Below, one piece after another: positions 1 through 64,000 of a stretch of 64,000 bases of DNA (within the stretch, counting starts at the first letter, position 1; every line of letters starts with the position of its first letter). The notes beneath the pieces were generated by a model that saw only the letters and a program-made list of their open reading frames with translations, did no database searches and was not told where the DNA came from. This DNA is from Melioribacteraceae bacterium. Its GTDB lineage: Bacteria; Bacteroidota; Ignavibacteria; Ignavibacteriales; Melioribacteraceae. Made by a program: the position numbers and the translations under genes. Location of the stretch: contig WGCV01000044.1 of NCBI GenBank assembly GCA_015493615.1, forward strand, positions 1 to 64,000. The letters run 5' to 3'.

Positions 1-1
1 A

Positions 2-127
2 AACCACGGCTCGCATGATGAACATAAAGGACATGCAAATCATCACCAGCATATGATTGCTGATTTAAAAAGGATAACTTCACAATTAAAGTTATCCTTA
101 AAATTTATTTATCTAAAAATTCTCTGA
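2..127 (+). CDS. His-rich C-terminal fragment (partial, doubtful)
   Basis: The frame is open from the left edge to a TGA at 125-127. Its first 17 codons hold seven histidines (NHGSHDEHKGHANHHQH), followed by MIADLKR. Such His-rich stretches followed by a similar motif occur in the N-terminal region of CopB-like metal P-type ATPases, so this may be the remnant of one cut short, or the metal-binding tail of an unrelated protein. The last third of the frame runs through the hairpin at 70-99 and overlaps the end of the convergent aldehyde dehydrogenase gene, which argues against the whole frame being coding. Another frame stops at 54-56. The upstream part lies outside the window. Confidence 0.25.
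   Translation, partial: NHGSHDEHKGHANHHQHMIADLKRITSQLKLSLKFIYLKIL
66..99 (-). terminator. Hairpin terminator of the aldehyde dehydrogenase gene
   Basis: A perfect 11-bp inverted repeat (AAGGATAACTT / AAGTTATCCTT, 70-99) with an 8-nt loop lies 5 bp beyond the stop of the minus-strand gene. In that direction the stem is followed by a short T-run (positions 66-70 read as A on the plus strand). The tract on the other side is weaker, so it works best for the minus strand but could serve both. Confidence 0.75.
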
Positions 128-1694
128 TAATTTTCTGAACTTCGCTTTCCGAAATGTTCTCGCCTAACTTGGTTTCTCCGTGCGCCGAAGCCGAAGAACT
201 CGGTTTACTATTCATAAAAGGATTAACAACCGGATTGCCCGCGCGCGCTAACAATCTGTCTTCAATTGTTGACGTAAATCCTTCTGTTTCTGTTTTGGTA
301 AATCCGCCTGAATTTTCAAATGATGAAATTGAATGTCCCGAATGAACGGGATTAGTTTCAAAAGCCAAAGTTTTTATATTAACCAAATGCTTAGCCGAAA
401 CATTCTCCGAAATGCTTGAACCAGCCCATGTTCCTACGCCAAGTGTTAACGAAGGCATTAAAGCGGTTGTCGAACCGACCGCTCCAAGCGAACTCGGAGT
501 ATTAACAACAATTCTGAACGCCGGTTTTTCCATTGCAAATTTCATAATAATATCTTTGTCGTTGGAATGAATCGCAAGCGTGTGACCAACTCCGCCGTAT
601 CGCAGAACTTCAATTGATTTATGGCATCCTTCCAACCAACCGTCAACAGTATAAAATGCAAGTACGGGAGAAAGTTTTTCGCGGGAAAGGGGTTCTTGCG
701 GTCCGACTTCTTCGCAAAAAGCTACAAGCGCTTTTGTATCGGCGGGGACTTCAAATCCCGCAAGGTTTGCAATATAAGTTGCGGGCTTGCCTACTACTTC
801 GGGATTTATCCTGCCGTTTTTTTCAATTACTTTTTCTAATTTTTCTTTTTCGCTTTCGCTTACAAAATAAGCGCCGTTTTTCTTGGCTTCCTCAATTACT
901 CTTTCCTTCACAGGTCTGTCAACAATCATCGCCTGCTCCGAAGAACAGAGCGTGCCGTTATCAAAGGAAGTTCCGTAAACAATGTCCGCGGCGGCTTTAG
1001 CGACATCGGCAGTTCTTTCAATAAATGCGGGAACATTTCCCGAGCCGACTCCGAGCGCCGGATTGCCAGTGCTGTAAGCGGCTTTAACCATCGCGTTGCT
1101 TCCCGTTGCAAGAATAATCGCGATGTTGTCGTCTTTCATCAAAGCGTTTGTTCCGGGGAGCGTCGGCGTGCTCATGCACTGAATTAATCCTTCGGGCGCG
1201 CCTGCTTTTTCAGCCGCGTCCCTGATAATGTTTACCGCTTCAGTTGTACATTTAACCGCGTTCGGATGAGGAGACGCTACAATCCCGTTCCTTCCTTTAA
1301 GCGCGATTATCGCTTTGTACATTACGGTTGATGTTGGATTTGTAGAGGGAATCAAAGCCGCGACTACTCCCATCGGTTCTACAATCTTTACAATTTTTCC
1401 GTTTTTCTGAACGTCAATAATTCCAACGGTCTGCAAATCTTTTATCGATTCCCAAACATCGCGTGTAGCAAATTCATTTTTTGTTTTCTTATCCTGCCAA
1501 ATTCCGAAACCGGTTTCTTCGTGCGCCATTTTTCCTAATTTTTCGGCTGCTGCAAATCCGGCGTCTGCCATTGCTTTAACGATTTTATCAACTTGCTTTT
1601 GATTAAATTCTTTAAATTCAAGCTGAGCTTCCTTTGCTTTTTTCGCTAAATCCCTAGCTTCCTGAATTGATGATAAATCCTTATCGACGTTCAT
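105..1694 (-). CDS. CoA-acylating aldehyde dehydrogenase with probable microcompartment targeting tail
   Basis: This is a 529-residue protein of the acylating acetaldehyde/propionaldehyde dehydrogenase family (EutE/PduP/AdhE N-domain type), which oxidises an aldehyde to acyl-CoA with NAD+ and CoA. The catalytic cysteine is at about residue 250 in NGTLCSSEQ. The Rossmann-like N-terminal part carries PSTNPTSTVMYKAI, and VGPQEPLSREKLSPVLA lies in the C-terminal half. After the catalytic fold comes a Ser/Ala-rich linker (about 495-513) and a short amphipathic helix, ISESEVQKIIREFLDK. In bacterial microcompartment enzymes such a linker plus helix is the encapsulation peptide. The family is clear. 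The substrate is unknown, and no shell-protein gene lies in the window. It is a monocistronic unit closed by the hairpin at 66-99. Confidence 0.9.
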   Translation of the reverse strand: MNVDKDLSSIQEARDLAKKAKEAQLEFKEFNQKQVDKIVKAMADAGFAAAEKLGKMAHEETGFGIWQDKKTKNEFATRDVWESIKDLQTVGIIDVQKNGKIVKIVEPMGVVAALIPSTNPTSTVMYKAIIALKGRNGIVASPHPNAVKCTTEAVNIIRDAAEKAGAPEGLIQCMSTPTLPGTNALMKDDNIAIILATGSNAMVKAAYSTGNPALGVGSGNVPAFIERTADVAKAAADIVYGTSFDNGTLCSSEQAMIVDRPVKERVIEEAKKNGAYFVSESEKEKLEKVIEKNGRINPEVVGKPATYIANLAGFEVPADTKALVAFCEEVGPQEPLSREKLSPVLAFYTVDGWLEGCHKSIEVLRYGGVGHTLAIHSNDKDIIMKFAMEKPAFRIVVNTPSSLGAVGSTTALMPSLTLGVGTWAGSSISENVSAKHLVNIKTLAFETNPVHSGHSISSFENSGGFTKTETEGFTSTIEDRLLARAGNPVVNPFMNSKPSSSASAHGETKLGENISESEVQKIIREFLDK

Positions 1695-1816
1695 AATAAT
1701 ATCCCAAATTTTTCTTTACAAAATAAAAATTGCGGTAACAAAGCGCAATGCGTTTTAAGTTATGAGTAATCAGTTATGAGTGATGAGTAAAGCGAGTTAA
1801 AATATTATACTAAACA

Positions 1817-1977
1817 CTCAAAATGGTTTTCGGAAAAACTTCGAGGTTTTTAAAAATCAGCAAATATTGAAAATTCGTTTATTATTTATTTTATAAATAG
1901 CGAATTTCCAAATATGCCGGTAAAACCTCGAAGGTTTATCAGCGACTAAATTGCAAGAACCAATTTATTCTAAATGA
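1817..1977. repeat. Dispersed ~160-bp repeat, copy A (downstream of argS)
   Basis: This copy matches 3963-4122 over its whole length with scattered differences, in the same orientation. Each copy carries an internal inverted pair, ACTTCGAGGTTTT near the left and AAAACCTCGAAGGTTT near the right, around an AT-rich middle (CAGCAAATATTGAAAAT). It has no coding capacity. The two copies bracket argS. It fills most of the 340-bp gap between the aldehyde dehydrogenase start and the argS stop. Confidence 0.8.
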
Positions 1978-2033
1978 TACAACAGTTTATCACTATCCCA
2001 ATAACTAATTACCATTGACCAATAACCAATCTA

Positions 2034-3662
2034 CTACATCTTGTCCGGAGCTTCTACTCCAAGCAACTTTAATCCGTTTCTAATTGCCTGCTGCACCGCA
2101 ACGGCAAGCGCAATGCGGGCTTCGGCAAGATTTTTTTCCGAGCCGATAATACGGCAATCCGTATAAAACTTATGAAACAGCGAAGCCAATTCTTCAAGAT
2201 AATTTGCAACGCGGTGCGGTTCGTAATTTTCCGAAGCGTAAAGAAGCTCATCCTTAAAATGAGAAAGCTTACGCATTAAGTTCAATTCGGAATCGGTCGT
2301 AAGCAAATCCAAATTTTCCATCGAGCGTTCAAGTCCTTCGCCGGCAGTCATTCTCAATATCGATGCAATTCTCGCGTGGGCGTACTGCAAATAGAAAACC
2401 GGGTTTTCATCCGATTGTTTTTTTGCAAGCGACAAGTCAAAATTAAGATGACTGGACATATTGCGCATAATAAAAAAGTAGCGCACAACGTCGCTGCCTA
2501 CTTCGTCAATCAGTTCATCAAGAGTTACAAAATTTGCTTTCCGCGTTGACATTTTAACAACTTCGCCGTTTTCCATAATCGTTACAAACTGATGAATCAA
2601 CACCTTGATTTTAGATGTGTCGTAACCCAGGAACTTTAATCCGGCAAGCACATCCGGATAAGTAGCGGAGTGGTCAGAGCCGAACAAATCAACGATCAAA
2701 TCGTAACCGCGCTCAAATTTCGTAGTATGATAAGCAATATCGGGCAAACGGTAAGTCGGCTCGCCGGTTGATTTCACAATTACTTTATCGTTTTCATTTC
2801 CAAGCTCGGTCAGTTTTAACCAAACCGCCCCATCCTTTTCGTAGGACATTCCTTTATCTTTAAAAATCTTTAAAACTTCTTCAATTTTCCCTTCTTCATA
2901 TAATGAAAACTCGTTGAAGAAAGATTTCATCTTAATCTTTAATCTTTTAAGCGTGCTTTTAATATCCTCAAATATTTCGTTCTCGGCAACATCCTTAAAG
3001 TAAGTTACATCCTCAACTTTCTTTAACGAATCTCCTTTTTCGTCAACAATTTTCCGGGCAATGTCGATTATATACTCGCCTTGATAATACTCTTCGGGAA
3101 AATCAACTGTTTCCCCGAGAAGTTCAAGATAACGTAAACGCACAGATTCTCCGAGTACGCGCATCTGCCTTCCCGCATTGTTAAAATAATATTCTCGGTC
3201 AACGTCGTAACCGATTGCTTCGAGAAGGTTAGCAATAGTATCGCCAACAACCGCGTTCCGTCCGTGCCCTACCGTTAAAGGGCCTGTGGGATTCGCGGAA
3301 ACAAATTCCACGATTGCTTTCTTGCCTTTGTACTTATCGCTTCTGCCAAAATTTTCTTTTTCACGATTTACTTCCGTAATGATTTTTGAAAGAAATTTCT
3401 GAGTAAACTTAAAATTTATGAATCCGGGGCCCGCAATTGAAACGCTTTCAAGAATATCCGAATCAAAAGCGAGATTGTCGATAATCTCCCGAGCAATCTC
3501 ACGCGGATTTTTCTTTAACTTCCGCGTAAGCAACATTGCCGCGTTAGTTGAAAGATCTCCGTGCTCCGGGTTATTGGGAATAGAAAAACTAATCTCAATT
3601 TCGTTCAGATATTCCAGCTTCTTCTTTGCTTCATCAAAAATTTTGGATAGGTAATGTTTCAT
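2034..3662 (-). CDS. argS: Arginyl-tRNA synthetase
   Basis: This 542-residue class I aminoacyl-tRNA synthetase charges tRNA-Arg with arginine using ATP in the cytoplasm. The HIGH motif appears as TGPLTVGHGRNA (about residues 127-138) and the KMSK-equivalent as KMSTRKAN. The N-terminal additional domain (about 1-110, NPEHGDLSTNAAMLL) and the C-terminal all-helical anticodon-binding DALR domain (about 425-542, FYLQYAHARIASILR) are both present. Its length is normal for the family. It stands alone, bracketed by two copies of a ~160-bp repeat (1817-1977 and 3963-4122), with a palindrome cluster upstream. Confidence 0.97.
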   Translation of the reverse strand: MKHYLSKIFDEAKKKLEYLNEIEISFSIPNNPEHGDLSTNAAMLLTRKLKKNPREIAREIIDNLAFDSDILESVSIAGPGFINFKFTQKFLSKIITEVNREKENFGRSDKYKGKKAIVEFVSANPTGPLTVGHGRNAVVGDTIANLLEAIGYDVDREYYFNNAGRQMRVLGESVRLRYLELLGETVDFPEEYYQGEYIIDIARKIVDEKGDSLKKVEDVTYFKDVAENEIFEDIKSTLKRLKIKMKSFFNEFSLYEEGKIEEVLKIFKDKGMSYEKDGAVWLKLTELGNENDKVIVKSTGEPTYRLPDIAYHTTKFERGYDLIVDLFGSDHSATYPDVLAGLKFLGYDTSKIKVLIHQFVTIMENGEVVKMSTRKANFVTLDELIDEVGSDVVRYFFIMRNMSSHLNFDLSLAKKQSDENPVFYLQYAHARIASILRMTAGEGLERSMENLDLLTTDSELNLMRKLSHFKDELLYASENYEPHRVANYLEELASLFHKFYTDCRIIGSEKNLAEARIALAVAVQQAIRNGLKLLGVEAPDKM

Positions 3663-3778
3663 TTAATTCGCTTTCCTTCTCTTCTGTTTCATTAACTGTC
3701 GGTTATTAACTTTAATCTTAATTTATGATTTATGAGCCTACTTAAAAAAGGTGATTATTTGCAAATTCAATAATTTAT

Positions 3779-3883
3779 AAACCGCTGAAGCGGTTACTGA
3801 TTTCTCTATGTTATTGCTAACCCACGACTTAAGTCGTGGGCTAATAGAATGCTTATTATACATTGCAACCGTTTCAACGGTTT
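3779..3883. repeat. REP-like cluster of three palindromes
   Basis: Three short palindromes lie within 105 bp: AACCGCTGAAGCGGTT (3780-3795), CCCACGACTTAAGTCGTGGG (3821-3840, perfect) and AACCGTTTCAACGGTT (3867-3882). The outer two resemble each other. The arrangement recalls REP/BIME-type extragenic palindromes mobilised by RAYT transposases, but no transposase gene is in the window. It lies in the 460-bp gap upstream of argS, which holds no gene. Confidence 0.75.
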
Positions 3884-3962
3884 TTAGACCTTTCTTTAGT
3901 AAACTCATTTATTATAAATCTTCATCACTTCCAAATGTTGCCTACACAAGTTTTTAATGATA

Positions 3963-4122
3963 ACCTCAAAATAGTTTTCGAAAAACCTTCGAGGTTTTTA
4001 ACATTCAGCAAATATTGAAAATTTATTTACTGTTTTATAAATAGCACATTATCTAAATAAGCCGGATAAACCTCGAAGGTTTATCAATTATTAAATTGCG
4101 AAAAACAATTTATTTTAAGTAT
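3963..4122. repeat. Dispersed ~160-bp repeat, copy B (upstream of argS)
   Basis: This is the second copy of the element at 1817-1977, in direct orientation. Its right end stops one base before the rsfS stop codon (4124), so it may form the 3' end of the rsfS transcript. The internal inverted pair is AACCTTCGAGGTTTTT / AACCTCGAAGGTTTA. Confidence 0.8.
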
Positions 4123-4123
4123 A

Positions 4124-4483
4124 TTATTCTTCATCAGTTTCATCTTTAACTTCTATCACATTCGCATCGCCCCAAAGTTTTTCCAAACTGTAATGAAGCC
4201 GTGTTTCATGCTTAAAAACATGAACAACCACATCAACATAATCAACTAAAATCCAACTGTTTGTCGTAGTTCCTTCTTCATTGTAAGGGCGAACGCCGAG
4301 TTTTTTCATCTTTCTCGTTATTTCATCGGCAATTGCTTTTACCTGTATATCGGAATCTCCCGAGCAGATTACAAAATAATCGGCAAATGAAGAAATTCCC
4401 TTCAAATCGAGAATTTTAATGTCATATCCTTTTTTTGATAAAATAATCTCTGAAATTTGTTTTGCTAACTCCAATCCTTCCAT
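4124..4483 (-). CDS. rsfS: Ribosomal silencing factor RsfS
   Basis: This 119-residue protein of the RsfS/YbeB/Iojap family binds ribosomal protein uL14 and blocks joining of the subunits when nutrients are scarce. The family core is plain: DLKGISSFADYFVICSGDS, then IADEITRKMKKLG and a final block SWILVDYVDVVVHVF. Its length is typical. The gene follows the LytR_C-domain gene on the same strand, a common neighbourhood, but a MITE-like repeat (4542-4631) separates them. Confidence 0.95.
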   Translation of the reverse strand: MEGLELAKQISEIILSKKGYDIKILDLKGISSFADYFVICSGDSDIQVKAIADEITRKMKKLGVRPYNEEGTTTNSWILVDYVDVVVHVFKHETRLHYSLEKLWGDANVIEVKDETDEE

Positions 4484-4541
4484 ATTTCGATTTATCCTAA
4501 TTTATTTATTTGTACTTTTTACCTTATACTTTTTACTTATT

Positions 4542-4631
4542 AGAGACCTTTGCAAGACCTAAAATTGTCATATTGAGTCCGCCAAGGCGGGGGATCAGAA
4601 TGACAAATTTCGGGGTTATGCAAAGCCTTCT
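4542..4631. repeat. MITE-like element, short copy
   Basis: The left end GAGACCTTTGCAAGACC and right end GGGGTTATGCAAAGCCTTC are imperfect inverted repeats of each other. The middle contains a hairpin GTCCGCCAAGGCGGG. It belongs to the same family as 9181-9340, 34097-34253 and 55398-55548, but lacks the ~60-bp centre of those copies. It ends one base from the stop codon of the LytR_C gene at 4633. Confidence 0.8.
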
Positions 4632-4632
4632 A

Positions 4633-5133
4633 TTAATTATTCAACGGCTTTAATGTTAAATAATCCCGTCCCAAAACAATTGAGACATCCAAAAAATAAT
4701 TTTCATTTATTCGCGAAATAACTCTGCTTTTTGGCACCCCGAGCAGACGCGCTACATATTCAGCTTTCTTTATATTTCCAATTCTGTCAATAATAATCGT
4801 TTTTTCCACATCAAAGTTAGCGTAATTTCCCGTCTGCACGACATCGATATTTTTCTTTCTCAGATATTCCTTAAAAATATCCGCCAATCCCGAAACTCCA
4901 CAGCCGTTCAAAACTTCAGCCTGTATCATCTTTGTCGGAACAAAAGATTGCGCCATGTCGTTTTTTGGCTCGGCGGTTGTTCCCGTAATTTTAGTAAAAA
5001 AAATAAACATTAAGTAAATAACAACCGCAGAAAGAATAAAAATAATGATATTCAAAAGTAGGTTTTTTATCCCCGCTTCTTCCCTTTTGGGATTATTCTT
5101 CCTCGCGCTATTTTTTATATTTTTCTTCGCCAT
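4633..5133 (-). CDS. Membrane-anchored LytR C-terminal domain protein
   Basis: A lysine-rich cytoplasmic N-terminus is followed by one membrane segment (about residues 25-46, IKNLLLNIIIFILSAVVIYL) and an extracytoplasmic LytR_C-type domain (about 70-166) with EVLNGCGVSGLADIFKEYL and VSRINENYFLDVSIVLGRDY forms. The catalytic LytR-CpsA-Psr domain is absent, so this is the accessory domain alone, whose role is not established. I chose ATG 5131-5133 over a TTG two codons upstream. It probably shares a transcript with rsfS, with a MITE copy between them. Confidence 0.75.
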   Translation of the reverse strand: MAKKNIKNSARKNNPKREEAGIKNLLLNIIIFILSAVVIYLMFIFFTKITGTTAEPKNDMAQSFVPTKMIQAEVLNGCGVSGLADIFKEYLRKKNIDVVQTGNYANFDVEKTIIIDRIGNIKKAEYVARLLGVPKSRVISRINENYFLDVSIVLGRDYLTLKPLNN

Positions 5134-5303
5134 AATCAAAAATTTTGAACATGTAAAATAAGAATTTTTGCGGTCATTTCTTTATACTATTCGACATAAG
5201 ATAAAACCGCGCGACTCAAAAACCTGTAAAAGAAATTAATGACAGCAAAATTCTCGTAATCACATAATTTCGGTCGGCATTACAACTTTTGGATATCTTA
5301 TAT

Positions 5304-6272
5304 CTAAAAATACTTTCTAATCTCATCTGGAGATTCTGTTTTTCCGAGGGCGATAATCGTTTTGATCCTCGCTTTTTGTCCGTTTAAGTATTCGGAAAAA
5401 ATTACGCCGAGTTTCTTAAGCCATTTTCCCGCTCCCGGATAACCGTAAATATCAAGCGTTTCCCCGGCGGGGCAACGCGAAACAAGCACAACAGGAATAC
5501 CTTTATTAACTACATATTCGATTCCTTCAAATGCGGCGGGCGGAACATTCCCTACGCCAAGCGCTTCCACGACGAGCGCATGCGCCCCGCTATCCGCCGA
5601 AAAACGGAAAAACTTATCATCCATTCCGGCATAAACTTTAAGTAAATCAACATTAGAATCAATTTTATCAGTCTCGATAATTTCCAACTTTTTAGGAAGC
5701 CTGTTATAAATTACTCTTCCTCTCTCTACAAAACCCAGCGCTCCGAAATCGAGACTTCTAAACGTTTCCATGTTTTCAGTATGCGTTTTAGTAACTTCGC
5801 TTGCCGCGTTAATTTCTCCGTTCAGACAAACAAGAACTCCCATTCCCCTGCTGTTCTTCTCGTTTATAATATACATCGCGTCAAGCAAATTTCTCGGACC
5901 GTCCCAATCAGGCTCCGAACTTGTCCTCATCGCTCCGATCACAACTATCGGCTTCTCCGTTTTAACAGTTAAATCGAGAAAGTACGCGGTCTCCTCCAGA
6001 GTATCCGTACCGTGCGTTACAATTATTCCGTGAATATCGTCTCGCTTAATTTCCTTTTGAATCACCTTGGAAAGCTCAAGCATTAATTCGGGCGTCATGT
6101 GAGGCCCGGGGCGAATACCGAAATTATAAATTTCAACATCGGCGAGTTCCCTTGATTGGGGAATCATTTCAATTAGTTCTTCTCCGTGAAAAAACGGCAC
6201 CGCTCCGCCGGTTTTTTCATCAATTTTCATTGAAAAAGTACCGCCGGTAAAAACAACTAAAATTTTATTCAT
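5304..6272 (-). CDS. L-asparaginase (type I-like)
   Basis: This 322-residue asparaginase/glutaminase-family protein hydrolyses L-asparagine to aspartate and ammonia. The two nucleophile threonines lie in TGGTFSM (near residue 11) and in the THGTDTLEET block (near residue 90). Both family signatures are intact. No signal peptide is visible, which fits a cytoplasmic, housekeeping type I enzyme. Its start overlaps the end of the upstream epimerase gene by 8 bp, so the two are translationally coupled. Substrate preference between Asn and Gln cannot be told from sequence. Confidence 0.9.
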   Translation of the reverse strand: MNKILVVFTGGTFSMKIDEKTGGAVPFFHGEELIEMIPQSRELADVEIYNFGIRPGPHMTPELMLELSKVIQKEIKRDDIHGIIVTHGTDTLEETAYFLDLTVKTEKPIVVIGAMRTSSEPDWDGPRNLLDAMYIINEKNSRGMGVLVCLNGEINAASEVTKTHTENMETFRSLDFGALGFVERGRVIYNRLPKKLEIIETDKIDSNVDLLKVYAGMDDKFFRFSADSGAHALVVEALGVGNVPPAAFEGIEYVVNKGIPVVLVSRCPAGETLDIYGYPGAGKWLKKLGVIFSEYLNGQKARIKTIIALGKTESPDEIRKYF

Positions 6273-7194
6273 CTTTATCTCCGCTAAAAAATTTAACAGT
6301 TTCTATTAAACCTTCCTCCAAAGAGTATTCCGGCTGATAGCCGAGCAGTTTTCTCGTTTCGTCAATCGAAGCCGAACTGTATTTGATGTCACCCGGTCGC
6401 TCATCGGCGTATATTATTTTACTTTTGGAGTTTGTTATTTTAATTATTGTTTTTGCAATTTCGTTAATTGATACCGAATATCCCGTCGCGACATTAAAAA
6501 CTTCCCCTTTTCCTTCAAATCCGGCGACTTTTATTCCCGCCTGCACCACATCTTTAACGAAAACAAAATCTCTCGTTTGTTCTCCGTCTCCGTATATTGT
6601 TATATCAACATTATTTACGGCGTTGTGAATAAAAATCGGAATTGCAGCCGCATATTGACTTTTCGGGTCCTGCCGCGGTCCGAAAACATTAAAAAATCTT
6701 AAAGAGTTGGTATTCAATCCATATTCTTCGGCGTACATTCGTAGATAGTATTCGCCGTCTAATTTTGTGATTGCGTAGGGAGTTTTTGGCTCGGGCTTCA
6801 TCGAAATACGCTTCGGCTGTTCGGGATTATCGCCATATATTGCCGCAGAGCTGGCGTGAATCACTTTCCCAACCCGATGCTGTTTTGCCGCTTCCAGAAT
6901 ATTTAACAGTCCTATAACATTATTTTCAACAGTTTCATAAGGTTTTTTTAGCGACTCAGGTACCGAAACCAACGCCGCAAGATTTATTACAATATCGGCA
7001 TTCTCCAAAATTCTGTCAATAAGTTCTTTTTCCGTTATTGAAACATTATGAAATGTAAGATTGAATTTTGAGATGTTCTTTAAATATCCGCTTCTCAGAT
7101 TATCCACAACGTGTACATCATTTCCCTGAGCGGAAAAATGTTCGGCAAAATGGCTTCCGATAAACCCGGCGCCTCCGGTTATAACGACTTTCAT
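6265..7194 (-). CDS. NAD-dependent sugar-nucleotide epimerase/dehydratase
   Basis: This 309-residue extended short-chain dehydrogenase has the NAD-binding glycine motif GGAGFIGSHFAEHF at the N-terminus and the catalytic pair in YAITKLDGE (Tyr-x-x-x-Lys, about residues 140-144). RFFNVFGPRQDP and GDGEQTRDFVFVKD are typical of UDP-glucose 4-epimerase/WbpP-like proteins. It probably acts on a UDP-sugar for polysaccharide or glycan synthesis. The exact substrate is unresolved. It is the first gene of a two-gene unit with the asparaginase and starts next to the intergenic region upstream of dnaA. Confidence 0.88.
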   Translation of the reverse strand: MKVVITGGAGFIGSHFAEHFSAQGNDVHVVDNLRSGYLKNISKFNLTFHNVSITEKELIDRILENADIVINLAALVSVPESLKKPYETVENNVIGLLNILEAAKQHRVGKVIHASSAAIYGDNPEQPKRISMKPEPKTPYAITKLDGEYYLRMYAEEYGLNTNSLRFFNVFGPRQDPKSQYAAAIPIFIHNAVNNVDITIYGDGEQTRDFVFVKDVVQAGIKVAGFEGKGEVFNVATGYSVSINEIAKTIIKITNSKSKIIYADERPGDIKYSSASIDETRKLLGYQPEYSLEEGLIETVKFFSGDKDE

Positions 7195-7423
7195 ATTTCC
7201 TCAAATTATTTCTACAAATTTAAGAATAAAGATGTAACGATTCCGAAATTTTACGAATTTTTCGGCATGATTTTTTCCGTATTTTTGTATTCAAATCTAC
7301 TACCTTATATCACATTAAATTTATCTTATTGAGAATTAACAACTTAGAAAATAATCGCAAAAAATATTTGGACGATAGATAAAATTCTTCTATTTTCGTC
7401 TCGCTGAAAGACGTTCTAACTCA

Positions 7424-7443
7424 TGTTGATAACTTGTTGATAA
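7424..7443 (+). promoter_or_regulatory. Pair of DnaA boxes, 11-bp spacing
   Basis: Two copies of TGTTGATAA (7424-7432 and 7435-7443) differ from the consensus TGTGGATAA by one base each and lie one helical turn apart in the same orientation. Confidence 0.65.
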
Positions 7444-7448
7444 CTTTT

Positions 7449-7470
7449 TTGTGTGAAACGTTTCACACAA
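7449..7470. promoter_or_regulatory. 22-bp perfect palindrome (operator-like)
   Basis: TTGTGTGAAAC followed directly by its reverse complement, with the centre between 7459 and 7460. It lies 6 bp beyond the first DnaA-box pair. The perfect dyad symmetry without a loop suggests a dimeric protein binding site rather than an RNA hairpin. The central AAACGTTT is of the sort bound by LacI/GalR-type regulators, but the binding protein is unknown. Confidence 0.6.
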
Positions 7471-7575
7471 CGCCGATATCGAAAAATAGCCTACATCAAT
7501 GTGTATTTCTGTTGGCTACATTAAAATAAACGTTGTAACTTATTGAAAAACAATATTTTAAGCTACTACCCCTTA

Positions 7576-7595
7576 TGTTGACAACGTGTTGATAA
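7576..7595 (+). promoter_or_regulatory. Second pair of DnaA boxes, 11-bp spacing
   Basis: TGTTGACAA (7576-7584) and TGTTGATAA (7587-7595) repeat the geometry of the pair at 7424-7443: same orientation, 11 bp from start to start. Confidence 0.6.
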
Positions 7596-7661
7596 CTTTT
7601 TGGCTTTGTAATTATTTTGTGAGAAAAATTAAAAAACTATTTGATTTTGAAGATATTAATT

Positions 7662-7670
7662 TGTGGATAA
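7662..7670 (+). promoter_or_regulatory. Consensus DnaA box
   Basis: TGTGGATAA is the exact complement of TTATCCACA, the high-affinity DnaA box. It ends six bases before the dnaA ATG, so DnaA bound here would cover the translation start region or the promoter. Confidence 0.75.
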
Positions 7671-7676
7671 CTATTG

Positions 7677-9101
7677 ATGAGTGAATTTGCCATTAAACTT
7701 GAATCACCTTCCGATTTCAAAGAAGTTTGGAAAGAATGTTTAAAAATTATCAAAAGTAACGTTCCGAACTTAACTTACAATACTTGGTTTCTTCCTATCA
7801 AACCTTTGGAGCTTGAAGGAAGTAAATTAAAGATTCAAGTTCCCAACAGTTTTTTTATAGAATGGATAGATGAAAGATACAATACGCTCATCAATAATAT
7901 GGTTAAAACGGTTCTCGGCGACAAAGGAGAATTGGTTTACGTAATTATGGAAGAAGATGATTCCGAGCAGCCTGAAGAGCTGACTTTCGAATCGGAAAAA
8001 ACTGCCGTTGTGAATAATATTCAAAACGTGTCGTCCGACAAAGCCCAAAAGGCAGAACTCTCCGAACCGTTCATCACAAATCTTAATCCCCGTTACACTT
8101 TTGATAATTTTATCAAAGGGGACAACAATCAACTTGCCAGAGCTGCGGGAATTGCAATTTCGGATAATCCCGGGCACACTTCCTTTAACCCGCTTTTTAT
8201 TTACGGCGGTGTCGGCCTCGGCAAAACTCACTTGATGCAGGCAATCGGGAATGAGATACTGAAGAAAAACAGTACGAAAAAAGTAATTTACCTTTCGGCT
8301 GACATATTTACCGTTGAGTTTGTGGAAGCCATCCAAACCGACACGGTTAACGAATTTGCAAGCCGATATAAAAAAATGGATGTTCTGATAATAGACGATA
8401 TTCAGTTTCTTATCGGTCGTGAAAAAACGCAGGATTTATTCTTCCAGATTTTTAATATGCTTCATCAATCAGGAAAACAGATAATTCTCTCCAGCGATAA
8501 ACCGCCGAAAGAACTTAAGGGATTGAACGAACGTTTGGTTTCCCGTTTCCAGTGGGGCTTAACCGCCGATATTCAGCCGCCGGATCTCGAAACAAGAATT
8601 GCAATCTTAAAAAATAAAAGCGTTAATTACGGAATTTCTCTTTCACATGAAATTATTGAATACATCGCATACAATATTACTTCCAATATACGCGAGCTTG
8701 AAGGATGTCTGATAAAACTCCTTGCAAATTCTTCTTTAAATGAAAAGGAAATTGATTTTGAGCTTGTGAAAAAAACCGTAAAAGAAATAGCTACAAACCG
8801 CCCTTCCAACATCTCGATTGATCAAATCACAAAAGTTGTCTGTGAATTTTACGGCGTCGAGGAAAATAAGGTACGCGAGAAAAACAGAAAAAAAGAAATC
8901 GTATTGGCGCGCCAGGTCGCAATGTATCTGGCAAAAAAATTAACAAACGCATCCCTTAAAACAATCGGGCTTCATTTCGGAGGTCGCGACCACTCAACCG
9001 TAATACACGCTCAAAACAGCATAGAGGAATTGATTCATACAAACGAATCCGTTAAGGAAGAAGTTACCTCGTTAAGGAATAAGATCGAATATAGTCTTTG
9101 A
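7677..9101 (+). CDS. dnaA: Chromosomal replication initiator DnaA
   Basis: This 474-residue DnaA has all four domains: domain I (about 1-85, TYNTWFLPIKPLEL), a short variable linker, the AAA+ ATPase with Walker A GGVGLGKTH (about 177-185) and Walker B LIIDDIQFL, and the C-terminal DNA-binding domain with the signature GGRDHSTVIHA. It melts the origin and loads the replicative helicase. I take the ATG at 7677 rather than the TTG one codon upstream. DnaA-like boxes upstream suggest autoregulation. The dnaN gene is not adjacent: the next gene is convergent rpiA, across a MITE-like repeat that starts at the last base of the dnaA stop codon. Confidence 0.98.
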   Translation: MSEFAIKLESPSDFKEVWKECLKIIKSNVPNLTYNTWFLPIKPLELEGSKLKIQVPNSFFIEWIDERYNTLINNMVKTVLGDKGELVYVIMEEDDSEQPEELTFESEKTAVVNNIQNVSSDKAQKAELSEPFITNLNPRYTFDNFIKGDNNQLARAAGIAISDNPGHTSFNPLFIYGGVGLGKTHLMQAIGNEILKKNSTKKVIYLSADIFTVEFVEAIQTDTVNEFASRYKKMDVLIIDDIQFLIGREKTQDLFFQIFNMLHQSGKQIILSSDKPPKELKGLNERLVSRFQWGLTADIQPPDLETRIAILKNKSVNYGISLSHEIIEYIAYNITSNIRELEGCLIKLLANSSLNEKEIDFELVKKTVKEIATNRPSNISIDQITKVVCEFYGVEENKVREKNRKKEIVLARQVAMYLAKKLTNASLKTIGLHFGGRDHSTVIHAQNSIEELIHTNESVKEEVTSLRNKIEYSL

Positions 9102-9393
9102 GAAGGCTTTGCATAACATAGCAATATGTCATTATCCCGAAGTAATTTGCCAAAATATGGGAGATTGCCACACTCTGAGAGAGACCTTTGCATAACCTAA
9201 ATTTGTTATATTGAGTTCGCCACGGCGAAGGTGTAAGCCGTCCGAAATATCTCTAATCCTGTATTATTACTGGTTTTGAGATTCTTCTCCCGCCAGGGCG
9301 GGATCAGAATGACAAATTTCGGGGTTATTCAAAGCCTTCTGATAAATAACATCGGAGTCCGCAATGACAAAATGAGGTTTTGCAAAACTTTCT
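9101..9393. repeat. MITE-like element cluster between dnaA and rpiA
   Basis: This fills the 312-bp gap. A complete copy lies at 9181-9340 (GAGACCTTTGCATAACC ... GGGGTTATTCAAAGCCTTCT), with a lone right-type end in inverse orientation at 9101-9118 (AGAAGGCTTTGCATAAC) and another degenerate end at 9371-9393. It therefore looks nested or rearranged. The inner part carries CTCCCGCCAGGGCGGGA, a strong hairpin. It begins at the last base of the dnaA stop codon and ends about 20 bp from the convergent rpiA stop, the position of a bidirectional terminator. Confidence 0.75.
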
Positions 9394-9413
9394 AAAAATC
9401 ACAAAAGAACGAG

Positions 9414-10094
9414 TTATTCCAATTCCACTATTCCATCCGGTTTTGCAACAATCACCTTAGCCGCAAGTCCGATAAACAAACCATGTTCAACTATTCCTGC
9501 GCGCTCATTCAGCATCTCGGCAAGCAGTTCCGGGTTTTTCAAAATCCCGAAGTTCGTATCGAGAATGTAATTCCCTTCGTCGGTAACAAATGGTTTGCCG
9601 TTTACTTCCCTTAAAACAGGCTTCCCGCCAATTGATTTTAAATACTCGCTTTCAAGTCCGGCGGCGAATTTAATTACTTCAATTGGAACAGCCCACTTTT
9701 CCCCTAACTGCACAGAGATTTTTGTCTCGTCAACAATAATAATTTCACGTTCCGTCGCCTGGGCTACAATCTTTTCGCGAAGCAATGCTCCTCCGCCTCC
9801 TTTAATCAAGTTCAGATTTCTGTCAACCTCGTCCGCTCCGTCTATCGTAATATCAATTTTGGTTTCACGGAAAAAATCCGTTAATGGAATATTGAGTTCT
9901 CTCGCCAACTTTTCGGATGCGATTGATGTTGGTATCGCTGTGATATTTTTAAGTTTCCCCCGATTTATTAAGTCGCCTATTTTCTCGATTGCAAACTTGG
10001 TTGTACTTCCCGTACCTAATCCTACCACCATTCCCGACTCAATATATTCAACGGCTTTTTCAGCCGCTCTCTTCTTTAGTTCATCTTTATTCAT
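9414..10094 (-). CDS. rpiA: Ribose-5-phosphate isomerase A
   Basis: This 226-residue RpiA interconverts ribose 5-phosphate and ribulose 5-phosphate in the non-oxidative pentose phosphate pathway. Family motifs are in order: GLGTGSTTKFAIEKIG (about residues 25-40), TDFFRETKIDITIDGADEVD with the active-site Asp, and LIKGGGGALLREKI with the catalytic Glu and Lys. Its length is typical. It is the last gene of a three-gene minus-strand unit (ferredoxin, FAD reductase, rpiA), 14 bp after the FAD reductase. The functional link to those genes is not obvious. Confidence 0.97.
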   Translation of the reverse strand: MNKDELKKRAAEKAVEYIESGMVVGLGTGSTTKFAIEKIGDLINRGKLKNITAIPTSIASEKLARELNIPLTDFFRETKIDITIDGADEVDRNLNLIKGGGGALLREKIVAQATEREIIIVDETKISVQLGEKWAVPIEVIKFAAGLESEYLKSIGGKPVLREVNGKPFVTDEGNYILDTNFGILKNPELLAEMLNERAGIVEHGLFIGLAAKVIVAKPDGIVELE

Positions 10095-10108
10095 TTTAGA
10101 TTTCCTCT

Positions 10109-11284
10109 CTAATCCATTACAAAAATTTTAGCAGCCTCAATAAGCAAAGAGGGCTGATTGATTAAAGCTTTCTTAAATAAGTTCCCCAGAGTTCTTTTCT
10201 CAAACGGGACTTTGCTGAAACTCTTAGCAAGAGAGTTAAATTGCTCGTCTGAAAAATTGTAAACTCCGTTTTTAACTTTATCAAATATTCTGTGTCTTTT
10301 CCCAAGTCGTTTTTCCCACCTCTCCTGATATTCGGAAAGTTTGTCCGGACGATTTTCAATTACCGCTTCTCCCGCAACGGTTCCGCCGATACTTCCGCCG
10401 ATCATTCCGCTTGCAATTCCTCCTCCGGATAACGGGTTGACCTGCCGAGCCGCATCTCCCACCAAAATTATTCCGGGAGCAAATATTTTTTTAAGAGAGG
10501 GCGTACAAGGAACGCCGCCGCTAACCGTCGACAACATTGAAGCTTCGGGATATTTTCTATCAACAAATTCGTTAAGATACTTGTAGGCTGATTTTGTTTT
10601 TCCAATTTCTCCGCTAACGCCTATCCCTATATTTGCCTTTCCTTCCCCTTTCGGGAAAACCCAGAGATAACCTTCCGGCGCGACATCTTCTCCGAAATAA
10701 AATATCAGCGTATCGGTAGGAACGCTAATATTAGCGGCTACAATTTGGTAAGCGCCTTCCATCTCCCTAAAATCGACATGAGTGGTTAATCCCGCCCAAC
10801 GCCCGACCCTGGATTCAACTCCGTCGGCGGCGATAACGATTTTAGATTTTATTTCGTATTCTTCGCCGTAATGTTTTACTTTAACGCCGCTTACTTTCCC
10901 GTCTTCAAAAAGCAAACCGTGCACATACGCGTTAGTTAAAAATTTTGCTCCTGAATTCATTGCCTCTTCGGCGACCGCTTTATCAAAAAGTTGGCGATTG
11001 AGCATATATCCTTTTTGCTCAAGCGGAATTGTAACTTCGGTTCCATCCGGCGAAATTAAAGTAAACTTGTCTATATGTGAAGAAATAAATTTTTCGTCCG
11101 GCACAATAAACTCGGCTATCCCTTCATGAGAAACGGCTTCACCGCATCTGACAGGGGTTCCTATTTCCCTATCTTTTTCAAGCGCCAAAACGGAGACGCC
11201 TTTTTCAGCGGCGAATTTTGCGGCTACCGAACCGGCCGGTCCCGCGCCGACAACAACAACATCATACTCTTTATCTATTTTCAT
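10109..11284 (-). CDS. Geranylgeranyl-reductase family FAD-dependent oxidoreductase
   Basis: This 391-residue flavoprotein has the N-terminal FAD dinucleotide-binding motif VVVGAGPAGSVAAKFA, the family signature TPVRCGEAVS, and the second FAD motif GIILVGDAARQVNPLSGGGI (about 275-294). The family reduces isoprenoid double bonds in archaeal lipids, chlorophyll side chains or quinones. In a non-photosynthetic bacterium the likely substrate is an isoprenoid such as a menaquinone tail or a polyprenyl chain, but this is inference. It overlaps the upstream ferredoxin gene by 4 bp, which suggests that ferredoxin is its electron donor. Confidence 0.85.
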   Translation of the reverse strand: MKIDKEYDVVVVGAGPAGSVAAKFAAEKGVSVLALEKDREIGTPVRCGEAVSHEGIAEFIVPDEKFISSHIDKFTLISPDGTEVTIPLEQKGYMLNRQLFDKAVAEEAMNSGAKFLTNAYVHGLLFEDGKVSGVKVKHYGEEYEIKSKIVIAADGVESRVGRWAGLTTHVDFREMEGAYQIVAANISVPTDTLIFYFGEDVAPEGYLWVFPKGEGKANIGIGVSGEIGKTKSAYKYLNEFVDRKYPEASMLSTVSGGVPCTPSLKKIFAPGIILVGDAARQVNPLSGGGIASGMIGGSIGGTVAGEAVIENRPDKLSEYQERWEKRLGKRHRIFDKVKNGVYNFSDEQFNSLAKSFSKVPFEKRTLGNLFKKALINQPSLLIEAAKIFVMD

Positions 11285-11481
11285 TCTTTCTCTTTTAATT
11301 TATTTTTATCAAAAATCAAAACGTCGATCGGGCAAACCCAAACACACTTTGAGCAGTTGGTACACAACTCCTCGTCAATATCTATAGTAGAATCGGTAAG
11401 CTCGATAGCGTCTTCGGGACAAACGCCTACGCATGTTCCGCAATAGTCGCATTTATCGGGAGTTATTTTTATAAGCAGCAA
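11281..11481 (-). CDS. 2[4Fe-4S] ferredoxin
   Basis: This 66-residue protein has two cluster-binding motifs, CDYCGTCVGVCP and CTNCSKCVWVCP, each CxxCxxCxxxCP, the classic bacterial 2[4Fe-4S] ferredoxin. It starts with TTG: a GGAAGG Shine-Dalgarno sequence lies 6 bases upstream and no ATG precedes the first motif. The coding end overlaps the start of the FAD-dependent reductase by 4 bp, so the two proteins are made together and probably form an electron-transfer pair. Confidence 0.9.
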   Translation of the reverse strand: MLLIKITPDKCDYCGTCVGVCPEDAIELTDSTIDIDEELCTNCSKCVWVCPIDVLIFDKNKLKEKE

Positions 11482-11604
11482 ATTAAATCCTTCCTTTTAT
11501 TATCAGATGTGATTAGTCTCACTCTTAAACTTACGAAAAAGTATTTAAATTAAAATCAAGTTTAACAATACTTTTTTAAAATTATTTTTTTTGTTTTTTT
11601 AATT

Positions 11605-11622
11605 AAGAATTTCTAAATTCTT
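11605..11622. promoter_or_regulatory. Palindrome upstream of the large surface-protein gene
   Basis: AAGAATTTCTAAATTCTT is an 8-bp inverted repeat with a 2-bp centre, about 90 bp upstream of the ATG. A second inverted pair (TTAATAT / ATATTAA, 11658-11676) could fold in the leader RNA. Either could be regulatory. Neither matches a motif I know. Confidence 0.35.
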
Positions 11623-11698
11623 GGTATGGTTTGAGTAAAAATAGCACGAAAAAAAATTTAATATATCTCATATTAATTAACTATCTATGTAACACAAT

Positions 11699-11704
11699 AG
11701 GAGG
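11699..11704 (+). promoter_or_regulatory. Shine-Dalgarno AGGAGG that fixes the start of the surface protein
   Basis: AGGAGG lies 4 bases before ATG 11709. It supports that start over the in-frame upstream codons at 11631, as does the signal peptide that begins there. Confidence 0.85.
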
Positions 11705-11708
11705 CTCT

Positions 11709-14700
11709 ATGAAGAAGCTTTTTCTTATGCTTACTTTAGCCGTTTTTGCATTTGCAAATCCTTCCTTTGCACAAAAGATTACAGCAAAGAAAGCGGTTGC
11801 ATTTACAAAAACAAAACCACTTTCCACAATGAAGCCCATACCTCCGCAAAGCCGAGACCAGGCTTGGAAAATCATGTCAAAAATGATTCCGAACCCTTCT
11901 CTCGACAGACATTCAAATTCTGTTAAGACTTTTGATGTCGATCCCGCTTTGCAAAGCACAATGGGAATTAAAAAATTAAACCCGAAAGATATTTCCAGTT
12001 TCGAAGGAGTTAATAATGTTTCAGGCGTTGCTCCTCCCGACAATATGGGAGATGTTGGTCCGAGTAATTATCTCGAAATGATAAATCTTTCATTCGCTAT
12101 TTATAACAAAAACGGACAACTATTATACGGACCTGCCGATAACAGCACACTTTGGGCAAACTTGCCCGGTCCTTGGTCCGGCACAAACGACGGCGACCCG
12201 ATTGTTAATTACGATGAAATGGCTGGACGCTGGGTGGTTTCACAATTTGCATTACCTAGTTTTCCCGACGGACCATATTATGAATTAGTGGCTGTTTCCG
12301 CTACTGACGATCCGCAAGGTTCTTGGTACTTATATGCTTTCCAACTGGACGACATGCCTGATTATCCTAAGTTAGGAGTTTGGCCTGACGCATATTATAT
12401 GAGCGTTAACAGTTTCAGCGCCAGCTCGTTGAACTTTATGGGAGCCGGCGTTGCGGCAATGCAGAGAGACTCTATGTTAGTAGGCAGTCCTAATGCACAA
12501 ATGATTTTTTACCAGCAAAGCAGCAGCGTGTATTCATTGCTCCCGGCCGACTTGGATGGAACAAATACGCCTCCGGACGGAACTCCGGGTATCTTCGTCG
12601 AATTAGACGGATCCAGCAACTTGTTATTATACAGATTTATTGTTGATTGGGATACCCCTTCAAACTCTATGTTTGTCGGACCGAATACAATACCGGTTGA
12701 TCCTTACGCGGACGTTTGTTCTTCTCGCGACTGCGTTCCTCAAGCGGGAACATCCGACGCATTGGACGCGCTTTCAGGTCGTTTGATGTACAGATTGCAG
12801 TACCGCTACTTTGGAGCAAACGATGAAAGAATGGTTACAAACCATACTGTAGATAAAGGCAACGGCACAGCCGCAATCCGCTGGTACGAGTTAAGAAGCG
12901 ACGGCAGCGCTTGGTCGCTTTATCAGCAAGGCACTTATTCTCCCGATGATACTTACCGCTGGATGGGAAGTATCGCGATGGATGTAAACGGAAATATTGC
13001 GCTTGGTTATTCCGCTTCGAGTTCTTCAATTACTCCTGAAATCAGAGTTACCGGTCGTTATGCTAATGATCCGCTCGGACAGATGACGATTCAGGAAGAG
13101 ACCGTTTATCAAAGTCCCGCAGCGCAAACAAGCGTTAACCGCTGGGGCGATTATACCAACATGACTGTTGATCCGACCGATGGAACAACCTTCTGGTATG
13201 TTAACGAATACTCAAACGGTTCTTGGGACTGGAGCACAAGAGTAGCTCATTTCGTATTTGAAATTGATACCGTTCCTCCTGCCGCAATTAATGATCTTGC
13301 GGTAACCGGAGCTTTCTCCAATAATGTGATTTTAACTTGGACAGCAACCGGAGACGACGGCACCGACGGGACAGCGTCTTCTTACGATATCCGCTACAGT
13401 ACTTCCCCAATTACCGATGCTAATTGGGATGATGCTACATCATATCCGAACAATATTATTCCCCAGCCTTACGGAAGTACTGAAGTTGACACTTTAACCG
13501 GACTGGATTTTGCAACGACTTATTATTTTGCAATCAAAGCATATGATAATCTCGGCAATCCTTCCCCCATTTCAAACTCTCCTTCCGGTACAACAGACGG
13601 TCCTCCGTCAGTTACTGTTACGCCCACAAGTTTAAGCGCTTCATTATTTACCGGCGGAGCCGATACGACTTCATTTACCGTATCCAACGCCTCCGATGCA
13701 GAAAGCGCACTGGAGTATCTTGTAGAGATTCAATACCCAGGCGAACAAGTTTGGCCTAAATCCCTTACTCCGCGCCAGGAAGCAAAAATAAAGAATGATA
13801 TTAATACTGTAGGAAACGGAAAATATCAAACGCTTTATGCTCTTTCCTCAAAAGATGAAGTTGTTCTTGAAGAGCATTTCGAAAATGGCGTTCCTCCTGC
13901 TGATTGGGCTGATGTTGATAATGCAGGGTCAGGAATTTCATGGAAAACCAACACGGAATACGGCGAAGGCAACTACACCGGCGGTTCAGGCGAAGCTGCT
14001 TGCGTAAGCAGTGATGCAGTTGCAGGTCCTTTTGATGCGGAACTCTGGACGCCGCAAATAAACATAATGGGACGCCAAGATTTATATTTGTCATACAACG
14101 CAAACTTCCAAGCTTTGGGATCAGATGATTTCTTGGATTTGGATGCAAGTTACGACGGCGGTGTAACTTGGAATACAATAATGAGCTGGAATGAAGACCA
14201 CGGCGACTTGCACGGAGCCGGCGAAGCGGTCTCAATTCTTCTCGACGACGTACTTCCCAGCGGAACTTCCAACATTATATTAAGATGGCACTATTACACT
14301 ACCGCTTCTTCACCTTGGCAGTGGTATGCTGAGATTGACGATGTTGTTCTCTCCGGCGGTTCGGCTTGGCTATCTGTAAATCCGCTTACCGGAACAGTAG
14401 CCCCTGGCGATTCGACTCCGGAAAATGTAATCTTCAGCGCTTCCGGATTGATGGGCGGAACTTATACCGCTAACGTTGTAGTTACAAGCAACGATCCTGC
14501 AAATCCGGCAGTTCCGGTTGCATGTACTTTGGATGTTACGGGCGTACAGAACATAACTGTTACTCCTGATTCTATTGACTACGGGACACTTTTTGTGAAT
14601 CAAACAGACAGCGCAGTCGTTAATATTACAAATGACGGAACAGACACGTTACATGTTGCTTCATTAACAACCGATAACACAGATTATACCGTAAGCGACC

Positions 14701-17700
14701 CAAGTTTTGACCTTGCCGCAGGAGAAAGTAAAAACGTAATGGTTTACTTTACTCCTTCCGCAACAGGAACAGACAACGGAACTCTTACTATTAATTCGGA
14801 TGATCCGGATGAACCTGTAATCACGGTTTATATGTTCGGGTTCGGTTCCGACTCGCCCGTAGTTGACGTTCAGCCGTTAACATTATCGGCAGACTTACTT
14901 ACCGGACAGACAAAAGATACTACGTTTACCGTCAGTAATGTCAGCACTGCAACCAGTGTATTGCAGTATATGGTAAGTATCGAATACCCCGGCGAACAAG
15001 TTTGGCCCAGAGCGCTTACTCCGCGCCAGATTGAGAAAGCCAGAAAAGACAAAAATGTTGTGGGTAACGGAAAATATCGTACTCTTTATGCTCTCTCCTC
15101 TAAAGATGAAATGATTCTTGAAGAGCATTTTGAAGATGGCGTTCCTCCCGCAAATTGGACTGATGTTGACAATGCCAATTCCGGTATTGATTGGAAAACA
15201 AACACAGCTTACGGCGAAGGAAACTACACCGGCGGCGAAGGCGAAGCGGCTTGCGTAAGCAGCGACGCTGTTGCGGGTCCGTTCGACACAGAACTTTGGA
15301 CTCCTGAAATAAGCGTTATGGGAAGACAAGATTTGTATCTTTCTTATAATGCAAACTTCCAGGCTCTCGGCTCAAGCGATTACTTGGACTTAGATTTAAG
15401 TACGGACGGCGGAGCAACTTGGTCGAATGTAATGCAGTGGAATGAAGACCACGGCGATTTACACGGCGCCGGCGAAGCTGTTTCAATCCTTCTGGACGAT
15501 GTGATTCCAAACGGAACAACAAACATCATTTTAAGATGGCATTATTACACTACCGCCTCTTCACCTTGGCAGTGGTATGCTGAGATTGACGATGTAACTA
15601 TTTCCGGCGGTTCGGCTTGGCTAGCTGTTAATCCGTTAGACGGAACGCTTCAAAACGGTGAAAGTCAAACTCACAATGTAACATTTAACGCTTCGGGAAT
15701 GTTCGGCGGCACTTACAATGCTAACATTGTAGTCAGCAATAATGACCCGCTGAATCCAAATCCTGCAATAGCTTGTACGTTTAACGTTACCGGCGTTCAG
15801 GATATCTCCGTTACTCCGGATACTGTCGATTACGGAACCGTTTTTGTAAACGGAACAGACAGCGCAGTTGTTAACATAGCCAATATGGGAACTGATGATT
15901 TGGCAATTTCTTCCGTTACAACTGATAACACAGTCTTTACAGTTAATAACATCAACACAACGTTGTCGCCCGGCGCTTCGATTGATGCGGTAGTTTACTA
16001 CTCGCCTACTGCAGCCCAGAGCGATGCCGGCACGTTGACAATAGTTAGCGACGACCCGGACGAAGGAACATATACGGTAGCTTTATTCGGAAACGCAGTT
16101 AATCCTCCGGTTATCGGTGTTACTCCTACTTCGCTTAGCGCGGATTTGGTAACCGGTCAATCGGATACACAGCAATTTACAATCAGTAATACCGGCGAAG
16201 CCGACCTGGTTTACAGTATTGATATTGAGCAAACTACCGCTCCGCTTCATCCGAGAATTACAAAAGTTCATTTGAAGAAGAGCGATGGAAACTTCCCGCG
16301 CGGTAAAGCGCCTACTACATATATGCCCGCTCCCAAACATAACGGAACGGTTCATAAACCAAACTCAACTAAAGATGACGATTTAGGTTATGCCGCTGAT
16401 GTTGCCACTTCATCCTATCAAACCATTGATATGAATAATCCGGCGACAACTACCGATTTATTCAGCGTTACCAACCTCTTTGCCGGAGCAATTAGTCATT
16501 CCGAACCTAACACTGCGTACGGAATTGATTATGACAGCGGTCATCTTTATAAATTAGATATCGAAAATAATACTGCAACCGATTTAGGCGCGGTAAGCGG
16601 ATTACCTTCCGGAGCAGTTGCAACCGGTATGGCGTTTACCGACGACGTATGCTACGTTGCAGCTTACGGTACAGCTTCTGTGCTTTATACTCTTGACGTT
16701 ACTACCGCTACGGTTACCGAAGTCGGTACAATCGAAGATGGTATTATTATTGCGCTTGCGGCAAATGATGCTGGCGAGTTGTTTGGAGAAGATATTTCAA
16801 CCGACGTTCTTTACGCAGTTGATCCTGCGACCGGCGCCGGAACGGAAATCGGTTCTCTAGGCTTTGACGCCAACTATGCTCAAGGTATGGGCTTTGACCA
16901 CAATACCGGAGTTCTTTATATGGCCGCATATAATAATGGCGCAGGCGCTCCCGAACTTCGCGTTGTCGATACGGCAACTGGAAATACGGCGCTTGTCGGA
17001 ACGCTTGGAGACGGAAGCGGCGAATATGACATGCTCAGCTTCTTCGGAGCGGGAACCGGAAACTGGTTGGTAGTTGATCCGATGGAAGGCGCTGTTCCTT
17101 CCGGAAGTTCTATTACCGTTAATGTTACTTTCGATGCAAATGGAATGGTTGGCGGTGATTACGGCGCTAACATTTTAGTTAACAGCAACGACCCGGTTAC
17201 GCCGGTTGCAACGGTTACAGCATCAATGCATGTAACAGGCGCTCCGAATATTGAGGTTGTTCCTGAAGCTCTGGATTACGGAACCGTTTACTCCGGTTAT
17301 CCGATGGATAAAACTCTGGTTATTTCCAACACAGGTACAGACGATTTAACTGTTTCCGATATTACTTCAAGCAATCCCGATTTCTATGCAACTGTAACTT
17401 TGCCTGTTACAATTACAAGCGGAAACGCTATTGAAGTTCCGGTAACAGTCCTTTCGACTACCGTGGGAGATATATCAGGCGATTTGACAATCACCTCAAA
17501 CTCGACAGTTAACGGAACATTGGTAGTTCCGATGAGCGCGACGGTTGCATTGCCTCCGGTAGTTGGAGTTAGTCCTTCTTCGTTGGACGAAGCCTTAAAT
17601 GTTGGCGAGACCAGCGTTAAAACACTAACTATTTCCAACACAGGCGGAAGCGACTTAGGTTTCGATATTTCTTACGATATATTGAAAAAATCTTCCGCAA

Positions 17701-18929
17701 CTGTAGATATTACTCTTCCTGCGGCAAACGCAGTTTCAAATCCGGCAGCCAAGAAGAATATTACAAGCGCGGTCGAAGAAAGAAACGTAACCGTAAATAA
17801 AGGATTGGAAAATCCGAACAGCGCGGTTCAGCTCCTAATCCTCTCGCCGGATGACGACGAGCATATCTCCGATTTGATCTCGACAATGAGTTCATTCGAC
17901 GATATAGCAATGACGCATTTCCCGGTTGACGGTTTGGGAACAATCACTCTTGACGACTTAATCCCCTACTCTGTTGTAATGGTGCAGAATGACTTTAAGT
18001 GGTCTTCTGCCGGTACGGATGCAACAACAATAGGCAACTTGCTTGCCGATTATATTGACGCAGGCGGTAAGGTAATCGTTAATATGTACACTTACAGTTA
18101 TGACGATTGGGGAATGAGCGGAAGATTCATAACAGAAGGTTACGGACCGTTTGTCGGTACAACCCAGGATATTTGGGGAGAAGGGACCCTCGGCACCGTT
18201 TACGACCCGCTTAATCCTATCATGACAGGCGTTAGCGCAATTAATGACAGTTGGGGACATCAAGATCCTTCGCTTGCTTCTAACGCTGTTCTGTTGGCGG
18301 ATTGGAGCGATGGTCAGCCAATGATTGCTTACAATGATAACGTAATCGGATTTAACCTTATCGGAATCACCGGTAACACTGCGTTTACATCCGACTTAGG
18401 AACTTTATTCCACAACGCAGTTCTTTATCTTGGCGGCACATCTTGGTTATCCGTTGATCCTGCACAGGGTACCGTAGCGGCGGGAGCCTCAAGCGATGTT
18501 GCAATCGGATTTGACGCTACTTCACTCGAAGCAGGTGATTACACTGCCGTTCTTCATGTAGCGACTAACGATCCGCTTACGCCAGTAACCGACATACCGG
18601 TACATCTTGGCGTACTTACAGACGTAAACGATGGAATTAATACAATTCCTGCAAAATATGATTTGGCGCAGAACTATCCTAACCCGTTCAACCCGTCAAC
18701 GATTATTGCTTACTCATTGCCTGTCAACGCTAAAGTAACGATTAAAGTCTTTGACTTGCTCGGACGCGAAGTTACTACTTTAGTCAATCAGGAAATGAAT
18801 GCCGGCAATCACAGAATTAAATTCGACGCTTCTAATTTAACAAGCGGAATTTACTTCTACGCCATAAGAGCCGAAGGAAGCAACGGTTCGACATTTATGA
18901 ACGCTAAGAAATTAATCTTGATGAAATAA
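11709..18929 (+). CDS. Giant T9SS-exported multidomain surface protein
   Basis: This is a 2406-residue secreted protein. It has a signal peptide (MKKLFLMLTLAVFAFANPSFA), an N-terminal domain (about 95-510) with GVAPPDNMGDVGPSNY of the kind found in exported beta-rich proteins, and a fibronectin type III domain (about 520-630). Two homologous 417-residue blocks follow (about 633-1047 and 1048-1464), each with a jelly-roll-like part (EEHFENGVPPADW) and an Ig-like choice-of-anchor/HYDIN domain (ITVTPDSIDYGTLFVN). More such domains follow, with a propeller-like insert (about 1580-1780) and a glutamine-amidotransferase-like domain (about 2034-2244). The C-terminal T9SS type A sorting domain contains NYPNPFNPST and ends in KLILMK. 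No catalytic site is evident. Adhesion or polymer binding is the likely role. Confidence 0.88.
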   Translation: MKKLFLMLTLAVFAFANPSFAQKITAKKAVAFTKTKPLSTMKPIPPQSRDQAWKIMSKMIPNPSLDRHSNSVKTFDVDPALQSTMGIKKLNPKDISSFEGVNNVSGVAPPDNMGDVGPSNYLEMINLSFAIYNKNGQLLYGPADNSTLWANLPGPWSGTNDGDPIVNYDEMAGRWVVSQFALPSFPDGPYYELVAVSATDDPQGSWYLYAFQLDDMPDYPKLGVWPDAYYMSVNSFSASSLNFMGAGVAAMQRDSMLVGSPNAQMIFYQQSSSVYSLLPADLDGTNTPPDGTPGIFVELDGSSNLLLYRFIVDWDTPSNSMFVGPNTIPVDPYADVCSSRDCVPQAGTSDALDALSGRLMYRLQYRYFGANDERMVTNHTVDKGNGTAAIRWYELRSDGSAWSLYQQGTYSPDDTYRWMGSIAMDVNGNIALGYSASSSSITPEIRVTGRYANDPLGQMTIQEETVYQSPAAQTSVNRWGDYTNMTVDPTDGTTFWYVNEYSNGSWDWSTRVAHFVFEIDTVPPAAINDLAVTGAFSNNVILTWTATGDDGTDGTASSYDIRYSTSPITDANWDDATSYPNNIIPQPYGSTEVDTLTGLDFATTYYFAIKAYDNLGNPSPISNSPSGTTDGPPSVTVTPTSLSASLFTGGADTTSFTVSNASDAESALEYLVEIQYPGEQVWPKSLTPRQEAKIKNDINTVGNGKYQTLYALSSKDEVVLEEHFENGVPPADWADVDNAGSGISWKTNTEYGEGNYTGGSGEAACVSSDAVAGPFDAELWTPQINIMGRQDLYLSYNANFQALGSDDFLDLDASYDGGVTWNTIMSWNEDHGDLHGAGEAVSILLDDVLPSGTSNIILRWHYYTTASSPWQWYAEIDDVVLSGGSAWLSVNPLTGTVAPGDSTPENVIFSASGLMGGTYTANVVVTSNDPANPAVPVACTLDVTGVQNITVTPDSIDYGTLFVNQTDSAVVNITNDGTDTLHVASLTTDNTDYTVSDPSFDLAAGESKNVMVYFTPSATGTDNGTLTINSDDPDEPVITVYMFGFGSDSPVVDVQPLTLSADLLTGQTKDTTFTVSNVSTATSVLQYMVSIEYPGEQVWPRALTPRQIEKARKDKNVVGNGKYRTLYALSSKDEMILEEHFEDGVPPANWTDVDNANSGIDWKTNTAYGEGNYTGGEGEAACVSSDAVAGPFDTELWTPEISVMGRQDLYLSYNANFQALGSSDYLDLDLSTDGGATWSNVMQWNEDHGDLHGAGEAVSILLDDVIPNGTTNIILRWHYYTTASSPWQWYAEIDDVTISGGSAWLAVNPLDGTLQNGESQTHNVTFNASGMFGGTYNANIVVSNNDPLNPNPAIACTFNVTGVQDISVTPDTVDYGTVFVNGTDSAVVNIANMGTDDLAISSVTTDNTVFTVNNINTTLSPGASIDAVVYYSPTAAQSDAGTLTIVSDDPDEGTYTVALFGNAVNPPVIGVTPTSLSADLVTGQSDTQQFTISNTGEADLVYSIDIEQTTAPLHPRITKVHLKKSDGNFPRGKAPTTYMPAPKHNGTVHKPNSTKDDDLGYAADVATSSYQTIDMNNPATTTDLFSVTNLFAGAISHSEPNTAYGIDYDSGHLYKLDIENNTATDLGAVSGLPSGAVATGMAFTDDVCYVAAYGTASVLYTLDVTTATVTEVGTIEDGIIIALAANDAGELFGEDISTDVLYAVDPATGAGTEIGSLGFDANYAQGMGFDHNTGVLYMAAYNNGAGAPELRVVDTATGNTALVGTLGDGSGEYDMLSFFGAGTGNWLVVDPMEGAVPSGSSITVNVTFDANGMVGGDYGANILVNSNDPVTPVATVTASMHVTGAPNIEVVPEALDYGTVYSGYPMDKTLVISNTGTDDLTVSDITSSNPDFYATVTLPVTITSGNAIEVPVTVLSTTVGDISGDLTITSNSTVNGTLVVPMSATVALPPVVGVSPSSLDEALNVGETSVKTLTISNTGGSDLGFDISYDILKKSSATVDITLPAANAVSNPAAKKNITSAVEERNVTVNKGLENPNSAVQLLILSPDDDEHISDLISTMSSFDDIAMTHFPVDGLGTITLDDLIPYSVVMVQNDFKWSSAGTDATTIGNLLADYIDAGGKVIVNMYTYSYDDWGMSGRFITEGYGPFVGTTQDIWGEGTLGTVYDPLNPIMTGVSAINDSWGHQDPSLASNAVLLADWSDGQPMIAYNDNVIGFNLIGITGNTAFTSDLGTLFHNAVLYLGGTSWLSVDPAQGTVAAGASSDVAIGFDATSLEAGDYTAVLHVATNDPLTPVTDIPVHLGVLTDVNDGINTIPAKYDLAQNYPNPFNPSTIIAYSLPVNAKVTIKVFDLLGREVTTLVNQEMNAGNHRIKFDASNLTSGIYFYAIRAEGSNGSTFMNAKKLILMK

Positions 18930-18956
18930 ACCATAGATTAAAATTCTTATTTATTC

Positions 18957-18986
18957 AGCCGCTCTCATTTGGGAGCGGCTTTTTTT
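18957..18986 (+). terminator. Rho-independent terminator
   Basis: AGCCGCTC and GAGCGGCT pair (18957-18964 with 18973-18980), and one G-C and one G-U pair extend the stem to ten base pairs with an ATTT loop. A run of seven T follows. It lies 28 bp after the surface-protein stop and isolates that gene from pgi. Confidence 0.93.
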
Positions 18987-19037
18987 ATATCTTTTTATTA
19001 GATTTGAACATTAATTCAAACAGAGTTGAGGATCAAA

Positions 19038-20744
19038 ATGAAGCTAACAAAATATCTTCACGATAATCATGATAAATTCAATGAAATTCTTTTCAATCTT
19101 GAAAACGAGAATTTTTCACAAAGAATTCTTTCAAAAGATTATTCCCTTTGGAGCGACAAACCGGACGAAATTATAAACCGCCTTGACTGGGTTACCGCTC
19201 CGAACGAATATTCTGATAAGTACCTTTACCTCGAAGGTTTTGCCGACGAGATAATTGAGAAAGGAATTAAAAAAGTAGTTCTTCTCGGCATGGGAGGCTC
19301 CAGCTTAGCGCCGGAAGTTTTTCAAAAAGTTTTCGGGAACAAAGAAAATCATCCGTCGCTTACGGTTCTCGACAGCACTCATCCCGAATCCGTTATTGAA
19401 ATTAAAAATAATCTTAAACCGGAAGAAACGTTTTTTATTGTTTCCACTAAATCCGGAGGTACCGTAGAAACCCTTTCTCTTTTCAAATATTTCTATAATA
19501 TATATTACGAAGAATTCGGAGATTCAGCCGGAAAGTACTTTACGGCAATTACCGACCCGGGCAGCAAACTCGAAAAACTTGCATCCGAGCTTAACTTTTT
19601 CTATACATTTTTGAATAATCCGAATGTGGGAGGAAGATTTTCTGCTCTTACATATTTCGGTTTGGTCCCGGCGGCAGTAATCGGCATTGACATTTCCACT
19701 CTTCTGACAAACGCCAAACAAGCCGAAGAACGCTCTTTGGCAATGTCGCACTATGATGAAAACCCCGCCTATGTTTTAGGCGCAATGCTTGGAATGTGCG
19801 CTAACAGAGGGAAAGATAAATTAACCTTTATTTTCAGCGGACAGCTGGAACCGGTCGGTTCATGGATTGAACAATTAGTTGCTGAAAGCACAGGTAAAAA
19901 CAATCGCGGAATTCTTCCGGTTACCGGAGAAAAATTAAGAAAGCCCTCCGAATACTCAAAAGACAGAATTTTCGCTTACATTCATTTTAGGGATGATACA
20001 AAAGATTCTCTTGAAGTTAAAAATCTTATCAGAGCGGGCTTCCCCGTACTGGAAATAATTTTGGACGATGTTTACGAACTTGGGAACCTGCTTTATATCT
20101 GGGAGTTTGCAATTGCCGTTGCGGGACACTTAATGAAAATCCACCCCTTTAATCAGCCGGATGTTGAATCCGCGAAGGTTGCAGCGCGCGAAATGGTTTC
20201 CGAATATATGAAGACCGGAAACTTACCTGCATTGAAAGACGGATGTGAAAGCGACAGTTTCACCGCATTTTACATCAGTCGGATTTCACATGTAAAAGAA
20301 GTAATCCGTAATTGTTTTGAAAATATTGACGAGTGTTTCGACGATTATCTCGGACGGCACTATATTGCGTTGCAAGCTTTTCTTCCGCAGACTGAACGCA
20401 ACGTCGAGATTTTGAGTGATTTTCAAAATTATCTTTCGGAAAAATATAATGTTGCAGTAACCGTAGGATTCGGTCCCCGTTTTCTTCATTCAACGGGACA
20501 ACTCCACAAAGGCGATTTCGGCAACGGCGTGTTTTTGCAATTTACAGACAAACCGACGCTTGACATACCGATTCCGGATGAACCGAAAGTTAAGAAATCC
20601 GGGATAACATTTGACGTGCTGATACAGGCTCAGGGATTAGGCGACCGCTCGGCGTTAATCAAGAAAGGGAGAAAAATTTTAAGATTGGAGTTAAAACGCG
20701 AACTTGCAAAAGCTGTTGAAGAGCTGAAAACAATTTTGGGATAG
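19038..20744 (+). CDS. pgi: Glucose-6-phosphate isomerase (transaldolase-PGI C-domain type)
   Basis: This 568-residue sugar isomerase-fold protein interconverts glucose 6-phosphate and fructose 6-phosphate. It shows the phosphate-binding SIS segments LLGMGGSSLAPEVF and FIVSTKSGGTVETLSLF, the GGRFSALTYFGL loop, and the IHPFNQPDVESAK block. It resembles the PGI half of bifunctional transaldolase/PGI proteins rather than E. coli Pgi. No transaldolase domain is attached. I chose ATG 19038 over a TTG four codons upstream because GAGG lies 6 bases before it. It stands alone between a terminator and a repeat region. Confidence 0.87.
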   Translation: MKLTKYLHDNHDKFNEILFNLENENFSQRILSKDYSLWSDKPDEIINRLDWVTAPNEYSDKYLYLEGFADEIIEKGIKKVVLLGMGGSSLAPEVFQKVFGNKENHPSLTVLDSTHPESVIEIKNNLKPEETFFIVSTKSGGTVETLSLFKYFYNIYYEEFGDSAGKYFTAITDPGSKLEKLASELNFFYTFLNNPNVGGRFSALTYFGLVPAAVIGIDISTLLTNAKQAEERSLAMSHYDENPAYVLGAMLGMCANRGKDKLTFIFSGQLEPVGSWIEQLVAESTGKNNRGILPVTGEKLRKPSEYSKDRIFAYIHFRDDTKDSLEVKNLIRAGFPVLEIILDDVYELGNLLYIWEFAIAVAGHLMKIHPFNQPDVESAKVAAREMVSEYMKTGNLPALKDGCESDSFTAFYISRISHVKEVIRNCFENIDECFDDYLGRHYIALQAFLPQTERNVEILSDFQNYLSEKYNVAVTVGFGPRFLHSTGQLHKGDFGNGVFLQFTDKPTLDIPIPDEPKVKKSGITFDVLIQAQGLGDRSALIKKGRKILRLELKRELAKAVEELKTILG

Positions 20745-20753
20745 AACACATTA

Positions 20754-20853
20754 CAAACCTTCAAGGTTTTGCTTGGAAAACCAAACAGCATAACTGAAGC
20801 TGATATTAATCAATACTCCAAATTTGATTGCCCGTTAAAACCTTGAAGGTTTG
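20754..20853. repeat. ~100-bp palindrome-ended repeat, copy 1
   Basis: CAAACCTTCAAGGTTTT at the left and AAAACCTTGAAGGTTTG at the right are inverted repeats enclosing about 65 bp (GGAAAACCAAACAGCATAAC). It is nearly the same as 21241-21339, in the same orientation. The ends resemble the inner palindromes of the repeats flanking argS. Confidence 0.85.
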
Positions 20854-21240
20854 ATTATACTCACACATCTTACAAACCTTCAAGACTACTTTCCTTCAAG
20901 GTACTTGTTCCATGAAGGTCTGCGTAAAGAGAATTGGAGATTATGAGCAAATAAATTTTGTTCCGTTGAATATTTGAGCTTTTCAACACCCCGACTTTCG
21001 CCTCCGCACGCTCCGGCGAAACCCACCCCTCTTTCAAGAGGGGAATTTTAAGATTGCCCTTCCATTGGGATCTGCCTTGGAGGAGACGGGATAGGAAAAA
21101 ACCACACACAAAAGAAGATAATGAAAAACACCGACCAGACCGATATGAACAAACCAAAAAGAGGCGAACCAGCCCCCTATTAAAATTAGTGAATCACAAT
21201 TCACTAAAATCTTAACTTAAAAGACACGTATCGCATCTCA
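20854..21240. other. Non-coding spacer between two repeat copies, itself repeat-like
   Basis: These 387 bp lie between the two copies. They begin with a broken repeat end (CAAACCTTCAAG at 20873), and contain a hairpin around CCCCTCTTTCAAGAGGGG (21027-21044) and an inverted pair TTAGTGAAT / ATTCACTAA (21188-21209). The only frame of any length is a 95-codon minus-strand one, which looks spurious. Confidence 0.6.
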
Positions 21241-21339
21241 CAACCTTCAAGGTTTTGCTTGGAAAACCAAACAGCATAACCGAAACTGATATTAATCAAT
21301 ACTCCCAATTTGTATGCCCGTTAAAACCTTGAAGGTTTG
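21241..21339. repeat. ~100-bp palindrome-ended repeat, copy 2
   Basis: This is the second copy of the element at 20754-20853, about 487 bp further on, in direct orientation. It lies 12 bp beyond the stop of the PorV-like gene and so may form the end of that transcript. Confidence 0.85.
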
Positions 21340-21351
21340 ATTATATACAAC

Positions 21352-22377
21352 TTAAAAATTTAAACTCATACCGAAACTGTGAAGATTATCCAAATCTTTT
21401 AACTGCTGGTAAGCATAATTAATTTTAATTCCGAAGAACGGAATCTTATTATAGAAGATTCCGAACCCCGCAGTTAAACCTTCCTGAGCGTCTGGCAAAA
21501 ACAATGTTTTATAACCGGCTCTGAGCTGAACTAAATTGTGAAACAATCCGATTTCCGTCCCGATGTTCATCCAGCTTTTGTTGTCGTTCGGATAGATAAC
21601 GTCCGCCGCAATTGAAGCTCTGAAATCATCTGAGAACTCAATATCTTTTGAAAGTCCCAACTGTAAACGTAAAGGAAGCTCAAACTCATCGGTTCCCAAT
21701 CTCGCGTCAACCGAGGCGTTATTGCCTGAGGAGTTGGGATCCGAGTCGTAGCGGATTAATAAATCGTCTCCTTCGATTCTCATCTTTGTTCCGAAATTTG
21801 TAATTGACGTTCCGAAACGAATTCCCCAAAACGGAGTTAGAAAGTTCGTACCGATATCAAGCGCAAGTCCGTCGGAAGATGAATTCGAAATTGTTTCATG
21901 TATGTATTTCAGATTTACTCCGAATGAGAATAATTCAGTAACATAATTCGCGTAACTCAAACCGAAAGCATAGCTCCCTGCGGAAAAAGTTTCGCCTATG
22001 CCATCCGGATGGTTTTCTGTTGTAACCTGCATTTCGCCATAGTTTACCGAAGTAACGTTAACGCCGAAAACACCGTAACCGTCAGTCGGGACAACAATTC
22101 CGGCATAGTTCAAATTAATGTCCGCAAACATTTTCGTATAAGTGAACATTGCCGAATAACGTGTAATGCCCGCAATTCCTGAGGGATTCCAGTACATAGC
22201 GGAAGGATCGTCAATAACGGAAGCTACGGCGCCGCCCATCGCGTTAGCTCGCGCGCCTACTCCGATACTCAGAAACTTCGCAGCCGTCGTACCGGTTTTG
22301 GAAAGACTTTGACCGAAAAGAGGCGATAGGCTAAGCGCTCCAAATATTACTACGAAAATAAATTTTTTCTTAAACAC
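21352..22377 (-). CDS. PorV/PorQ-family outer-membrane beta-barrel protein
   Basis: This 341-residue protein has a signal peptide (FIFVVIFGALSLSPLFGQ) followed by the family opening KFLSIGVGARANAMGGA and DPSAMYWNPSGIA, then alternating beta-strands to the C-terminal Phe. PorV-type proteins are FadL-like barrels. In the type IX system PorV shuttles cargo from the translocon to the attachment machinery. The start is GTG (22375-22377), with AGGAG 10 bases upstream. It is the last gene of a four-gene operon with the PpiC lipoprotein, a TonB receptor and an acidic-repeat exported protein. Whether it is the general PorV or a cargo-specific paralogue cannot be told here. Confidence 0.82.
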   Translation of the reverse strand: MFKKKFIFVVIFGALSLSPLFGQSLSKTGTTAAKFLSIGVGARANAMGGAVASVIDDPSAMYWNPSGIAGITRYSAMFTYTKMFADINLNYAGIVVPTDGYGVFGVNVTSVNYGEMQVTTENHPDGIGETFSAGSYAFGLSYANYVTELFSFGVNLKYIHETISNSSSDGLALDIGTNFLTPFWGIRFGTSITNFGTKMRIEGDDLLIRYDSDPNSSGNNASVDARLGTDEFELPLRLQLGLSKDIEFSDDFRASIAADVIYPNDNKSWMNIGTEIGLFHNLVQLRAGYKTLFLPDAQEGLTAGFGIFYNKIPFFGIKINYAYQQLKDLDNLHSFGMSLNF

Positions 22378-22402
22378 TTTTATATATCTCCTAATAATTT
22401 TC

Positions 22403-25400
22403 TTATTTAATTACCGCAAATTTTCCGGTTTTTGTTCCGATACCGGGAGCGTCAACATAATAAACATAAACCCCGTACGAAATTCCGAGATTATCTCTGC
22501 TCAGCATATTCCAATAAACGGTTCCGTCGCTGTTTGCGGCGTTATGCTCAAGCGTTTTTACCAGCTCGCCGCTAACCGTAAATATCTTTATTGTACATTT
22601 TGCAGGAAGATGGATAAACTGCAGTAACCTGGGACCTCTGCCGCTGTTAAACGGATTACGGGTTTCCCAAAGAGCTTCGGCTACATACGGATTAGGAACA
22701 ACTTGAATCTTATCCAAATCACTTTTCGCTTTATTAACGTCAATCTTATCGGATTGAGCGACAAAGCGGTAAACATCCGACGAAAGGAACGGCTTTTTAA
22801 GTTTAACCGTAAGCGTATCTCCTCCGCGCGGATTTCTCAATCCGTTGGTCGTGTCGCCGTCAAGATAAGTCCACCATGTGAACACAAGCGAATCCATGGA
22901 GTTTTTCTCGAGAAAAATTATTCGGTCGCGACTTGTTCCGAGCGCTGTAAACCTTCCCGCGCCTCCGGTAGTATCCAACTCGATAAAACCGAAATCAATA
23001 TATTTTTTCTCGCTGATATTATATACCTTGAAGTTAACGTCAACTTCCGGCCATGTAATTCTCATTAAATCAAACTGAGCTGATTTCCCGAAACCGACCG
23101 AATCGCTTACAATAACCTTATAATCGTTCGGCTTCTCGGTTCCTCGTTCGCCGGTTGGAGAAACAAGTTTCTCAAAGACGTAATTCTGGATATCATGCGC
23201 ATTCCAGCCGGAAGCGTTTTTATTGATCTCAACGCGACTTTCGTTTTTGAATGATAGTCTGAAACCATCCGTAATCGGCTGTTCGTAATCCGCCGACAAA
23301 TTAGCGCTCTTATTAATCAACGTATCTGCGGCAGTCGAATCAACCAAAGTAAAATTCTTTGTCGTAAGCGTATCGGGATAATTCGGATTTGAAGAAGCTT
23401 TTAAAGTATCTTCAAAAGTAATTTTATAAACATGTCCGTTCTTAATTTTATTTTTATCGATTACATCATAAGAAATCTTTCCGGTGCTTGTTCCTTCCAC
23501 GTGTCCGATATTTCCAAGCGTTGCCGGAACATAGCCTGCCGCGGGGGCGGTTGGAATAATTTTCACAACGTTCGGACCGGTTTTGACCGAACCGTCCGAT
23601 TGCAGACTGATTCTAATCGGAGATTCGGCGGGAATTATGTTTCCTTCCGGAAAACCGAAATCGTATGAAACAACTGCGTAGTAGTAAGTAAATCCGTTTT
23701 TAACTGTCGAATCAACAAACGAGTGCTGCAAACCGCTGTTGTTTCCCAAATAATAATGAACGCCTTCGACGCCGACGGAATCGAAACCGGAATAGTTATC
23801 GACTAAATCAAACTGAGCAATCGGCGAACGGAATGTAGGCGATCCGTAGCCGTTTGTTATTATTTCCGGATCTAAAAACGCCGGATCTTGAGCGCGATAA
23901 ATTCTGTAACCTTCAAAGTCATGTCCGTTCCCGCCTATCTTAGCAATGTAATCATCGTAAGAACTTTCTGCAATGTCGTCCCAATAAAGCGTTACTCTGT
24001 TATCCCCCGGAATTGCCGTTACGTGAGGAGTAATCGGAGCGTTAGCAAACTGGTAGTCATTCTCGTATGTTTCCTGAACTCTGATTTTCTTTCTGACAAT
24101 GGCGGCTTTTCTGATAGCGCCGTCGGGGTCTTGAACAGGACCGTTTGCCAAAATAATCGCTACGGAAATCGGCTCCGTCTGGCCTGACTTAATCGGGAAG
24201 TAGCTTGACGAGATGAACAAATCATATTCGCCTGCTGTAACTTCCTGCGGATCGTAAAAATGTCCGGGGCGCATCAGCTGGAACCACAACTCGGCGTCGC
24301 TTACAGTGCTGAAATTGTAAGAACCGGCAGGTTTGTACTGAGCGTTTGTGATACCAATCTGGTCTGTTTCCGAAACGTCGGTAACATCTATGTCAGGCTC
24401 TCCGGGCAATCCGAAACGCGCTCCGGAAGTCGGCTTTCCGTCTCCTTCTCCCGGGTCTCCGGTTCCGGCGACGCCGTCAAGTCCAACATCGTCCGTAAAA
24501 ACGTTCCAGTCGCCGTCGTTATCAATTCCATCGCTTCGGGATTCATCTATCATCTCGTCAATGCCTTCGTCAATATTTTCATCCACGGCTCCGTTGTTGT
24601 CGTTGTCGATTCCGTCGGCGTATTTCATTCCCAAAGTGTTTTGAACAACATTGTATAAAATTACATTACTGTTGGGAACTTTGTATCTGTAATAGGGAGC
24701 GTCGTTTGCCGCCGAGTCAATCATCGCCTGAGTAATTGTCGGGCTTCCATCCTCGGCGTCGCCGTCGTTATCGATATTGTCCGCAAAAGCGTAACCTATA
24801 TCATCCGATTCAACCATTAACAAATGCACTACGCTGTCCTGAATTGCGTCGGTCTCCGGATTAATCGGCCAGCGATGCCATCTGTCCCCTGCGGATAAAT
24901 CAACCATTGCCTGTGTAACAACCGGACTGCCCGCTTCCGCATTATTGTTCTGATCTATGCCGTCGGCATAAGTAACGCCTACCTGAACTCCGAAAGGAAC
25001 GTAAGTCTCGTTTTCATCAACAAGTCCGTTGCCGTTGTCGTCCTTCAGGTTATCGGGATCTTCCCCTTCCAACATTTCCGTAGTTACTTTCGGACCGTTA
25101 ACCTCTCCGTCGCCGTCGTTGTCAATTCTATCGGTCGAGTTGCCGGGAGTTTCCAGAAAAGCCTGTGCGACAATTCCTACCGGGTCGCTGCCGAAATCGG
25201 GAGCGCGGTTATCGCGGTCGCGGCTGAAAGCAATATCAAGGAGCAAATCAAATTCGGAAATGTCGTCCTGGGAATCTCCGTTTCCGCCGACGAAATCGGC
25301 ATGCCAAGCTGTAATAGCGGCTTTAGGAATATCTTTTGTGCCGTCGTTTTTAATTTTATGTAAAATATATATCGCATCCTGAACTAAGATTTGCGACCAC

Positions 25401-26053
25401 GCAAGAACGCGAACGTCAAGAATAATTCCCATTCCCTTTCGAGTGTAATCCGTTGTATCGGGAAAATATGTTGTATATCGGCTGTATTTATCATCCGACG
25501 CGCGATAAAAAATTTCCTGATCAGCGCGGAAATCATTCTTCCCGCCAAGTCCGTCCCAGCTTCCCGCCCAGCCAGGGTCGGTTGCGTCTTTCATTCTGTC
25601 GGGCCAGTATGAGGGCCATGTGGTTTCGTCAACGCTGGTTGCAATCGAGCGTTCGGGACGGTTGTCATTATAATATCCCGGTACCGGTTCAAAGTTCCAA
25701 CTCGAACCGTCAGGAGCGTTTCTGTAGTTGGGTAAATCGACTATCTTCAAAGTGTTTCCACTGTCGTCCTTAACTTCGCCGCCTACAAAAAGAGCCGTAA
25801 GCGCAAGATAAACATGTCCCGTATTTTTCGGCCACTCGTATGGCGTCTGCACGTCGATTGGGAATTCCCCTCCGGTGCGTCCGGTTTGACCGAAATTAAA
25901 AATTGTGGTTCTGATTCTGTTGCCTTCCATCTGAGCTTTGGCTCTTTTGGCGGAGTTCCCTCTTTCCTTTCCGGGAACGTACTGCGCAAAACTCTTCTGA
26001 GGAAGCGCAACGGCAAGAAACAAAATCATTAGTATGTTAAAAAATTTATTCAT
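22403..26053 (-). CDS. Secreted protein with acidic EF-hand-like repeats and C-terminal sorting domain
   Basis: This 1216-residue protein has a signal peptide ending KSFAQ and an N-terminal conserved region with FNFGQTGRTGGEFPI. Between about residues 305 and 540 it has a series of acidic loops such as DRIDNDGDGEVNG, DDNGNGLVDENE, DNIDNDGDAEDGS and SDGIDNDGDWNVF, which look like calcium-binding thrombospondin type 3/dockerin-like repeats. A fibronectin-like domain follows (about 685-830, VTLYWDDIAES). The last ~100 residues (VVPNPYVAEALW to TGKFAVIK) form a sorting-type beta domain. It is cotranscribed with a TonB receptor and a PorV-like barrel, 20 and 25 bp from its neighbours. The function is unknown, and a surface-located partner of the receptor is plausible. 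Confidence 0.78.
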   Translation of the reverse strand: MNKFFNILMILFLAVALPQKSFAQYVPGKERGNSAKRAKAQMEGNRIRTTIFNFGQTGRTGGEFPIDVQTPYEWPKNTGHVYLALTALFVGGEVKDDSGNTLKIVDLPNYRNAPDGSSWNFEPVPGYYNDNRPERSIATSVDETTWPSYWPDRMKDATDPGWAGSWDGLGGKNDFRADQEIFYRASDDKYSRYTTYFPDTTDYTRKGMGIILDVRVLAWSQILVQDAIYILHKIKNDGTKDIPKAAITAWHADFVGGNGDSQDDISEFDLLLDIAFSRDRDNRAPDFGSDPVGIVAQAFLETPGNSTDRIDNDGDGEVNGPKVTTEMLEGEDPDNLKDDNGNGLVDENETYVPFGVQVGVTYADGIDQNNNAEAGSPVVTQAMVDLSAGDRWHRWPINPETDAIQDSVVHLLMVESDDIGYAFADNIDNDGDAEDGSPTITQAMIDSAANDAPYYRYKVPNSNVILYNVVQNTLGMKYADGIDNDNNGAVDENIDEGIDEMIDESRSDGIDNDGDWNVFTDDVGLDGVAGTGDPGEGDGKPTSGARFGLPGEPDIDVTDVSETDQIGITNAQYKPAGSYNFSTVSDAELWFQLMRPGHFYDPQEVTAGEYDLFISSSYFPIKSGQTEPISVAIILANGPVQDPDGAIRKAAIVRKKIRVQETYENDYQFANAPITPHVTAIPGDNRVTLYWDDIAESSYDDYIAKIGGNGHDFEGYRIYRAQDPAFLDPEIITNGYGSPTFRSPIAQFDLVDNYSGFDSVGVEGVHYYLGNNSGLQHSFVDSTVKNGFTYYYAVVSYDFGFPEGNIIPAESPIRISLQSDGSVKTGPNVVKIIPTAPAAGYVPATLGNIGHVEGTSTGKISYDVIDKNKIKNGHVYKITFEDTLKASSNPNYPDTLTTKNFTLVDSTAADTLINKSANLSADYEQPITDGFRLSFKNESRVEINKNASGWNAHDIQNYVFEKLVSPTGERGTEKPNDYKVIVSDSVGFGKSAQFDLMRITWPEVDVNFKVYNISEKKYIDFGFIELDTTGGAGRFTALGTSRDRIIFLEKNSMDSLVFTWWTYLDGDTTNGLRNPRGGDTLTVKLKKPFLSSDVYRFVAQSDKIDVNKAKSDLDKIQVVPNPYVAEALWETRNPFNSGRGPRLLQFIHLPAKCTIKIFTVSGELVKTLEHNAANSDGTVYWNMLSRDNLGISYGVYVYYVDAPGIGTKTGKFAVIK

Positions 26054-26073
26054 TTTTATCCTCTAAAAATTCA

Positions 26074-28743
26074 TTAAAAATTATAATTAAATCCTACTTG
26101 AACTAATCTCGGCTGTGCGTAATTCCAAGGTCTTGTCAAATATTCTTCAATTGTATTCGGTCTGTTCGGATCTCTTACTCCTCTGAGACTTTCAGCTTCG
26201 GTAGTAAAATCGGGCTTTCCCGTATCGGAGAAAACATTAACAACGATCTTTGAATCGAGAATATTGAATACTCGCACAAATGCGGTTAAAGTTTTTCCGA
26301 AAACATTGAAATTATAATGCGCTTTCAAATCAAGCTGAAACTGATTCGGGCGTCTGCGGCTGTTTTTACTGAACCCGGAAGTTAAGCCTCTGTCAGCCGT
26401 ATATTGCGTAACGCTCGGCGTGTAAGGCAACCCCGTTCCGAATCTTGAAAGAAGGGACGCGCCCCAATTTTCTACTCCGTAGTAAAAGGAAGCGTTCAGC
26501 AAGTGTCTCTGGTCCCAGTCGAGAGGAAGCAAATAAAGCGTCGGTTCGCTGTTGCTTCGCTGTGCGTAAAAATCTTCCTCAGGCGTCGAAGCGCTTCCTT
26601 CGGCAAACTGATAAGTGTAGTTTATATCAAATGAAAAATTGTTCGAGTACTTTTTAGAGAAATAAAAAGTAATTCCTTTAACGTTAGCGTAATCTCTGTT
26701 TGTATAAATCGAGTATCCGACCCCGTTGCGCGTTTCGATCATAGGACCGGCGGTTACGTAATCTCGAATATCTCTGTAAAACAAAGTTGCGTCAATAAGA
26801 AAATCATCCATAAACGATTGTCTGAAACCTATTTCGTACATTGTCGTTCTCTGGGGATTCAAATCGGGGTTTCCGAAAGGCGCTCCCGTACTTCCCGTTG
26901 TAGGCACTTTATAATCGCCGCGGTCAAACAATCTGTTGTAGGTAGGAACTTGGAAAAATTGTCCGTACGAAAAGTGGAAAACCCCAACGTCCGAAATCGG
27001 ATAAGCGACGCCTACTCGAGGCGCAAGCTGCCATTTGGGAGAAGCGTTTTTGTAAAAATAAGGTTCTCTCCGGGCTATCGTCAAAGTATCCAAGCCGGCT
27101 CTTAAAGGCGTGTAAATATTGGGGTCTGAGCGATCGACTAATATTTTTCCGCGCGAGTTAAAATAGTCAAATCTGACGCCGACATTAATAATCACCTGCT
27201 CATATTCGATTTTATCCTGAATATAAGCTGACGCGCTTAAAGGATTGGCGTCATATTTCTGACGCGCCAATGAAGTCGGGTCCGGAATTGCGGGACGGAA
27301 CGGGGAAACCGGAACGTTATTTATTTTAAGTGGTTCGAGGTAGTAATCGTCAAATGCGAGATTATCTAATTTACCTTCAAAACCGAATTTTACCATGTGG
27401 TGTTCGCTTACCTGACTTGTGTAGTCGAACTTAGCAAGATAAGTTTTTGTATCTCTTTCAAATCTGTGGAGGTTTGTTCCGGCGTGAATAAACGCATATC
27501 CGACCGTGTTTAATGAATCGGGCGACAAATATCTCGGGTCTAACGGATTATCATAAAGATGTTCTTGAAAATTTCTGTTAAAATAGGAGAGTTTGAATGT
27601 ATAAAAAGACTCGGAAGACATTGTGTTTGTAAAAGTTAAAGTTGAACTTAAAGAACTTGAATATTTCTTTACGTCTCCGTCCGGTTCAAGCTTAAAGCCG
27701 TGATTGTAATCCTTGAAATTATCATTCGAATAAAGGGCTTCCAAATTAAGCTTAATTTTTTTGGAAGCGTAAAAACTCAAGTTTCCAAGTCCCATAAAAC
27801 GTTTGTGATAATTCATCGGGACGTAAACGCTGTCGCCGGGCGCTCCGGTCGTTGTAAAAATTCTTTTGCCGTACAAATAACCGTCGGAATAATTATATCT
27901 GCCGTTGATAAAAAAACGAATTTTTTCGGTTAAAAAAGGTCCGCCTAAACTTGCGCGAAAATTGGCAATCGGGTTAAGCGCGTCAATGTTCCAAAAGATA
28001 TTAGTATGATTGCTGACATAATCTCCGCCGTAAGTTTCAAAAGAACCTTGGAAGTTTGTGCCTCCTTCTTTTGTAACGGTGTTAATAATTCCGGACATCG
28101 CGTTTCCGTACTCGGCGTTAAACGTTCCTGAAATTACTTGAAGCTCCTGAACGCTGCTGTTGTCAAGTTGAATTCCCTGGCTGTTATCGTACGAATCGGT
28201 AATCGAAATTCCGTTAACATTGTAAGCTATCTCGCTGCTTCGTCCGCCGCGGATATGGAAATCTCCCCCCGCGCCTTTAGTAACGCCCGCTTGAAGCTGA
28301 AGCACTTCGCTTAATTCTGCAACCGGAAGATTTTTAATATCGTCGGAGGAAACCAAAGCCTGACTCGAAGTAACGTCCTTCTGCAATCCTTTTCTGTCCG
28401 CCTGCACAACTACTTCCTGCATCGCAACCGATTCTTCCGAAAGCTTAACATTGATATGAGTTGTAAGGTCAATTGAAATCCTTACGCCTTCAACCACTTT
28501 TGTCTGATATCCAACATACTGGAACTTAACCGAGTAAGTTCCCGGAGCTATATTAAGGATAGTGTAATTTCCGTCAATATCGGAGGCGGCGCCAAGCATC
28601 GTCCCGACAATTGTAACATTCACAAAAGGCAGCGGTTCGTTCGTTTTGGCGTCAACAATCTTACCGGTAAGCTTGCCGGTGTTGCCCGCCCAAATCGAAG
28701 AACTTACAACAAGAGTGAGGAAAAAAATTATAAGTTTTTTCAT
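26074..28743 (-). CDS. TonB-dependent receptor with carboxypeptidase-regulatory-like domain
   Basis: This 889-residue outer-membrane receptor has a signal peptide (IIFFLTLVVSSSIWAG), a CarboxypepD_reg-like domain (about 22-110, GKIVDAKTNEPLPFVNVTIV) and a plug domain (about 125-235, LPVAELSEVLQLQAGV and GGDFHIRGGRSSEIAYNVNG). A 22-strand-type barrel follows and ends in VGFNYNF with the terminal Phe expected for BAM insertion. No TonB box is obvious. It sits between the PpiC lipoprotein gene (40 bp) and the acidic-repeat protein (20 bp). The substrate is unknown. The operon resembles SusC/D-like units without a SusD. Confidence 0.9.
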   Translation of the reverse strand: MKKLIIFFLTLVVSSSIWAGNTGKLTGKIVDAKTNEPLPFVNVTIVGTMLGAASDIDGNYTILNIAPGTYSVKFQYVGYQTKVVEGVRISIDLTTHINVKLSEESVAMQEVVVQADRKGLQKDVTSSQALVSSDDIKNLPVAELSEVLQLQAGVTKGAGGDFHIRGGRSSEIAYNVNGISITDSYDNSQGIQLDNSSVQELQVISGTFNAEYGNAMSGIINTVTKEGGTNFQGSFETYGGDYVSNHTNIFWNIDALNPIANFRASLGGPFLTEKIRFFINGRYNYSDGYLYGKRIFTTTGAPGDSVYVPMNYHKRFMGLGNLSFYASKKIKLNLEALYSNDNFKDYNHGFKLEPDGDVKKYSSSLSSTLTFTNTMSSESFYTFKLSYFNRNFQEHLYDNPLDPRYLSPDSLNTVGYAFIHAGTNLHRFERDTKTYLAKFDYTSQVSEHHMVKFGFEGKLDNLAFDDYYLEPLKINNVPVSPFRPAIPDPTSLARQKYDANPLSASAYIQDKIEYEQVIINVGVRFDYFNSRGKILVDRSDPNIYTPLRAGLDTLTIARREPYFYKNASPKWQLAPRVGVAYPISDVGVFHFSYGQFFQVPTYNRLFDRGDYKVPTTGSTGAPFGNPDLNPQRTTMYEIGFRQSFMDDFLIDATLFYRDIRDYVTAGPMIETRNGVGYSIYTNRDYANVKGITFYFSKKYSNNFSFDINYTYQFAEGSASTPEEDFYAQRSNSEPTLYLLPLDWDQRHLLNASFYYGVENWGASLLSRFGTGLPYTPSVTQYTADRGLTSGFSKNSRRRPNQFQLDLKAHYNFNVFGKTLTAFVRVFNILDSKIVVNVFSDTGKPDFTTEAESLRGVRDPNRPNTIEEYLTRPWNYAQPRLVQVGFNYNF

Positions 28744-28783
28744 TTATTTCTCCATTTAATTTGGTCTATGGAAGATGTAAGAA

Positions 28784-30457
28784 TTAATGGTAATTTAACA
28801 TCGGTGTATTTTTCAATAAATTAAAATTAATATCAATTTTATTCTTTTCAAAGAGATTTTGAGTATATTTTTTAAAAATATCATTTCTGTAATAAAATTT
28901 TGCAGCCGCTTTAACCTTATCTTTAATCTGATTGAAGGGAGCAACCTTTCCTTTCTTTTTGCCGGCGACAATAAATATTCCGTAATACCCTTTAATATTA
29001 AGGGGACCAAGCAGTTCGCTCAACTTTGCATGATAAATCTTTTTCCGGAGCAAACCGAATTTCTCAATCGACGCCCAACCCAAATCTCCACCGTTAACCG
29101 CTGAAAATTTTCTTAAAGAATATTTTTTTGCAAGCGACGAAAATTTTCCTTTATTCCTTCTCAGTACTTTGATTAAACTGTCCGCCAAAGATTTTCTTTT
29201 AACGATAATCTCCTTAACATGATATTTCGTATCGGTGGTAAAATATTTTTTGTTCTTCTGATAAAAATCATACGCGGCGGAGTCGGAAACTTCAGCGTTC
29301 TTTGTTATATTAATCATCTTATATCGCATAAAGAGATTCGTTTCCAACTGACGTTCTTTTTTTAACACGTACGGATTTTTATCATACCCCTTTTCTTTCG
29401 CATAGTTAAGAAGAATATCTTTCAGATAAAATCCTTTCACAGCCGTTTTAAGATTATCGATTGTTTTGATTTTTTCCCTGAAATAATATGGAAGCTCCTC
29501 CAATCTGTTGATTATTTGGGCGACCGTAAACTTTTTCCCTTTATAATCGCTTACAACCTCGCTGCCATTATTAACGGATTTAACTTCAAGCTTTTCATTA
29601 AGGATTAATGAATATTTTTTGTAAACGTCATTTAACGCTCTTTCGTTAATATTGATTTTGTCCAAATCAATTAGACTGTTAATAAATTTATGCTCCGCCG
29701 GTTTTTTCTTATTAATCTTAACCAATCTCTCAATTTGTTTTTTCTTACGCATATATTCGTCTTCGGTTAACAGCGGATTTGCGACGCGTTTTTCAACCTT
29801 AATTATGCTGTACCCCTCTTCGGTTTTTATCGGCTTTGAAATCTTTCCGACAGGCAAGGTGTAAGCCGCTTCTTCAAAAGCCGGGTCCATATCGCCCCAT
29901 GAAAAGAAGCCGAGATATCCGCCGTTATTGCGCAGGGTAGAATCCGTAAAAACCTGTTTGGCTAATAAATCAAAACTCACTCCCGTTTTCAGGAGAGAAT
30001 AAAGTTCGTTAGCCTCGTCTAAAGTTTTGGCGTAAAGATGCCGAGCGGCAACTTTCATATTTGCTCTTTTAAAAGCGGTTCTGATTTCCTTATCGCTTGC
30101 TGTAATCTTTGCAAACACATCTCTATCCATTACAAATCCGAGCAAAGCTTCTTGATTGACCCATTTCTTTTCTCGTTGATATTCCTTGTTTGCATAAACC
30201 GAATCGTTGTTATCGAACTTCTGCATCAGAACTTCGGTCACCATTGAGTTCAGAATGTTCTGTCTGTTCGGGTAAGTGTCGCTGATTCCGGATGAAAGAA
30301 GAAAATCCTCATAACGGTTTTTGAAATCTTTCAGATATACTTTTTCGCCGTTGATAGTTGCAATCACCTTATCTTCTTTTCTATCGCAAGAAGTTAAAAT
30401 CACTAAAACCGACAACAGTATTAAAAGTTTATTAAATAGGTTTATTTTATTATTCAT
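28784..30457 (-). CDS. Periplasmic PpiC/SurA-type peptidyl-prolyl isomerase lipoprotein
   Basis: This 557-residue lipoprotein has a lipobox ILTSC, with the lipidated cysteine at about residue 24. A SurA-like N-terminal chaperone region follows (GEKVYLKDFKNRYEDFL), then two parvulin domains: about 130-225 (ARHLYAKTLDEANELY ... GGYLGFFSWGDMDPAFEEA) and about 415-510 (HVKEIIVKRKSLADSL ... NGGDLGWASIEKFG). Such proteins escort unfolded outer-membrane proteins through the periplasm. It is the first gene of the operon whose next three genes encode exactly such clients, which supports that role. Confidence 0.85.
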   Translation of the reverse strand: MNNKINLFNKLLILLSVLVILTSCDRKEDKVIATINGEKVYLKDFKNRYEDFLLSSGISDTYPNRQNILNSMVTEVLMQKFDNNDSVYANKEYQREKKWVNQEALLGFVMDRDVFAKITASDKEIRTAFKRANMKVAARHLYAKTLDEANELYSLLKTGVSFDLLAKQVFTDSTLRNNGGYLGFFSWGDMDPAFEEAAYTLPVGKISKPIKTEEGYSIIKVEKRVANPLLTEDEYMRKKKQIERLVKINKKKPAEHKFINSLIDLDKININERALNDVYKKYSLILNEKLEVKSVNNGSEVVSDYKGKKFTVAQIINRLEELPYYFREKIKTIDNLKTAVKGFYLKDILLNYAKEKGYDKNPYVLKKERQLETNLFMRYKMINITKNAEVSDSAAYDFYQKNKKYFTTDTKYHVKEIIVKRKSLADSLIKVLRRNKGKFSSLAKKYSLRKFSAVNGGDLGWASIEKFGLLRKKIYHAKLSELLGPLNIKGYYGIFIVAGKKKGKVAPFNQIKDKVKAAAKFYYRNDIFKKYTQNLFEKNKIDINFNLLKNTPMLNYH

Positions 30458-30577
30458 AAATTAGTAATCAAAATTTTTAGAACTTTAAAATTAAAGAAAA
30501 TTATCGTCATTGACAGAAAAAATAGAGCTTTTAAAGAGATTAAACGACTGAGAGAATTAGTTAAAAATAATCTCGAT

Positions 30578-31417
30578 TTGGTTTCGGTAAGTCCCGTAGA
30601 AGAAAAAAAATACAACTTTGAGATTACCGTGGACGACACTGAAAATAAGTTAAAAATTCAAGTCTATTTCGGTAAAAAAGGAGTTAAGCAAGTAGTTCAG
30701 GGAAATAAAAACTCATCCCTTTTTGAAAAAGTCAGCAGTCTGATTTCAGAACCGGAAAATTTATTTAAGGATAAAAATGAGGGAATAGCCGACGAATATA
30801 TCGGTTCTGACGAATCGGGTAAAGGAGATTTTTTCGGGCCTCTTGTTGTCGCAGCATTTTACACGACCGCGGAAATATCCAAACGACTTAAAACGCTCGG
30901 AGTAAAGGACAGTAAAGAACTTTCCGATTCCGCGATAATGGAAATTGCGCAAAAATTAAAAGAGTCCTTTCCCGAAAATTTTGAGATCTTTGAACTTACT
31001 CCCGAACAATATAATAAGGAATATGATTCAATCGGGAAAAATTTAAATAAGCTGCTTACTTTCGCTCATTCCAGAGCGGTGGAAAAATTACTCGATAAAC
31101 ATCCCGCCGTAAAATATGTAATTACCGATAAATTCAGTTCCAAAAGTCTGGATATATTAACCGAGCCCCGTTTCGCAAAAGTGAAATTCATTCAGGAAAC
31201 CAAAGCCGAGAAGTATCCCGGAGTTGCCGCAGCTTCGATTTTAGCTCGGGAAAAGGTGGTACTCTGGTTTCGTAATCTCGAGCAAAAAGGAATTTATCTG
31301 CCCAAAGGGGCTTCGGCGGCGGTTGACAAAACAGCCGAAGAATTAGCCCGCAAGTACGGAAAAGATAATCTGTACAGAATCTGTAAAACTCATTTTAAAA
31401 ATTTTTCAAAAATCTAA
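30578..31417 (+). CDS. rnhC: Ribonuclease HIII
   Basis: This is an RNase H class II enzyme that cuts the RNA strand of RNA-DNA hybrids. A TBP-like N-terminal substrate-binding domain (YNFEITVDDTENKLKIQV) precedes the catalytic domain, with YIGSDESGKGDFFGPLVVAA carrying the first acidic residues and KDSKELSD following. The extended N-domain and the GKGDFFGP loop mark it as HIII rather than HII. The start is a problem: TTG 30578 is the most upstream usual start codon, yet the frame stays open to 30440 and encodes a helix-like stretch, RAFKEIKRLRELVKNNL, as expected for this domain. The real start may be an ATT near 30509. Confidence 0.9.
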   Translation: MVSVSPVEEKKYNFEITVDDTENKLKIQVYFGKKGVKQVVQGNKNSSLFEKVSSLISEPENLFKDKNEGIADEYIGSDESGKGDFFGPLVVAAFYTTAEISKRLKTLGVKDSKELSDSAIMEIAQKLKESFPENFEIFELTPEQYNKEYDSIGKNLNKLLTFAHSRAVEKLLDKHPAVKYVITDKFSSKSLDILTEPRFAKVKFIQETKAEKYPGVAAASILAREKVVLWFRNLEQKGIYLPKGASAAVDKTAEELARKYGKDNLYRICKTHFKNFSKI

Positions 31418-31470
31418 TTATTTAATATCTTAATACTTAAAATTTATTTTCTATCTATTCGGAGTTAATT

Positions 31471-32577
31471 ATGGCAAAATCACATCCTGTCAGAAGGATT
31501 GGAATATTAACCGGAGGAGGAGACTGCCCCGGGCTTAACGCGGTAATACGAGGCGTAACAAAACCCGCGCACGACCAAGGTTTGCATGTTTGGGGAATTT
31601 ACGACGGTTTTGAAGGATTTGTGGAAGGAAGAGGAAATCCCCTTTACAGCAAGGATGTTTCCGGGATTCTGGCGCGCGGCGGAACAATTCTCGGCTCATC
31701 CAACAAAGGCGATCCGTTTCACTGGCCCGAAGAAGTTGATGATGAAATAAGGATTGTTGACCGTTCCGAACGGGTTATGATGAATTACGAAGCTTGGGAT
31801 TTGGACGCCATAATTGCTATCGGCGGCGACGGAACAATGCACATTGCAAACAAGCTTTCCAAAATGGGAATGAACGTAGTTGGCGTTCCGAAAACAATCG
31901 ACAATGACTTGGACGCAACCGATGTTACATTCGGGCACTATTCAGCCGTTTGGGTTGTATCCGAAGCGCTCGACAGACTGCACACAACCGCTTCATCGCA
32001 TCACCGCGTTATGGTTCTCGAAACAATGGGACGCTACGCAGGCTGGATTGCGCTTCACGGCGGAATTGCGGGAGGCGCGGACATTATTCTTTTGCCGGAA
32101 TTCCCTTTTGAATGGGACGCTGTTTACGAAAGAGTTCTGCAAAGACACGCGCAGGGGAAAAAATTCAGCATCGTTTGCGTTGCCGAAGGAGCAAAGCCCA
32201 AAGGAGGCAAAATGGTTGTGAAAGGAAGCGACAAAAAACGCACCGACCCGATTCAGCTTGGCGGAATTGCGGAAGTTGTCGCCAAACAGATTGAAGAAGG
32301 AACAGGATTGGAAACAAGATACACCGTTCTCGGACATCTTCAGCGCGGCGGTTCCCCTACTCCTTACGACCGAATCCTTTCCACAAAATTCGGCACTTAC
32401 GCCATTGAACTTGCCATGAAGAAAAAGTTCGGACGGATGGTTTCTTTAAAAGGCTCTTCCATTACAAGCGTTAAGATTGAAGACGCAATTGATAAACAGA
32501 AACTGGTTTCTGCATCGGGACAAACCGTGCAAGCGGCAAAAGCCGTTGGAGTAACATTTGGCGTAAAAGATTTCTAA
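31471..32577 (+). CDS. pfkA: 6-phosphofructokinase
   Basis: This 368-residue enzyme of the PfkA family phosphorylates fructose 6-phosphate to the 1,6-bisphosphate. Motifs: GGGDCPGLNAVIRG at the N-terminus, AIGGDGTMHIA for the donor, VPKTIDNDLDATDVTFG with the catalytic Asp, and GHLQRGGSPTPYDR near the C-terminus. The donor site has Gly in GGDG, typical of ATP use, but Lys in PKTIDND, typical of pyrophosphate-type and actinobacterial enzymes, so the phosphoryl donor is uncertain. GGAG lies 7 bases before the ATG. It follows rnhC by 53 bp and precedes tRNA-Asp. Confidence 0.95.
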   Translation: MAKSHPVRRIGILTGGGDCPGLNAVIRGVTKPAHDQGLHVWGIYDGFEGFVEGRGNPLYSKDVSGILARGGTILGSSNKGDPFHWPEEVDDEIRIVDRSERVMMNYEAWDLDAIIAIGGDGTMHIANKLSKMGMNVVGVPKTIDNDLDATDVTFGHYSAVWVVSEALDRLHTTASSHHRVMVLETMGRYAGWIALHGGIAGGADIILLPEFPFEWDAVYERVLQRHAQGKKFSIVCVAEGAKPKGGKMVVKGSDKKRTDPIQLGGIAEVVAKQIEEGTGLETRYTVLGHLQRGGSPTPYDRILSTKFGTYAIELAMKKKFGRMVSLKGSSITSVKIEDAIDKQKLVSASGQTVQAAKAVGVTFGVKDF

Positions 32578-32648
32578 ATTTTTCCTTGCGCTAAAATGTA
32601 AAAAATCTTATTTTTAGACTTGTTATTTTTATTATTGAATAACGTAAC

Positions 32649-32723
32649 GGGGTCGTAGTTCAGTTTGGTTAGAACGTCGGCCTGTCACGCCGAAGGTCGC
32701 GAGTTCGAGTCTCGTCGGCCCCG
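32649..32723 (+). tRNA. tRNA-Asp (anticodon GTC)
   Basis: This 75-nt gene folds into a complete cloverleaf. Acceptor GGGGTCG pairs with CGGCCCC, with one T-G pair and discriminator G. The D arm is GTTCAGTTTGGTTAGAAC, the anticodon arm TCGGC-CTGTCAC-GCCGA with anticodon GTC, the variable loop AGGTC and the T arm GCGAG-TTCGAGT-CTCGT. CCA is not encoded. It is followed directly by a terminator. Two altered copies of its 3' third lie downstream at 32809-32854 and 33181-33227. Confidence 0.97.
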
Positions 32724-32724
32724 C

Positions 32725-32758
32725 TAAAAAGCCGGAAATTATTTTTTCGGCTTTTTTA
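32725..32758 (+). terminator. Terminator of tRNA-Asp
   Basis: AAAAAGCCG pairs with CGGCTTTTT across a 13-nt loop and ends in a T-run. The same sequence context (CTAAAAAGCCGG ... CCGGCTTTTTTAGTTTTAAAAT) recurs after the tRNA fragment at 33181-33227, so tRNA 3' end and terminator were copied together. Confidence 0.9.
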
Positions 32759-32808
32759 GTTTTAAAATATCTTTGATTTTTTTATTATTAATAATCTTTG
32801 ACTTTTTA

Positions 32809-32854
32809 GCCGAAGGTCGTCCCGAATGATTTCGGGAAGTCTCGTCGGCCCCCG
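32809..32854 (+). repeat. tRNA-Asp 3'-end fragment A (pseudo-tRNA remnant)
   Basis: GCCGAAGGTC and GTCTCGTCGGCC match the 3' side of the anticodon stem, variable loop, T arm and acceptor of tRNA-Asp. The centre of the T arm is replaced by a small hairpin, TCCCGAATGATTTCGGGA. Fragment B at 33181 has the same change, so both derive from one another and not independently from the tRNA. In the frame used by the GIY-YIG gene the fragment reads AEGRPE and stop, preceded by a possible remnant of a GIY-YIG C-terminus. A hairpin with a T-run (32861-32898) follows. Confidence 0.8.
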
Positions 32855-32860
32855 CAAAAT

Positions 32861-32898
32861 AAAAAAGCCTTACAGTTTACTGTGAGGCTTTTTTTTGT
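32861..32898 (+). terminator. Terminator-like hairpin after tRNA fragment A
   Basis: AAAAAAGCCT pairs with AGGCTTTTTT, with an inner ACAG / CTGT pair and a TTTA loop, followed by a T-run. It lies 43 bp before the GIY-YIG ATG and would shield that gene from upstream transcription. Confidence 0.75.
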
Positions 32899-32940
32899 TT
32901 TAAGTGATTATTTTGAGAAAACTAATTTTTGAGGATTTTC

Positions 32941-33201
32941 ATGTGGTTTACCTATATTCTTTATTCAAACAAAATCAATAAATATTATGTCGGTTACACT
33001 TCTGATTTAGAACTGAGAATTCTGCGCCATAATTCCGGTTGGGGGAAATACTCGAGCAGAGGAACTCCCTGGAAATTAGTTTATTTTGAAAAATTTGCAT
33101 CTAAATCTGAAGCAATTAAACGTGAAAATCAAATCAAGAAAAAGAAAAGTCGAAAATATATTGAAAAGCTAATTTCTTTTGCCGAAGGTCGTCCCGAATG
33201 A
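32941..33201 (+). CDS. GIY-YIG family nuclease-like protein with tRNA-derived C-terminus
   Basis: This 86-residue protein is a single GIY-YIG domain. TYILYS and YYVGYTSDLELRILRHN give the two motif tyrosines and the catalytic Arg, and a Lys-rich tail EAIKRENQIKKKKSRKY follows. It is the stand-alone type related to the UvrC nuclease domain. The ATG at 32941 is chosen over a TTG four codons upstream because GAGGA lies 5 bases before it. The last six codons and the stop (AEGRPE*) are made by the 3'-end fragment of tRNA-Asp at 33181-33227. Another fragment lies 5' of the gene and a decayed GIY-YIG start lies 3' of it, so gene and tRNA fragment appear to form one repeating unit. Biological function is unknown. 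Confidence 0.85.
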   Translation: MWFTYILYSNKINKYYVGYTSDLELRILRHNSGWGKYSSRGTPWKLVYFEKFASKSEAIKRENQIKKKKSRKYIEKLISFAEGRPE

Positions 33202-33227
33202 TTTCGGGAAGTCTCGTCGGCCCCGCT
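33181..33227 (+). repeat. tRNA-Asp 3'-end fragment B, overlapping the GIY-YIG stop codon
   Basis: This is the same altered tRNA 3' end as fragment A, with the T-arm centre replaced by TCCCGAATGATTTCGGGA. Unlike A, it is followed by the same bases as the true tRNA (CCCCGCTAAAAAGCCGG), then by a terminator and AGTTTTAAAAT. The first 21 bases are the end of the GIY-YIG reading frame. Confidence 0.88.
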
Positions 33228-33256
33228 AAAAAGCCGGATGAAATTCCGGCTTTTTT
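33228..33256 (+). terminator. Terminator after tRNA fragment B
   Basis: AAAAAGCCGG pairs with CCGGCTTTTTT around an 8-nt loop and ends in a T-run. It is homologous to the tRNA-Asp terminator at 32725-32758 but with a different loop. Confidence 0.88.
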
Positions 33257-33283
33257 AGTTTTAAAATGGTTCTTTATATGATT

Positions 33284-33332
33284 GAGGGGAATAATATGTA
33301 GTTTACCTTCATTCTTTACTCAAACAAAATCA
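33284..33332 (+). pseudogene. Decayed second GIY-YIG gene start
   Basis: GAGG, then ATG TAG TTT ACC TTC ATT CTT TAC TCA AAC AAA ATC repeats the first dozen codons of the GIY-YIG gene at 32941 (ATG TGG TTT ACC TAT ATT CTT TAT TCA AAC AAA ATC). The second codon has become a TAG stop. Similarity ends after about 45 bp, where an unrelated dispersed repeat (33340 onward) begins. It shows that the nuclease unit was once present at least twice in tandem. Confidence 0.8.
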
Positions 33333-33339
33333 TCCACTC

Positions 33340-33594
33340 AAAAGAAATAGAACACGGATGACACAGATTTATTATCCGCCAAGGCGGATTTACACGGATT
33401 CACAATAAACCACTAATAGCCTCAACTCTCTATGAGTTAAAATCATAGTCAATCAAATAATCATTATTAATCATAGTTCAAGACAATTATGTAAGACGCG
33501 AGACTGAGTAATATCCATTCATCAAATCATCCAACCATTTTTATATACCGCTCTAATTTCTTGTCATTTCAGCTAAAAATAAATAACTTTAATT
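33340..33594. other. Non-coding region with a dispersed repeat
   Basis: AATAGAACACGGATGACACAGATTT and GGATTTACACGGATTCACAATAAAC resemble 46965-47015. A small hairpin TCCGCCAAGGCGGA lies at 33376-33389. I see no gene. The rest up to the cupin start is AT-rich without recognisable features. Confidence 0.5.
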
Positions 33595-34095
33595 ATGAAA
33601 AGAATCAAAGAAATAATAAAAAAGTTGAAACTCATTCCTCACCCTGAAGGCGGATATTATCGGGAAACTTACAGAAGCTCCGGCACAATAAGCGAGAATA
33701 ATCTTCCCCCTAATATTAAAGGGGAACGAAATTTTTCAACCGCAATTTATTTTTTGTTAACTTCGGAAAATTTCTCTGCGTTTCACAGAATAAAAGAAGA
33801 TGAGATTTGGCATTTTTACGAAGGCTCGCCGCTCGAAATTCATATAATTTCCGACAATGGGAATTATTCCAAAGCGGTTCTGGGGCTTAATCTCTCCGCA
33901 GGAGAAACGCCTCAAATAATTATTCCGGCTAATAATTGGTTTGCTGCAAATGTAATCGAGGGAAACTCTTATTCGCTTGTCGGCTGTACCGTATCCCCCG
34001 GATTTGATTTTAACGATTTTGAACTTGCCGACAGGAAAAAATTAATATCACAATTTCCCCGGCATGAGGAAATAATCAACAAATTCACAAAGTGA
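33595..34095 (+). CDS. Cupin-fold DUF985-type protein
   Basis: This 166-residue single-domain cupin opens with LIPHPEGGYYRETYRS and continues with FSTAIYFLLTSENFSAFHRI, DEIWHFYEGSPLEIHII and the C-terminal YSLVGCTVSPGFDF, the pattern of the DUF985/cupin_5 family. The fold is an RmlC-like beta-barrel with a possible metal or sugar-ligand pocket (the His of FHRI and the Glu and His of DEIWHF). No enzymatic role is firmly established for the family. A MITE-like repeat starts two bases after its stop. Confidence 0.85.
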   Translation: MKRIKEIIKKLKLIPHPEGGYYRETYRSSGTISENNLPPNIKGERNFSTAIYFLLTSENFSAFHRIKEDEIWHFYEGSPLEIHIISDNGNYSKAVLGLNLSAGETPQIIIPANNWFAANVIEGNSYSLVGCTVSPGFDFNDFELADRKKLISQFPRHEEIINKFTK

Positions 34096-34096
34096 A

Positions 34097-34253
34097 AGAG
34101 ACCCTTTGCAAAACAGTCCGCCAATCCGCCAAGGCGGAGGAGTGGAAGTCGTCCGAAATATCTCTAAATTTGGTATAATTACCGGTTCTGAGATTCTTCA
34201 TTCCGCTTAGCTCCATTCAGAATGACATAGTACTGGCTTATGCATAGACTTCT
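34097..34253. repeat. MITE-like element between convergent cupin and rdgB genes
   Basis: It begins AGAGACCCTTTGCAAAAC two bases after the cupin stop and ends GGCTTATGCATAGACTTCT five bases before the rdgB stop. The interior has CGTCCGAAATATCTCTAAAT and GGTTCTGAGATTCTTC as in the copies at 9181-9340 and 55398-55548. It fits exactly into the gap between the two convergent genes, as expected for a bidirectional terminator. Confidence 0.85.
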
Positions 34254-34258
34254 AAAAA

Positions 34259-34849
34259 TCAAAGACTCTCCAGCCCCAACTTCCGCTTCATTTTCTCAAA
34301 AGCTCTTGCTCGGTGACTGATTCTGTTTTTCTCGTCCGGAGATATTTCAGCCAGCGTTTTGGAATATCCTTCCGGCTTGAAAAGAGGATCGTAACCGAAT
34401 CCGTTGTCGCCGCGATACTCTTCGATAATTTCACCGCGCAATTCTCCTTCTGAGGTGTAAACATTGTCGCCGTCAATATAACTGACAACACAAACGAACC
34501 TTGCCTTATGAGGTTCGGGTAATTCCGACAAATCCGCGAGAAGTTTTTCATTGTTTTTCTTATAATTTCCCTCTTCCCCCGAATAGCGCGCGGAATAAAT
34601 CCCCGGAGCGCCGTTAAGCTGCTCGACTTCCAATCCCGAATCGTCGGCAAGAACAGGCATTTTGTACCGGTTAAAAACAGTTTGCGCTTTTTTCAACGAG
34701 TTTTCCTCGAATGAACTTCCATCCTCAATTATTTCCGGAGGATTTTCCAAATCATTTAGTGTAATGAGTTCAATATTCAAATCGCCGAAAATCGCCCTGA
34801 CTTCTTCGGCTTTATGTTCGTTCCCCGTTGCAAAAATTATTTTTTTCAT
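34259..34849 (-). CDS. rdgB: dITP/XTP pyrophosphatase (RdgB/HAM1)
   Basis: This 196-residue house-cleaning nucleotide pyrophosphatase removes ITP, dITP and XTP and so prevents their incorporation into nucleic acid. Motifs are complete: FATGNEHKAEEVRAI at the N-terminus, LADDSGLEVEQLNGAPGIYS with the metal-binding acids, GDNGFGYDPLF, and SHRARAFEK at the C-terminus. Its length is typical. It lies 56 bp after uvrA on the same strand, so the two may be cotranscribed. Confidence 0.96.
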   Translation of the reverse strand: MKKIIFATGNEHKAEEVRAIFGDLNIELITLNDLENPPEIIEDGSSFEENSLKKAQTVFNRYKMPVLADDSGLEVEQLNGAPGIYSARYSGEEGNYKKNNEKLLADLSELPEPHKARFVCVVSYIDGDNVYTSEGELRGEIIEEYRGDNGFGYDPLFKPEGYSKTLAEISPDEKNRISHRARAFEKMKRKLGLESL

Positions 34850-34905
34850 CTTAACTTCCTTTAAATAAAAATCATCTTAATACTCAATTAAATAAGGTAA
34901 TTTAA

Positions 34906-37740
34906 TCAATAGTCGGTGCGACTAAAATCTCTTTTAAGAAACTTTCCCGTCAAGCTTTTACTATTTTTCGCTACTTCTTCCGGCGTTCCTTCGGCAATTA
35001 TTTCACCTCCGAATTCACCTCCACCGGGTCCCAAATCAACGATATAATCAGCAGCCTGAATAACATCAAGATTATGCTCGATAATCAAAACCGTATTCCC
35101 CTTTTCCACAAGGCGGTTAAGAACTTCAAGCAAAATTCTGACATCCTCGAAATGCAATCCTGTTGTCGGCTCGTCCAAGACATAAAGCGTTTTTCCGGTT
35201 CCCACTTTGCTTAACTCCGTAGCCAGCTTAACGCGCTGAGCTTCGCCTCCGGAAAGCGTTACCGCCTGCTGACCAAGCTTGATGTATCCCAGCCCCACAT
35301 CGTTCAGCGCTTTCAACTTACGCTTAATCCTCGGATGTTCGTCAAAAAAATCAAGCGCATTTGACACGCGCATTTCCAGAATATCAGAGATAGATTTTCC
35401 TCTGTAAAGAATCTGCAGCGTTTCATTGTTATATCGTTTGCCCTTACAAGTTTCGCAAGTAACATAAACATTGGGAAGAAAATTCATTTCGATTTTCTTC
35501 AATCCGTCTCCCTGGCAATCCTCGCACCTTCCCCCTTTAACATTAAAACTGAATCTTCCCGGTTTATAACCTCTGATTTTGGAATCGGGAAGTTCGGTAT
35601 AAAACTCTCGAATATAAGTAAAAACGCCGGTGTATGTCGCCGGATTGGATCTCGGTGTTCGCCCGATCGGGGATTGATCAATTTCAATAACTTTATCGAT
35701 GTTTTCCAAGCCTTCAATTTTCTCGTAAGGAAGAGGAACGACTTTCGAGCGGAAAAACTTTTTCTTTAAAATTCTCACAAGCGTTTCATTAATCAAACTT
35801 GATTTCCCCGACCCGCTTACTCCCGTTACCACAATCATCTTTCCGAGAGGAAGGCGCAAATCAACTTCTTTCAGATTATTCCCTTTCGCTCCGATTAACG
35901 ATAAAGTTTTACCGTTCCCTTCTCTTCTTTTTTCCGGAGTGGGAATAGAGATTTGATTTTTAAGATACTTCACAGTAAGCGATTTATCATATTTCTTATA
36001 TTTCATTATCTCGCTTATTTCTCCGGCAACGCAGACTTTCCCTCCATGCTCGCCCGCGCCCGGGCCCAAATCCACAACAAAATCGGCTTCCTCAATAGTT
36101 TCACGGTCATGCTCAACCACGATAATCGTATTTCCCAAATCGCGCAAGCGCTTTAAGGAATTAATCAAACGAATGTTATCGCTTTGATGCAAGCCGATGC
36201 TCGGTTCGTCAAGAACATAAAGCGCTCCGGCAAGCTGCGAACCGATTTGCGACGCCAGTCTTATCCTTTGCGATTCGCCTCCCGACAAAGTTCTTGAAGA
36301 ACGATCCAAAGTAAGATACTGCAAACCGACATTGGATAAAAAGCCTAATCTTTTTCTAATCTCTTTCAAAATCGGCTCCGCAATTAAAGCGGAACGCCCT
36401 TCAAATTCCAGCCGCTTAAAAAACTCCTCGGCTTTATTAATCGGCATTTTGGTAATCTCGGAGATATTTAATCCTTTGATTTTTACCGACAGCGATTCCT
36501 TCCGCAGTCTCCCGCCGTTGCAGGCTTTGCAGACTTTCTTCGTCATGAAAGATTCCGCCCACTCCCGTGTTTTCGGAGAATTGGTCTTTTCAAAGTAATT
36601 TTTAATATAACCGAGAACTCCGTCGAATGTGTTTTCATACTGAATTTCATCGCCCGAACTGAATCGGTACTTTATTTTCAGCTTTTTTTCCGAGCCGTTT
36701 AACAGGACGTGTTTTTGTTTATCATTAAGTTCCGTGAGCGGAGTATCAAAATCGAATCCGTATTCTTCAGCCAAGGCGCGCAGCTGGTTAAAGACCCATG
36801 TATCGCGCGGTTTTCCCAACGCTTCTATTGCGCCTTGATTAATGCTTAAACTCCAATCGGGAATAATCAGGGAAGGTTCTATCTCCATTGTTTCGCCGAG
36901 TCCGTCGCAGACAGGGCAAGCCCCGTAAGGAGAGTTGAAGGAAAAAGAATTTGGAGCGAGTTCCGGAAAACTTATTCCGCAGTAATTGCAGGAAAGATGT
37001 CTGCTGAGAAGTTTATCCGATTCTCCGTCAGAAATTATCACCGTTCCGTTGCCGTAGTTCAGCGCGACCTCGAGAGATGATGAAATTCTAAATATTGATT
37101 TTTCGGTTACCTTTAATCTGTCAACCACTATCTCAATATTATGAACTTTGTAACGCTCAAGTTTCATTCTCTCTTTAATTTCCCGCACTTCGCCGTCAAC
37201 GCGGACTCTCAAAAATCCGTCGCGGTAAATTTCCTCAAACAGTTCGCGATAGTGTCCTTTTCTCCCTTTCACTATCGGAGCAAGAATCATTATTTTTTTA
37301 CCGGCAAATTCTTCCGAAATTATATCAATCATTTTATCGGGAGATTGCTTCTCAACCGGACGACCGCATTCGTAGCAATGAGGAGTTCCGACTCTTGCAA
37401 AAAGCAAACGAAGGTAATCGTAAATCTCCGTAACGGTTCCCACCGTTGAACGGGGGTTGCCGGAAGTTGTTTTCTGCTCGATTGAAATCGCCGGACTAAG
37501 CCCTTCGATTAAATCAACATCCGGTTTTTCAAGCATCCCGAGAAACTGCCTGGCATAAGCCGAGAGCGACTCGATATATCTTCGCTGACCTTCCGCGTAT
37601 ATCGTATCAAATGCGAGCGATGATTTTCCGGAACCGGATAATCCGGTTATTACTGTAAACGAATCGCGGGGAATTTCAACATCAATATTTTGTAAATTAT
37701 GCTCCCGCGCCCCTTTTATTGTTATTTTATTCTCTTTCAT
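34906..37740 (-). CDS. uvrA: Excinuclease ABC subunit A
   Basis: This 944-residue damage-recognition ATPase of nucleotide excision repair has two ABC modules, each with Walker A ([14 protein letters not shown] near residue 32, [14 protein letters not shown] in the second half), signature [12 protein letters not shown] or [12 protein letters not shown] and Walker B ([20 protein letters not shown]). Zinc-binding CxxC pairs occur as CNYCG and CPVC in the first module and CEDCQGDG and CETCKG in the second. I use the ATG at 37740, preceded by AAGAGA, not the TTG five codons upstream. Its length is normal. Confidence 0.98.
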
Positions 37741-38194
37741 ATTCTCTTTTTTCAAAAAAAGTTTAACCGGTAAGTTATTAAAAGAAATGATAATTCACGA
37801 ATTTTTATTTTGAATTTTTAGCTTCCCCGATTTTAGGACGGTCAAAAAATCTATTTCATTAATTGATAATTATATCGAAGATACGATTTGTATTTAGCTC
37901 CGTTGGAGAAAAATCTTTGTAATAAACAATAGGTCATCAATCATAAGCTCCGCAGGAGCGAAACAAAACAGATAAATATTAGCTAACGCCTGCGCGTAAA
38001 AGTGTCTCTCCTACGGAGCTAACAGACAATAGCTCGTTTACTTTTTACAGAGGCAACATTTCTACGGAGTTGTAGGACAATTCAAAAATGGGAATATTCT
38101 CTCTAAATGTATTGAGGTAATATGCGAGGCAAAAAATGGGAAACAGTCGAGGCAAGCTTGGCGAATAACGGCTTACCGCAATAGGAATTTTTCT
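37741..38194. repeat. Non-coding region with REP-like palindromes
   Basis: Between uvrA and the AbiE pair there is no gene. At about 37895-38080 there are four related dyads built on AGCTCCGNNGGAG: AGCTCCGTTGGAG, AGCTCCGCAGGAGC, CTCCTACGGAGCT and CTACGGAGTTGTAG. The block looks like a cluster of extragenic palindromes, different in sequence from the other families of the window. A short TAACGGCTTACCGCAATAGG at 38165 resembles a piece at 47050-47068. Confidence 0.65.
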
Positions 38195-39196
38195 TTATCT
38201 GATTTTTTTGAGTTTTTGTATTATGGTTTCAAAGCTCGGACTTACGCCATAAAACATTGTCGTTTGCATTTCGCTGTAATCTTTCACGTAATCTGCGATG
38301 ATGTTATCAGGCGGGACAAGCTGTAAATCGCCGATGGTAAGATTGTCGTAATCAATAGTCCCAATCGGTTTAAGGGGCGTAAAATTTTTTCTGTGCATGC
38401 ATATTGTTCTGAATAACTTTTCGTTCACTATTGCATTGGTAAAATATTCTGTCCCCATAATCTGAAAAATATCATACAGATGACGAGACATTCTATGCGC
38501 TTTCATTTTCTTTTCAGTTTTGTGAAATTCCTCGTGAAGAAGAATCATTTTTTCAATAAGAGTCTTTTCGGGCAATACCGCATTTACGATAAATTTTTCT
38601 TCGGCAAAATTTGAACCATGGTATTCCGCATCGACAAGCGAACCGATTTCCTTTTTTTCAAAAGGCTCCAAGAGGGACCTTCCGCTTAATTCGATTCTCA
38701 CATTGGACTGCAGATAAGGTTCTTCATCAAAAACCGTCTTATACTTTATGAACAGTGTTTCGGGGTCTTGGTCTGATATTGTATCGTTGGGAACTTGAAT
38801 CTGATATTCTTTTTTGTCAACGCCGTACCGGTCGAATTCATTTTCCAGAATACCGGGTAATTCGTTTTTAACGAAATTATGCGTACTTCTTCTTAATTTT
38901 CTTATTTGTCCGGGTGTTAAATCACCGGAAAAGCCGAGGAATTTTCTATCTATTGCAATATCAATATCTTCCGACAATCTTTTTATTAAATTATAACATT
39001 TGCTTAATGATGTTCCTCCCTTAAAAACAAGATGTTCTTTTAATTTTGACGTAAACAACATCCTTAAAGCTAAGGTTACCCAAGCGTCTTTTTCGACGGC
39101 GACCGGAGGTAACCCGGTATTTACGCTGATTTGAATAAACAATTCTTTTTGTGTTTCAACGGGAAGATTAAGCCAATTATTCATTTTCAATTTCAT
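38195..39196 (-). CDS. AbiEii-type nucleotidyltransferase toxin
   Basis: This 333-residue member of the AbiEii/AbiGii toxin family is the toxin of type IV toxin-antitoxin systems that give abortive phage infection. The DNA-polymerase-beta-like nucleotidyltransferase core is visible as VFKGGTSLSKCYNLI (about 57-71) and RLSEDIDIAI with the metal-binding Asp-x-Asp. A later helical region contains KMILLHEEF. Characterised relatives modify tRNA acceptor ends. It overlaps the upstream antitoxin gene by 20 bp (8 bp if the second ATG is used), the usual coupling for this system. Confidence 0.88.
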   Translation of the reverse strand: MKLKMNNWLNLPVETQKELFIQISVNTGLPPVAVEKDAWVTLALRMLFTSKLKEHLVFKGGTSLSKCYNLIKRLSEDIDIAIDRKFLGFSGDLTPGQIRKLRRSTHNFVKNELPGILENEFDRYGVDKKEYQIQVPNDTISDQDPETLFIKYKTVFDEEPYLQSNVRIELSGRSLLEPFEKKEIGSLVDAEYHGSNFAEEKFIVNAVLPEKTLIEKMILLHEEFHKTEKKMKAHRMSRHLYDIFQIMGTEYFTNAIVNEKLFRTICMHRKNFTPLKPIGTIDYDNLTIGDLQLVPPDNIIADYVKDYSEMQTTMFYGVSPSFETIIQKLKKIR

Positions 39197-39794
39197 TGAT
39201 TATTGATGTAATAAAGTTCTGAATCCAAATAGGCGCGTCTATGATACTCGATTTTACTTGAGCAATTTCGCCGCTCTCTTTCAATATGCTTTTTATCTTT
39301 AGTCTGATTGACGGAGTTATGTCGTTTTTCCCGAGTGATTTTAATGCCTGTACGAGGAGACTGCTAAGATTGTGCCTAATGGATAAGTTTTTAGGGGATG
39401 TTTTTTTCAGTGTAATCGTAAAATTTCCAAGGTTAATTTTTCTGGCTGAACCGTCTGTTAAATAAACTATATTCATCGGGACTTGCTCCGACAGACCTAA
39501 TTTATTCAAGGCATAAGAACCGGTTGGGATTATTCTGGCTTTGTCGCGCTCTGCGATCGCTTTAACAATATTTTCTATTGAGGGATATACAGCGCCGAGT
39601 ATCTTATCTTCTTTAGGTTTGTAATAAATTCCTTGTGACAGCTTCGTAAGTTTGCCTTTCTCAACAAGTCTTTTAAGGGATTGCCTGACAGCGGCATTGT
39701 TTGCAATTCCGGCAAAATCTTTAATAAATATTATCTTTCCTTTAGGAAATCTATTTATTTTCTTTTCGATTTTATTTATTATTGTTTCTGACAT
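39177..39794 (-). CDS. AbiEi-like antitoxin / transcriptional regulator (DUF6088-like)
   Basis: This 205-residue protein has an N-terminal winged-helix region (KGKIIFIKDFAGIANNAAVR, SLKRLVEKGKLTKLSQGIYY) followed by the antitoxin domain (PTGSYALNKLGLSEQ, IVYLTDGSARKI). Such proteins block the paired nucleotidyltransferase toxin indirectly and repress their own promoter by binding inverted repeats. I take ATG 39792-39794: the frame is open 15 codons further up, but a promoter and an inverted repeat occupy that part. It is the first gene of the pair. Confidence 0.82.
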   Translation of the reverse strand: MSETIINKIEKKINRFPKGKIIFIKDFAGIANNAAVRQSLKRLVEKGKLTKLSQGIYYKPKEDKILGAVYPSIENIVKAIAERDKARIIPTGSYALNKLGLSEQVPMNIVYLTDGSARKINLGNFTITLKKTSPKNLSIRHNLSSLLVQALKSLGKNDITPSIRLKIKSILKESGEIAQVKSSIIDAPIWIQNFITSIINEIENE

Positions 39795-39806
39795 TTTTTT
39801 TGACTT

Positions 39807-39841
39807 TTTTGTCACAAAAATAGCAAAAATTTGTGACAAAA
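39807..39841. promoter_or_regulatory. Inverted-repeat operator of the AbiE pair
   Basis: TTTTGTCACAAA (39807-39818) and its exact reverse complement TTTGTGACAAAA (39830-39841) are separated by 11 bp, so the half-site centres are about two helical turns apart. It overlaps the promoter and ends 13 bp before the antitoxin ATG, an ideal position for autorepression by the AbiEi-like protein. Confidence 0.75.
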
Positions 39842-39845
39842 CAAA
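39815..39845 (-). promoter_or_regulatory. Bacteroidota-type promoter of the AbiE pair
   Basis: Read on the minus strand this is TTTG, 19 bases, TATTTTTG: an exact match to the TTTG-N19-TAnnTTTG consensus of Bacteroidota sigma-ABfr promoters. Transcription would start only about 10-20 bases before the ATG. The -7 box lies partly within the left half of the inverted repeat. Confidence 0.65.
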
Positions 39846-39937
39846 CTTGTTGGGATTTCAATAAACCTGCCGCGATGAAGTTGCAATGTTACTCTCTTTA
39901 ACGGCAAATCTTTAACTTTACAGATAAATTTTTAGCT

Positions 39938-41374
39938 CTAAGCCGCTTTCCTCTTAACAATAACCCCGAGAACCATTGCGAGCAAATTGGAGAAAATTAC
40001 GCCGAGAAGAATGTATAGCGTCCATGCTATGTTCGTAAACAGAACGACCGCAATCATAAAAAGAAGAGTTAAAGTAAAAACTATCAGCCCGATATTTTCG
40101 TCGCTTCTTTTTTGCCGCAAGCCGAGTAAAAATAATCCGAGCAAAGCTCCGTATGTAAATGAAGCAATCCCGAGAGCAAGTTCAATAACGCTGCTTGAAG
40201 AAAACGAAAAAAACATCGCCGAACCAATCAGTAGAAACGCCCACAAAACCGAAAAGCCGCGCGAAATAAAAAGTTCCTTTTTACTCTCGAGTTTCGTTAC
40301 ATCCGGATAAAACAAATCATAAACCGAAGATGAAGCCATTGAATTAATCGACCCGGCAATTGTTGAAATAGCCGCGGCGAATACTCCGGCAATAATTAAT
40401 CCCGAAAAACCGTTCGGAACGTTTCCAATTATAAATTTAACAAAAATCTCGTCCGATTTGATGCCGGTCTTACCGTAAAAAGCATATAATCCTAATCCGA
40501 TTATTAGAAATAAAGCCATCTGCAAAAAAACGAGAATTCCGCTTGCAATAACCGCCTTTTTGGCGTCTTTCAATTTATTGATTGAAAGAAGACGCTGAAT
40601 TATAAGCTGATCGGTTCCGTGCGAAGCCATTGAAAGAAACGCCCCGCCTATTACTCCGCTAAGCAGTGTATATGGTTTTGAGAAAAAGTCGGAAAATGAA
40701 CCGGAGAAGCCGAGATCAATCAACTTAAGTTTATGTTGCGCCGAAGCTAAGGAAAATATTTTATCCAAACCATCAGGCGAAAGCAAATGCACGATATAAA
40801 ACCCCGCAAAAAGCGCTCCGCCTATGTAAATAAACATCTGCCAGACGTCCACCCAAATTACGCTTCGCATTCCTCCGAGCGTTGAATAAAGCAGAGCGAT
40901 AACGGCGATGATAACTATCGCGTAAAAATAGTTTATGTCGAGCAACAGTTTAAGCGGAATTGCGGTGGCAAAAAGCCGGACGCCATCGGCGGCGATTCTT
41001 GTAAAAAGAAAAGAAACGGAAGCCGCTTTTCTTAATCTTTTACCGAATCGACGTTCAAGAAATTCGTATGAAGTGGAAAGCTCGCCCTTGAAAAAAGCCG
41101 GGAGGAAAAATATCGCCACTAAAATTCTGCCGATAATGTAACCGAAAACGACCTGCAGAAAAGTGAGATTTGTCAGATAGGATAATCCTGGCACTGAAAT
41201 AAAAGTAAGCGTGCTTGTTTCGGCGGCGACAATTGAAAACGCCACAGCCCACCACGGAATTTTTCTTGCTCCGAGAAAGTAATCGTCGGCTGTCGTGATT
41301 TTTCGACGCGTAAGGTACCCGATTAAAGGAAGCGAGAAAAGGTAAAGAATAATAACGGCGTAATTAAGCTCCAA
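39938..41374 (-). CDS. Sodium:solute symporter (SSS family)
   Basis: This 478-residue inner-membrane transporter has about 13 hydrophobic helices and SSS-family segments: ADDYFLGARKIPWWAVAFSI near the N-terminus, STLGGMRSVIWVDVWQMF in the middle, and FAAAISTIAGSINSMASS where Na+ ligands usually lie. It carries a small organic solute with Na+, and the substrate cannot be read from sequence. It starts at TTG (41372-41374). It is the last of a three-gene unit, 13 bp after the STAS-domain gene. This is an unusual combination, which suggests that the STAS protein may act on transport. Confidence 0.88.
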   Translation of the reverse strand: MELNYAVIILYLFSLPLIGYLTRRKITTADDYFLGARKIPWWAVAFSIVAAETSTLTFISVPGLSYLTNLTFLQVVFGYIIGRILVAIFFLPAFFKGELSTSYEFLERRFGKRLRKAASVSFLFTRIAADGVRLFATAIPLKLLLDINYFYAIVIIAVIALLYSTLGGMRSVIWVDVWQMFIYIGGALFAGFYIVHLLSPDGLDKIFSLASAQHKLKLIDLGFSGSFSDFFSKPYTLLSGVIGGAFLSMASHGTDQLIIQRLLSINKLKDAKKAVIASGILVFLQMALFLIIGLGLYAFYGKTGIKSDEIFVKFIIGNVPNGFSGLIIAGVFAAAISTIAGSINSMASSSVYDLFYPDVTKLESKKELFISRGFSVLWAFLLIGSAMFFSFSSSSVIELALGIASFTYGALLGLFLLGLRQKRSDENIGLIVFTLTLLFMIAVVLFTNIAWTLYILLGVIFSNLLAMVLGVIVKRKAA

Positions 41375-41387
41375 AGGAACGCTTCCG

Positions 41388-41747
41388 TTAAATAGTATTT
41401 ATTATACTCTTGGCGGCGTCAACGGTATCGGCAAGAGTTAAAACTTTGTCTAACTGCGAAATTTCAATCAATGTTTGAACGCTTTTTCGCGCGCCTGCAA
41501 TAATTAACTTGCCTCCGATGCCGCGAAGCATTCTGAACGCCAGAAGAATAGCGCTTAATCCCGAACTGTCGCAATATTCAACATCCGAAAGATCAAAAAT
41601 TAATTTCTTAACATCCTCGGTGTTCAGTAAAATCGTAAGTTCTCCTTTAACCAATCCGGCGATCTGAGAATCAAATCTCGGTTCGGTGATTTTAAAAATC
41701 ACTAAGTCGTTTTCTCTCTTAATTTCGTAGTTGAAATACTCTTCCAT
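41388..41747 (-). CDS. STAS-domain anti-sigma factor antagonist-like protein
   Basis: This 119-residue single STAS domain contains FDLSDVEYCDSSGLSAILLA, the SpoIIAA/RsbV pattern in which the serine of DSSG is phosphorylated by an anti-sigma kinase and dephosphorylated by a PP2C phosphatase. Neither a kinase of that kind nor a sigma factor lies nearby. The gene is placed 15 bp after an uncharacterised gene and 13 bp before a solute symporter. Confidence 0.88.
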   Translation of the reverse strand: MEEYFNYEIKRENDLVIFKITEPRFDSQIAGLVKGELTILLNTEDVKKLIFDLSDVEYCDSSGLSAILLAFRMLRGIGGKLIIAGARKSVQTLIEISQLDKVLTLADTVDAAKSIINTI

Positions 41748-41762
41748 AGCGTTCTCTTAATT

Positions 41763-42302
41763 TTAAAACATCTGTAGTGAATTTAATAAATTCCTGCAAG
41801 AATTTTCATAATTTGTTTTATCGGCGTCAAACAACAAATTAAAAATCTTTTCCGATTTCTCCTTTTCAAAAAGCGCGATTTTAATTTCCGCTATCGCATT
41901 CAGAGCAATCGAGGAATAGAAAGAAGACTCGTTCAAAGTCAAATCGATAAAAATATCAAAGCTCTTTTTCTTCAGATTTTCTATCAGAGAGGGCGCCGCC
42001 AAGCCCAAGCCGGAAATGGACGCGGAACTAACGGTAATGAATTGGTATTCAAAATTGTTCGGGAGTAAATTCCTTTTGTGATCGGGCAAAATCAAGGTTA
42101 CGTTCTTTTTATGAATCTTCACGAAACGGGCTACGTCAAGAGCCGATCTGAAATACAAATCATCTTCCGGCAATAAAATCAGTACGTCAACGGCATTTTT
42201 AAATATATCGGAAAATTTTCTGTCGGGGATTTTGCTTTTCTTAATCTCGCGGGAAAGGAGTTTCTCACCGAGTTTTATTTTAATGTCGTCAACTATCTTC
42301 AA
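41763..42302 (-). CDS. Uncharacterised protein, Rossmann-like
   Basis: I do not recognise a named family with certainty. The 179 residues show alternating strands and helices: VDVLILLPEDDLYFRSALDVARF, VTLILPDHKR, FDIFIDLTLNES, and IAEIKIALF near the end. This recalls glycosyltransferase-like or DUF6913-like folds of Bacteroidota. No signal peptide or membrane helix is seen. It starts at TTG (42300-42302), with AGGA about 10 bases upstream. It heads a unit with a STAS protein and an SSS transporter. Confidence 0.6.
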   Translation of the reverse strand: MKIVDDIKIKLGEKLLSREIKKSKIPDRKFSDIFKNAVDVLILLPEDDLYFRSALDVARFVKIHKKNVTLILPDHKRNLLPNNFEYQFITVSSASISGLGLAAPSLIENLKKKSFDIFIDLTLNESSFYSSIALNAIAEIKIALFEKEKSEKIFNLLFDADKTNYENSCRNLLNSLQMF

Positions 42303-42360
42303 AAGTAAATTAATCCTTATTTTTCAATCTGTTACTAAATTCTTTGAATCCGCATAAATA

Positions 42361-42540
42361 CTGATTTTGAAATTCTTCTCCCGCTTGTTACATGTCTCAA
42401 AATAACAGGTAATGTTCAGCTTAATTTTAACTTGTCATTCTGAACGAAGCGTAGCGCAGTGAAGAATCTCTGAACTTAAATCTGCGCAAGTATTATCTCT
42501 GAGATTCTTCTCCCGCCGGAGCGGTACTCAGAATAACAAC
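42361..42540. repeat. Repeat-rich 244-bp gap upstream of the TTG gene
   Basis: Two related blocks are in tandem: AATTCTTCTCCCGC ... CATTCTGAACGAAGC and GAGATTCTTCTCCCGCCGG ... TCAGAATAAC. The words GAGATTCTTCTCCCGCC and TCAGAATGACAA are shared with the MITE-like family (9181-9340, 55398-55548), but the GAGACCTTTGCA ends are missing, so this is a remnant or relative. It ends six bases before the ligA stop codon at 42547. Confidence 0.55.
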
Positions 42541-42546
42541 GAGTAT

Positions 42547-44568
<2,022 letters not shown>

Positions 44569-44576
44569 CTAACTAC

Positions 44577-45386
44577 TCATTTCCGGATTAAACCGTTTCT
44601 CGTAAGAATTAAATTTTTAACCTGACCTTTTTTCCCCGTGAAATTAACGGGTTTATCATTGACGTTTACCTTTACTCCGGCAGCATTTCCGATTACCAAT
44701 CTCAAAGTATCCTTTACCGAGATAATTCTGCTGACTTCAGGGACAAGCGTAAACTCCTCGGTTTTTGCATTATCAATCCTGGCGCGAATCCAAACCGTGT
44801 CCGAACCGGAAAGCTCGACCTTGAACGGTTTTTTCTCTTTTATCTTTGCAGCGGACTGAGGTTCAACCTCGGCTTTCGGTTTTTCAACTTTAGCGGGGGA
44901 ATATTTTCGCTCTACAACAATTTCCTCTTTACCGCCGGGGACGAAAACAAAGTACAATATTACAAGAAGCAGTATTCCGCCGATTACATAAAAATAAATA
45001 GCGTTCTTCTTTTTCTCCGGAGTTTCCCTATCGCGGGGTTTAACAACCGAAGAATCGACAAATGATTTATCAGACTCAACTTCTTCGTTGGCAGGTTTAT
45101 CCTCAATTTTTTCAGCGCTTTCATCTTCATTAAAATCGGAGCCTTCCTTTGCCAAATCAAATTTATGTAAAATTTCCTCCGGATTTAAACCAATCTCGGC
45201 GGCGTATTCCCGAATAAACGCCCGCACATAAACTTCGGGCATTATTGAAAAATTTCCCGTTTCAATCGCTTCCAAAAATTTTTTGTCGATTCGGGTACGG
45301 GCGTGAAGCTCGTCAATCGATAGTCCTTTGCTTTCTCTTTGAGCTTTTAATTCCGAAGCAAATTTTTTAAGAATGTCATTAGCCAT
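44577..45386 (-). CDS. RodZ-like helix-turn-helix membrane protein
   Basis: These 269 residues comprise an N-terminal HTH_25 domain (about 9-75, SELKAQRESKGLSIDELHAR and AIETGNFSIMPEVYVRAFI), an acidic linker, one membrane helix (about 128-148, IYFYVIGGILLLVILYFVFV) and a periplasmic DUF4115-like beta domain at the C-terminus. This is the layout of RodZ, which links MreB to the cell-wall elongation machinery. No mreB is in the window, and a more general membrane-bound role is possible. It lies 11 bp after rsmB and 11 bp before ligA. Confidence 0.82.
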   Translation of the reverse strand: MANDILKKFASELKAQRESKGLSIDELHARTRIDKKFLEAIETGNFSIMPEVYVRAFIREYAAEIGLNPEEILHKFDLAKEGSDFNEDESAEKIEDKPANEEVESDKSFVDSSVVKPRDRETPEKKKNAIYFYVIGGILLLVILYFVFVPGGKEEIVVERKYSPAKVEKPKAEVEPQSAAKIKEKKPFKVELSGSDTVWIRARIDNAKTEEFTLVPEVSRIISVKDTLRLVIGNAAGVKVNVNDKPVNFTGKKGQVKNLILTRNGLIRK

Positions 45387-45397
45387 AATATTATCCG

Positions 45398-46771
45398 TTA
45401 TCTTACTCTTTTTAATTTAGCCGCAAATGAGCCGTCCATATTGTGTCGGTGAGGAAATGTTTCCACACAGCCGCTTTTCCCTACCAGTTCCCCGGGGAAA
45501 ACGGTTTTGGCGTCAACAAGTTCAAAATCCAAATTCTCATCAAGGAATGTTTGAATAATCTCAAAATTTTCTTCCGGTTCGATAGTGCAAGTGCTGTAAA
45601 CAATAAATCCGCCCGGCTTAACAAGTTCAGCCGCTTTCCTCAGCAAATCTATCTGCAATGGGTTCAGGTTTCTGATATCCTTAATTTCCCTTTTCCATTT
45701 TATGTCGGGTTTCTTTTTTAATGTTCCGAGACCAGAGCAGGGAGCGTCCACCAGAACCCTGTCGAAAAGTTCTTTGTCCTCAAAATCAAGCGCGTCAACG
45801 GCAATTGTTTTAACGTTCTTGATATTCAGCCGCTCTAAATTTTTTCTTAAAATATTAAGCCGGCTTTCATATTTATCAAGCGCGACAATCTCCCCTTTGT
45901 TATTCATCAAATCGGCAAGAAGCGCGGTTTTTCCACCGGGAGCCGAACACATATCAAGCGTCCGGCTCTCCTCATTCGGCTCAAGCAAATAGCAAGGCAA
46001 GCCGGTGCTTTCATCCTGAATTGTAAAATATCCTTTTTTAAAATATTCCCAATCGGCGACATTGGTCATCGACTTTAATCTTAAATAGCCGGGCAAATAT
46101 TTTGTGTCTTCAAAATCAATATCGACTTTCTGCAGAAGTTCCTTCAATTCAAAAGGATTGCTCTTAATATTATTAACTCTTACGGTTAAACTCGGTCTTT
46201 CATTGTTGGCGATAACAAGCTTTTCGGTAAAATCCTTTCCGTAGCGCCTTACCCAACGTTTAACCATCCAGACCGGATGCGAATAATAATTACTCAAGTA
46301 GTAAACGGGATCATCTCCGGGCTTTGCATAATTAATTTTGTCTTTGCTCCGGATTATATTCCGCAAAACGGCATTAGTGAGATTTGCCGCCTTTTGTCCC
46401 TGCAATTTTTTAATGTATTCAACCGCGTCGTTAACTATCGCGTACTCGGGGATTCTATCGAGAAAAAGTATTTGGTAAACCGCTACTCTCAGAGCGTTTT
46501 TTATATCCGAAATACTTTTAGCGTATTGTCCTTTGTAAAAGCCTGTCAAAACCCAATCGAGACGAATCATCCACCTGATTACCCCATGCACTAATTCGTA
46601 AAGCAGCGCTTTATCCTGCGGGGAAAGGGAGGAATTCCTAAGCTCCGAATCAATTAACTTATCGAGATAAGCGTCTGTTTTATCTATTCTGTTCAGAATC
46701 TTTACCGCTAATCCGCGAGGACCGTTAAAAATACTCGATTGCTCTATTTTATTCTCATTATTTTCGTTCAT
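45398..46771 (-). CDS. rsmB: 16S rRNA (cytosine-967-C5)-methyltransferase
   Basis: This 457-residue m5C methyltransferase has an N-terminal NusB-like RNA-binding domain (about 18-150, LIDSELRNSSLSPQDKALLY) and a SAM-dependent catalytic domain. That domain has the SAM motif LDMCSAPGGKTALLADL (about 272-288), the proline-cysteine DAPCSGLGTLKKKPDIKW (about 341-358) and the catalytic Cys in VYSTCTIEPEEN (about 392). It modifies C967 of 16S rRNA. It is the first gene of the unit with rodZ and ligA. Confidence 0.95.
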   Translation of the reverse strand: MNENNENKIEQSSIFNGPRGLAVKILNRIDKTDAYLDKLIDSELRNSSLSPQDKALLYELVHGVIRWMIRLDWVLTGFYKGQYAKSISDIKNALRVAVYQILFLDRIPEYAIVNDAVEYIKKLQGQKAANLTNAVLRNIIRSKDKINYAKPGDDPVYYLSNYYSHPVWMVKRWVRRYGKDFTEKLVIANNERPSLTVRVNNIKSNPFELKELLQKVDIDFEDTKYLPGYLRLKSMTNVADWEYFKKGYFTIQDESTGLPCYLLEPNEESRTLDMCSAPGGKTALLADLMNNKGEIVALDKYESRLNILRKNLERLNIKNVKTIAVDALDFEDKELFDRVLVDAPCSGLGTLKKKPDIKWKREIKDIRNLNPLQIDLLRKAAELVKPGGFIVYSTCTIEPEENFEIIQTFLDENLDFELVDAKTVFPGELVGKSGCVETFPHRHNMDGSFAAKLKRVR

Positions 46772-47138
46772 TGTATCCTTTAATTTAATCTTAAAAAATA
46801 CAAAATTTTTTACGATAGAGTTCCGAAAAATTACGTTACTGTCTTGTCGGTTTCTTTGTGCGATATGATTAAAATTACCGGTTGCCGGTGTAAATTGACA
46901 ATATACTCGGTTTTATTCACAAAAATAAGAAGAATCTAATCTTTTCAACCAATCATCAAAAAAAATAGAACACGAATGACACGGATTTGTTATGATTTAC
47001 GCAGATTCAAAATAAACTTCTAAACTCATAAACGCTTTGTCCGCCAAGCTGGACTATGGTTTACCGCGATAGGTTATTTTTTGGTTGAATGATTTAACGG
47101 ATGACTGTATGAAAAATTTTAACAGAAGAAAATCCCGA
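46772..47138. other. Intergenic region upstream of rsmB with dispersed repeat
   Basis: The region is 367 bp without a gene. The rsmB side is AT-rich and should hold its promoter. ACCGGTTGCCGGT (46880-46892) is a small dyad. AATAGAACACGAATGACACGGATT (46964-46987) and TTTACGCAGATTCAAAATAAAC repeat a sequence at 33340-33410. GGTTTACCGCGATAGG (47053-47068) recurs in altered form at 38165 and 58425. Confidence 0.5.
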
Positions 47139-49358
47139 TTAGTTTTCTTCTTCAGATTTATCTGTTTCATTAAAAATAAGATTGAACGTCGTTCCTTTCC
47201 CCACTTCGGTTTCAACCGTGATATCTATCTTATTAATAATTGCGTATTTTTTCACAAGCGCCAATCCGAGTCCGTTACCCTCAAACTTTCGTGTGTATCC
47301 CTGCATTTCCTGTGAAAAAGCGTCAAAGAGATTCGGCAGATATTCCTCCTTAATTCCTATTCCCGTGTCGGAAATTGAAACTACCAGCCTGTTTTGCTCG
47401 TCTCTGTTGAATACAACTTTCACGTAACCTTTCTCGGTATATTTAATTGCGTTATCAATCAGATTGGATAAAATTTGCCTCATGGAAAATTCATCCACGT
47501 ATGCCGTAGTATCTACTTCGGGAGTTTCGATAATCAACCGCAAACCTTTTCCTTCGGCTATCGGCATTAATTCCATACTTAGTCGTCTCAAAATATCAGA
47601 GAACAAATCGTACTTGTGCAGATGCGCTTCATACGAACCGGTCTGCAAATCAGCCATGTTCAGAATCAGTTCAACAGTTCGCACTATTCTTTGACTGGCG
47701 TTTTCAATCGCCTTAAAGCTCAATTGCATATCTTCGTCCATCTGATCGTCAAGGTCTAACCTCACAAGGCTGGTGTGGCTGAGTATCGTATTTATCGGAG
47801 TTCTGATTTCATGAGACATTTGAGCCAGAAATTCGGATTTCATCTTGTTTGCGGCGTCCGCTTTTCTTTTGGCTTCTTCAAGCTCCTCTTCCCTTCTCTT
47901 CTTTTCGTCAAGTTCAATTTCTAAATCGCGCGCTACTTTCTCAAGGGCTTGTGTTCTTTCTTCCACAAGATTTTCGAGTTCCTGTTCATACTTTATCAAT
48001 TCCTCTTCAGCAATCTTTTTATATGTAATATCTTTCAGAGAACCGATTTTTCTAATCGGTTCGCCGGAGTTGTTTTTTATGAAAGAAAAATTATCTTCGA
48101 CGTAAACATACCGCCCCTTTTTATTTCTTATTCTGTACTCCAAAGTTCCGGATTCGGCTCTATGTAATAACGCTTCTTTTTCACGAATATCATACATCTC
48201 TCTATCTTCCGGATGAATAAGGGATTTCATTTTATCGAGTGTAAATCCATCTATCTCGGAACTTTTGTAACCGATAACATTTTCAGCTCTTCCTTCGATT
48301 ATCACACTATTCTTCTGCAGATTAATGTTATAAACTAAAATTCCTGTTTTTTTACTAACCGTCTCGAATAAAGCTTTCTGTTCAATAAGTTTATTGTTTG
48401 CCCGTTTATCGATTCTATAAAACAAAAAGGTAGCGGCAAAAATAAACAGAAAAAGCAGAGCGTCTAAATTCAGAAAACTGTTCTGAACTTTGTCCAATTC
48501 TTTGAAAACATAAGTAGTCGGCACGGTAATAACAAGAAACCATTTGCGGTTAGGCAAATTTATTGTTGAAACAGTTGCAAGATATTTGACAACACCATTG
48601 TCATTGTCCGTTGAATCGACAAAAGAAAGTTTAGAATATTCGACTTGTCCGGAATGAGTTAATGAACTAAAAAACTCCATCTTGGCATTTGCTTTATTAA
48701 ATCTGCTTAATCTGTCCCCAATCTCGTTTTTATAGGGAGAATAAAGAATTCTTCCGTCTTGGGAAATCAAATATGGTAAAATCTGATTCAAATAATTTTG
48801 CGGAATTAAATAATTATGCGAAATAACAACCGGATCGACTAAAAAACTAATCACGCCGAAAAATTTGCCGTTGTCGCTAAAAACGGGATATGCAAATGAA
48901 ATAGCCCAAAATCCCTGAACTGTTTTAAAAATATCGCTTACGTAAGGAACTCTTTCTTTTAGAATAATTCGGTTATGCTTTTGATACGAAACGTCCTTCC
49001 CTATTACTTCGTCTTTATTTTTCGACGTAGTATAAATAATAATCCCGTTGGTGTCCAATCTTGTAACGTCTTTAATTAAATTCTTATGATTGTAATAATA
49101 TTTCTCAATAACGATTTTTCCCTTCGCCGTCATCTTCTGAATTTCGGGGAATGAGGATAAAGTTCCCAAATCGTCAAATCTCTTGGATGCAAAATCGGAA
49201 ATTGCATTTTCCGTCATCATGGAAAGTGAGCGAAGAGTTGAGTATTCTTTGTTTACTAATTTTGCTTTACTGTTGTCATAAATTTGAAAGGAAAGGAAGC
49301 CCAAGAGCGAAATGAAGATAAATAGGAGCAATATGTAAATTACTTTTGGGCTTTTCAT
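47139..49358 (-). CDS. Membrane sensor histidine kinase with PAS domain
   Basis: This 739-residue kinase has an N-terminal membrane helix (about 5-27), an extracytoplasmic dCache-like sensor domain (about 30-290, NKDEVIGKDVSYQKH), a second membrane helix (about 295-315), a PAS/PAC domain (about 330-445, LEYRIRNKKGRYVYVEDNF) and a coiled coil. The catalytic core has the phospho-acceptor His in MSHEIRTPINTIL (about 518), an N box NLIDNAIKYTEKG (about 635), and G boxes DTGIGIKEEYLPNLF and GNGLGLALVKKY. No response regulator lies next to it, so it is an orphan. The ligand is unknown. It diverges from the ABC exporter genes. Confidence 0.93.
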   Translation of the reverse strand: MKSPKVIYILLLFIFISLLGFLSFQIYDNSKAKLVNKEYSTLRSLSMMTENAISDFASKRFDDLGTLSSFPEIQKMTAKGKIVIEKYYYNHKNLIKDVTRLDTNGIIIYTTSKNKDEVIGKDVSYQKHNRIILKERVPYVSDIFKTVQGFWAISFAYPVFSDNGKFFGVISFLVDPVVISHNYLIPQNYLNQILPYLISQDGRILYSPYKNEIGDRLSRFNKANAKMEFFSSLTHSGQVEYSKLSFVDSTDNDNGVVKYLATVSTINLPNRKWFLVITVPTTYVFKELDKVQNSFLNLDALLFLFIFAATFLFYRIDKRANNKLIEQKALFETVSKKTGILVYNINLQKNSVIIEGRAENVIGYKSSEIDGFTLDKMKSLIHPEDREMYDIREKEALLHRAESGTLEYRIRNKKGRYVYVEDNFSFIKNNSGEPIRKIGSLKDITYKKIAEEELIKYEQELENLVEERTQALEKVARDLEIELDEKKRREEELEEAKRKADAANKMKSEFLAQMSHEIRTPINTILSHTSLVRLDLDDQMDEDMQLSFKAIENASQRIVRTVELILNMADLQTGSYEAHLHKYDLFSDILRRLSMELMPIAEGKGLRLIIETPEVDTTAYVDEFSMRQILSNLIDNAIKYTEKGYVKVVFNRDEQNRLVVSISDTGIGIKEEYLPNLFDAFSQEMQGYTRKFEGNGLGLALVKKYAIINKIDITVETEVGKGTTFNLIFNETDKSEEEN

Positions 49359-49456
49359 TTATATTTATATATTATTACTTTATTATCGGATTAAAAAAAA
49401 AAAAGTTTAATTTTTTCTTAAAATATTATAAAGAGTACAAATAACAGGAGCGCACA

Positions 49457-50383
49457 ATGCACCCTCTCAAAATTAAAAATTTAACTAAAAATTTTGGCGA
49501 ACTTTGCGCCGTAAATCACATAAGTTTTGACGTTCCGGAGAACTCAATTTTCGGATTAATCGGTCGAAACGGCGCAGGCAAAACCACAACTATCAGAATG
49601 TTAATGAATATATACCTTCCCGATGAAGGTGAAATTATTTTCAGAGGCGAGAAGATTACTCCCGAATTTAAAGATTACGTAGGATATCTACCGGAAGAAC
49701 GCGGACTTTACAAAAAGATGAGCGTTATCGACACGCTTCTTTTCTTTGCCGAGATTAAAGGGAAATCCGGTTCGGCAGTTAAAAAGAAAGCTTACGAATA
49801 TTTGGAGCGTTTTGAACTCCTCGATAGAGCTTCATCTAAAATACAGGATTTATCAAAAGGTAATCAGCAGAAGATACAATTTATCTCAACGATTCTTCAC
49901 GACCCCGATTTTATTATACTTGACGAACCGTTCTCCGGTTTGGACCCGATTAATACCGAATTACTTAAAGACATAATTCTTGAAATGAAAGGGAAAAACA
50001 AAGTCATAATCCTTTCGACTCACCTAATGGACTACGCAGAAAAACTTTGCGACCACATCGCAATGATTGATCACGGAAAATTAATTTTACACGGCGATCT
50101 TGAAGAAATCAAGAAAAAGTTTTCGGAAGGAAAAATCACCGTAATTCACGAAGGAGATATTTCGTTTATAAATCAACTCCCCTACGTACAAAAAGTTGCC
50201 GATTTCGGCAACCGTACTGAAATAAAAGTTAACGACTCGCATCATACTCAGGACTTGCTTAAAACGCTCGTCGAACGAAATGTGATAATCAACAAATTTT
50301 CAGCCAACGAAACATCGCTTCACGAAATATTTGTTGAACTTGCGGAGAACACCGGCTCGGAACAATTAAAGGGAGAATTTTAA
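49457..50383 (+). CDS. ABC exporter ATP-binding protein (NatA-like)
   Basis: This 308-residue ATPase has Walker A GRNGAGKTTTIRM (about 35-47), the Q-loop region VGYLPEERGLYKKM typical of ABC-2 exporters, a signature variant LSKGNQQKIQF, Walker B FIILDEPFSGLDP and the switch His in STHLMDYAEKL. The extra C-terminal domain resembles NatA and DrrA-like subunits. It pairs with the permease that starts two bases after its stop. NatAB exports Na+ in Bacillus, but the substrate here is uncertain. AGGAG lies 6 bases before the ATG. Confidence 0.93.
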   Translation: MHPLKIKNLTKNFGELCAVNHISFDVPENSIFGLIGRNGAGKTTTIRMLMNIYLPDEGEIIFRGEKITPEFKDYVGYLPEERGLYKKMSVIDTLLFFAEIKGKSGSAVKKKAYEYLERFELLDRASSKIQDLSKGNQQKIQFISTILHDPDFIILDEPFSGLDPINTELLKDIILEMKGKNKVIILSTHLMDYAEKLCDHIAMIDHGKLILHGDLEEIKKKFSEGKITVIHEGDISFINQLPYVQKVADFGNRTEIKVNDSHHTQDLLKTLVERNVIINKFSANETSLHEIFVELAENTGSEQLKGEF

Positions 50384-50384
50384 T

Positions 50385-51650
50385 ATGAACACAAATAAAG
50401 TTAAAGGAATAATAAAAAGAGAGCTTAAGGATAAACTTTTCGCAAAGAGTTTTATAATTATGACGTTGCTGATTCCCGGCATTATAATTTTGTCAATAGG
50501 AATTCAGGCTTGGGTGAACAGCTACGAAGAGGAGTCGGCAAGTAAAGCGCTTATCGTTTCGGAAATCCCCGGACTGACCAAAGAAATAAAAGAAGAATTT
50601 AAACAGGATAAATCGATTAAAGCGAAAGACTACATTATTTCGTACGATGAAATGAGCAGAGCTGATTTTGAGAAAAGTATAAAAAAACTTAAACCGCTTT
50701 TGTTGGACGAATCGTTAAACGGAATAATTTTTATCCCGAAGATGGCTTTAAAAAATAAGGAATTGATATACTATTCAAAAAATCCGAAAAACAGAGCTTT
50801 GAAAAGCAAACTGGGAAGCGTAATTAACAATGTTTTAGTCGCCAAATATTTTTCGGGCAGAGAGCTGAATAAGGCGGATATTGCATTTGCCAAAAAACCG
50901 ATTGACTTTAATTCCATGAAAGTAAGCGCGGAAAAAATCCAGGAGGAAGGTTTCGGACCGGAAATTTTGTCTTTCGGTTTTACCTTTTTGCTCTATATGG
51001 GATTGATGCTTTCGGGCACATTAATTTTACGCTCGGTTATTGAAGAAAAAAGCAATCGCATCGTCGAAGTTCTTCTTTCATCGGTAAGCAGCGGCGATTT
51101 AATGGTAGGCAAAATTATCGGCGCATCAATTACCTCTTTAGCTCAAATGTTTATTTGGCTTGTTCCGGTAATAATAATTTTTTCAACGTCATGGTTCATG
51201 CTTCCTGTCAAATTTACTTTTTCAATTTCCATCTGGGAATGGCTTTATTTCTTCCTAAACTTTCTGATTGGAATAGTTACGTTCCTAGGTCTATTCGCGG
51301 CAGTCGGAGCAATTTTCGACAACGATCAGGATGCGCAGTCAGGTTTGTGGCCCGTAATGATGTTAATTATGATTCCCTTTTTCATTGCGCTGTCGGTTGG
51401 GAATAATCCCGACAACTCGCTTGCCGTCTGGACTTCCGTGCTTCCCTTTTCGTCAATAATTGTAATGCCGGCAAGAATGACGCTTGTTGACGTTCCCGTT
51501 TATCAATTTGTTATTTCGATTGTTGTTAATCTTGCAACGTTGATTGTTATTTTCCCTATCGCCGGAAAAATTTACAGAATAGGAATTTTAATGACGGGGA
51601 AAAAACCGACTTGGAAAGAAGTTGCAGGCTGGGTTAAACTGAAAAGTTAG
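50385..51650 (+). CDS. ABC-2 type permease (NatB-like)
   Basis: This 421-residue membrane subunit has an N-terminal helix (about 22-43, FIIMTLLIPGIIILSIGIQ), a large extracytoplasmic loop (about 45-195) and five to six C-terminal helices (LSFGFTFLLYMGLMLSGTLI, QMFIWLVPVIIIF, FFLNFLIGIVTFLGLFAAV and others). The conserved cytoplasmic segment VIEEKSNRIVEVLLSSVS is diagnostic of NatB-type permeases. It forms one exporter with the ATPase just upstream. Confidence 0.92.
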   Translation: MNTNKVKGIIKRELKDKLFAKSFIIMTLLIPGIIILSIGIQAWVNSYEEESASKALIVSEIPGLTKEIKEEFKQDKSIKAKDYIISYDEMSRADFEKSIKKLKPLLLDESLNGIIFIPKMALKNKELIYYSKNPKNRALKSKLGSVINNVLVAKYFSGRELNKADIAFAKKPIDFNSMKVSAEKIQEEGFGPEILSFGFTFLLYMGLMLSGTLILRSVIEEKSNRIVEVLLSSVSSGDLMVGKIIGASITSLAQMFIWLVPVIIIFSTSWFMLPVKFTFSISIWEWLYFFLNFLIGIVTFLGLFAAVGAIFDNDQDAQSGLWPVMMLIMIPFFIALSVGNNPDNSLAVWTSVLPFSSIIVMPARMTLVDVPVYQFVISIVVNLATLIVIFPIAGKIYRIGILMTGKKPTWKEVAGWVKLKS

Positions 51651-51946
51651 AAAAAATTTTTACCATAAAATTGAGAATATACTCTTTAATGTAGCACAGT
51701 TTGCTTAGTGAAGCGGGAAAACCGTGTTTTGTTTTTTTAGTAAATAAAGCAAATTTTATATTAGAGACCTCGTAGAAGGCGAATAACTTAATGTGAACGA
51801 AATTCTATCAGTCCGCCACCGAGTACTGTGACTGAAATAATTTAGCGTTATGCTGTTTTCTCGCAGATTGCAGGCAATCCGCGCCACAAAAAAATTGATA
51901 TTCGAGTTTTTGAAGCGGAAACATTTTTCTAATGACAATTTTGGGT
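51651..51946. repeat. Convergent gap with inverted dispersed repeat
   Basis: Between the permease and murI ends, 51842-51885 (TTAGCGTTATGCTGTTTTC then TCGCAGATTG and CAGGCAATCCGCGCC) recurs in reverse orientation at 58314-58357. The core GCAGATTGCAGGCAATCCGC is itself a near-palindrome able to form a hairpin, so it may serve as terminator for both genes. No gene is seen. Confidence 0.65.
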
Positions 51947-52768
51947 TTACCGTATTTCATCCAAATCGATTTTCATAATATTGGGAATTTTCCTCCCGAG
52001 AAATCTTTCCGCGACAAATGTAAATTTACGCGGCATATCAGTAACGTAAAATAAGTCCGCTCTTTTTTCGGCGTTGTCGTTCAGAAGATTTCGCCCTTGC
52101 AGATAATCCTCGACAACCGTAGCGGCGGCGCCGCCGGAATCTATTAGCTTAACTTCATTTCCCACGGCTTCCTGAATCACGTCTTTCAACAACGGGTAAT
52201 GCGTACATCCGAGTATGAGCGTATCTATTTTCTCTTGGGAAAGCTCGCTTAAATATTCCCTCGCGATGATTTTCGTCGCTTCATGGTCAGTCCAACCTTC
52301 TTCGGCAAGGGGAACAAAAAGTGGGCACGCTTTTTCAAAAATTTTGGCGCTGACAACGCTCTTTAATATTTCCTTGGAATAAGCGGCGTTTCCGATTGTG
52401 GAATCGGTTCCGATTACTCCGATTCTTTTATTCTTAGTTGAACTCAGTGCCGCTTTTGCACCCGGATTTATCATCCCGACAATGGGAACGTCAAATTTTT
52501 CACGGAGAACGTCAAGCGCAACCGACGAAACCGTATTGCATGCCACGACTATCATCTTGACGTTTTTCTTCATTAAAAATCCGGCGTCCTGCAGCGCATA
52601 TTCGATTACGGTGCTGTTTGATTTAGAGCCGTAAGGAACGCGCGCCGTATCGCCGAAGTAAACAATGCTCTCTCGCGGCAAAAATGTGTTCAACTCCTTA
52701 ACTACGGTTAAGCCCCCGATGCCTGAATCGAAAACGCCTATCGGGTTGGATTTATTCATAAAGTGCAT
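51947..52768 (-). CDS. murI: Glutamate racemase
   Basis: This 273-residue cofactor-independent racemase supplies D-glutamate for peptidoglycan. The opening GVFDSGIGGLTVVKEL, the first catalytic cysteine in VVACNTVSSVAL (about residue 78) and the second in LILGCTHYPLLKD (about residue 190) are all present. The first ATG follows the glnD stop without a gap (TAAATG), and a second ATG lies three codons on. It is therefore translationally coupled to glnD. Confidence 0.96.
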   Translation of the reverse strand: MHFMNKSNPIGVFDSGIGGLTVVKELNTFLPRESIVYFGDTARVPYGSKSNSTVIEYALQDAGFLMKKNVKMIVVACNTVSSVALDVLREKFDVPIVGMINPGAKAALSSTKNKRIGVIGTDSTIGNAAYSKEILKSVVSAKIFEKACPLFVPLAEEGWTDHEATKIIAREYLSELSQEKIDTLILGCTHYPLLKDVIQEAVGNEVKLIDSGGAAATVVEDYLQGRNLLNDNAEKRADLFYVTDMPRKFTFVAERFLGRKIPNIMKIDLDEIR

Positions 52769-55333
52769 TTATTGCTCTAAAAATTTATTGATTGTCATGC
52801 TGAGTTCTTCTCTTACCAGTTCGTGCATTTCCGCTTTTACGTGACGCCCGGAACGTTCGAGAGTGTAGAACGTATCAACTACATCTTCTCCCATTGTGGC
52901 AATCTTAGCGAAATAAACGTCAAGACCGAGTTTATTCAAAACGTCCGTTATCTTGTAAAGAAGTCCGAGTCTGTCCGTAGTCGCAACTTCGATAATCGTA
53001 AAATTATGATGCTCGATAAATCTTACTTCGACTGATTTTTTCCTCTTGAAAAGCTTTTTCTCCAAGCGTTTCCAGCGCGAACGGATAAGACGAAACTCCT
53101 TTGCAATAAGGAGTTCGCTTCTTACGGCGGCTGAGATGCTTTCCTTGATTGCGTTAAAACGCTCTTCGTTAACCTTATCCCCCGTTATAAAATCGGTAAC
53201 ATTAAAGTTATCAATTACAATTCCACCTTCTTTAGTGAAAATTTTAGCGTCATGAATATTTACGTCGTTTATTGCAAAAGCTCCGCATAAACGAGCAAGC
53301 AGGGAGTTAAAATCCTTTGTAATAACCGTAACATTTGTAAAAGATTCTTCCTGCTTAAAAATAACGGAGACCTTTTCGCCTCTGTTAATCGCATTTACGT
53401 GAACTTCAATTTCCTCCGGAGAAAAAGTGGATAAGTATCCGACATTATCAATTTCCTCGATATGCTTTGCAATTTTCTCTCCGGAGTGAAGTACGTTTTT
53501 CCGTAATTCTCTTTTATCCTTTTCAAGAAAGTCTTCCGCGCCCATTCTGTTTTCCAGCATTACTTTACTTTTACTGTAAAGTTCAAAAAGCAAGTCGCTC
53601 TTCCACTGAGTCCAAACCGTGGGGTTAACCGCGGAAAGGTCGGCGTATGTTAACAGATAAAGATATTTGAGCGCATTTCCGTCGGGAAGAATTGAAACAA
53701 AATCATTAAGAATGTACGGGTCGTTTAAATCGCGGCGGAGCGCGGTCTGCTCCATTGTAAGATGATGACGAACAAGGAATTTTACCAGCTCAATTTTATC
53801 ATACGTAAAGCCGAACCTTGTCATAATCGAGACCGCCATTTCCGCTCCGATGATTTCATGTCCGGCAACGTCAACGGGCTTACCAATATCGTGTAAAAGG
53901 ATAGCAATAAAAAGGAGATCTTTTTCTTCGAGCGAATGAAATATTTTAGCCAAATCATTCTTTTCACGGAAAAGTTTTTCAATATTTTCTATCGCTATCA
54001 AAGTGTGTTCGTCAGCCGTGTAAGCATGATAAACTCCGGGTTGGATAAATCCGATTAAATCGTTAAACTCCGGAATTAAAGCCCCGAGCAATCCTATTTC
54101 GTTCATTGAACGGAGCGTAGTTCCAACTTTTCCTTCCAAATTAAAAATATCCCGGAAAATCGGGGCGACTTGCTTCCGGTTAAATTCATCCCAGTAAAGT
54201 TCGTCCACCGCGTCGATTAACTTTGTGCGGACTTGCGGCGAAATTCTCGCATCATAGACGCCCCTTAAATAAACGGCTTTCAAAATAGATTCGTACGAAA
54301 TATCGCAGCTGTCGCTGCAGTAAAGCATCCCGTCTTTAAGCTTAAAATCTCCCAGCTCAACCGCGAGCATATCGGGAAGCGCTTCTTTTTCCTTACTTAT
54401 ATATTGTTTAACCGTGGAACGCAAAAAACGGGAATTGGTTGTTGAAGCGATAAAATAATTGTGCATCAGCCTCTGCCAATCTCCGCCAAATATCTCAATT
54501 TCTTTACTAATTTTCTCCTGCAGTTCAAAGCCGAATCTGTCGGAATTACTCTGCGTTATTATGTGCAGCGCATTCCGAAGCCCCAGCATAAAGCGATAAG
54601 AGTTTAATACTTTATCAAGTTCTCTTCTACTGTAATATCCCTTTTCTTTTAATAGTGAAATAAACAAATCTGTTTGGGTTATTTCTCTGTAAGGTTCAAT
54701 ATGCTCTCCGGTTCCGAGCATGTAAATCCATTGAACAAAATGAATATCACGTAAACCGCCGGCGGAGTGTTTAACGTTTGGCTCCAACGTTTTCGGAGAA
54801 GTTCCGTACTTTTCCTCTTTCATTGCGAGATCTTTCATCAGCAATACCAGAAGATTATCTCGGTTTTCATCCGTCAATATTTCCTTAAACTTCTCCTCCC
54901 ATTTATGGAACAACTCTTCCGAGCCGGATAGAAATCTGATTCCGAAAAATTGCGTAAAAGAAAGTATATCGCCCGACAGAAAGTTGTCGATATCTTCAGC
55001 GGCGCGAATCGTATGGCTTATTTCGATTCCGTTATCCCAAAGCTCGGCAATGATCCCATGAATTTCCTTTTCAAAATTATCTTTGTCGCTCGGTATAATA
55101 AACATTACGTCAATATCGGAAAAAGGAGCCAGCTCCCGCCGGCTGAAACTTCCCGTTGCAACAACGGAAAAATTTCCGGGATTGTTTTCAAAGCTTGCCC
55201 CAACATATTCTTCCACAAGCTTCGTATAGTTTAAACAAAACATTTCCGGCGAGTTAAATGAGTCTTCCAAATTCATCAGCTCATTTTTACGCTTAAGAAA
55301 AATCTCTTTCGATATGTTGTGATTTGATTTCAT
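52769..55333 (-). CDS. glnD: PII uridylyltransferase / uridylyl-removing enzyme
   Basis: This 854-residue GlnD-type sensor of nitrogen status adds UMP to PII and removes it according to glutamine level. Domains: nucleotidyltransferase (about 60-180) with GSFSRRELAPFSDIDVMF, a GlnE/GlnD helical region, an HD phosphohydrolase (about 470-590, LHDIGKPVDVAGHEIIG) and two C-terminal ACT domains (about 675-745, 785-854, VATTDRLGLLYKITDVLN). The nucleotidyltransferase glycine motif is GSFSRREL rather than the usual GGYGRREL, but the Asp-x-Asp metal site is kept. No glnB is in the window. Confidence 0.9.
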   Translation of the reverse strand: MKSNHNISKEIFLKRKNELMNLEDSFNSPEMFCLNYTKLVEEYVGASFENNPGNFSVVATGSFSRRELAPFSDIDVMFIIPSDKDNFEKEIHGIIAELWDNGIEISHTIRAAEDIDNFLSGDILSFTQFFGIRFLSGSEELFHKWEEKFKEILTDENRDNLLVLLMKDLAMKEEKYGTSPKTLEPNVKHSAGGLRDIHFVQWIYMLGTGEHIEPYREITQTDLFISLLKEKGYYSRRELDKVLNSYRFMLGLRNALHIITQSNSDRFGFELQEKISKEIEIFGGDWQRLMHNYFIASTTNSRFLRSTVKQYISKEKEALPDMLAVELGDFKLKDGMLYCSDSCDISYESILKAVYLRGVYDARISPQVRTKLIDAVDELYWDEFNRKQVAPIFRDIFNLEGKVGTTLRSMNEIGLLGALIPEFNDLIGFIQPGVYHAYTADEHTLIAIENIEKLFREKNDLAKIFHSLEEKDLLFIAILLHDIGKPVDVAGHEIIGAEMAVSIMTRFGFTYDKIELVKFLVRHHLTMEQTALRRDLNDPYILNDFVSILPDGNALKYLYLLTYADLSAVNPTVWTQWKSDLLFELYSKSKVMLENRMGAEDFLEKDKRELRKNVLHSGEKIAKHIEEIDNVGYLSTFSPEEIEVHVNAINRGEKVSVIFKQEESFTNVTVITKDFNSLLARLCGAFAINDVNIHDAKIFTKEGGIVIDNFNVTDFITGDKVNEERFNAIKESISAAVRSELLIAKEFRLIRSRWKRLEKKLFKRKKSVEVRFIEHHNFTIIEVATTDRLGLLYKITDVLNKLGLDVYFAKIATMGEDVVDTFYTLERSGRHVKAEMHELVREELSMTINKFLEQ

Positions 55334-55397
55334 ATCTTTTAGTTATCAGTAATGAGTAATGAGTAATGAACAAGGAAAATTAATAAGTTTTATTAAT

Positions 55398-55548
55398 AGA
55401 TACCTTTGCAAAACCTAAAATTGTCATATTGAGGACGGTAGGAGCCGTCCGAAATATCTCTAAATTCGGTACTATTACCGGTTTTGAGATTCTTCTCCCG
55501 CCAAGGCGGGATCAGAATGACAAATTTCGGGGTTATGCAAAGCCTTCT
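55398..55548. repeat. MITE-like element, complete copy
   Basis: The left end AGATACCTTTGCAAAACC and right end GGGGTTATGCAAAGCCTTCT are inverted. The middle contains CGTCCGAAATATCTCTAAAT, GGTTTTGAGATTCTTCTC and CCCGCCAAGGCGGGA. This copy is closest to a family consensus. It lies in the 337-bp gap between the glnD start and the tpl stop. The rest of the gap is AT-rich and holds the tpl terminator. Confidence 0.85.
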
Positions 55549-55621
55549 AATATTTAAAAACTCCTTTCCATTATTTCCCGATTACTGATTACAATTCATA
55601 AATGCCGTTAGTGAAAAAATA

Positions 55622-55660
55622 AATAAAAAAAATTCTCCCCCGTTTAACCGAGGGAGAATT
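55622..55660 (-). terminator. Terminator of the queC-queF-lyase unit
   Basis: AATTCTCCC pairs with GGGAGAATT (55631-55639 with 55652-55660) and is followed on the minus strand by TTTTTTATTT. It lies 10 bp after the lyase stop. Confidence 0.9.
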
Positions 55661-55670
55661 ATAAATTAAA

Positions 55671-57068
<1,398 letters not shown>

Positions 57069-57077
57069 TTACTCCGT

Positions 57078-57449
57078 TTATTCATTAGTTAGAGAATCTT
57101 CTTTAAAATACTCTGCAACCACCACTGATGTTATTCCACCCCTGACATTAAAATTTGCAGTCAGTTTCATATATCTCGGTTGTGTAACCGCAACCAAATC
57201 ATCGAGAATCCTGTTCGTTACAGCTTCAAAATAAATTCCGTCGTTTCTGAATGAGTTCAAATATAACTTGTAAGATTTCAGTTCCACGCAAAGCTCATCC
57301 GGAATGTACTCCAGAACCATTGTCGCAAAATCGGGCTGCCCGGTTTTCGGACAAAGAGATGTGAACTCCGGAGCCGTATGCTCGATAAAATAGTCTCTGT
57401 CCTTGTACGGATTTTCAAACGTTTCTAATATTTTTCTTTTATCTTCCAT
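57078..57449 (-). CDS. queF: NADPH-dependent 7-cyano-7-deazaguanine reductase
   Basis: This 123-residue unimodular (YkvM-type) QueF reduces preQ0 to preQ1 in queuosine synthesis. The catalytic cysteine lies in [14 protein letters not shown] (about residue 33), with [16 protein letters not shown] as the family signature. It lies 18 bp after queC. Together they give two consecutive steps of the pathway. The other queuosine genes are outside the window. Confidence 0.96.
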
Positions 57450-57467
57450 TTTTTTCCTTATGTAAAT

Positions 57468-58160
57468 TTATTTTAAATAATTCGGTCTTACTTTATAGGG
57501 AATCGGATCTTCGATTCCAAGCTGCTGAAATCCTCTTAACCGCAAGGCGCAGCTGTCGCAAACTCCGCAAGATTCATCTTCATTTTGATAACAAGACCAC
57601 GTCAGATGAAGAGGCGCGCCGAGTTCAATTCCCTTTTTTATTATCTCCGATTTAGTCATGTGAATTATCGGAGTTTCAATTTTAATTTTAGTTTCCGGTT
57701 TTGTTCCCAAATCCATTGCGTATTCAAACGCTTTGAAAAAGTCGGGACGGCAATCCGGGTAGCCCGAAGAATCCTCAAAAACAGCGCCGATAAAGATAGC
57801 TTTCGCGTTCAGCGTTTCCGCCCAGCTTCCGGCGGCGGTTAAAATATTAGCGTTCCGGAAAGGCACGTACGAGCTTGGGATTTCTTCATTTTCCAAATCC
57901 GCTTTTGAAACTTCCATGGAATAATCGGTCAAAGAGGAGTTCCCTATTTCCGCGAGATGTCGGAAATCAATAACCAGTCTTTTTTCGACTCCGTAAAAAT
58001 CGGCAATGTCGTTGAACGCTTGCAGTTCCCGCCGCTCTGTCCGCTGTCCGTAGTTGACATGCAACAAAGCAATGTCGTATTTAAGATTAGCAATCGCGGC
58101 TGTAACGCAACTGTCCAAACCTCCGCTTACGCTTACTACCGCAATATCTCTTTGATTCAT
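57468..58160 (-). CDS. queC: 7-cyano-7-deazaguanine synthase
   Basis: This 230-residue ATP-dependent QueC converts 7-carboxy-7-deazaguanine to preQ0. The PP-loop is SVSGGLDSCVTAAIA (about 10-24), followed by ALLHVNYGQRTERRE. The zinc-binding cysteines lie near the C-terminus in WSCYQNEDESCGVCDSCALR (about 190-209). It is the first gene of the unit queC-queF-lyase. I see no preQ1 riboswitch in the leader. Confidence 0.96.
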   Translation of the reverse strand: MNQRDIAVVSVSGGLDSCVTAAIANLKYDIALLHVNYGQRTERRELQAFNDIADFYGVEKRLVIDFRHLAEIGNSSLTDYSMEVSKADLENEEIPSSYVPFRNANILTAAGSWAETLNAKAIFIGAVFEDSSGYPDCRPDFFKAFEYAMDLGTKPETKIKIETPIIHMTKSEIIKKGIELGAPLHLTWSCYQNEDESCGVCDSCALRLRGFQQLGIEDPIPYKVRPNYLK

Positions 58161-58511
58161 AAATCTCCAAAATTATAATTAGGAAAAATAGTAAAATCCT
58201 TTTTCATCTTGTAATAATAATTCGCTAATGGGATTTATTTTTTTCCGTTAAAACCCGGCCGACAAAGTTTTAAATGAAATAAACCAAAAATTGTCATGAG
58301 AAAAATTTTTTTGTAGCGCGGATTGCTTGCAATCTGCGAGAAAAACATAACACTAAATTATTTATTGCCACAGAAATTTGAAAAAAGGCAACTTAGATTT
58401 TTTATCACGGATTAATAATTAACCGCGGCTTGCCGCGATAGGCAATTCCATGTTAGATGCATTTTCAATCGGAACAGAGATAAATATTAGTTTGGAATTT
58501 GTTTTGGCGAA
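58161..58511. repeat. Intergenic region with inverted copy of the 51842 repeat
   Basis: 58314-58357 is the reverse complement, with a few differences, of 51842-51885 (AGCGCGGATTGCTTGCAATC, then TGCGAGAAAAACATAACAC). Next to it, CCGCGGCTTGCCGCGATAGG (58423-58442) resembles sequences at 38165 and 47053. The queC side of the region must contain its promoter. No gene is seen. Confidence 0.6.
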
Positions 58512-60890
58512 TTAAAAGTAAATCCGGTATAAAAACATAGGGAAAAATCCCTGCTGGTAATCGGTTTTCATTCTGTTATTGGCCGGGTCCCAAACTTGCT
58601 GGAATACATTCCTATGATCCGTGAGATTTTGAATTTCGAGCGCCCACTCCTGATCGGTCGCGCCGATATTTACGCGATATGAAATCTTCAAGTCAATCCG
58701 AAAGTAATCGGGATGCTTATCAGAGTTAGTCTCCGAATAAAAATACACGGCTTTATTTTCCAACTGTGAAGCCGCCGCATCTATCGGCGTATAAGGTCTG
58801 CCTCCGGCGTAAACGCCCCGTAAATCAATTTTTATTTTGCCGTTTTCCGAAATATTAAATTCATATCCTCCCAAAAGATTAAAGACGTAACGATTATCAA
58901 AAACCGTCGGATGTTCAATCCCGTTGTACCCTTTGTAAAATGAACGAAAGAGAGATGCGGTTGCAAGCAAATAATAATTGTCGCTCAAAAATTTCTCAAA
59001 AGTAAGTTCAAGTCCGTAGTTTCGTCCGGTTCCAAGGTTGCTGAGACTGTCAATTTGCTGAATATAAAAATATGCTCCCTCGTTCAGCATTGAGTAATCC
59101 GGGTTTCCTTTATCAACAGGAGCGTTGCGTAAAGCCTGATAATACGCTTCCGTCTTTATCCTAATTTGATTTCCCATTAAATACTGGTAACCAAGGACAA
59201 ACTGATTGCTTAAAGTAAATCCCAAGTTCCTATTGCTCTCGGCAATTTTTCCATCGGGCAATTCGGTTCGCACAAAATAAATAATTTTAGGCTGAGTTTG
59301 TGAAAGAAGCCCGTACCCAAAGCTTAAAATATGAGCGCCGGACTGCCACTCAATTCCGAAACGAGGCTCGAGCGAAGAACTATTATTCAGCGCCAAACGC
59401 TGATAGTGCAGTCCGCCGTTGACAAAAAAAGCATTGCTAAATCGATGCTTCCACTGAAAATACCCTTGATAAAGTTCCGTAGCTCCTTTAGTATCGGTCA
59501 GCTTAAAAAAATCGTTTTCCTCAAAACGATGGACGCTGTCAATAAAATTAACATTGCCGCGGTCTATTATTATTCCCATGTTAAAATAATCTTTAGAACT
59601 TAATTTGTGTGTAAAATCCGCCGAAAAGCTGATTGTCGTTTCGGCGTTGGAGGAACGATAAAACCGCGTCTTTGTCCGGTTATTGTTTTTCAAAGAATCG
59701 ATCGCGGTTGTAGCTCTCGTACTCGAGACGGAGACGCTTGTCTTGAGCAAAGATTTTTTATTAAAATAATAAACATTGGAAAGCCCCGTAACCCCCATAT
59801 CCGAGCCGAAGTCGGTATCCGTTCCAAGCAAACCGTAGGAAGATTCATTTTTATCTTTTTCGCTGTCCCACAATCTGATATAACTTAATCCCCCTATTCC
59901 GAACAACGTCCAGATTCCCGTTGTTTTAGTCGGGACGTAAAACTTGAAAGTTAAGTCCTGGTATTGCGGGACGGAGCTTCCGGCAAGAGTTTGCAAGCCG
60001 ATTGCGTTTAGTACCGCCAATGTTGAGTAACGGTAATTAATCAGGAAAGATGCGTCTTCACCTTTCACAAAAGGTCCTTCCGCTCCCAACTCAAAACCGT
60101 TAAATCCGACTTGCCCGACAAATTCATATTTATCGCTGTTCCCGTTTCGCATTTTCAAATCAAAAACGCCGGAAAGAGCGTTTCCATATTCGGCGGGAAA
60201 AGCGCCCGTCAGGAAATCCGAGTTCGAAAGTAAATTATTATTCAGAATAGTTACGGGACCTCCGGTCGTTCCACTTGCCCCGAAATGATTAGGATTCGGG
60301 ATATTTATTCCTTCCATTCGCCACAACAATCCCATTGGCGAATTGCCACGAATAATTATGTCGTTCCGGGAATCGTCCGCGCCTACTACTCCGGCATAGT
60401 TTTGCGCCATTCTTGACGGATCGCCGAGACTCCCGGCATACCGCCTTGCTTCCTCCACGCTGAATGTTCGCGCGCTGACGGAAGCGAATTCGTTAGAAGA
60501 CCTTATTTTATCCTCTTTCGCCGTTACGACAACGCTTCCCATCTGAATAACTTTTTCCTCAAGCTCTACGGTTAAAGTTAGCTGTTTACCTGCCGTCAGT
60601 TCAAGGTTTGAAAAATATTTATCGTTATACCCGACATAACTAACCTTAACGCTTACTCTCCCGATTGGAATTTTTTCCAACTTAAAATTTCCGTTAACGT
60701 CGCTTGCCGTTCCGATTAACGGATTTGTGTTCGGAATTATTACCGTTGCGCCCGGTAAAGGATATTTTGTTACCTCGTCAATTACTTTTCCGCGAATTGT
60801 TTGAGTTAATTGCGCAAAATAAATCGAAGGAAGAAAAATTAGGAGCAGAAGTGTTTTCAAACCGGATCGGGCATTCATAAAATCTCTCAT
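58512..60890 (-). CDS. TonB-dependent receptor
   Basis: This 792-residue outer-membrane receptor has a signal peptide (about 1-26, LKTLLLLIFLPSIYFAQ), a CarboxypepD_reg-like domain (about 30-115, IRGKVIDEVTKYPLPGATVI), a plug domain (about 150-245, NDIIIRGNSPMGLLWRMEGI and FPAEYGNALSGVFDL) and a long beta-barrel to a terminal Phe. The substrate is not evident. It lies 62 bp after the giant T9SS protein on the same strand, so the two may be cotranscribed. Two ATG codons (60890 and 60878) are possible starts. Confidence 0.88.
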   Translation of the reverse strand: MRDFMNARSGLKTLLLLIFLPSIYFAQLTQTIRGKVIDEVTKYPLPGATVIIPNTNPLIGTASDVNGNFKLEKIPIGRVSVKVSYVGYNDKYFSNLELTAGKQLTLTVELEEKVIQMGSVVVTAKEDKIRSSNEFASVSARTFSVEEARRYAGSLGDPSRMAQNYAGVVGADDSRNDIIIRGNSPMGLLWRMEGINIPNPNHFGASGTTGGPVTILNNNLLSNSDFLTGAFPAEYGNALSGVFDLKMRNGNSDKYEFVGQVGFNGFELGAEGPFVKGEDASFLINYRYSTLAVLNAIGLQTLAGSSVPQYQDLTFKFYVPTKTTGIWTLFGIGGLSYIRLWDSEKDKNESSYGLLGTDTDFGSDMGVTGLSNVYYFNKKSLLKTSVSVSSTRATTAIDSLKNNNRTKTRFYRSSNAETTISFSADFTHKLSSKDYFNMGIIIDRGNVNFIDSVHRFEENDFFKLTDTKGATELYQGYFQWKHRFSNAFFVNGGLHYQRLALNNSSSLEPRFGIEWQSGAHILSFGYGLLSQTQPKIIYFVRTELPDGKIAESNRNLGFTLSNQFVLGYQYLMGNQIRIKTEAYYQALRNAPVDKGNPDYSMLNEGAYFYIQQIDSLSNLGTGRNYGLELTFEKFLSDNYYLLATASLFRSFYKGYNGIEHPTVFDNRYVFNLLGGYEFNISENGKIKIDLRGVYAGGRPYTPIDAAASQLENKAVYFYSETNSDKHPDYFRIDLKISYRVNIGATDQEWALEIQNLTDHRNVFQQVWDPANNRMKTDYQQGFFPMFLYRIYF

Positions 60891-60952
60891 TTGTTTGTTT
60901 TACGATTTTTATTATATGATTTTAACCTTTGTTAATCAACAGTCTTAAATAT

Positions 60953-63900
60953 CTACCTCATCAAAATCATCTTCTTTGTTGCAGTGAAATCACCCGCACG
61001 CAATGTATAGAAATAAATTCCCGAGCTTAATTTGCCAGCGTCAAATTCAACGGAATAATTTCCCGGCGATTGCTTTTTATTTACAAGCGTTGCAACCTTG
61101 CGACCAAGAATGTCGTAAACAATCAATTGTAGAGACAAGGCATGCCTTGTCTCTACGGACGGCACGGCGTATGAAATAGTTGTTGTCGGGTTGAACGGAT
61201 TCGGGTAGTTTTGGAACAGCTCAAATTTTGACGGTGCGTTTGTTTGAACTTCTACTATTTCCGAATATTCAAAATTCCCATTAATGTCTATTTGTTTCAA
61301 TCTGTATTGAATATTCCCACTCGGCGGATTTTCATCCGTAAAAGAATATTCTTTCGGTGAGTTGCTGTTGCCGTGTCCTTCAACAAAACCAATACTTTCC
61401 CACTCACTTTCTCCTTTTGCATTTTTCCTTTCTACTTGAAAACCGTAATTATTTACTTCTGTGGCTGTTTGCCAATTAAGTTCAACATTTCTGTCAACCA
61501 CATTTGCGGTGAAGGAAGAGAGTTCAACCGGAGTAGCTCCTTCGTTTTTACTTATTTCCAAAGCCAGATTTCCGGCTTTACCCGGGTCTAAAATAGCTCC
61601 GCCGGAACCGTTATTTCTATACTCAAAGCCGTCCGAACCGTCGGAATTTTCTATCCCTATTAATGCATCGCCTTTAATCGTTGTACCGGAAACCTCGGCA
61701 TTAAGCGAACTTTCCGCTTGATTATATTGAATTTTAACATTGCCGTTTTGTTTTAATATGATTTGAAATGTTATTGATTCGCTATTATCCCCATAGTCAT
61801 GATAATGATACCAGGTAACGACAAAATTACCGCCTCCGTCGGCTCCGTAATAAACTTTCCCATCGTCCCCGTCGTCTAAATCCATTAAACAACCGGCTAT
61901 TACATTATTTGGAGCGCCGGTATTAGGAATGGATGCTGTAGCTCCGGAGCTTGAGCAACCTGAACCAAAAGCAATTACTCCGTTTGAACCAATATAACAA
62001 TTCGTGTAATCGTTGCCAAAGAAGGTAAAACTAAACCCGATTGTCGCTTGATAATAACCATCGTCGTCATTACCCGAGGTCCAACTCGTAATTTCGGTGT
62101 GCGATTTGGCTGTAGGGTCAATCCAACTATAGGTAGGACGATGCGTTCCTCCGTTGGAAGTTGAATTCGCATAGTAGTAACCGCCGTATAACGAACCGTC
62201 TCCTCCATGGTTTACATTCTTCCCTCTTCCTGAAAGAGCGACTGTGTGAGTTGTTTTTGTGCCGTCGGATATATTCAGAGAGGCAGTTTTATTTCCGTCA
62301 GATGTTGGAGAGAAGGTAACGTTAACAGTAATGGATTCGTTAGCGACTAAATTAATCGGATATGAATTTCCGTCCGTCAGAGAAAATTCTGAAACATTTG
62401 TCCCAGTTAAAGATGAACCGGTAATTTGTATAGTTCCTATTCCGGTATTCTTAATTGTGAAAGTCTGCGCCGAAGATTCGGTTAGATTTACTATTCCATA
62501 ATCTTTACTGCTTGGACTAACTGAGAATATCGGACTTGTAGGAATTTCGCGGACTTGTACATTGTCAACAAATAAATCCATATTTCCGTTTGAGACTGTT
62601 GACTCGCCGTAAAAACCGATTTTTACGGCGCCGGAGTAAGAAGTAAGATCTAAAGTAATATGTTGTCCCGCGCTGGGAATATCGGCAAAAGAAGGATTTG
62701 TAGCGTTATTCCATATTTGCAAAGCGTTTTCGGAACTCCAAGTTGCGCCGTTATCGGTTGAAATTATCACGGCAAATTTATCGTCGTCTCCCGCCGCCGG
62801 ATCCGGATCGCCGGAATTTCCATAGTCGGTCAATGCCAAATCGAACTCCAATTGATAATTTGTTTTACCGCTCAAATCTATCGGAGGCGTAAAAAGCCAA
62901 TCTTTTATTGAAGTTCCGGATATGTTTATTTTCGCCGATCTACCGTTAGAAGCGCTTGCGTTATTTCTGTAATCGCCTTGTGTCCAAGCTGAAGATGTTC
63001 CCGAAATGGTTGAAGGAGCGGCAAGAGTTCCGGTTCCTTCCGTCCAATCCGTAGGCGGATATGTTGTAAAATTTTCCGTAAACGGCGGAGTTAACGTTGC
63101 GTTGTGACCTGAGCCGCTTAGCGAAACATTATGCGTCGCTTTAGTATTATCCGTAAAAGTTAGATTAGCGTTGCGCGCTCCTTCCGCTTGGGGAGTGAAA
63201 GTTACGCCCCAGCTGACTGTTTGACTTCCGGTAAGGTTTATGGGATAAGAGTTTTCGTCGGTTGTAATTGAAAAATCGCCCGTGTTTGTTCCCGTAATTG
63301 TCGGCGCGGAAGCAATTGTTAATGTTTCGCCGCCGGAGTTTGAAACCGTAAATGTTTGTTCCGCGGAAGATTCTCCGAGATTGACCGCTCCGTAATTTTT
63401 GCTTTCCGGACTTGCATTAAATGTCGCGCCTTTTCCCGTTCCGCTAAGCGGTACGTCATTATTGGATTTTTGATTATCAACAATTCTTAGCGTCGCGCTT
63501 CTTGAGCCGGCTGCCGTCGGCGTAAAAGTAACATTAAGCGTATAACTTTGTCCGGCGGTAAGATTTTTGGGATATGTCGCCCCGTCAGTTATACTATAAT
63601 CCCCGGGATTTGCTCCGATTAAAGAAGGCGCTGAATTTATCGTAAGCGTTCCCCCGCCTCTATTTGAAATTGTGAATGTTTGAGCGGCGGAAGATTCCCC
63701 GAGATTGACGGTTCCGTAATCTTTGCTTGTCGGACTTATATCAAATATAGGTCCTTTTCCTGTTCCGCTAAGTGGTATGTCATTATTGGATTTTTGATTA
63801 TCAACAATTCTTAACGTCGCGCTTCTTGAGCCGGCTGCCGTAGGCGTAAAAGTAACATTAAGCGTATAACTTTGTCCGGCGGTAAGATTTTTAGGATATG

Positions 63901-64000
63901 TCGCCCCGTCGGATATACTATAATCGCCGGGATTTGCTCCGATTAAAGAAGGCGCAGAATTTATTGTAAGCGTTCCCCCGCCTCTATTTGAAATTGTGAA
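60953..64000 (-). CDS. Giant T9SS-exported protein with choice-of-anchor D repeats (5' end outside the window)
   Basis: The frame is open from the TAG stop at 60953 to the right edge, at least 1015 codons. No stop occurs between 62875 and the edge, so the annotation should not begin at 62875. From the N-terminal side it shows Ig-like choice-of-anchor D repeats of 108 residues (SKDYGTVNLGESSAAQTFTI, LRIVDNQKSNNDIPLSG), a jelly-roll-like segment (DWTEGTGTLAAP to VDNVQVREIP), another anchor repeat, a nidogen-like part (FFGNDYTNCYIGSNGVIAF) and a fibronectin-like linker. The C-terminal T9SS sorting domain has NYPNPFNPTTTISYAVP and ends in KKMILMR. Inside that domain a 28-bp palindrome is translated as VETRHALSLQ. 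Confidence 0.85.
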   Translation of the reverse strand, partial: FTISNRGGGTLTINSAPSLIGANPGDYSISDGATYPKNLTAGQSYTLNVTFTPTAAGSRSATLRIVDNQKSNNDIPLSGTGKGPIFDISPTSKDYGTVNLGESSAAQTFTISNRGGGTLTINSAPSLIGANPGDYSITDGATYPKNLTAGQSYTLNVTFTPTAAGSRSATLRIVDNQKSNNDVPLSGTGKGATFNASPESKNYGAVNLGESSAEQTFTVSNSGGETLTIASAPTITGTNTGDFSITTDENSYPINLTGSQTVSWGVTFTPQAEGARNANLTFTDNTKATHNVSLSGSGHNATLTPPFTENFTTYPPTDWTEGTGTLAAPSTISGTSSAWTQGDYRNNASASNGRSAKINISGTSIKDWLFTPPIDLSGKTNYQLEFDLALTDYGNSGDPDPAAGDDDKFAVIISTDNGATWSSENALQIWNNATNPSFADIPSAGQHITLDLTSYSGAVKIGFYGESTVSNGNMDLFVDNVQVREIPTSPIFSVSPSSKDYGIVNLTESSAQTFTIKNTGIGTIQITGSSLTGTNVSEFSLTDGNSYPINLVANESITVNVTFSPTSDGNKTASLNISDGTKTTHTVALSGRGKNVNHGGDGSLYGGYYYANSTSNGGTHRPTYSWIDPTAKSHTEITSWTSGNDDDGYYQATIGFSFTFFGNDYTNCYIGSNGVIAFGSGCSSSGATASIPNTGAPNNVIAGCLMDLDDGDDGKVYYGADGGGNFVVTWYHYHDYGDNSESITFQIILKQNGNVKIQYNQAESSLNAEVSGTTIKGDALIGIENSDGSDGFEYRNNGSGGAILDPGKAGNLALEISKNEGATPVELSSFTANVVDRNVELNWQTATEVNNYGFQVERKNAKGESEWESIGFVEGHGNSNSPKEYSFTDENPPSGNIQYRLKQIDINGNFEYSEIVEVQTNAPSKFELFQNYPNPFNPTTTISYAVPSVETRHALSLQLIVYDILGRKVATLVNKKQSPGNYSVEFDAGKLSSGIYFYTLRAGDFTATKKMILMR
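61129..61156. repeat. 28-bp perfect palindrome inside the sorting domain
   Basis: GTAGAGACAAGGCA followed by its exact reverse complement. It lies between the codons for ISYAVPS and VYDILGRK, where other sorting domains have only a few residues, and keeps the frame open. It looks like a small inserted repetitive element rather than part of the domain. Confidence 0.8.
63441..64000. repeat. 324-bp tandem repeats in the giant surface gene
   Basis: The unit beginning CCGCTAAGCGGTACGTC at 63441 recurs at 63765 and runs off the window. Over the 236 bp available I count about ten differences, so the copies are roughly 96% identical and the duplication is recent. A further, more diverged unit lies at about 63110-63440. 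The period equals 108 codons, one anchor-type Ig-like domain. Confidence 0.85.

Follow-up and report, generated by a model that had tools for sequence, protein, structure and literature searches.

We found that a tRNA-Asp gene of a Melioribacteraceae bacterium is followed by an array of its own 3′ fragments, each carrying the same hairpin, together with a small GIY-YIG nuclease gene, and that this arrangement recurs beside tRNA genes of many isotypes in several phyla. From sequence comparison we tentatively propose, just short of an even call, that such arrays are a widespread mobile element that needs no recombinase and spares its target: a one-domain GIY-YIG nuclease would act on a hairpin inside a partial copy of a conserved host gene (tRNA, tmRNA or, in a sister clade, protein genes such as integrase and a dTDP-glucose dehydratase-like gene), the copy would supply the homology that directs amplification and spread, and nuclease-free units would be moved in trans. 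The array described below may itself be one of a large group of selfish units that are bound to tRNA genes and amplify in tandem, with the nuclease acting at the hairpin and tRNA homology guiding repair, amplification and spread, a reading that we place somewhat short of an even call.

The array lies in the 64,000-nucleotide stretch that was analysed, positions 1 to 64,000 of contig WGCV01000044.1 (GCA_015493615.1), here called the window. Its features are as follows.

32649 to 32724, forward strand: intact tRNA-Asp (gtc), called by ARAGORN and matching Rfam RF00005 at 69.6 bits
32725 to 32759, forward strand: terminator-like spacer 3′ of the tRNA, recurring after copy B
32809 to 32854, forward strand: copy A, the 3′ part of tRNA-Asp (nt 41–76) with a T-arm hairpin, read as a nuclease-free unit
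32820 to 32837, forward strand: hairpin of copy A, TCCCGAATGATTTCGGGA in place of CGAGTTCG
32861 to 32898, forward strand: terminator-like hairpin 3′ of copy A, recognised from sequence
32941 to 33201, forward strand: GIY-YIG nuclease gene with ATG start (TTG at 32929 is an alternative), PF01541 match 2.7e-18
33181 to 33227, forward strand: copy B, the 3′ part of tRNA-Asp with a T-arm hairpin
33192 to 33209, forward strand: hairpin of copy B, TCCCGAATGATTTCGGGA, containing the stop codon of the GIY-YIG gene
33228 to 33258, forward strand: flank repeated from the tRNA, terminator-like
33296 to 33332, forward strand: truncated further GIY-YIG start (ATG TAG ...), the outer end of the array, same in relatives

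The initial annotation, made from the sequence alone, had described an intact tRNA-Asp followed by two copies of its 3′ part, and this stands. Both copies are tRNA-Asp nt 41–76 outside the hairpin, copy A having one additional C near its end. Their shared T-arm change was also seen correctly but is not purely an insert, since 8 nt of the T arm, CGAGTTCG, are swapped for a perfect 18-nt hairpin, TCCCGAATGATTTCGGGA. The last codons of the nuclease (AEGRPE) are indeed encoded by copy B, and its TGA stop falls in the copy B hairpin. The terminator and flank of the real tRNA do return after copy B (87% over 61 bp, E=1e-13), and the second GIY-YIG start beyond them is closed at once by TAG (ATG-TAG, 33296–33301), with similarity extending for about 37 nt. 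Similarity comparison gave no support to the suggestion that another GIY-YIG gene ends before copy A, and a gene remnant there was rejected; copy A is better read as a nuclease-free unit, of a type also found at other loci. Upstream of the array is pfkA, and downstream are a cupin_5 gene and then a Ham1-family gene.

Two further small GIY-YIG genes are present in the same genome (3.15 Mb, 67 contigs). The first lies 3′ of tRNA-Met, with a 3′ piece of that tRNA-Met after it. The second lies 3′ of tRNA-Ser, and after it comes a nearly full-length copy of tRNA-Ser whose T and anticodon arms contain hairpins; the T-arm hairpin TCCCGCCGGTTGGCGGGA stands in place of CGGGTTCG, the same 8 nt as in Asp. 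The tRNA-Ser element spans two overlapping contig ends (C42 start, C49 end); short-read assemblies thus break at arrays, and copy numbers taken from MAGs are underestimates. Two long GIY proteins of this genome have no tRNA linkage. Locus L011 has an IS200-like Y1 transposase ORF among short palindromes such as AACTGCTTCGCAGTT.

Relatives of the nuclease occur in 51 of 58 genomes from the genus, family and order. A tRNA gene lies within 600 bp of the GIY gene at 90 of 112 related loci (about 2% by chance), on the same strand at 89 of the 112, with a median gap of 41 bp. Loci lacking a nearby tRNA are mostly at contig ends, and two adjoin tmRNA (L081, L127); at L081 a 3′ copy of tmRNA, bearing an insert within the T loop, comes after the element. 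The isotypes include Asn, Ser, Asp, Pro, Met, Lys, Cys, Gly, Leu, Arg and Ala. Most GIY genes are accompanied by a partial copy of the adjacent tRNA with hairpins in the arms of the copy, in one of two layouts: intact tRNA - [GIY - 3′ copy]n (layout D) or [5′ copy - GIY]n - intact tRNA (layout U). Tandem arrays reach five near-identical 315-bp units at L031 and five 450-bp units at L124, and at many loci the intact tRNA is preceded by hairpinned 5′ copies, or there are repeats that lack a nuclease. The outer ends of arrays are ragged, and a fixed right-hand unit boundary was rejected because the ends are variable. The proposed unit of tRNA 3′ part, terminator and GIY-YIG gene is therefore real and recurs at many isotypes, which disposes of a single-locus oddity; its scope had been drawn too narrowly, leaving out 5′ copies, upstream layouts, tmRNA, nuclease-free units and the range of isotypes.

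Scanning named genomes yielded 79 loci, 59 of them tRNA-adjacent and all of these on the same strand; contig ends account for 12 of the 20 others. The carriers belong to Ignavibacteriota, Calditrichota, Cloacimonadota, Fidelibacterota, Bacteroidota, Thermodesulfobacteriota, Myxococcota, Lentisphaerota and Patescibacteria groups, and some are cultured strains (Echinicola, Maribellus, Marinifilum). Contamination may affect single MAG contigs, but it is unlikely as an overall explanation, given the number of independent records. Viral GIY relatives, taken as a negative control, were near a tRNA in 1 of 24 cases; chance or a detection artefact was rejected, since neither these nor the two long GIY proteins of the window genome are tRNA-linked. 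At L321 (G138) the hairpin in tRNA-Ala copies resembles an anticodon arm, and ARAGORN consequently called these copies tRNA-Cys(gca); false tRNA annotations can arise from such elements.

Integration into tRNA genes is known to duplicate tRNA ends (PMC9897764), and an integrase adjoins one of our loci (L110), as might be expected if the copies were att-site duplications at tRNA 3′ ends, left by integrative elements whose cargo nuclease was retained. Unit size and content largely refute this, and we regard it as very improbable: typical units of 300–450 bp hold only the GIY ORF, with no tyrosine or serine recombinase; the 5′ copies are regular too; and neither tandem units nor hairpins are features of att sites. 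Carriage as plasmid or phage cargo was rejected, the matches being distant only.

The window nuclease (about 87 aa) falls in the GIY-YIG superfamily (PF01541) and in its UPF0213-like subfamily. Catalytic residues Y5, Y16, R26 and E62 are invariant in alignment A1, and the AF2 model is a single GIY-YIG domain (pLDDT 89.5) with no extra DNA-binding domain. UPF0213 is closest by profile (1zg2, E=3e-10) and by fold (Foldseek rank 1, E=5.5e-4), the SLX1 profile matches at 0.01, and NCBIfam has no model for the window protein. SLX1 is a DNA structure-specific nuclease. Between the window and G004 we found dN 0.005 and dS 0.22 (dN/dS about 0.02), and in the genus with the tRNA-Pro elements dN/dS is roughly 0.1–0.2 where dS is measurable; these low values indicate that the nuclease is maintained as a protein under purifying selection.

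The hairpin had been treated as a local mutation, and proves instead to be a recurrent feature across loci. Hairpin inserts are located at the D, anticodon, variable or T region of the copies, are usually of the form TCCCG...CGGGA, and are often clean, the remaining tRNA being fully identical (70/70 at L121). Perfect stems of at least 6 bp occur in 60 of 70 aligned copies; since 25 parent tRNAs also have such a stem, a better gauge is given by the inserted hairpins foreign to the tRNA and by how densely they occur. The density of TCCCG..CGGGA is 4.26/kb in copies against 0.018/kb in the rest of the same loci, and 51 of 69 copy regions have a stem of at least 7 bp, against a shuffle mean of none. 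Throughout the Asp lineage (Ignavibacteriota, Calditrichota, Cloacimonadota, Bacteroidota) the hairpin takes the place of the same 8 nt of the tRNA, and, across these phyla, the adjoining tRNA letters are those of the host's own tRNA. The Asp stems covary (0.235 versus 0.051 shuffled, 0/500; slides at most 0.044). Hairpin position is constant in this lineage, in the T arm, and differs among isotypes.

Covarying hairpins, isotype specificity, a same-strand layout that could be co-transcribed, and the frequent replacement of the anticodon arm would all suit a toxin-antitoxin-like or regulatory system, in which the cognate tRNA would be the target of the nuclease and the hairpinned copy, on the same transcript, an RNA decoy or control element. 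We think this improbable: the nearest relatives of the nuclease are either specific for DNA structure (SLX1) or of unknown function (UPF0213), many copies are only the 3′ or 5′ third of a tRNA, and nuclease-free arrays and patchy presence are not typical of such systems.

Palindromes of the kind found in the copies are also common elsewhere. The pattern TCCCG(N3-13)CGGGA occurs 185 times in the window genome (G000), against 2 for the reversed control, and such palindromes are found in genomes without the nuclease; the hairpins thus belong to a wider palindrome class. This abundance favours a passive origin, by tandem duplication at tRNA ends followed by entry of independently mobile palindromes into useless copies, with the nuclease a passenger and ordinary recombination able to expand the arrays. 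Nuclease relatives are present in 247 of 395 genomes of the phylum, however, and exact hairpinned-copy signatures are restricted to nuclease-positive genomes, at 32/247 versus 0/148 (Fisher p=1.5e-7, with list membership matched by eye and related genomes non-independent). Hairpin density in copies is more than 200 times that elsewhere, the tRNA parts often remain perfect, and the nuclease is isotype-bound and under purifying selection, all of which make a passive origin rather unlikely in our judgement. Genome-wide, hairpin density correlates only weakly with the nuclease (Spearman rho 0.34), and simple scaling of hairpins with nuclease number was rejected.

Comparison of related genomes at the same locus, as the initial annotation had advised, found the unit present, deleted or absent, with tandem amplification. 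At the tRNA-Asp locus, G004 has the same array as the window, and two congeners (G001, G003) and a family member (G005) are empty. At tRNA-Pro-yajQ in one genus, five loci are complete, one retains the hairpinned copy after losing most of the nuclease gene, two sites are cleanly empty, and in two no more than a few letters of the nuclease start remain. Two tRNA-Asp loci of G043, 27 kb apart, share the same 19-nt hairpin and spacer, one having the nuclease and the other four nuclease-free units, which suggests spread between same-isotype loci. Homologues without tRNA-derived ends, or a locus free of gain, loss and copy-number change, had been named beforehand as evidence against an element of this kind; homologues turn out to have tRNA-derived neighbours, and all three kinds of change are seen.

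Presence/absence at the same locus in relatives, as at tRNA-Pro-yajQ, is also what a homing gene would give. A free-standing homing endonuclease might cut its cognate tRNA gene at the arm that the hairpin replaces, the hairpin conferring immunity on the leftover half while the tRNA half brought by the element restores the gene. The constant T-arm position in the Asp lineage across phyla agrees with this, as do the partial protein-gene copies next to an intact gene that accompany a related GIY clade and the phage GIY-YIG homing enzymes known near tRNAs (SegB, PMC13096335). In homing the occupied target is altered; here the intact tRNA-Asp and tRNA-Pro are identical between occupied and empty genomes and only the extra copy is changed, so that a restored tRNA would still be cuttable. 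This also makes it doubtful that the nuclease cuts the tRNA gene itself, as was first suggested. Flanks vary between hosts, and flank recognition hardly explains self-protection. The nuclease is a lone catalytic domain, whereas known homing enzymes, to our knowledge, possess a separate DNA-binding region. We judge homing unlikely. Action on the hairpin is preferred over classical homing on three grounds: a restored, unaltered tRNA would be recut, the protein lacks a separate DNA-binding domain, and structure specificity is a trait of its nearest characterised relatives (SLX1).

The tree of 106 nuclease domains (79 columns, support limited) has 23 isotype label changes, near the minimum of 16, versus 66.6 when labels are shuffled. 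Layouts D and U both occur within the Leu, Pro and Ser lineages; the side of insertion therefore varies under a constant isotype. Phyla are intermixed in the Asp clade, a hint of transfer from a 79-column tree too poorly resolved to support such a claim. Against the hairpin model, hairpin position differs among isotypes, the correlation of the nuclease with hairpin density is weak, and hairpins persist in some nuclease-free genomes; isotype fidelity and patchiness could come partly from vertical descent with loss, and many of the source genomes are MAGs broken at these arrays.

A sister GIY-YIG clade (L100, L113, L117, L120, L129, L131, L326-L346) often lies between terminal inverted repeats of 11–17 bp, such as ACCCCGTGAGATA..TATCTCACGGGGT, with ends like CCCCG or TCCCG. 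Its genes lie inside or beside protein genes, among them those for tyrosine integrase (between conserved motifs) and an avd-like four-helix-bundle protein. At L330 and L333 the GIY gene is upstream of an intact dTDP-glucose dehydratase-like gene and is preceded by a copy of the first ~12 codons of that gene, giving the layout partial copy - GIY - intact gene on a protein gene. The clade supports a link between such nucleases and TCCCG-type palindromes.

The proposed cycle would begin with the UPF0213/SLX1-related nuclease nicking or cutting the hairpin, or its cruciform, in the copy and not in the intact tRNA. The broken ends, carrying tRNA sequence, would be led by homology into repair at a tRNA gene of the same isotype; such repair could expand the array and correct the copies to the host's own tRNA sequence. 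By this route a unit might invade an unoccupied tRNA locus of matching isotype, the functional tRNA staying intact, while nuclease-free units would be moved in trans and spread between species would use the same tRNA homology. If so, many Bacteroidota and members of several other phyla would have, hidden at their tRNA genes, a very small selfish element that multiplies next to an essential gene, leaves that gene unbroken, and is mobile without integrase or transposase. Small GIY-YIG genes that otherwise lack an explanation would gain a role, one kind of tRNA misannotation and of assembly break would be accounted for, and the compact pairing of nuclease and hairpin would lend itself to direct tests of specificity.

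We found no description of this arrangement in the open-access papers searched; the arrays look like an undescribed kind of selfish DNA, a view that rests on that search and is revisable. Homing gene, integrative element, insertion sequence and REP/RAYT each fail at least one tested feature; as to insertion sequences and transposons, no transposase was found in the tRNA-type units. The 178-bp repeats of E. coli tyrT stand in tandem after a tRNA, each starting with the tRNA 3′ end and enclosing a small ORF; unlike the GIY units, they have an ORF that is not a nuclease, are at one locus, and have no hairpin replacement. REP/RAYT and the Rickettsia palindromic elements are dispersed short palindromes, some tied to a nuclease-type enzyme. 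The present units differ from REP/RAYT in having GIY-YIG in place of a Y1 transposase, and hairpins inside tRNA copies at recurrent arms. UPF0213/SLX1 nucleases are nearest by profile and fold, UPF0213 sharing the single catalytic domain, and we know of none that is tRNA-linked, tandem or mobile. Fragments of tRNA have elsewhere been attributed to integrative elements (PMC9897764), and the att duplications of ICEs, IMEs and prophages likewise place a partial tRNA copy at the far side of the insert and keep the tRNA intact; the units described here differ in having no integrase, a size of 300–450 bp or less, both 3′ and 5′ copies, hairpins and tandem arrays. Closest in behaviour is SegB of T-even phages, a free-standing GIY-YIG endonuclease required for tandem amplification of tRNA-containing segments (PMC13096335), with which our system shares a GIY-YIG nuclease gene beside tRNA genes and tandem amplification by recombination. 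Kinship with the SegB lineage is distant, at the GIY-YIG level only; a tblastn search of phage with the window protein matched 21 records, with no T-even phage among the 20 listed. Unlike SegB, which is a phage protein, nucleases of the window type are chromosomal, isotype-bound and one-domain, and are accompanied by hairpinned partial tRNA copies.
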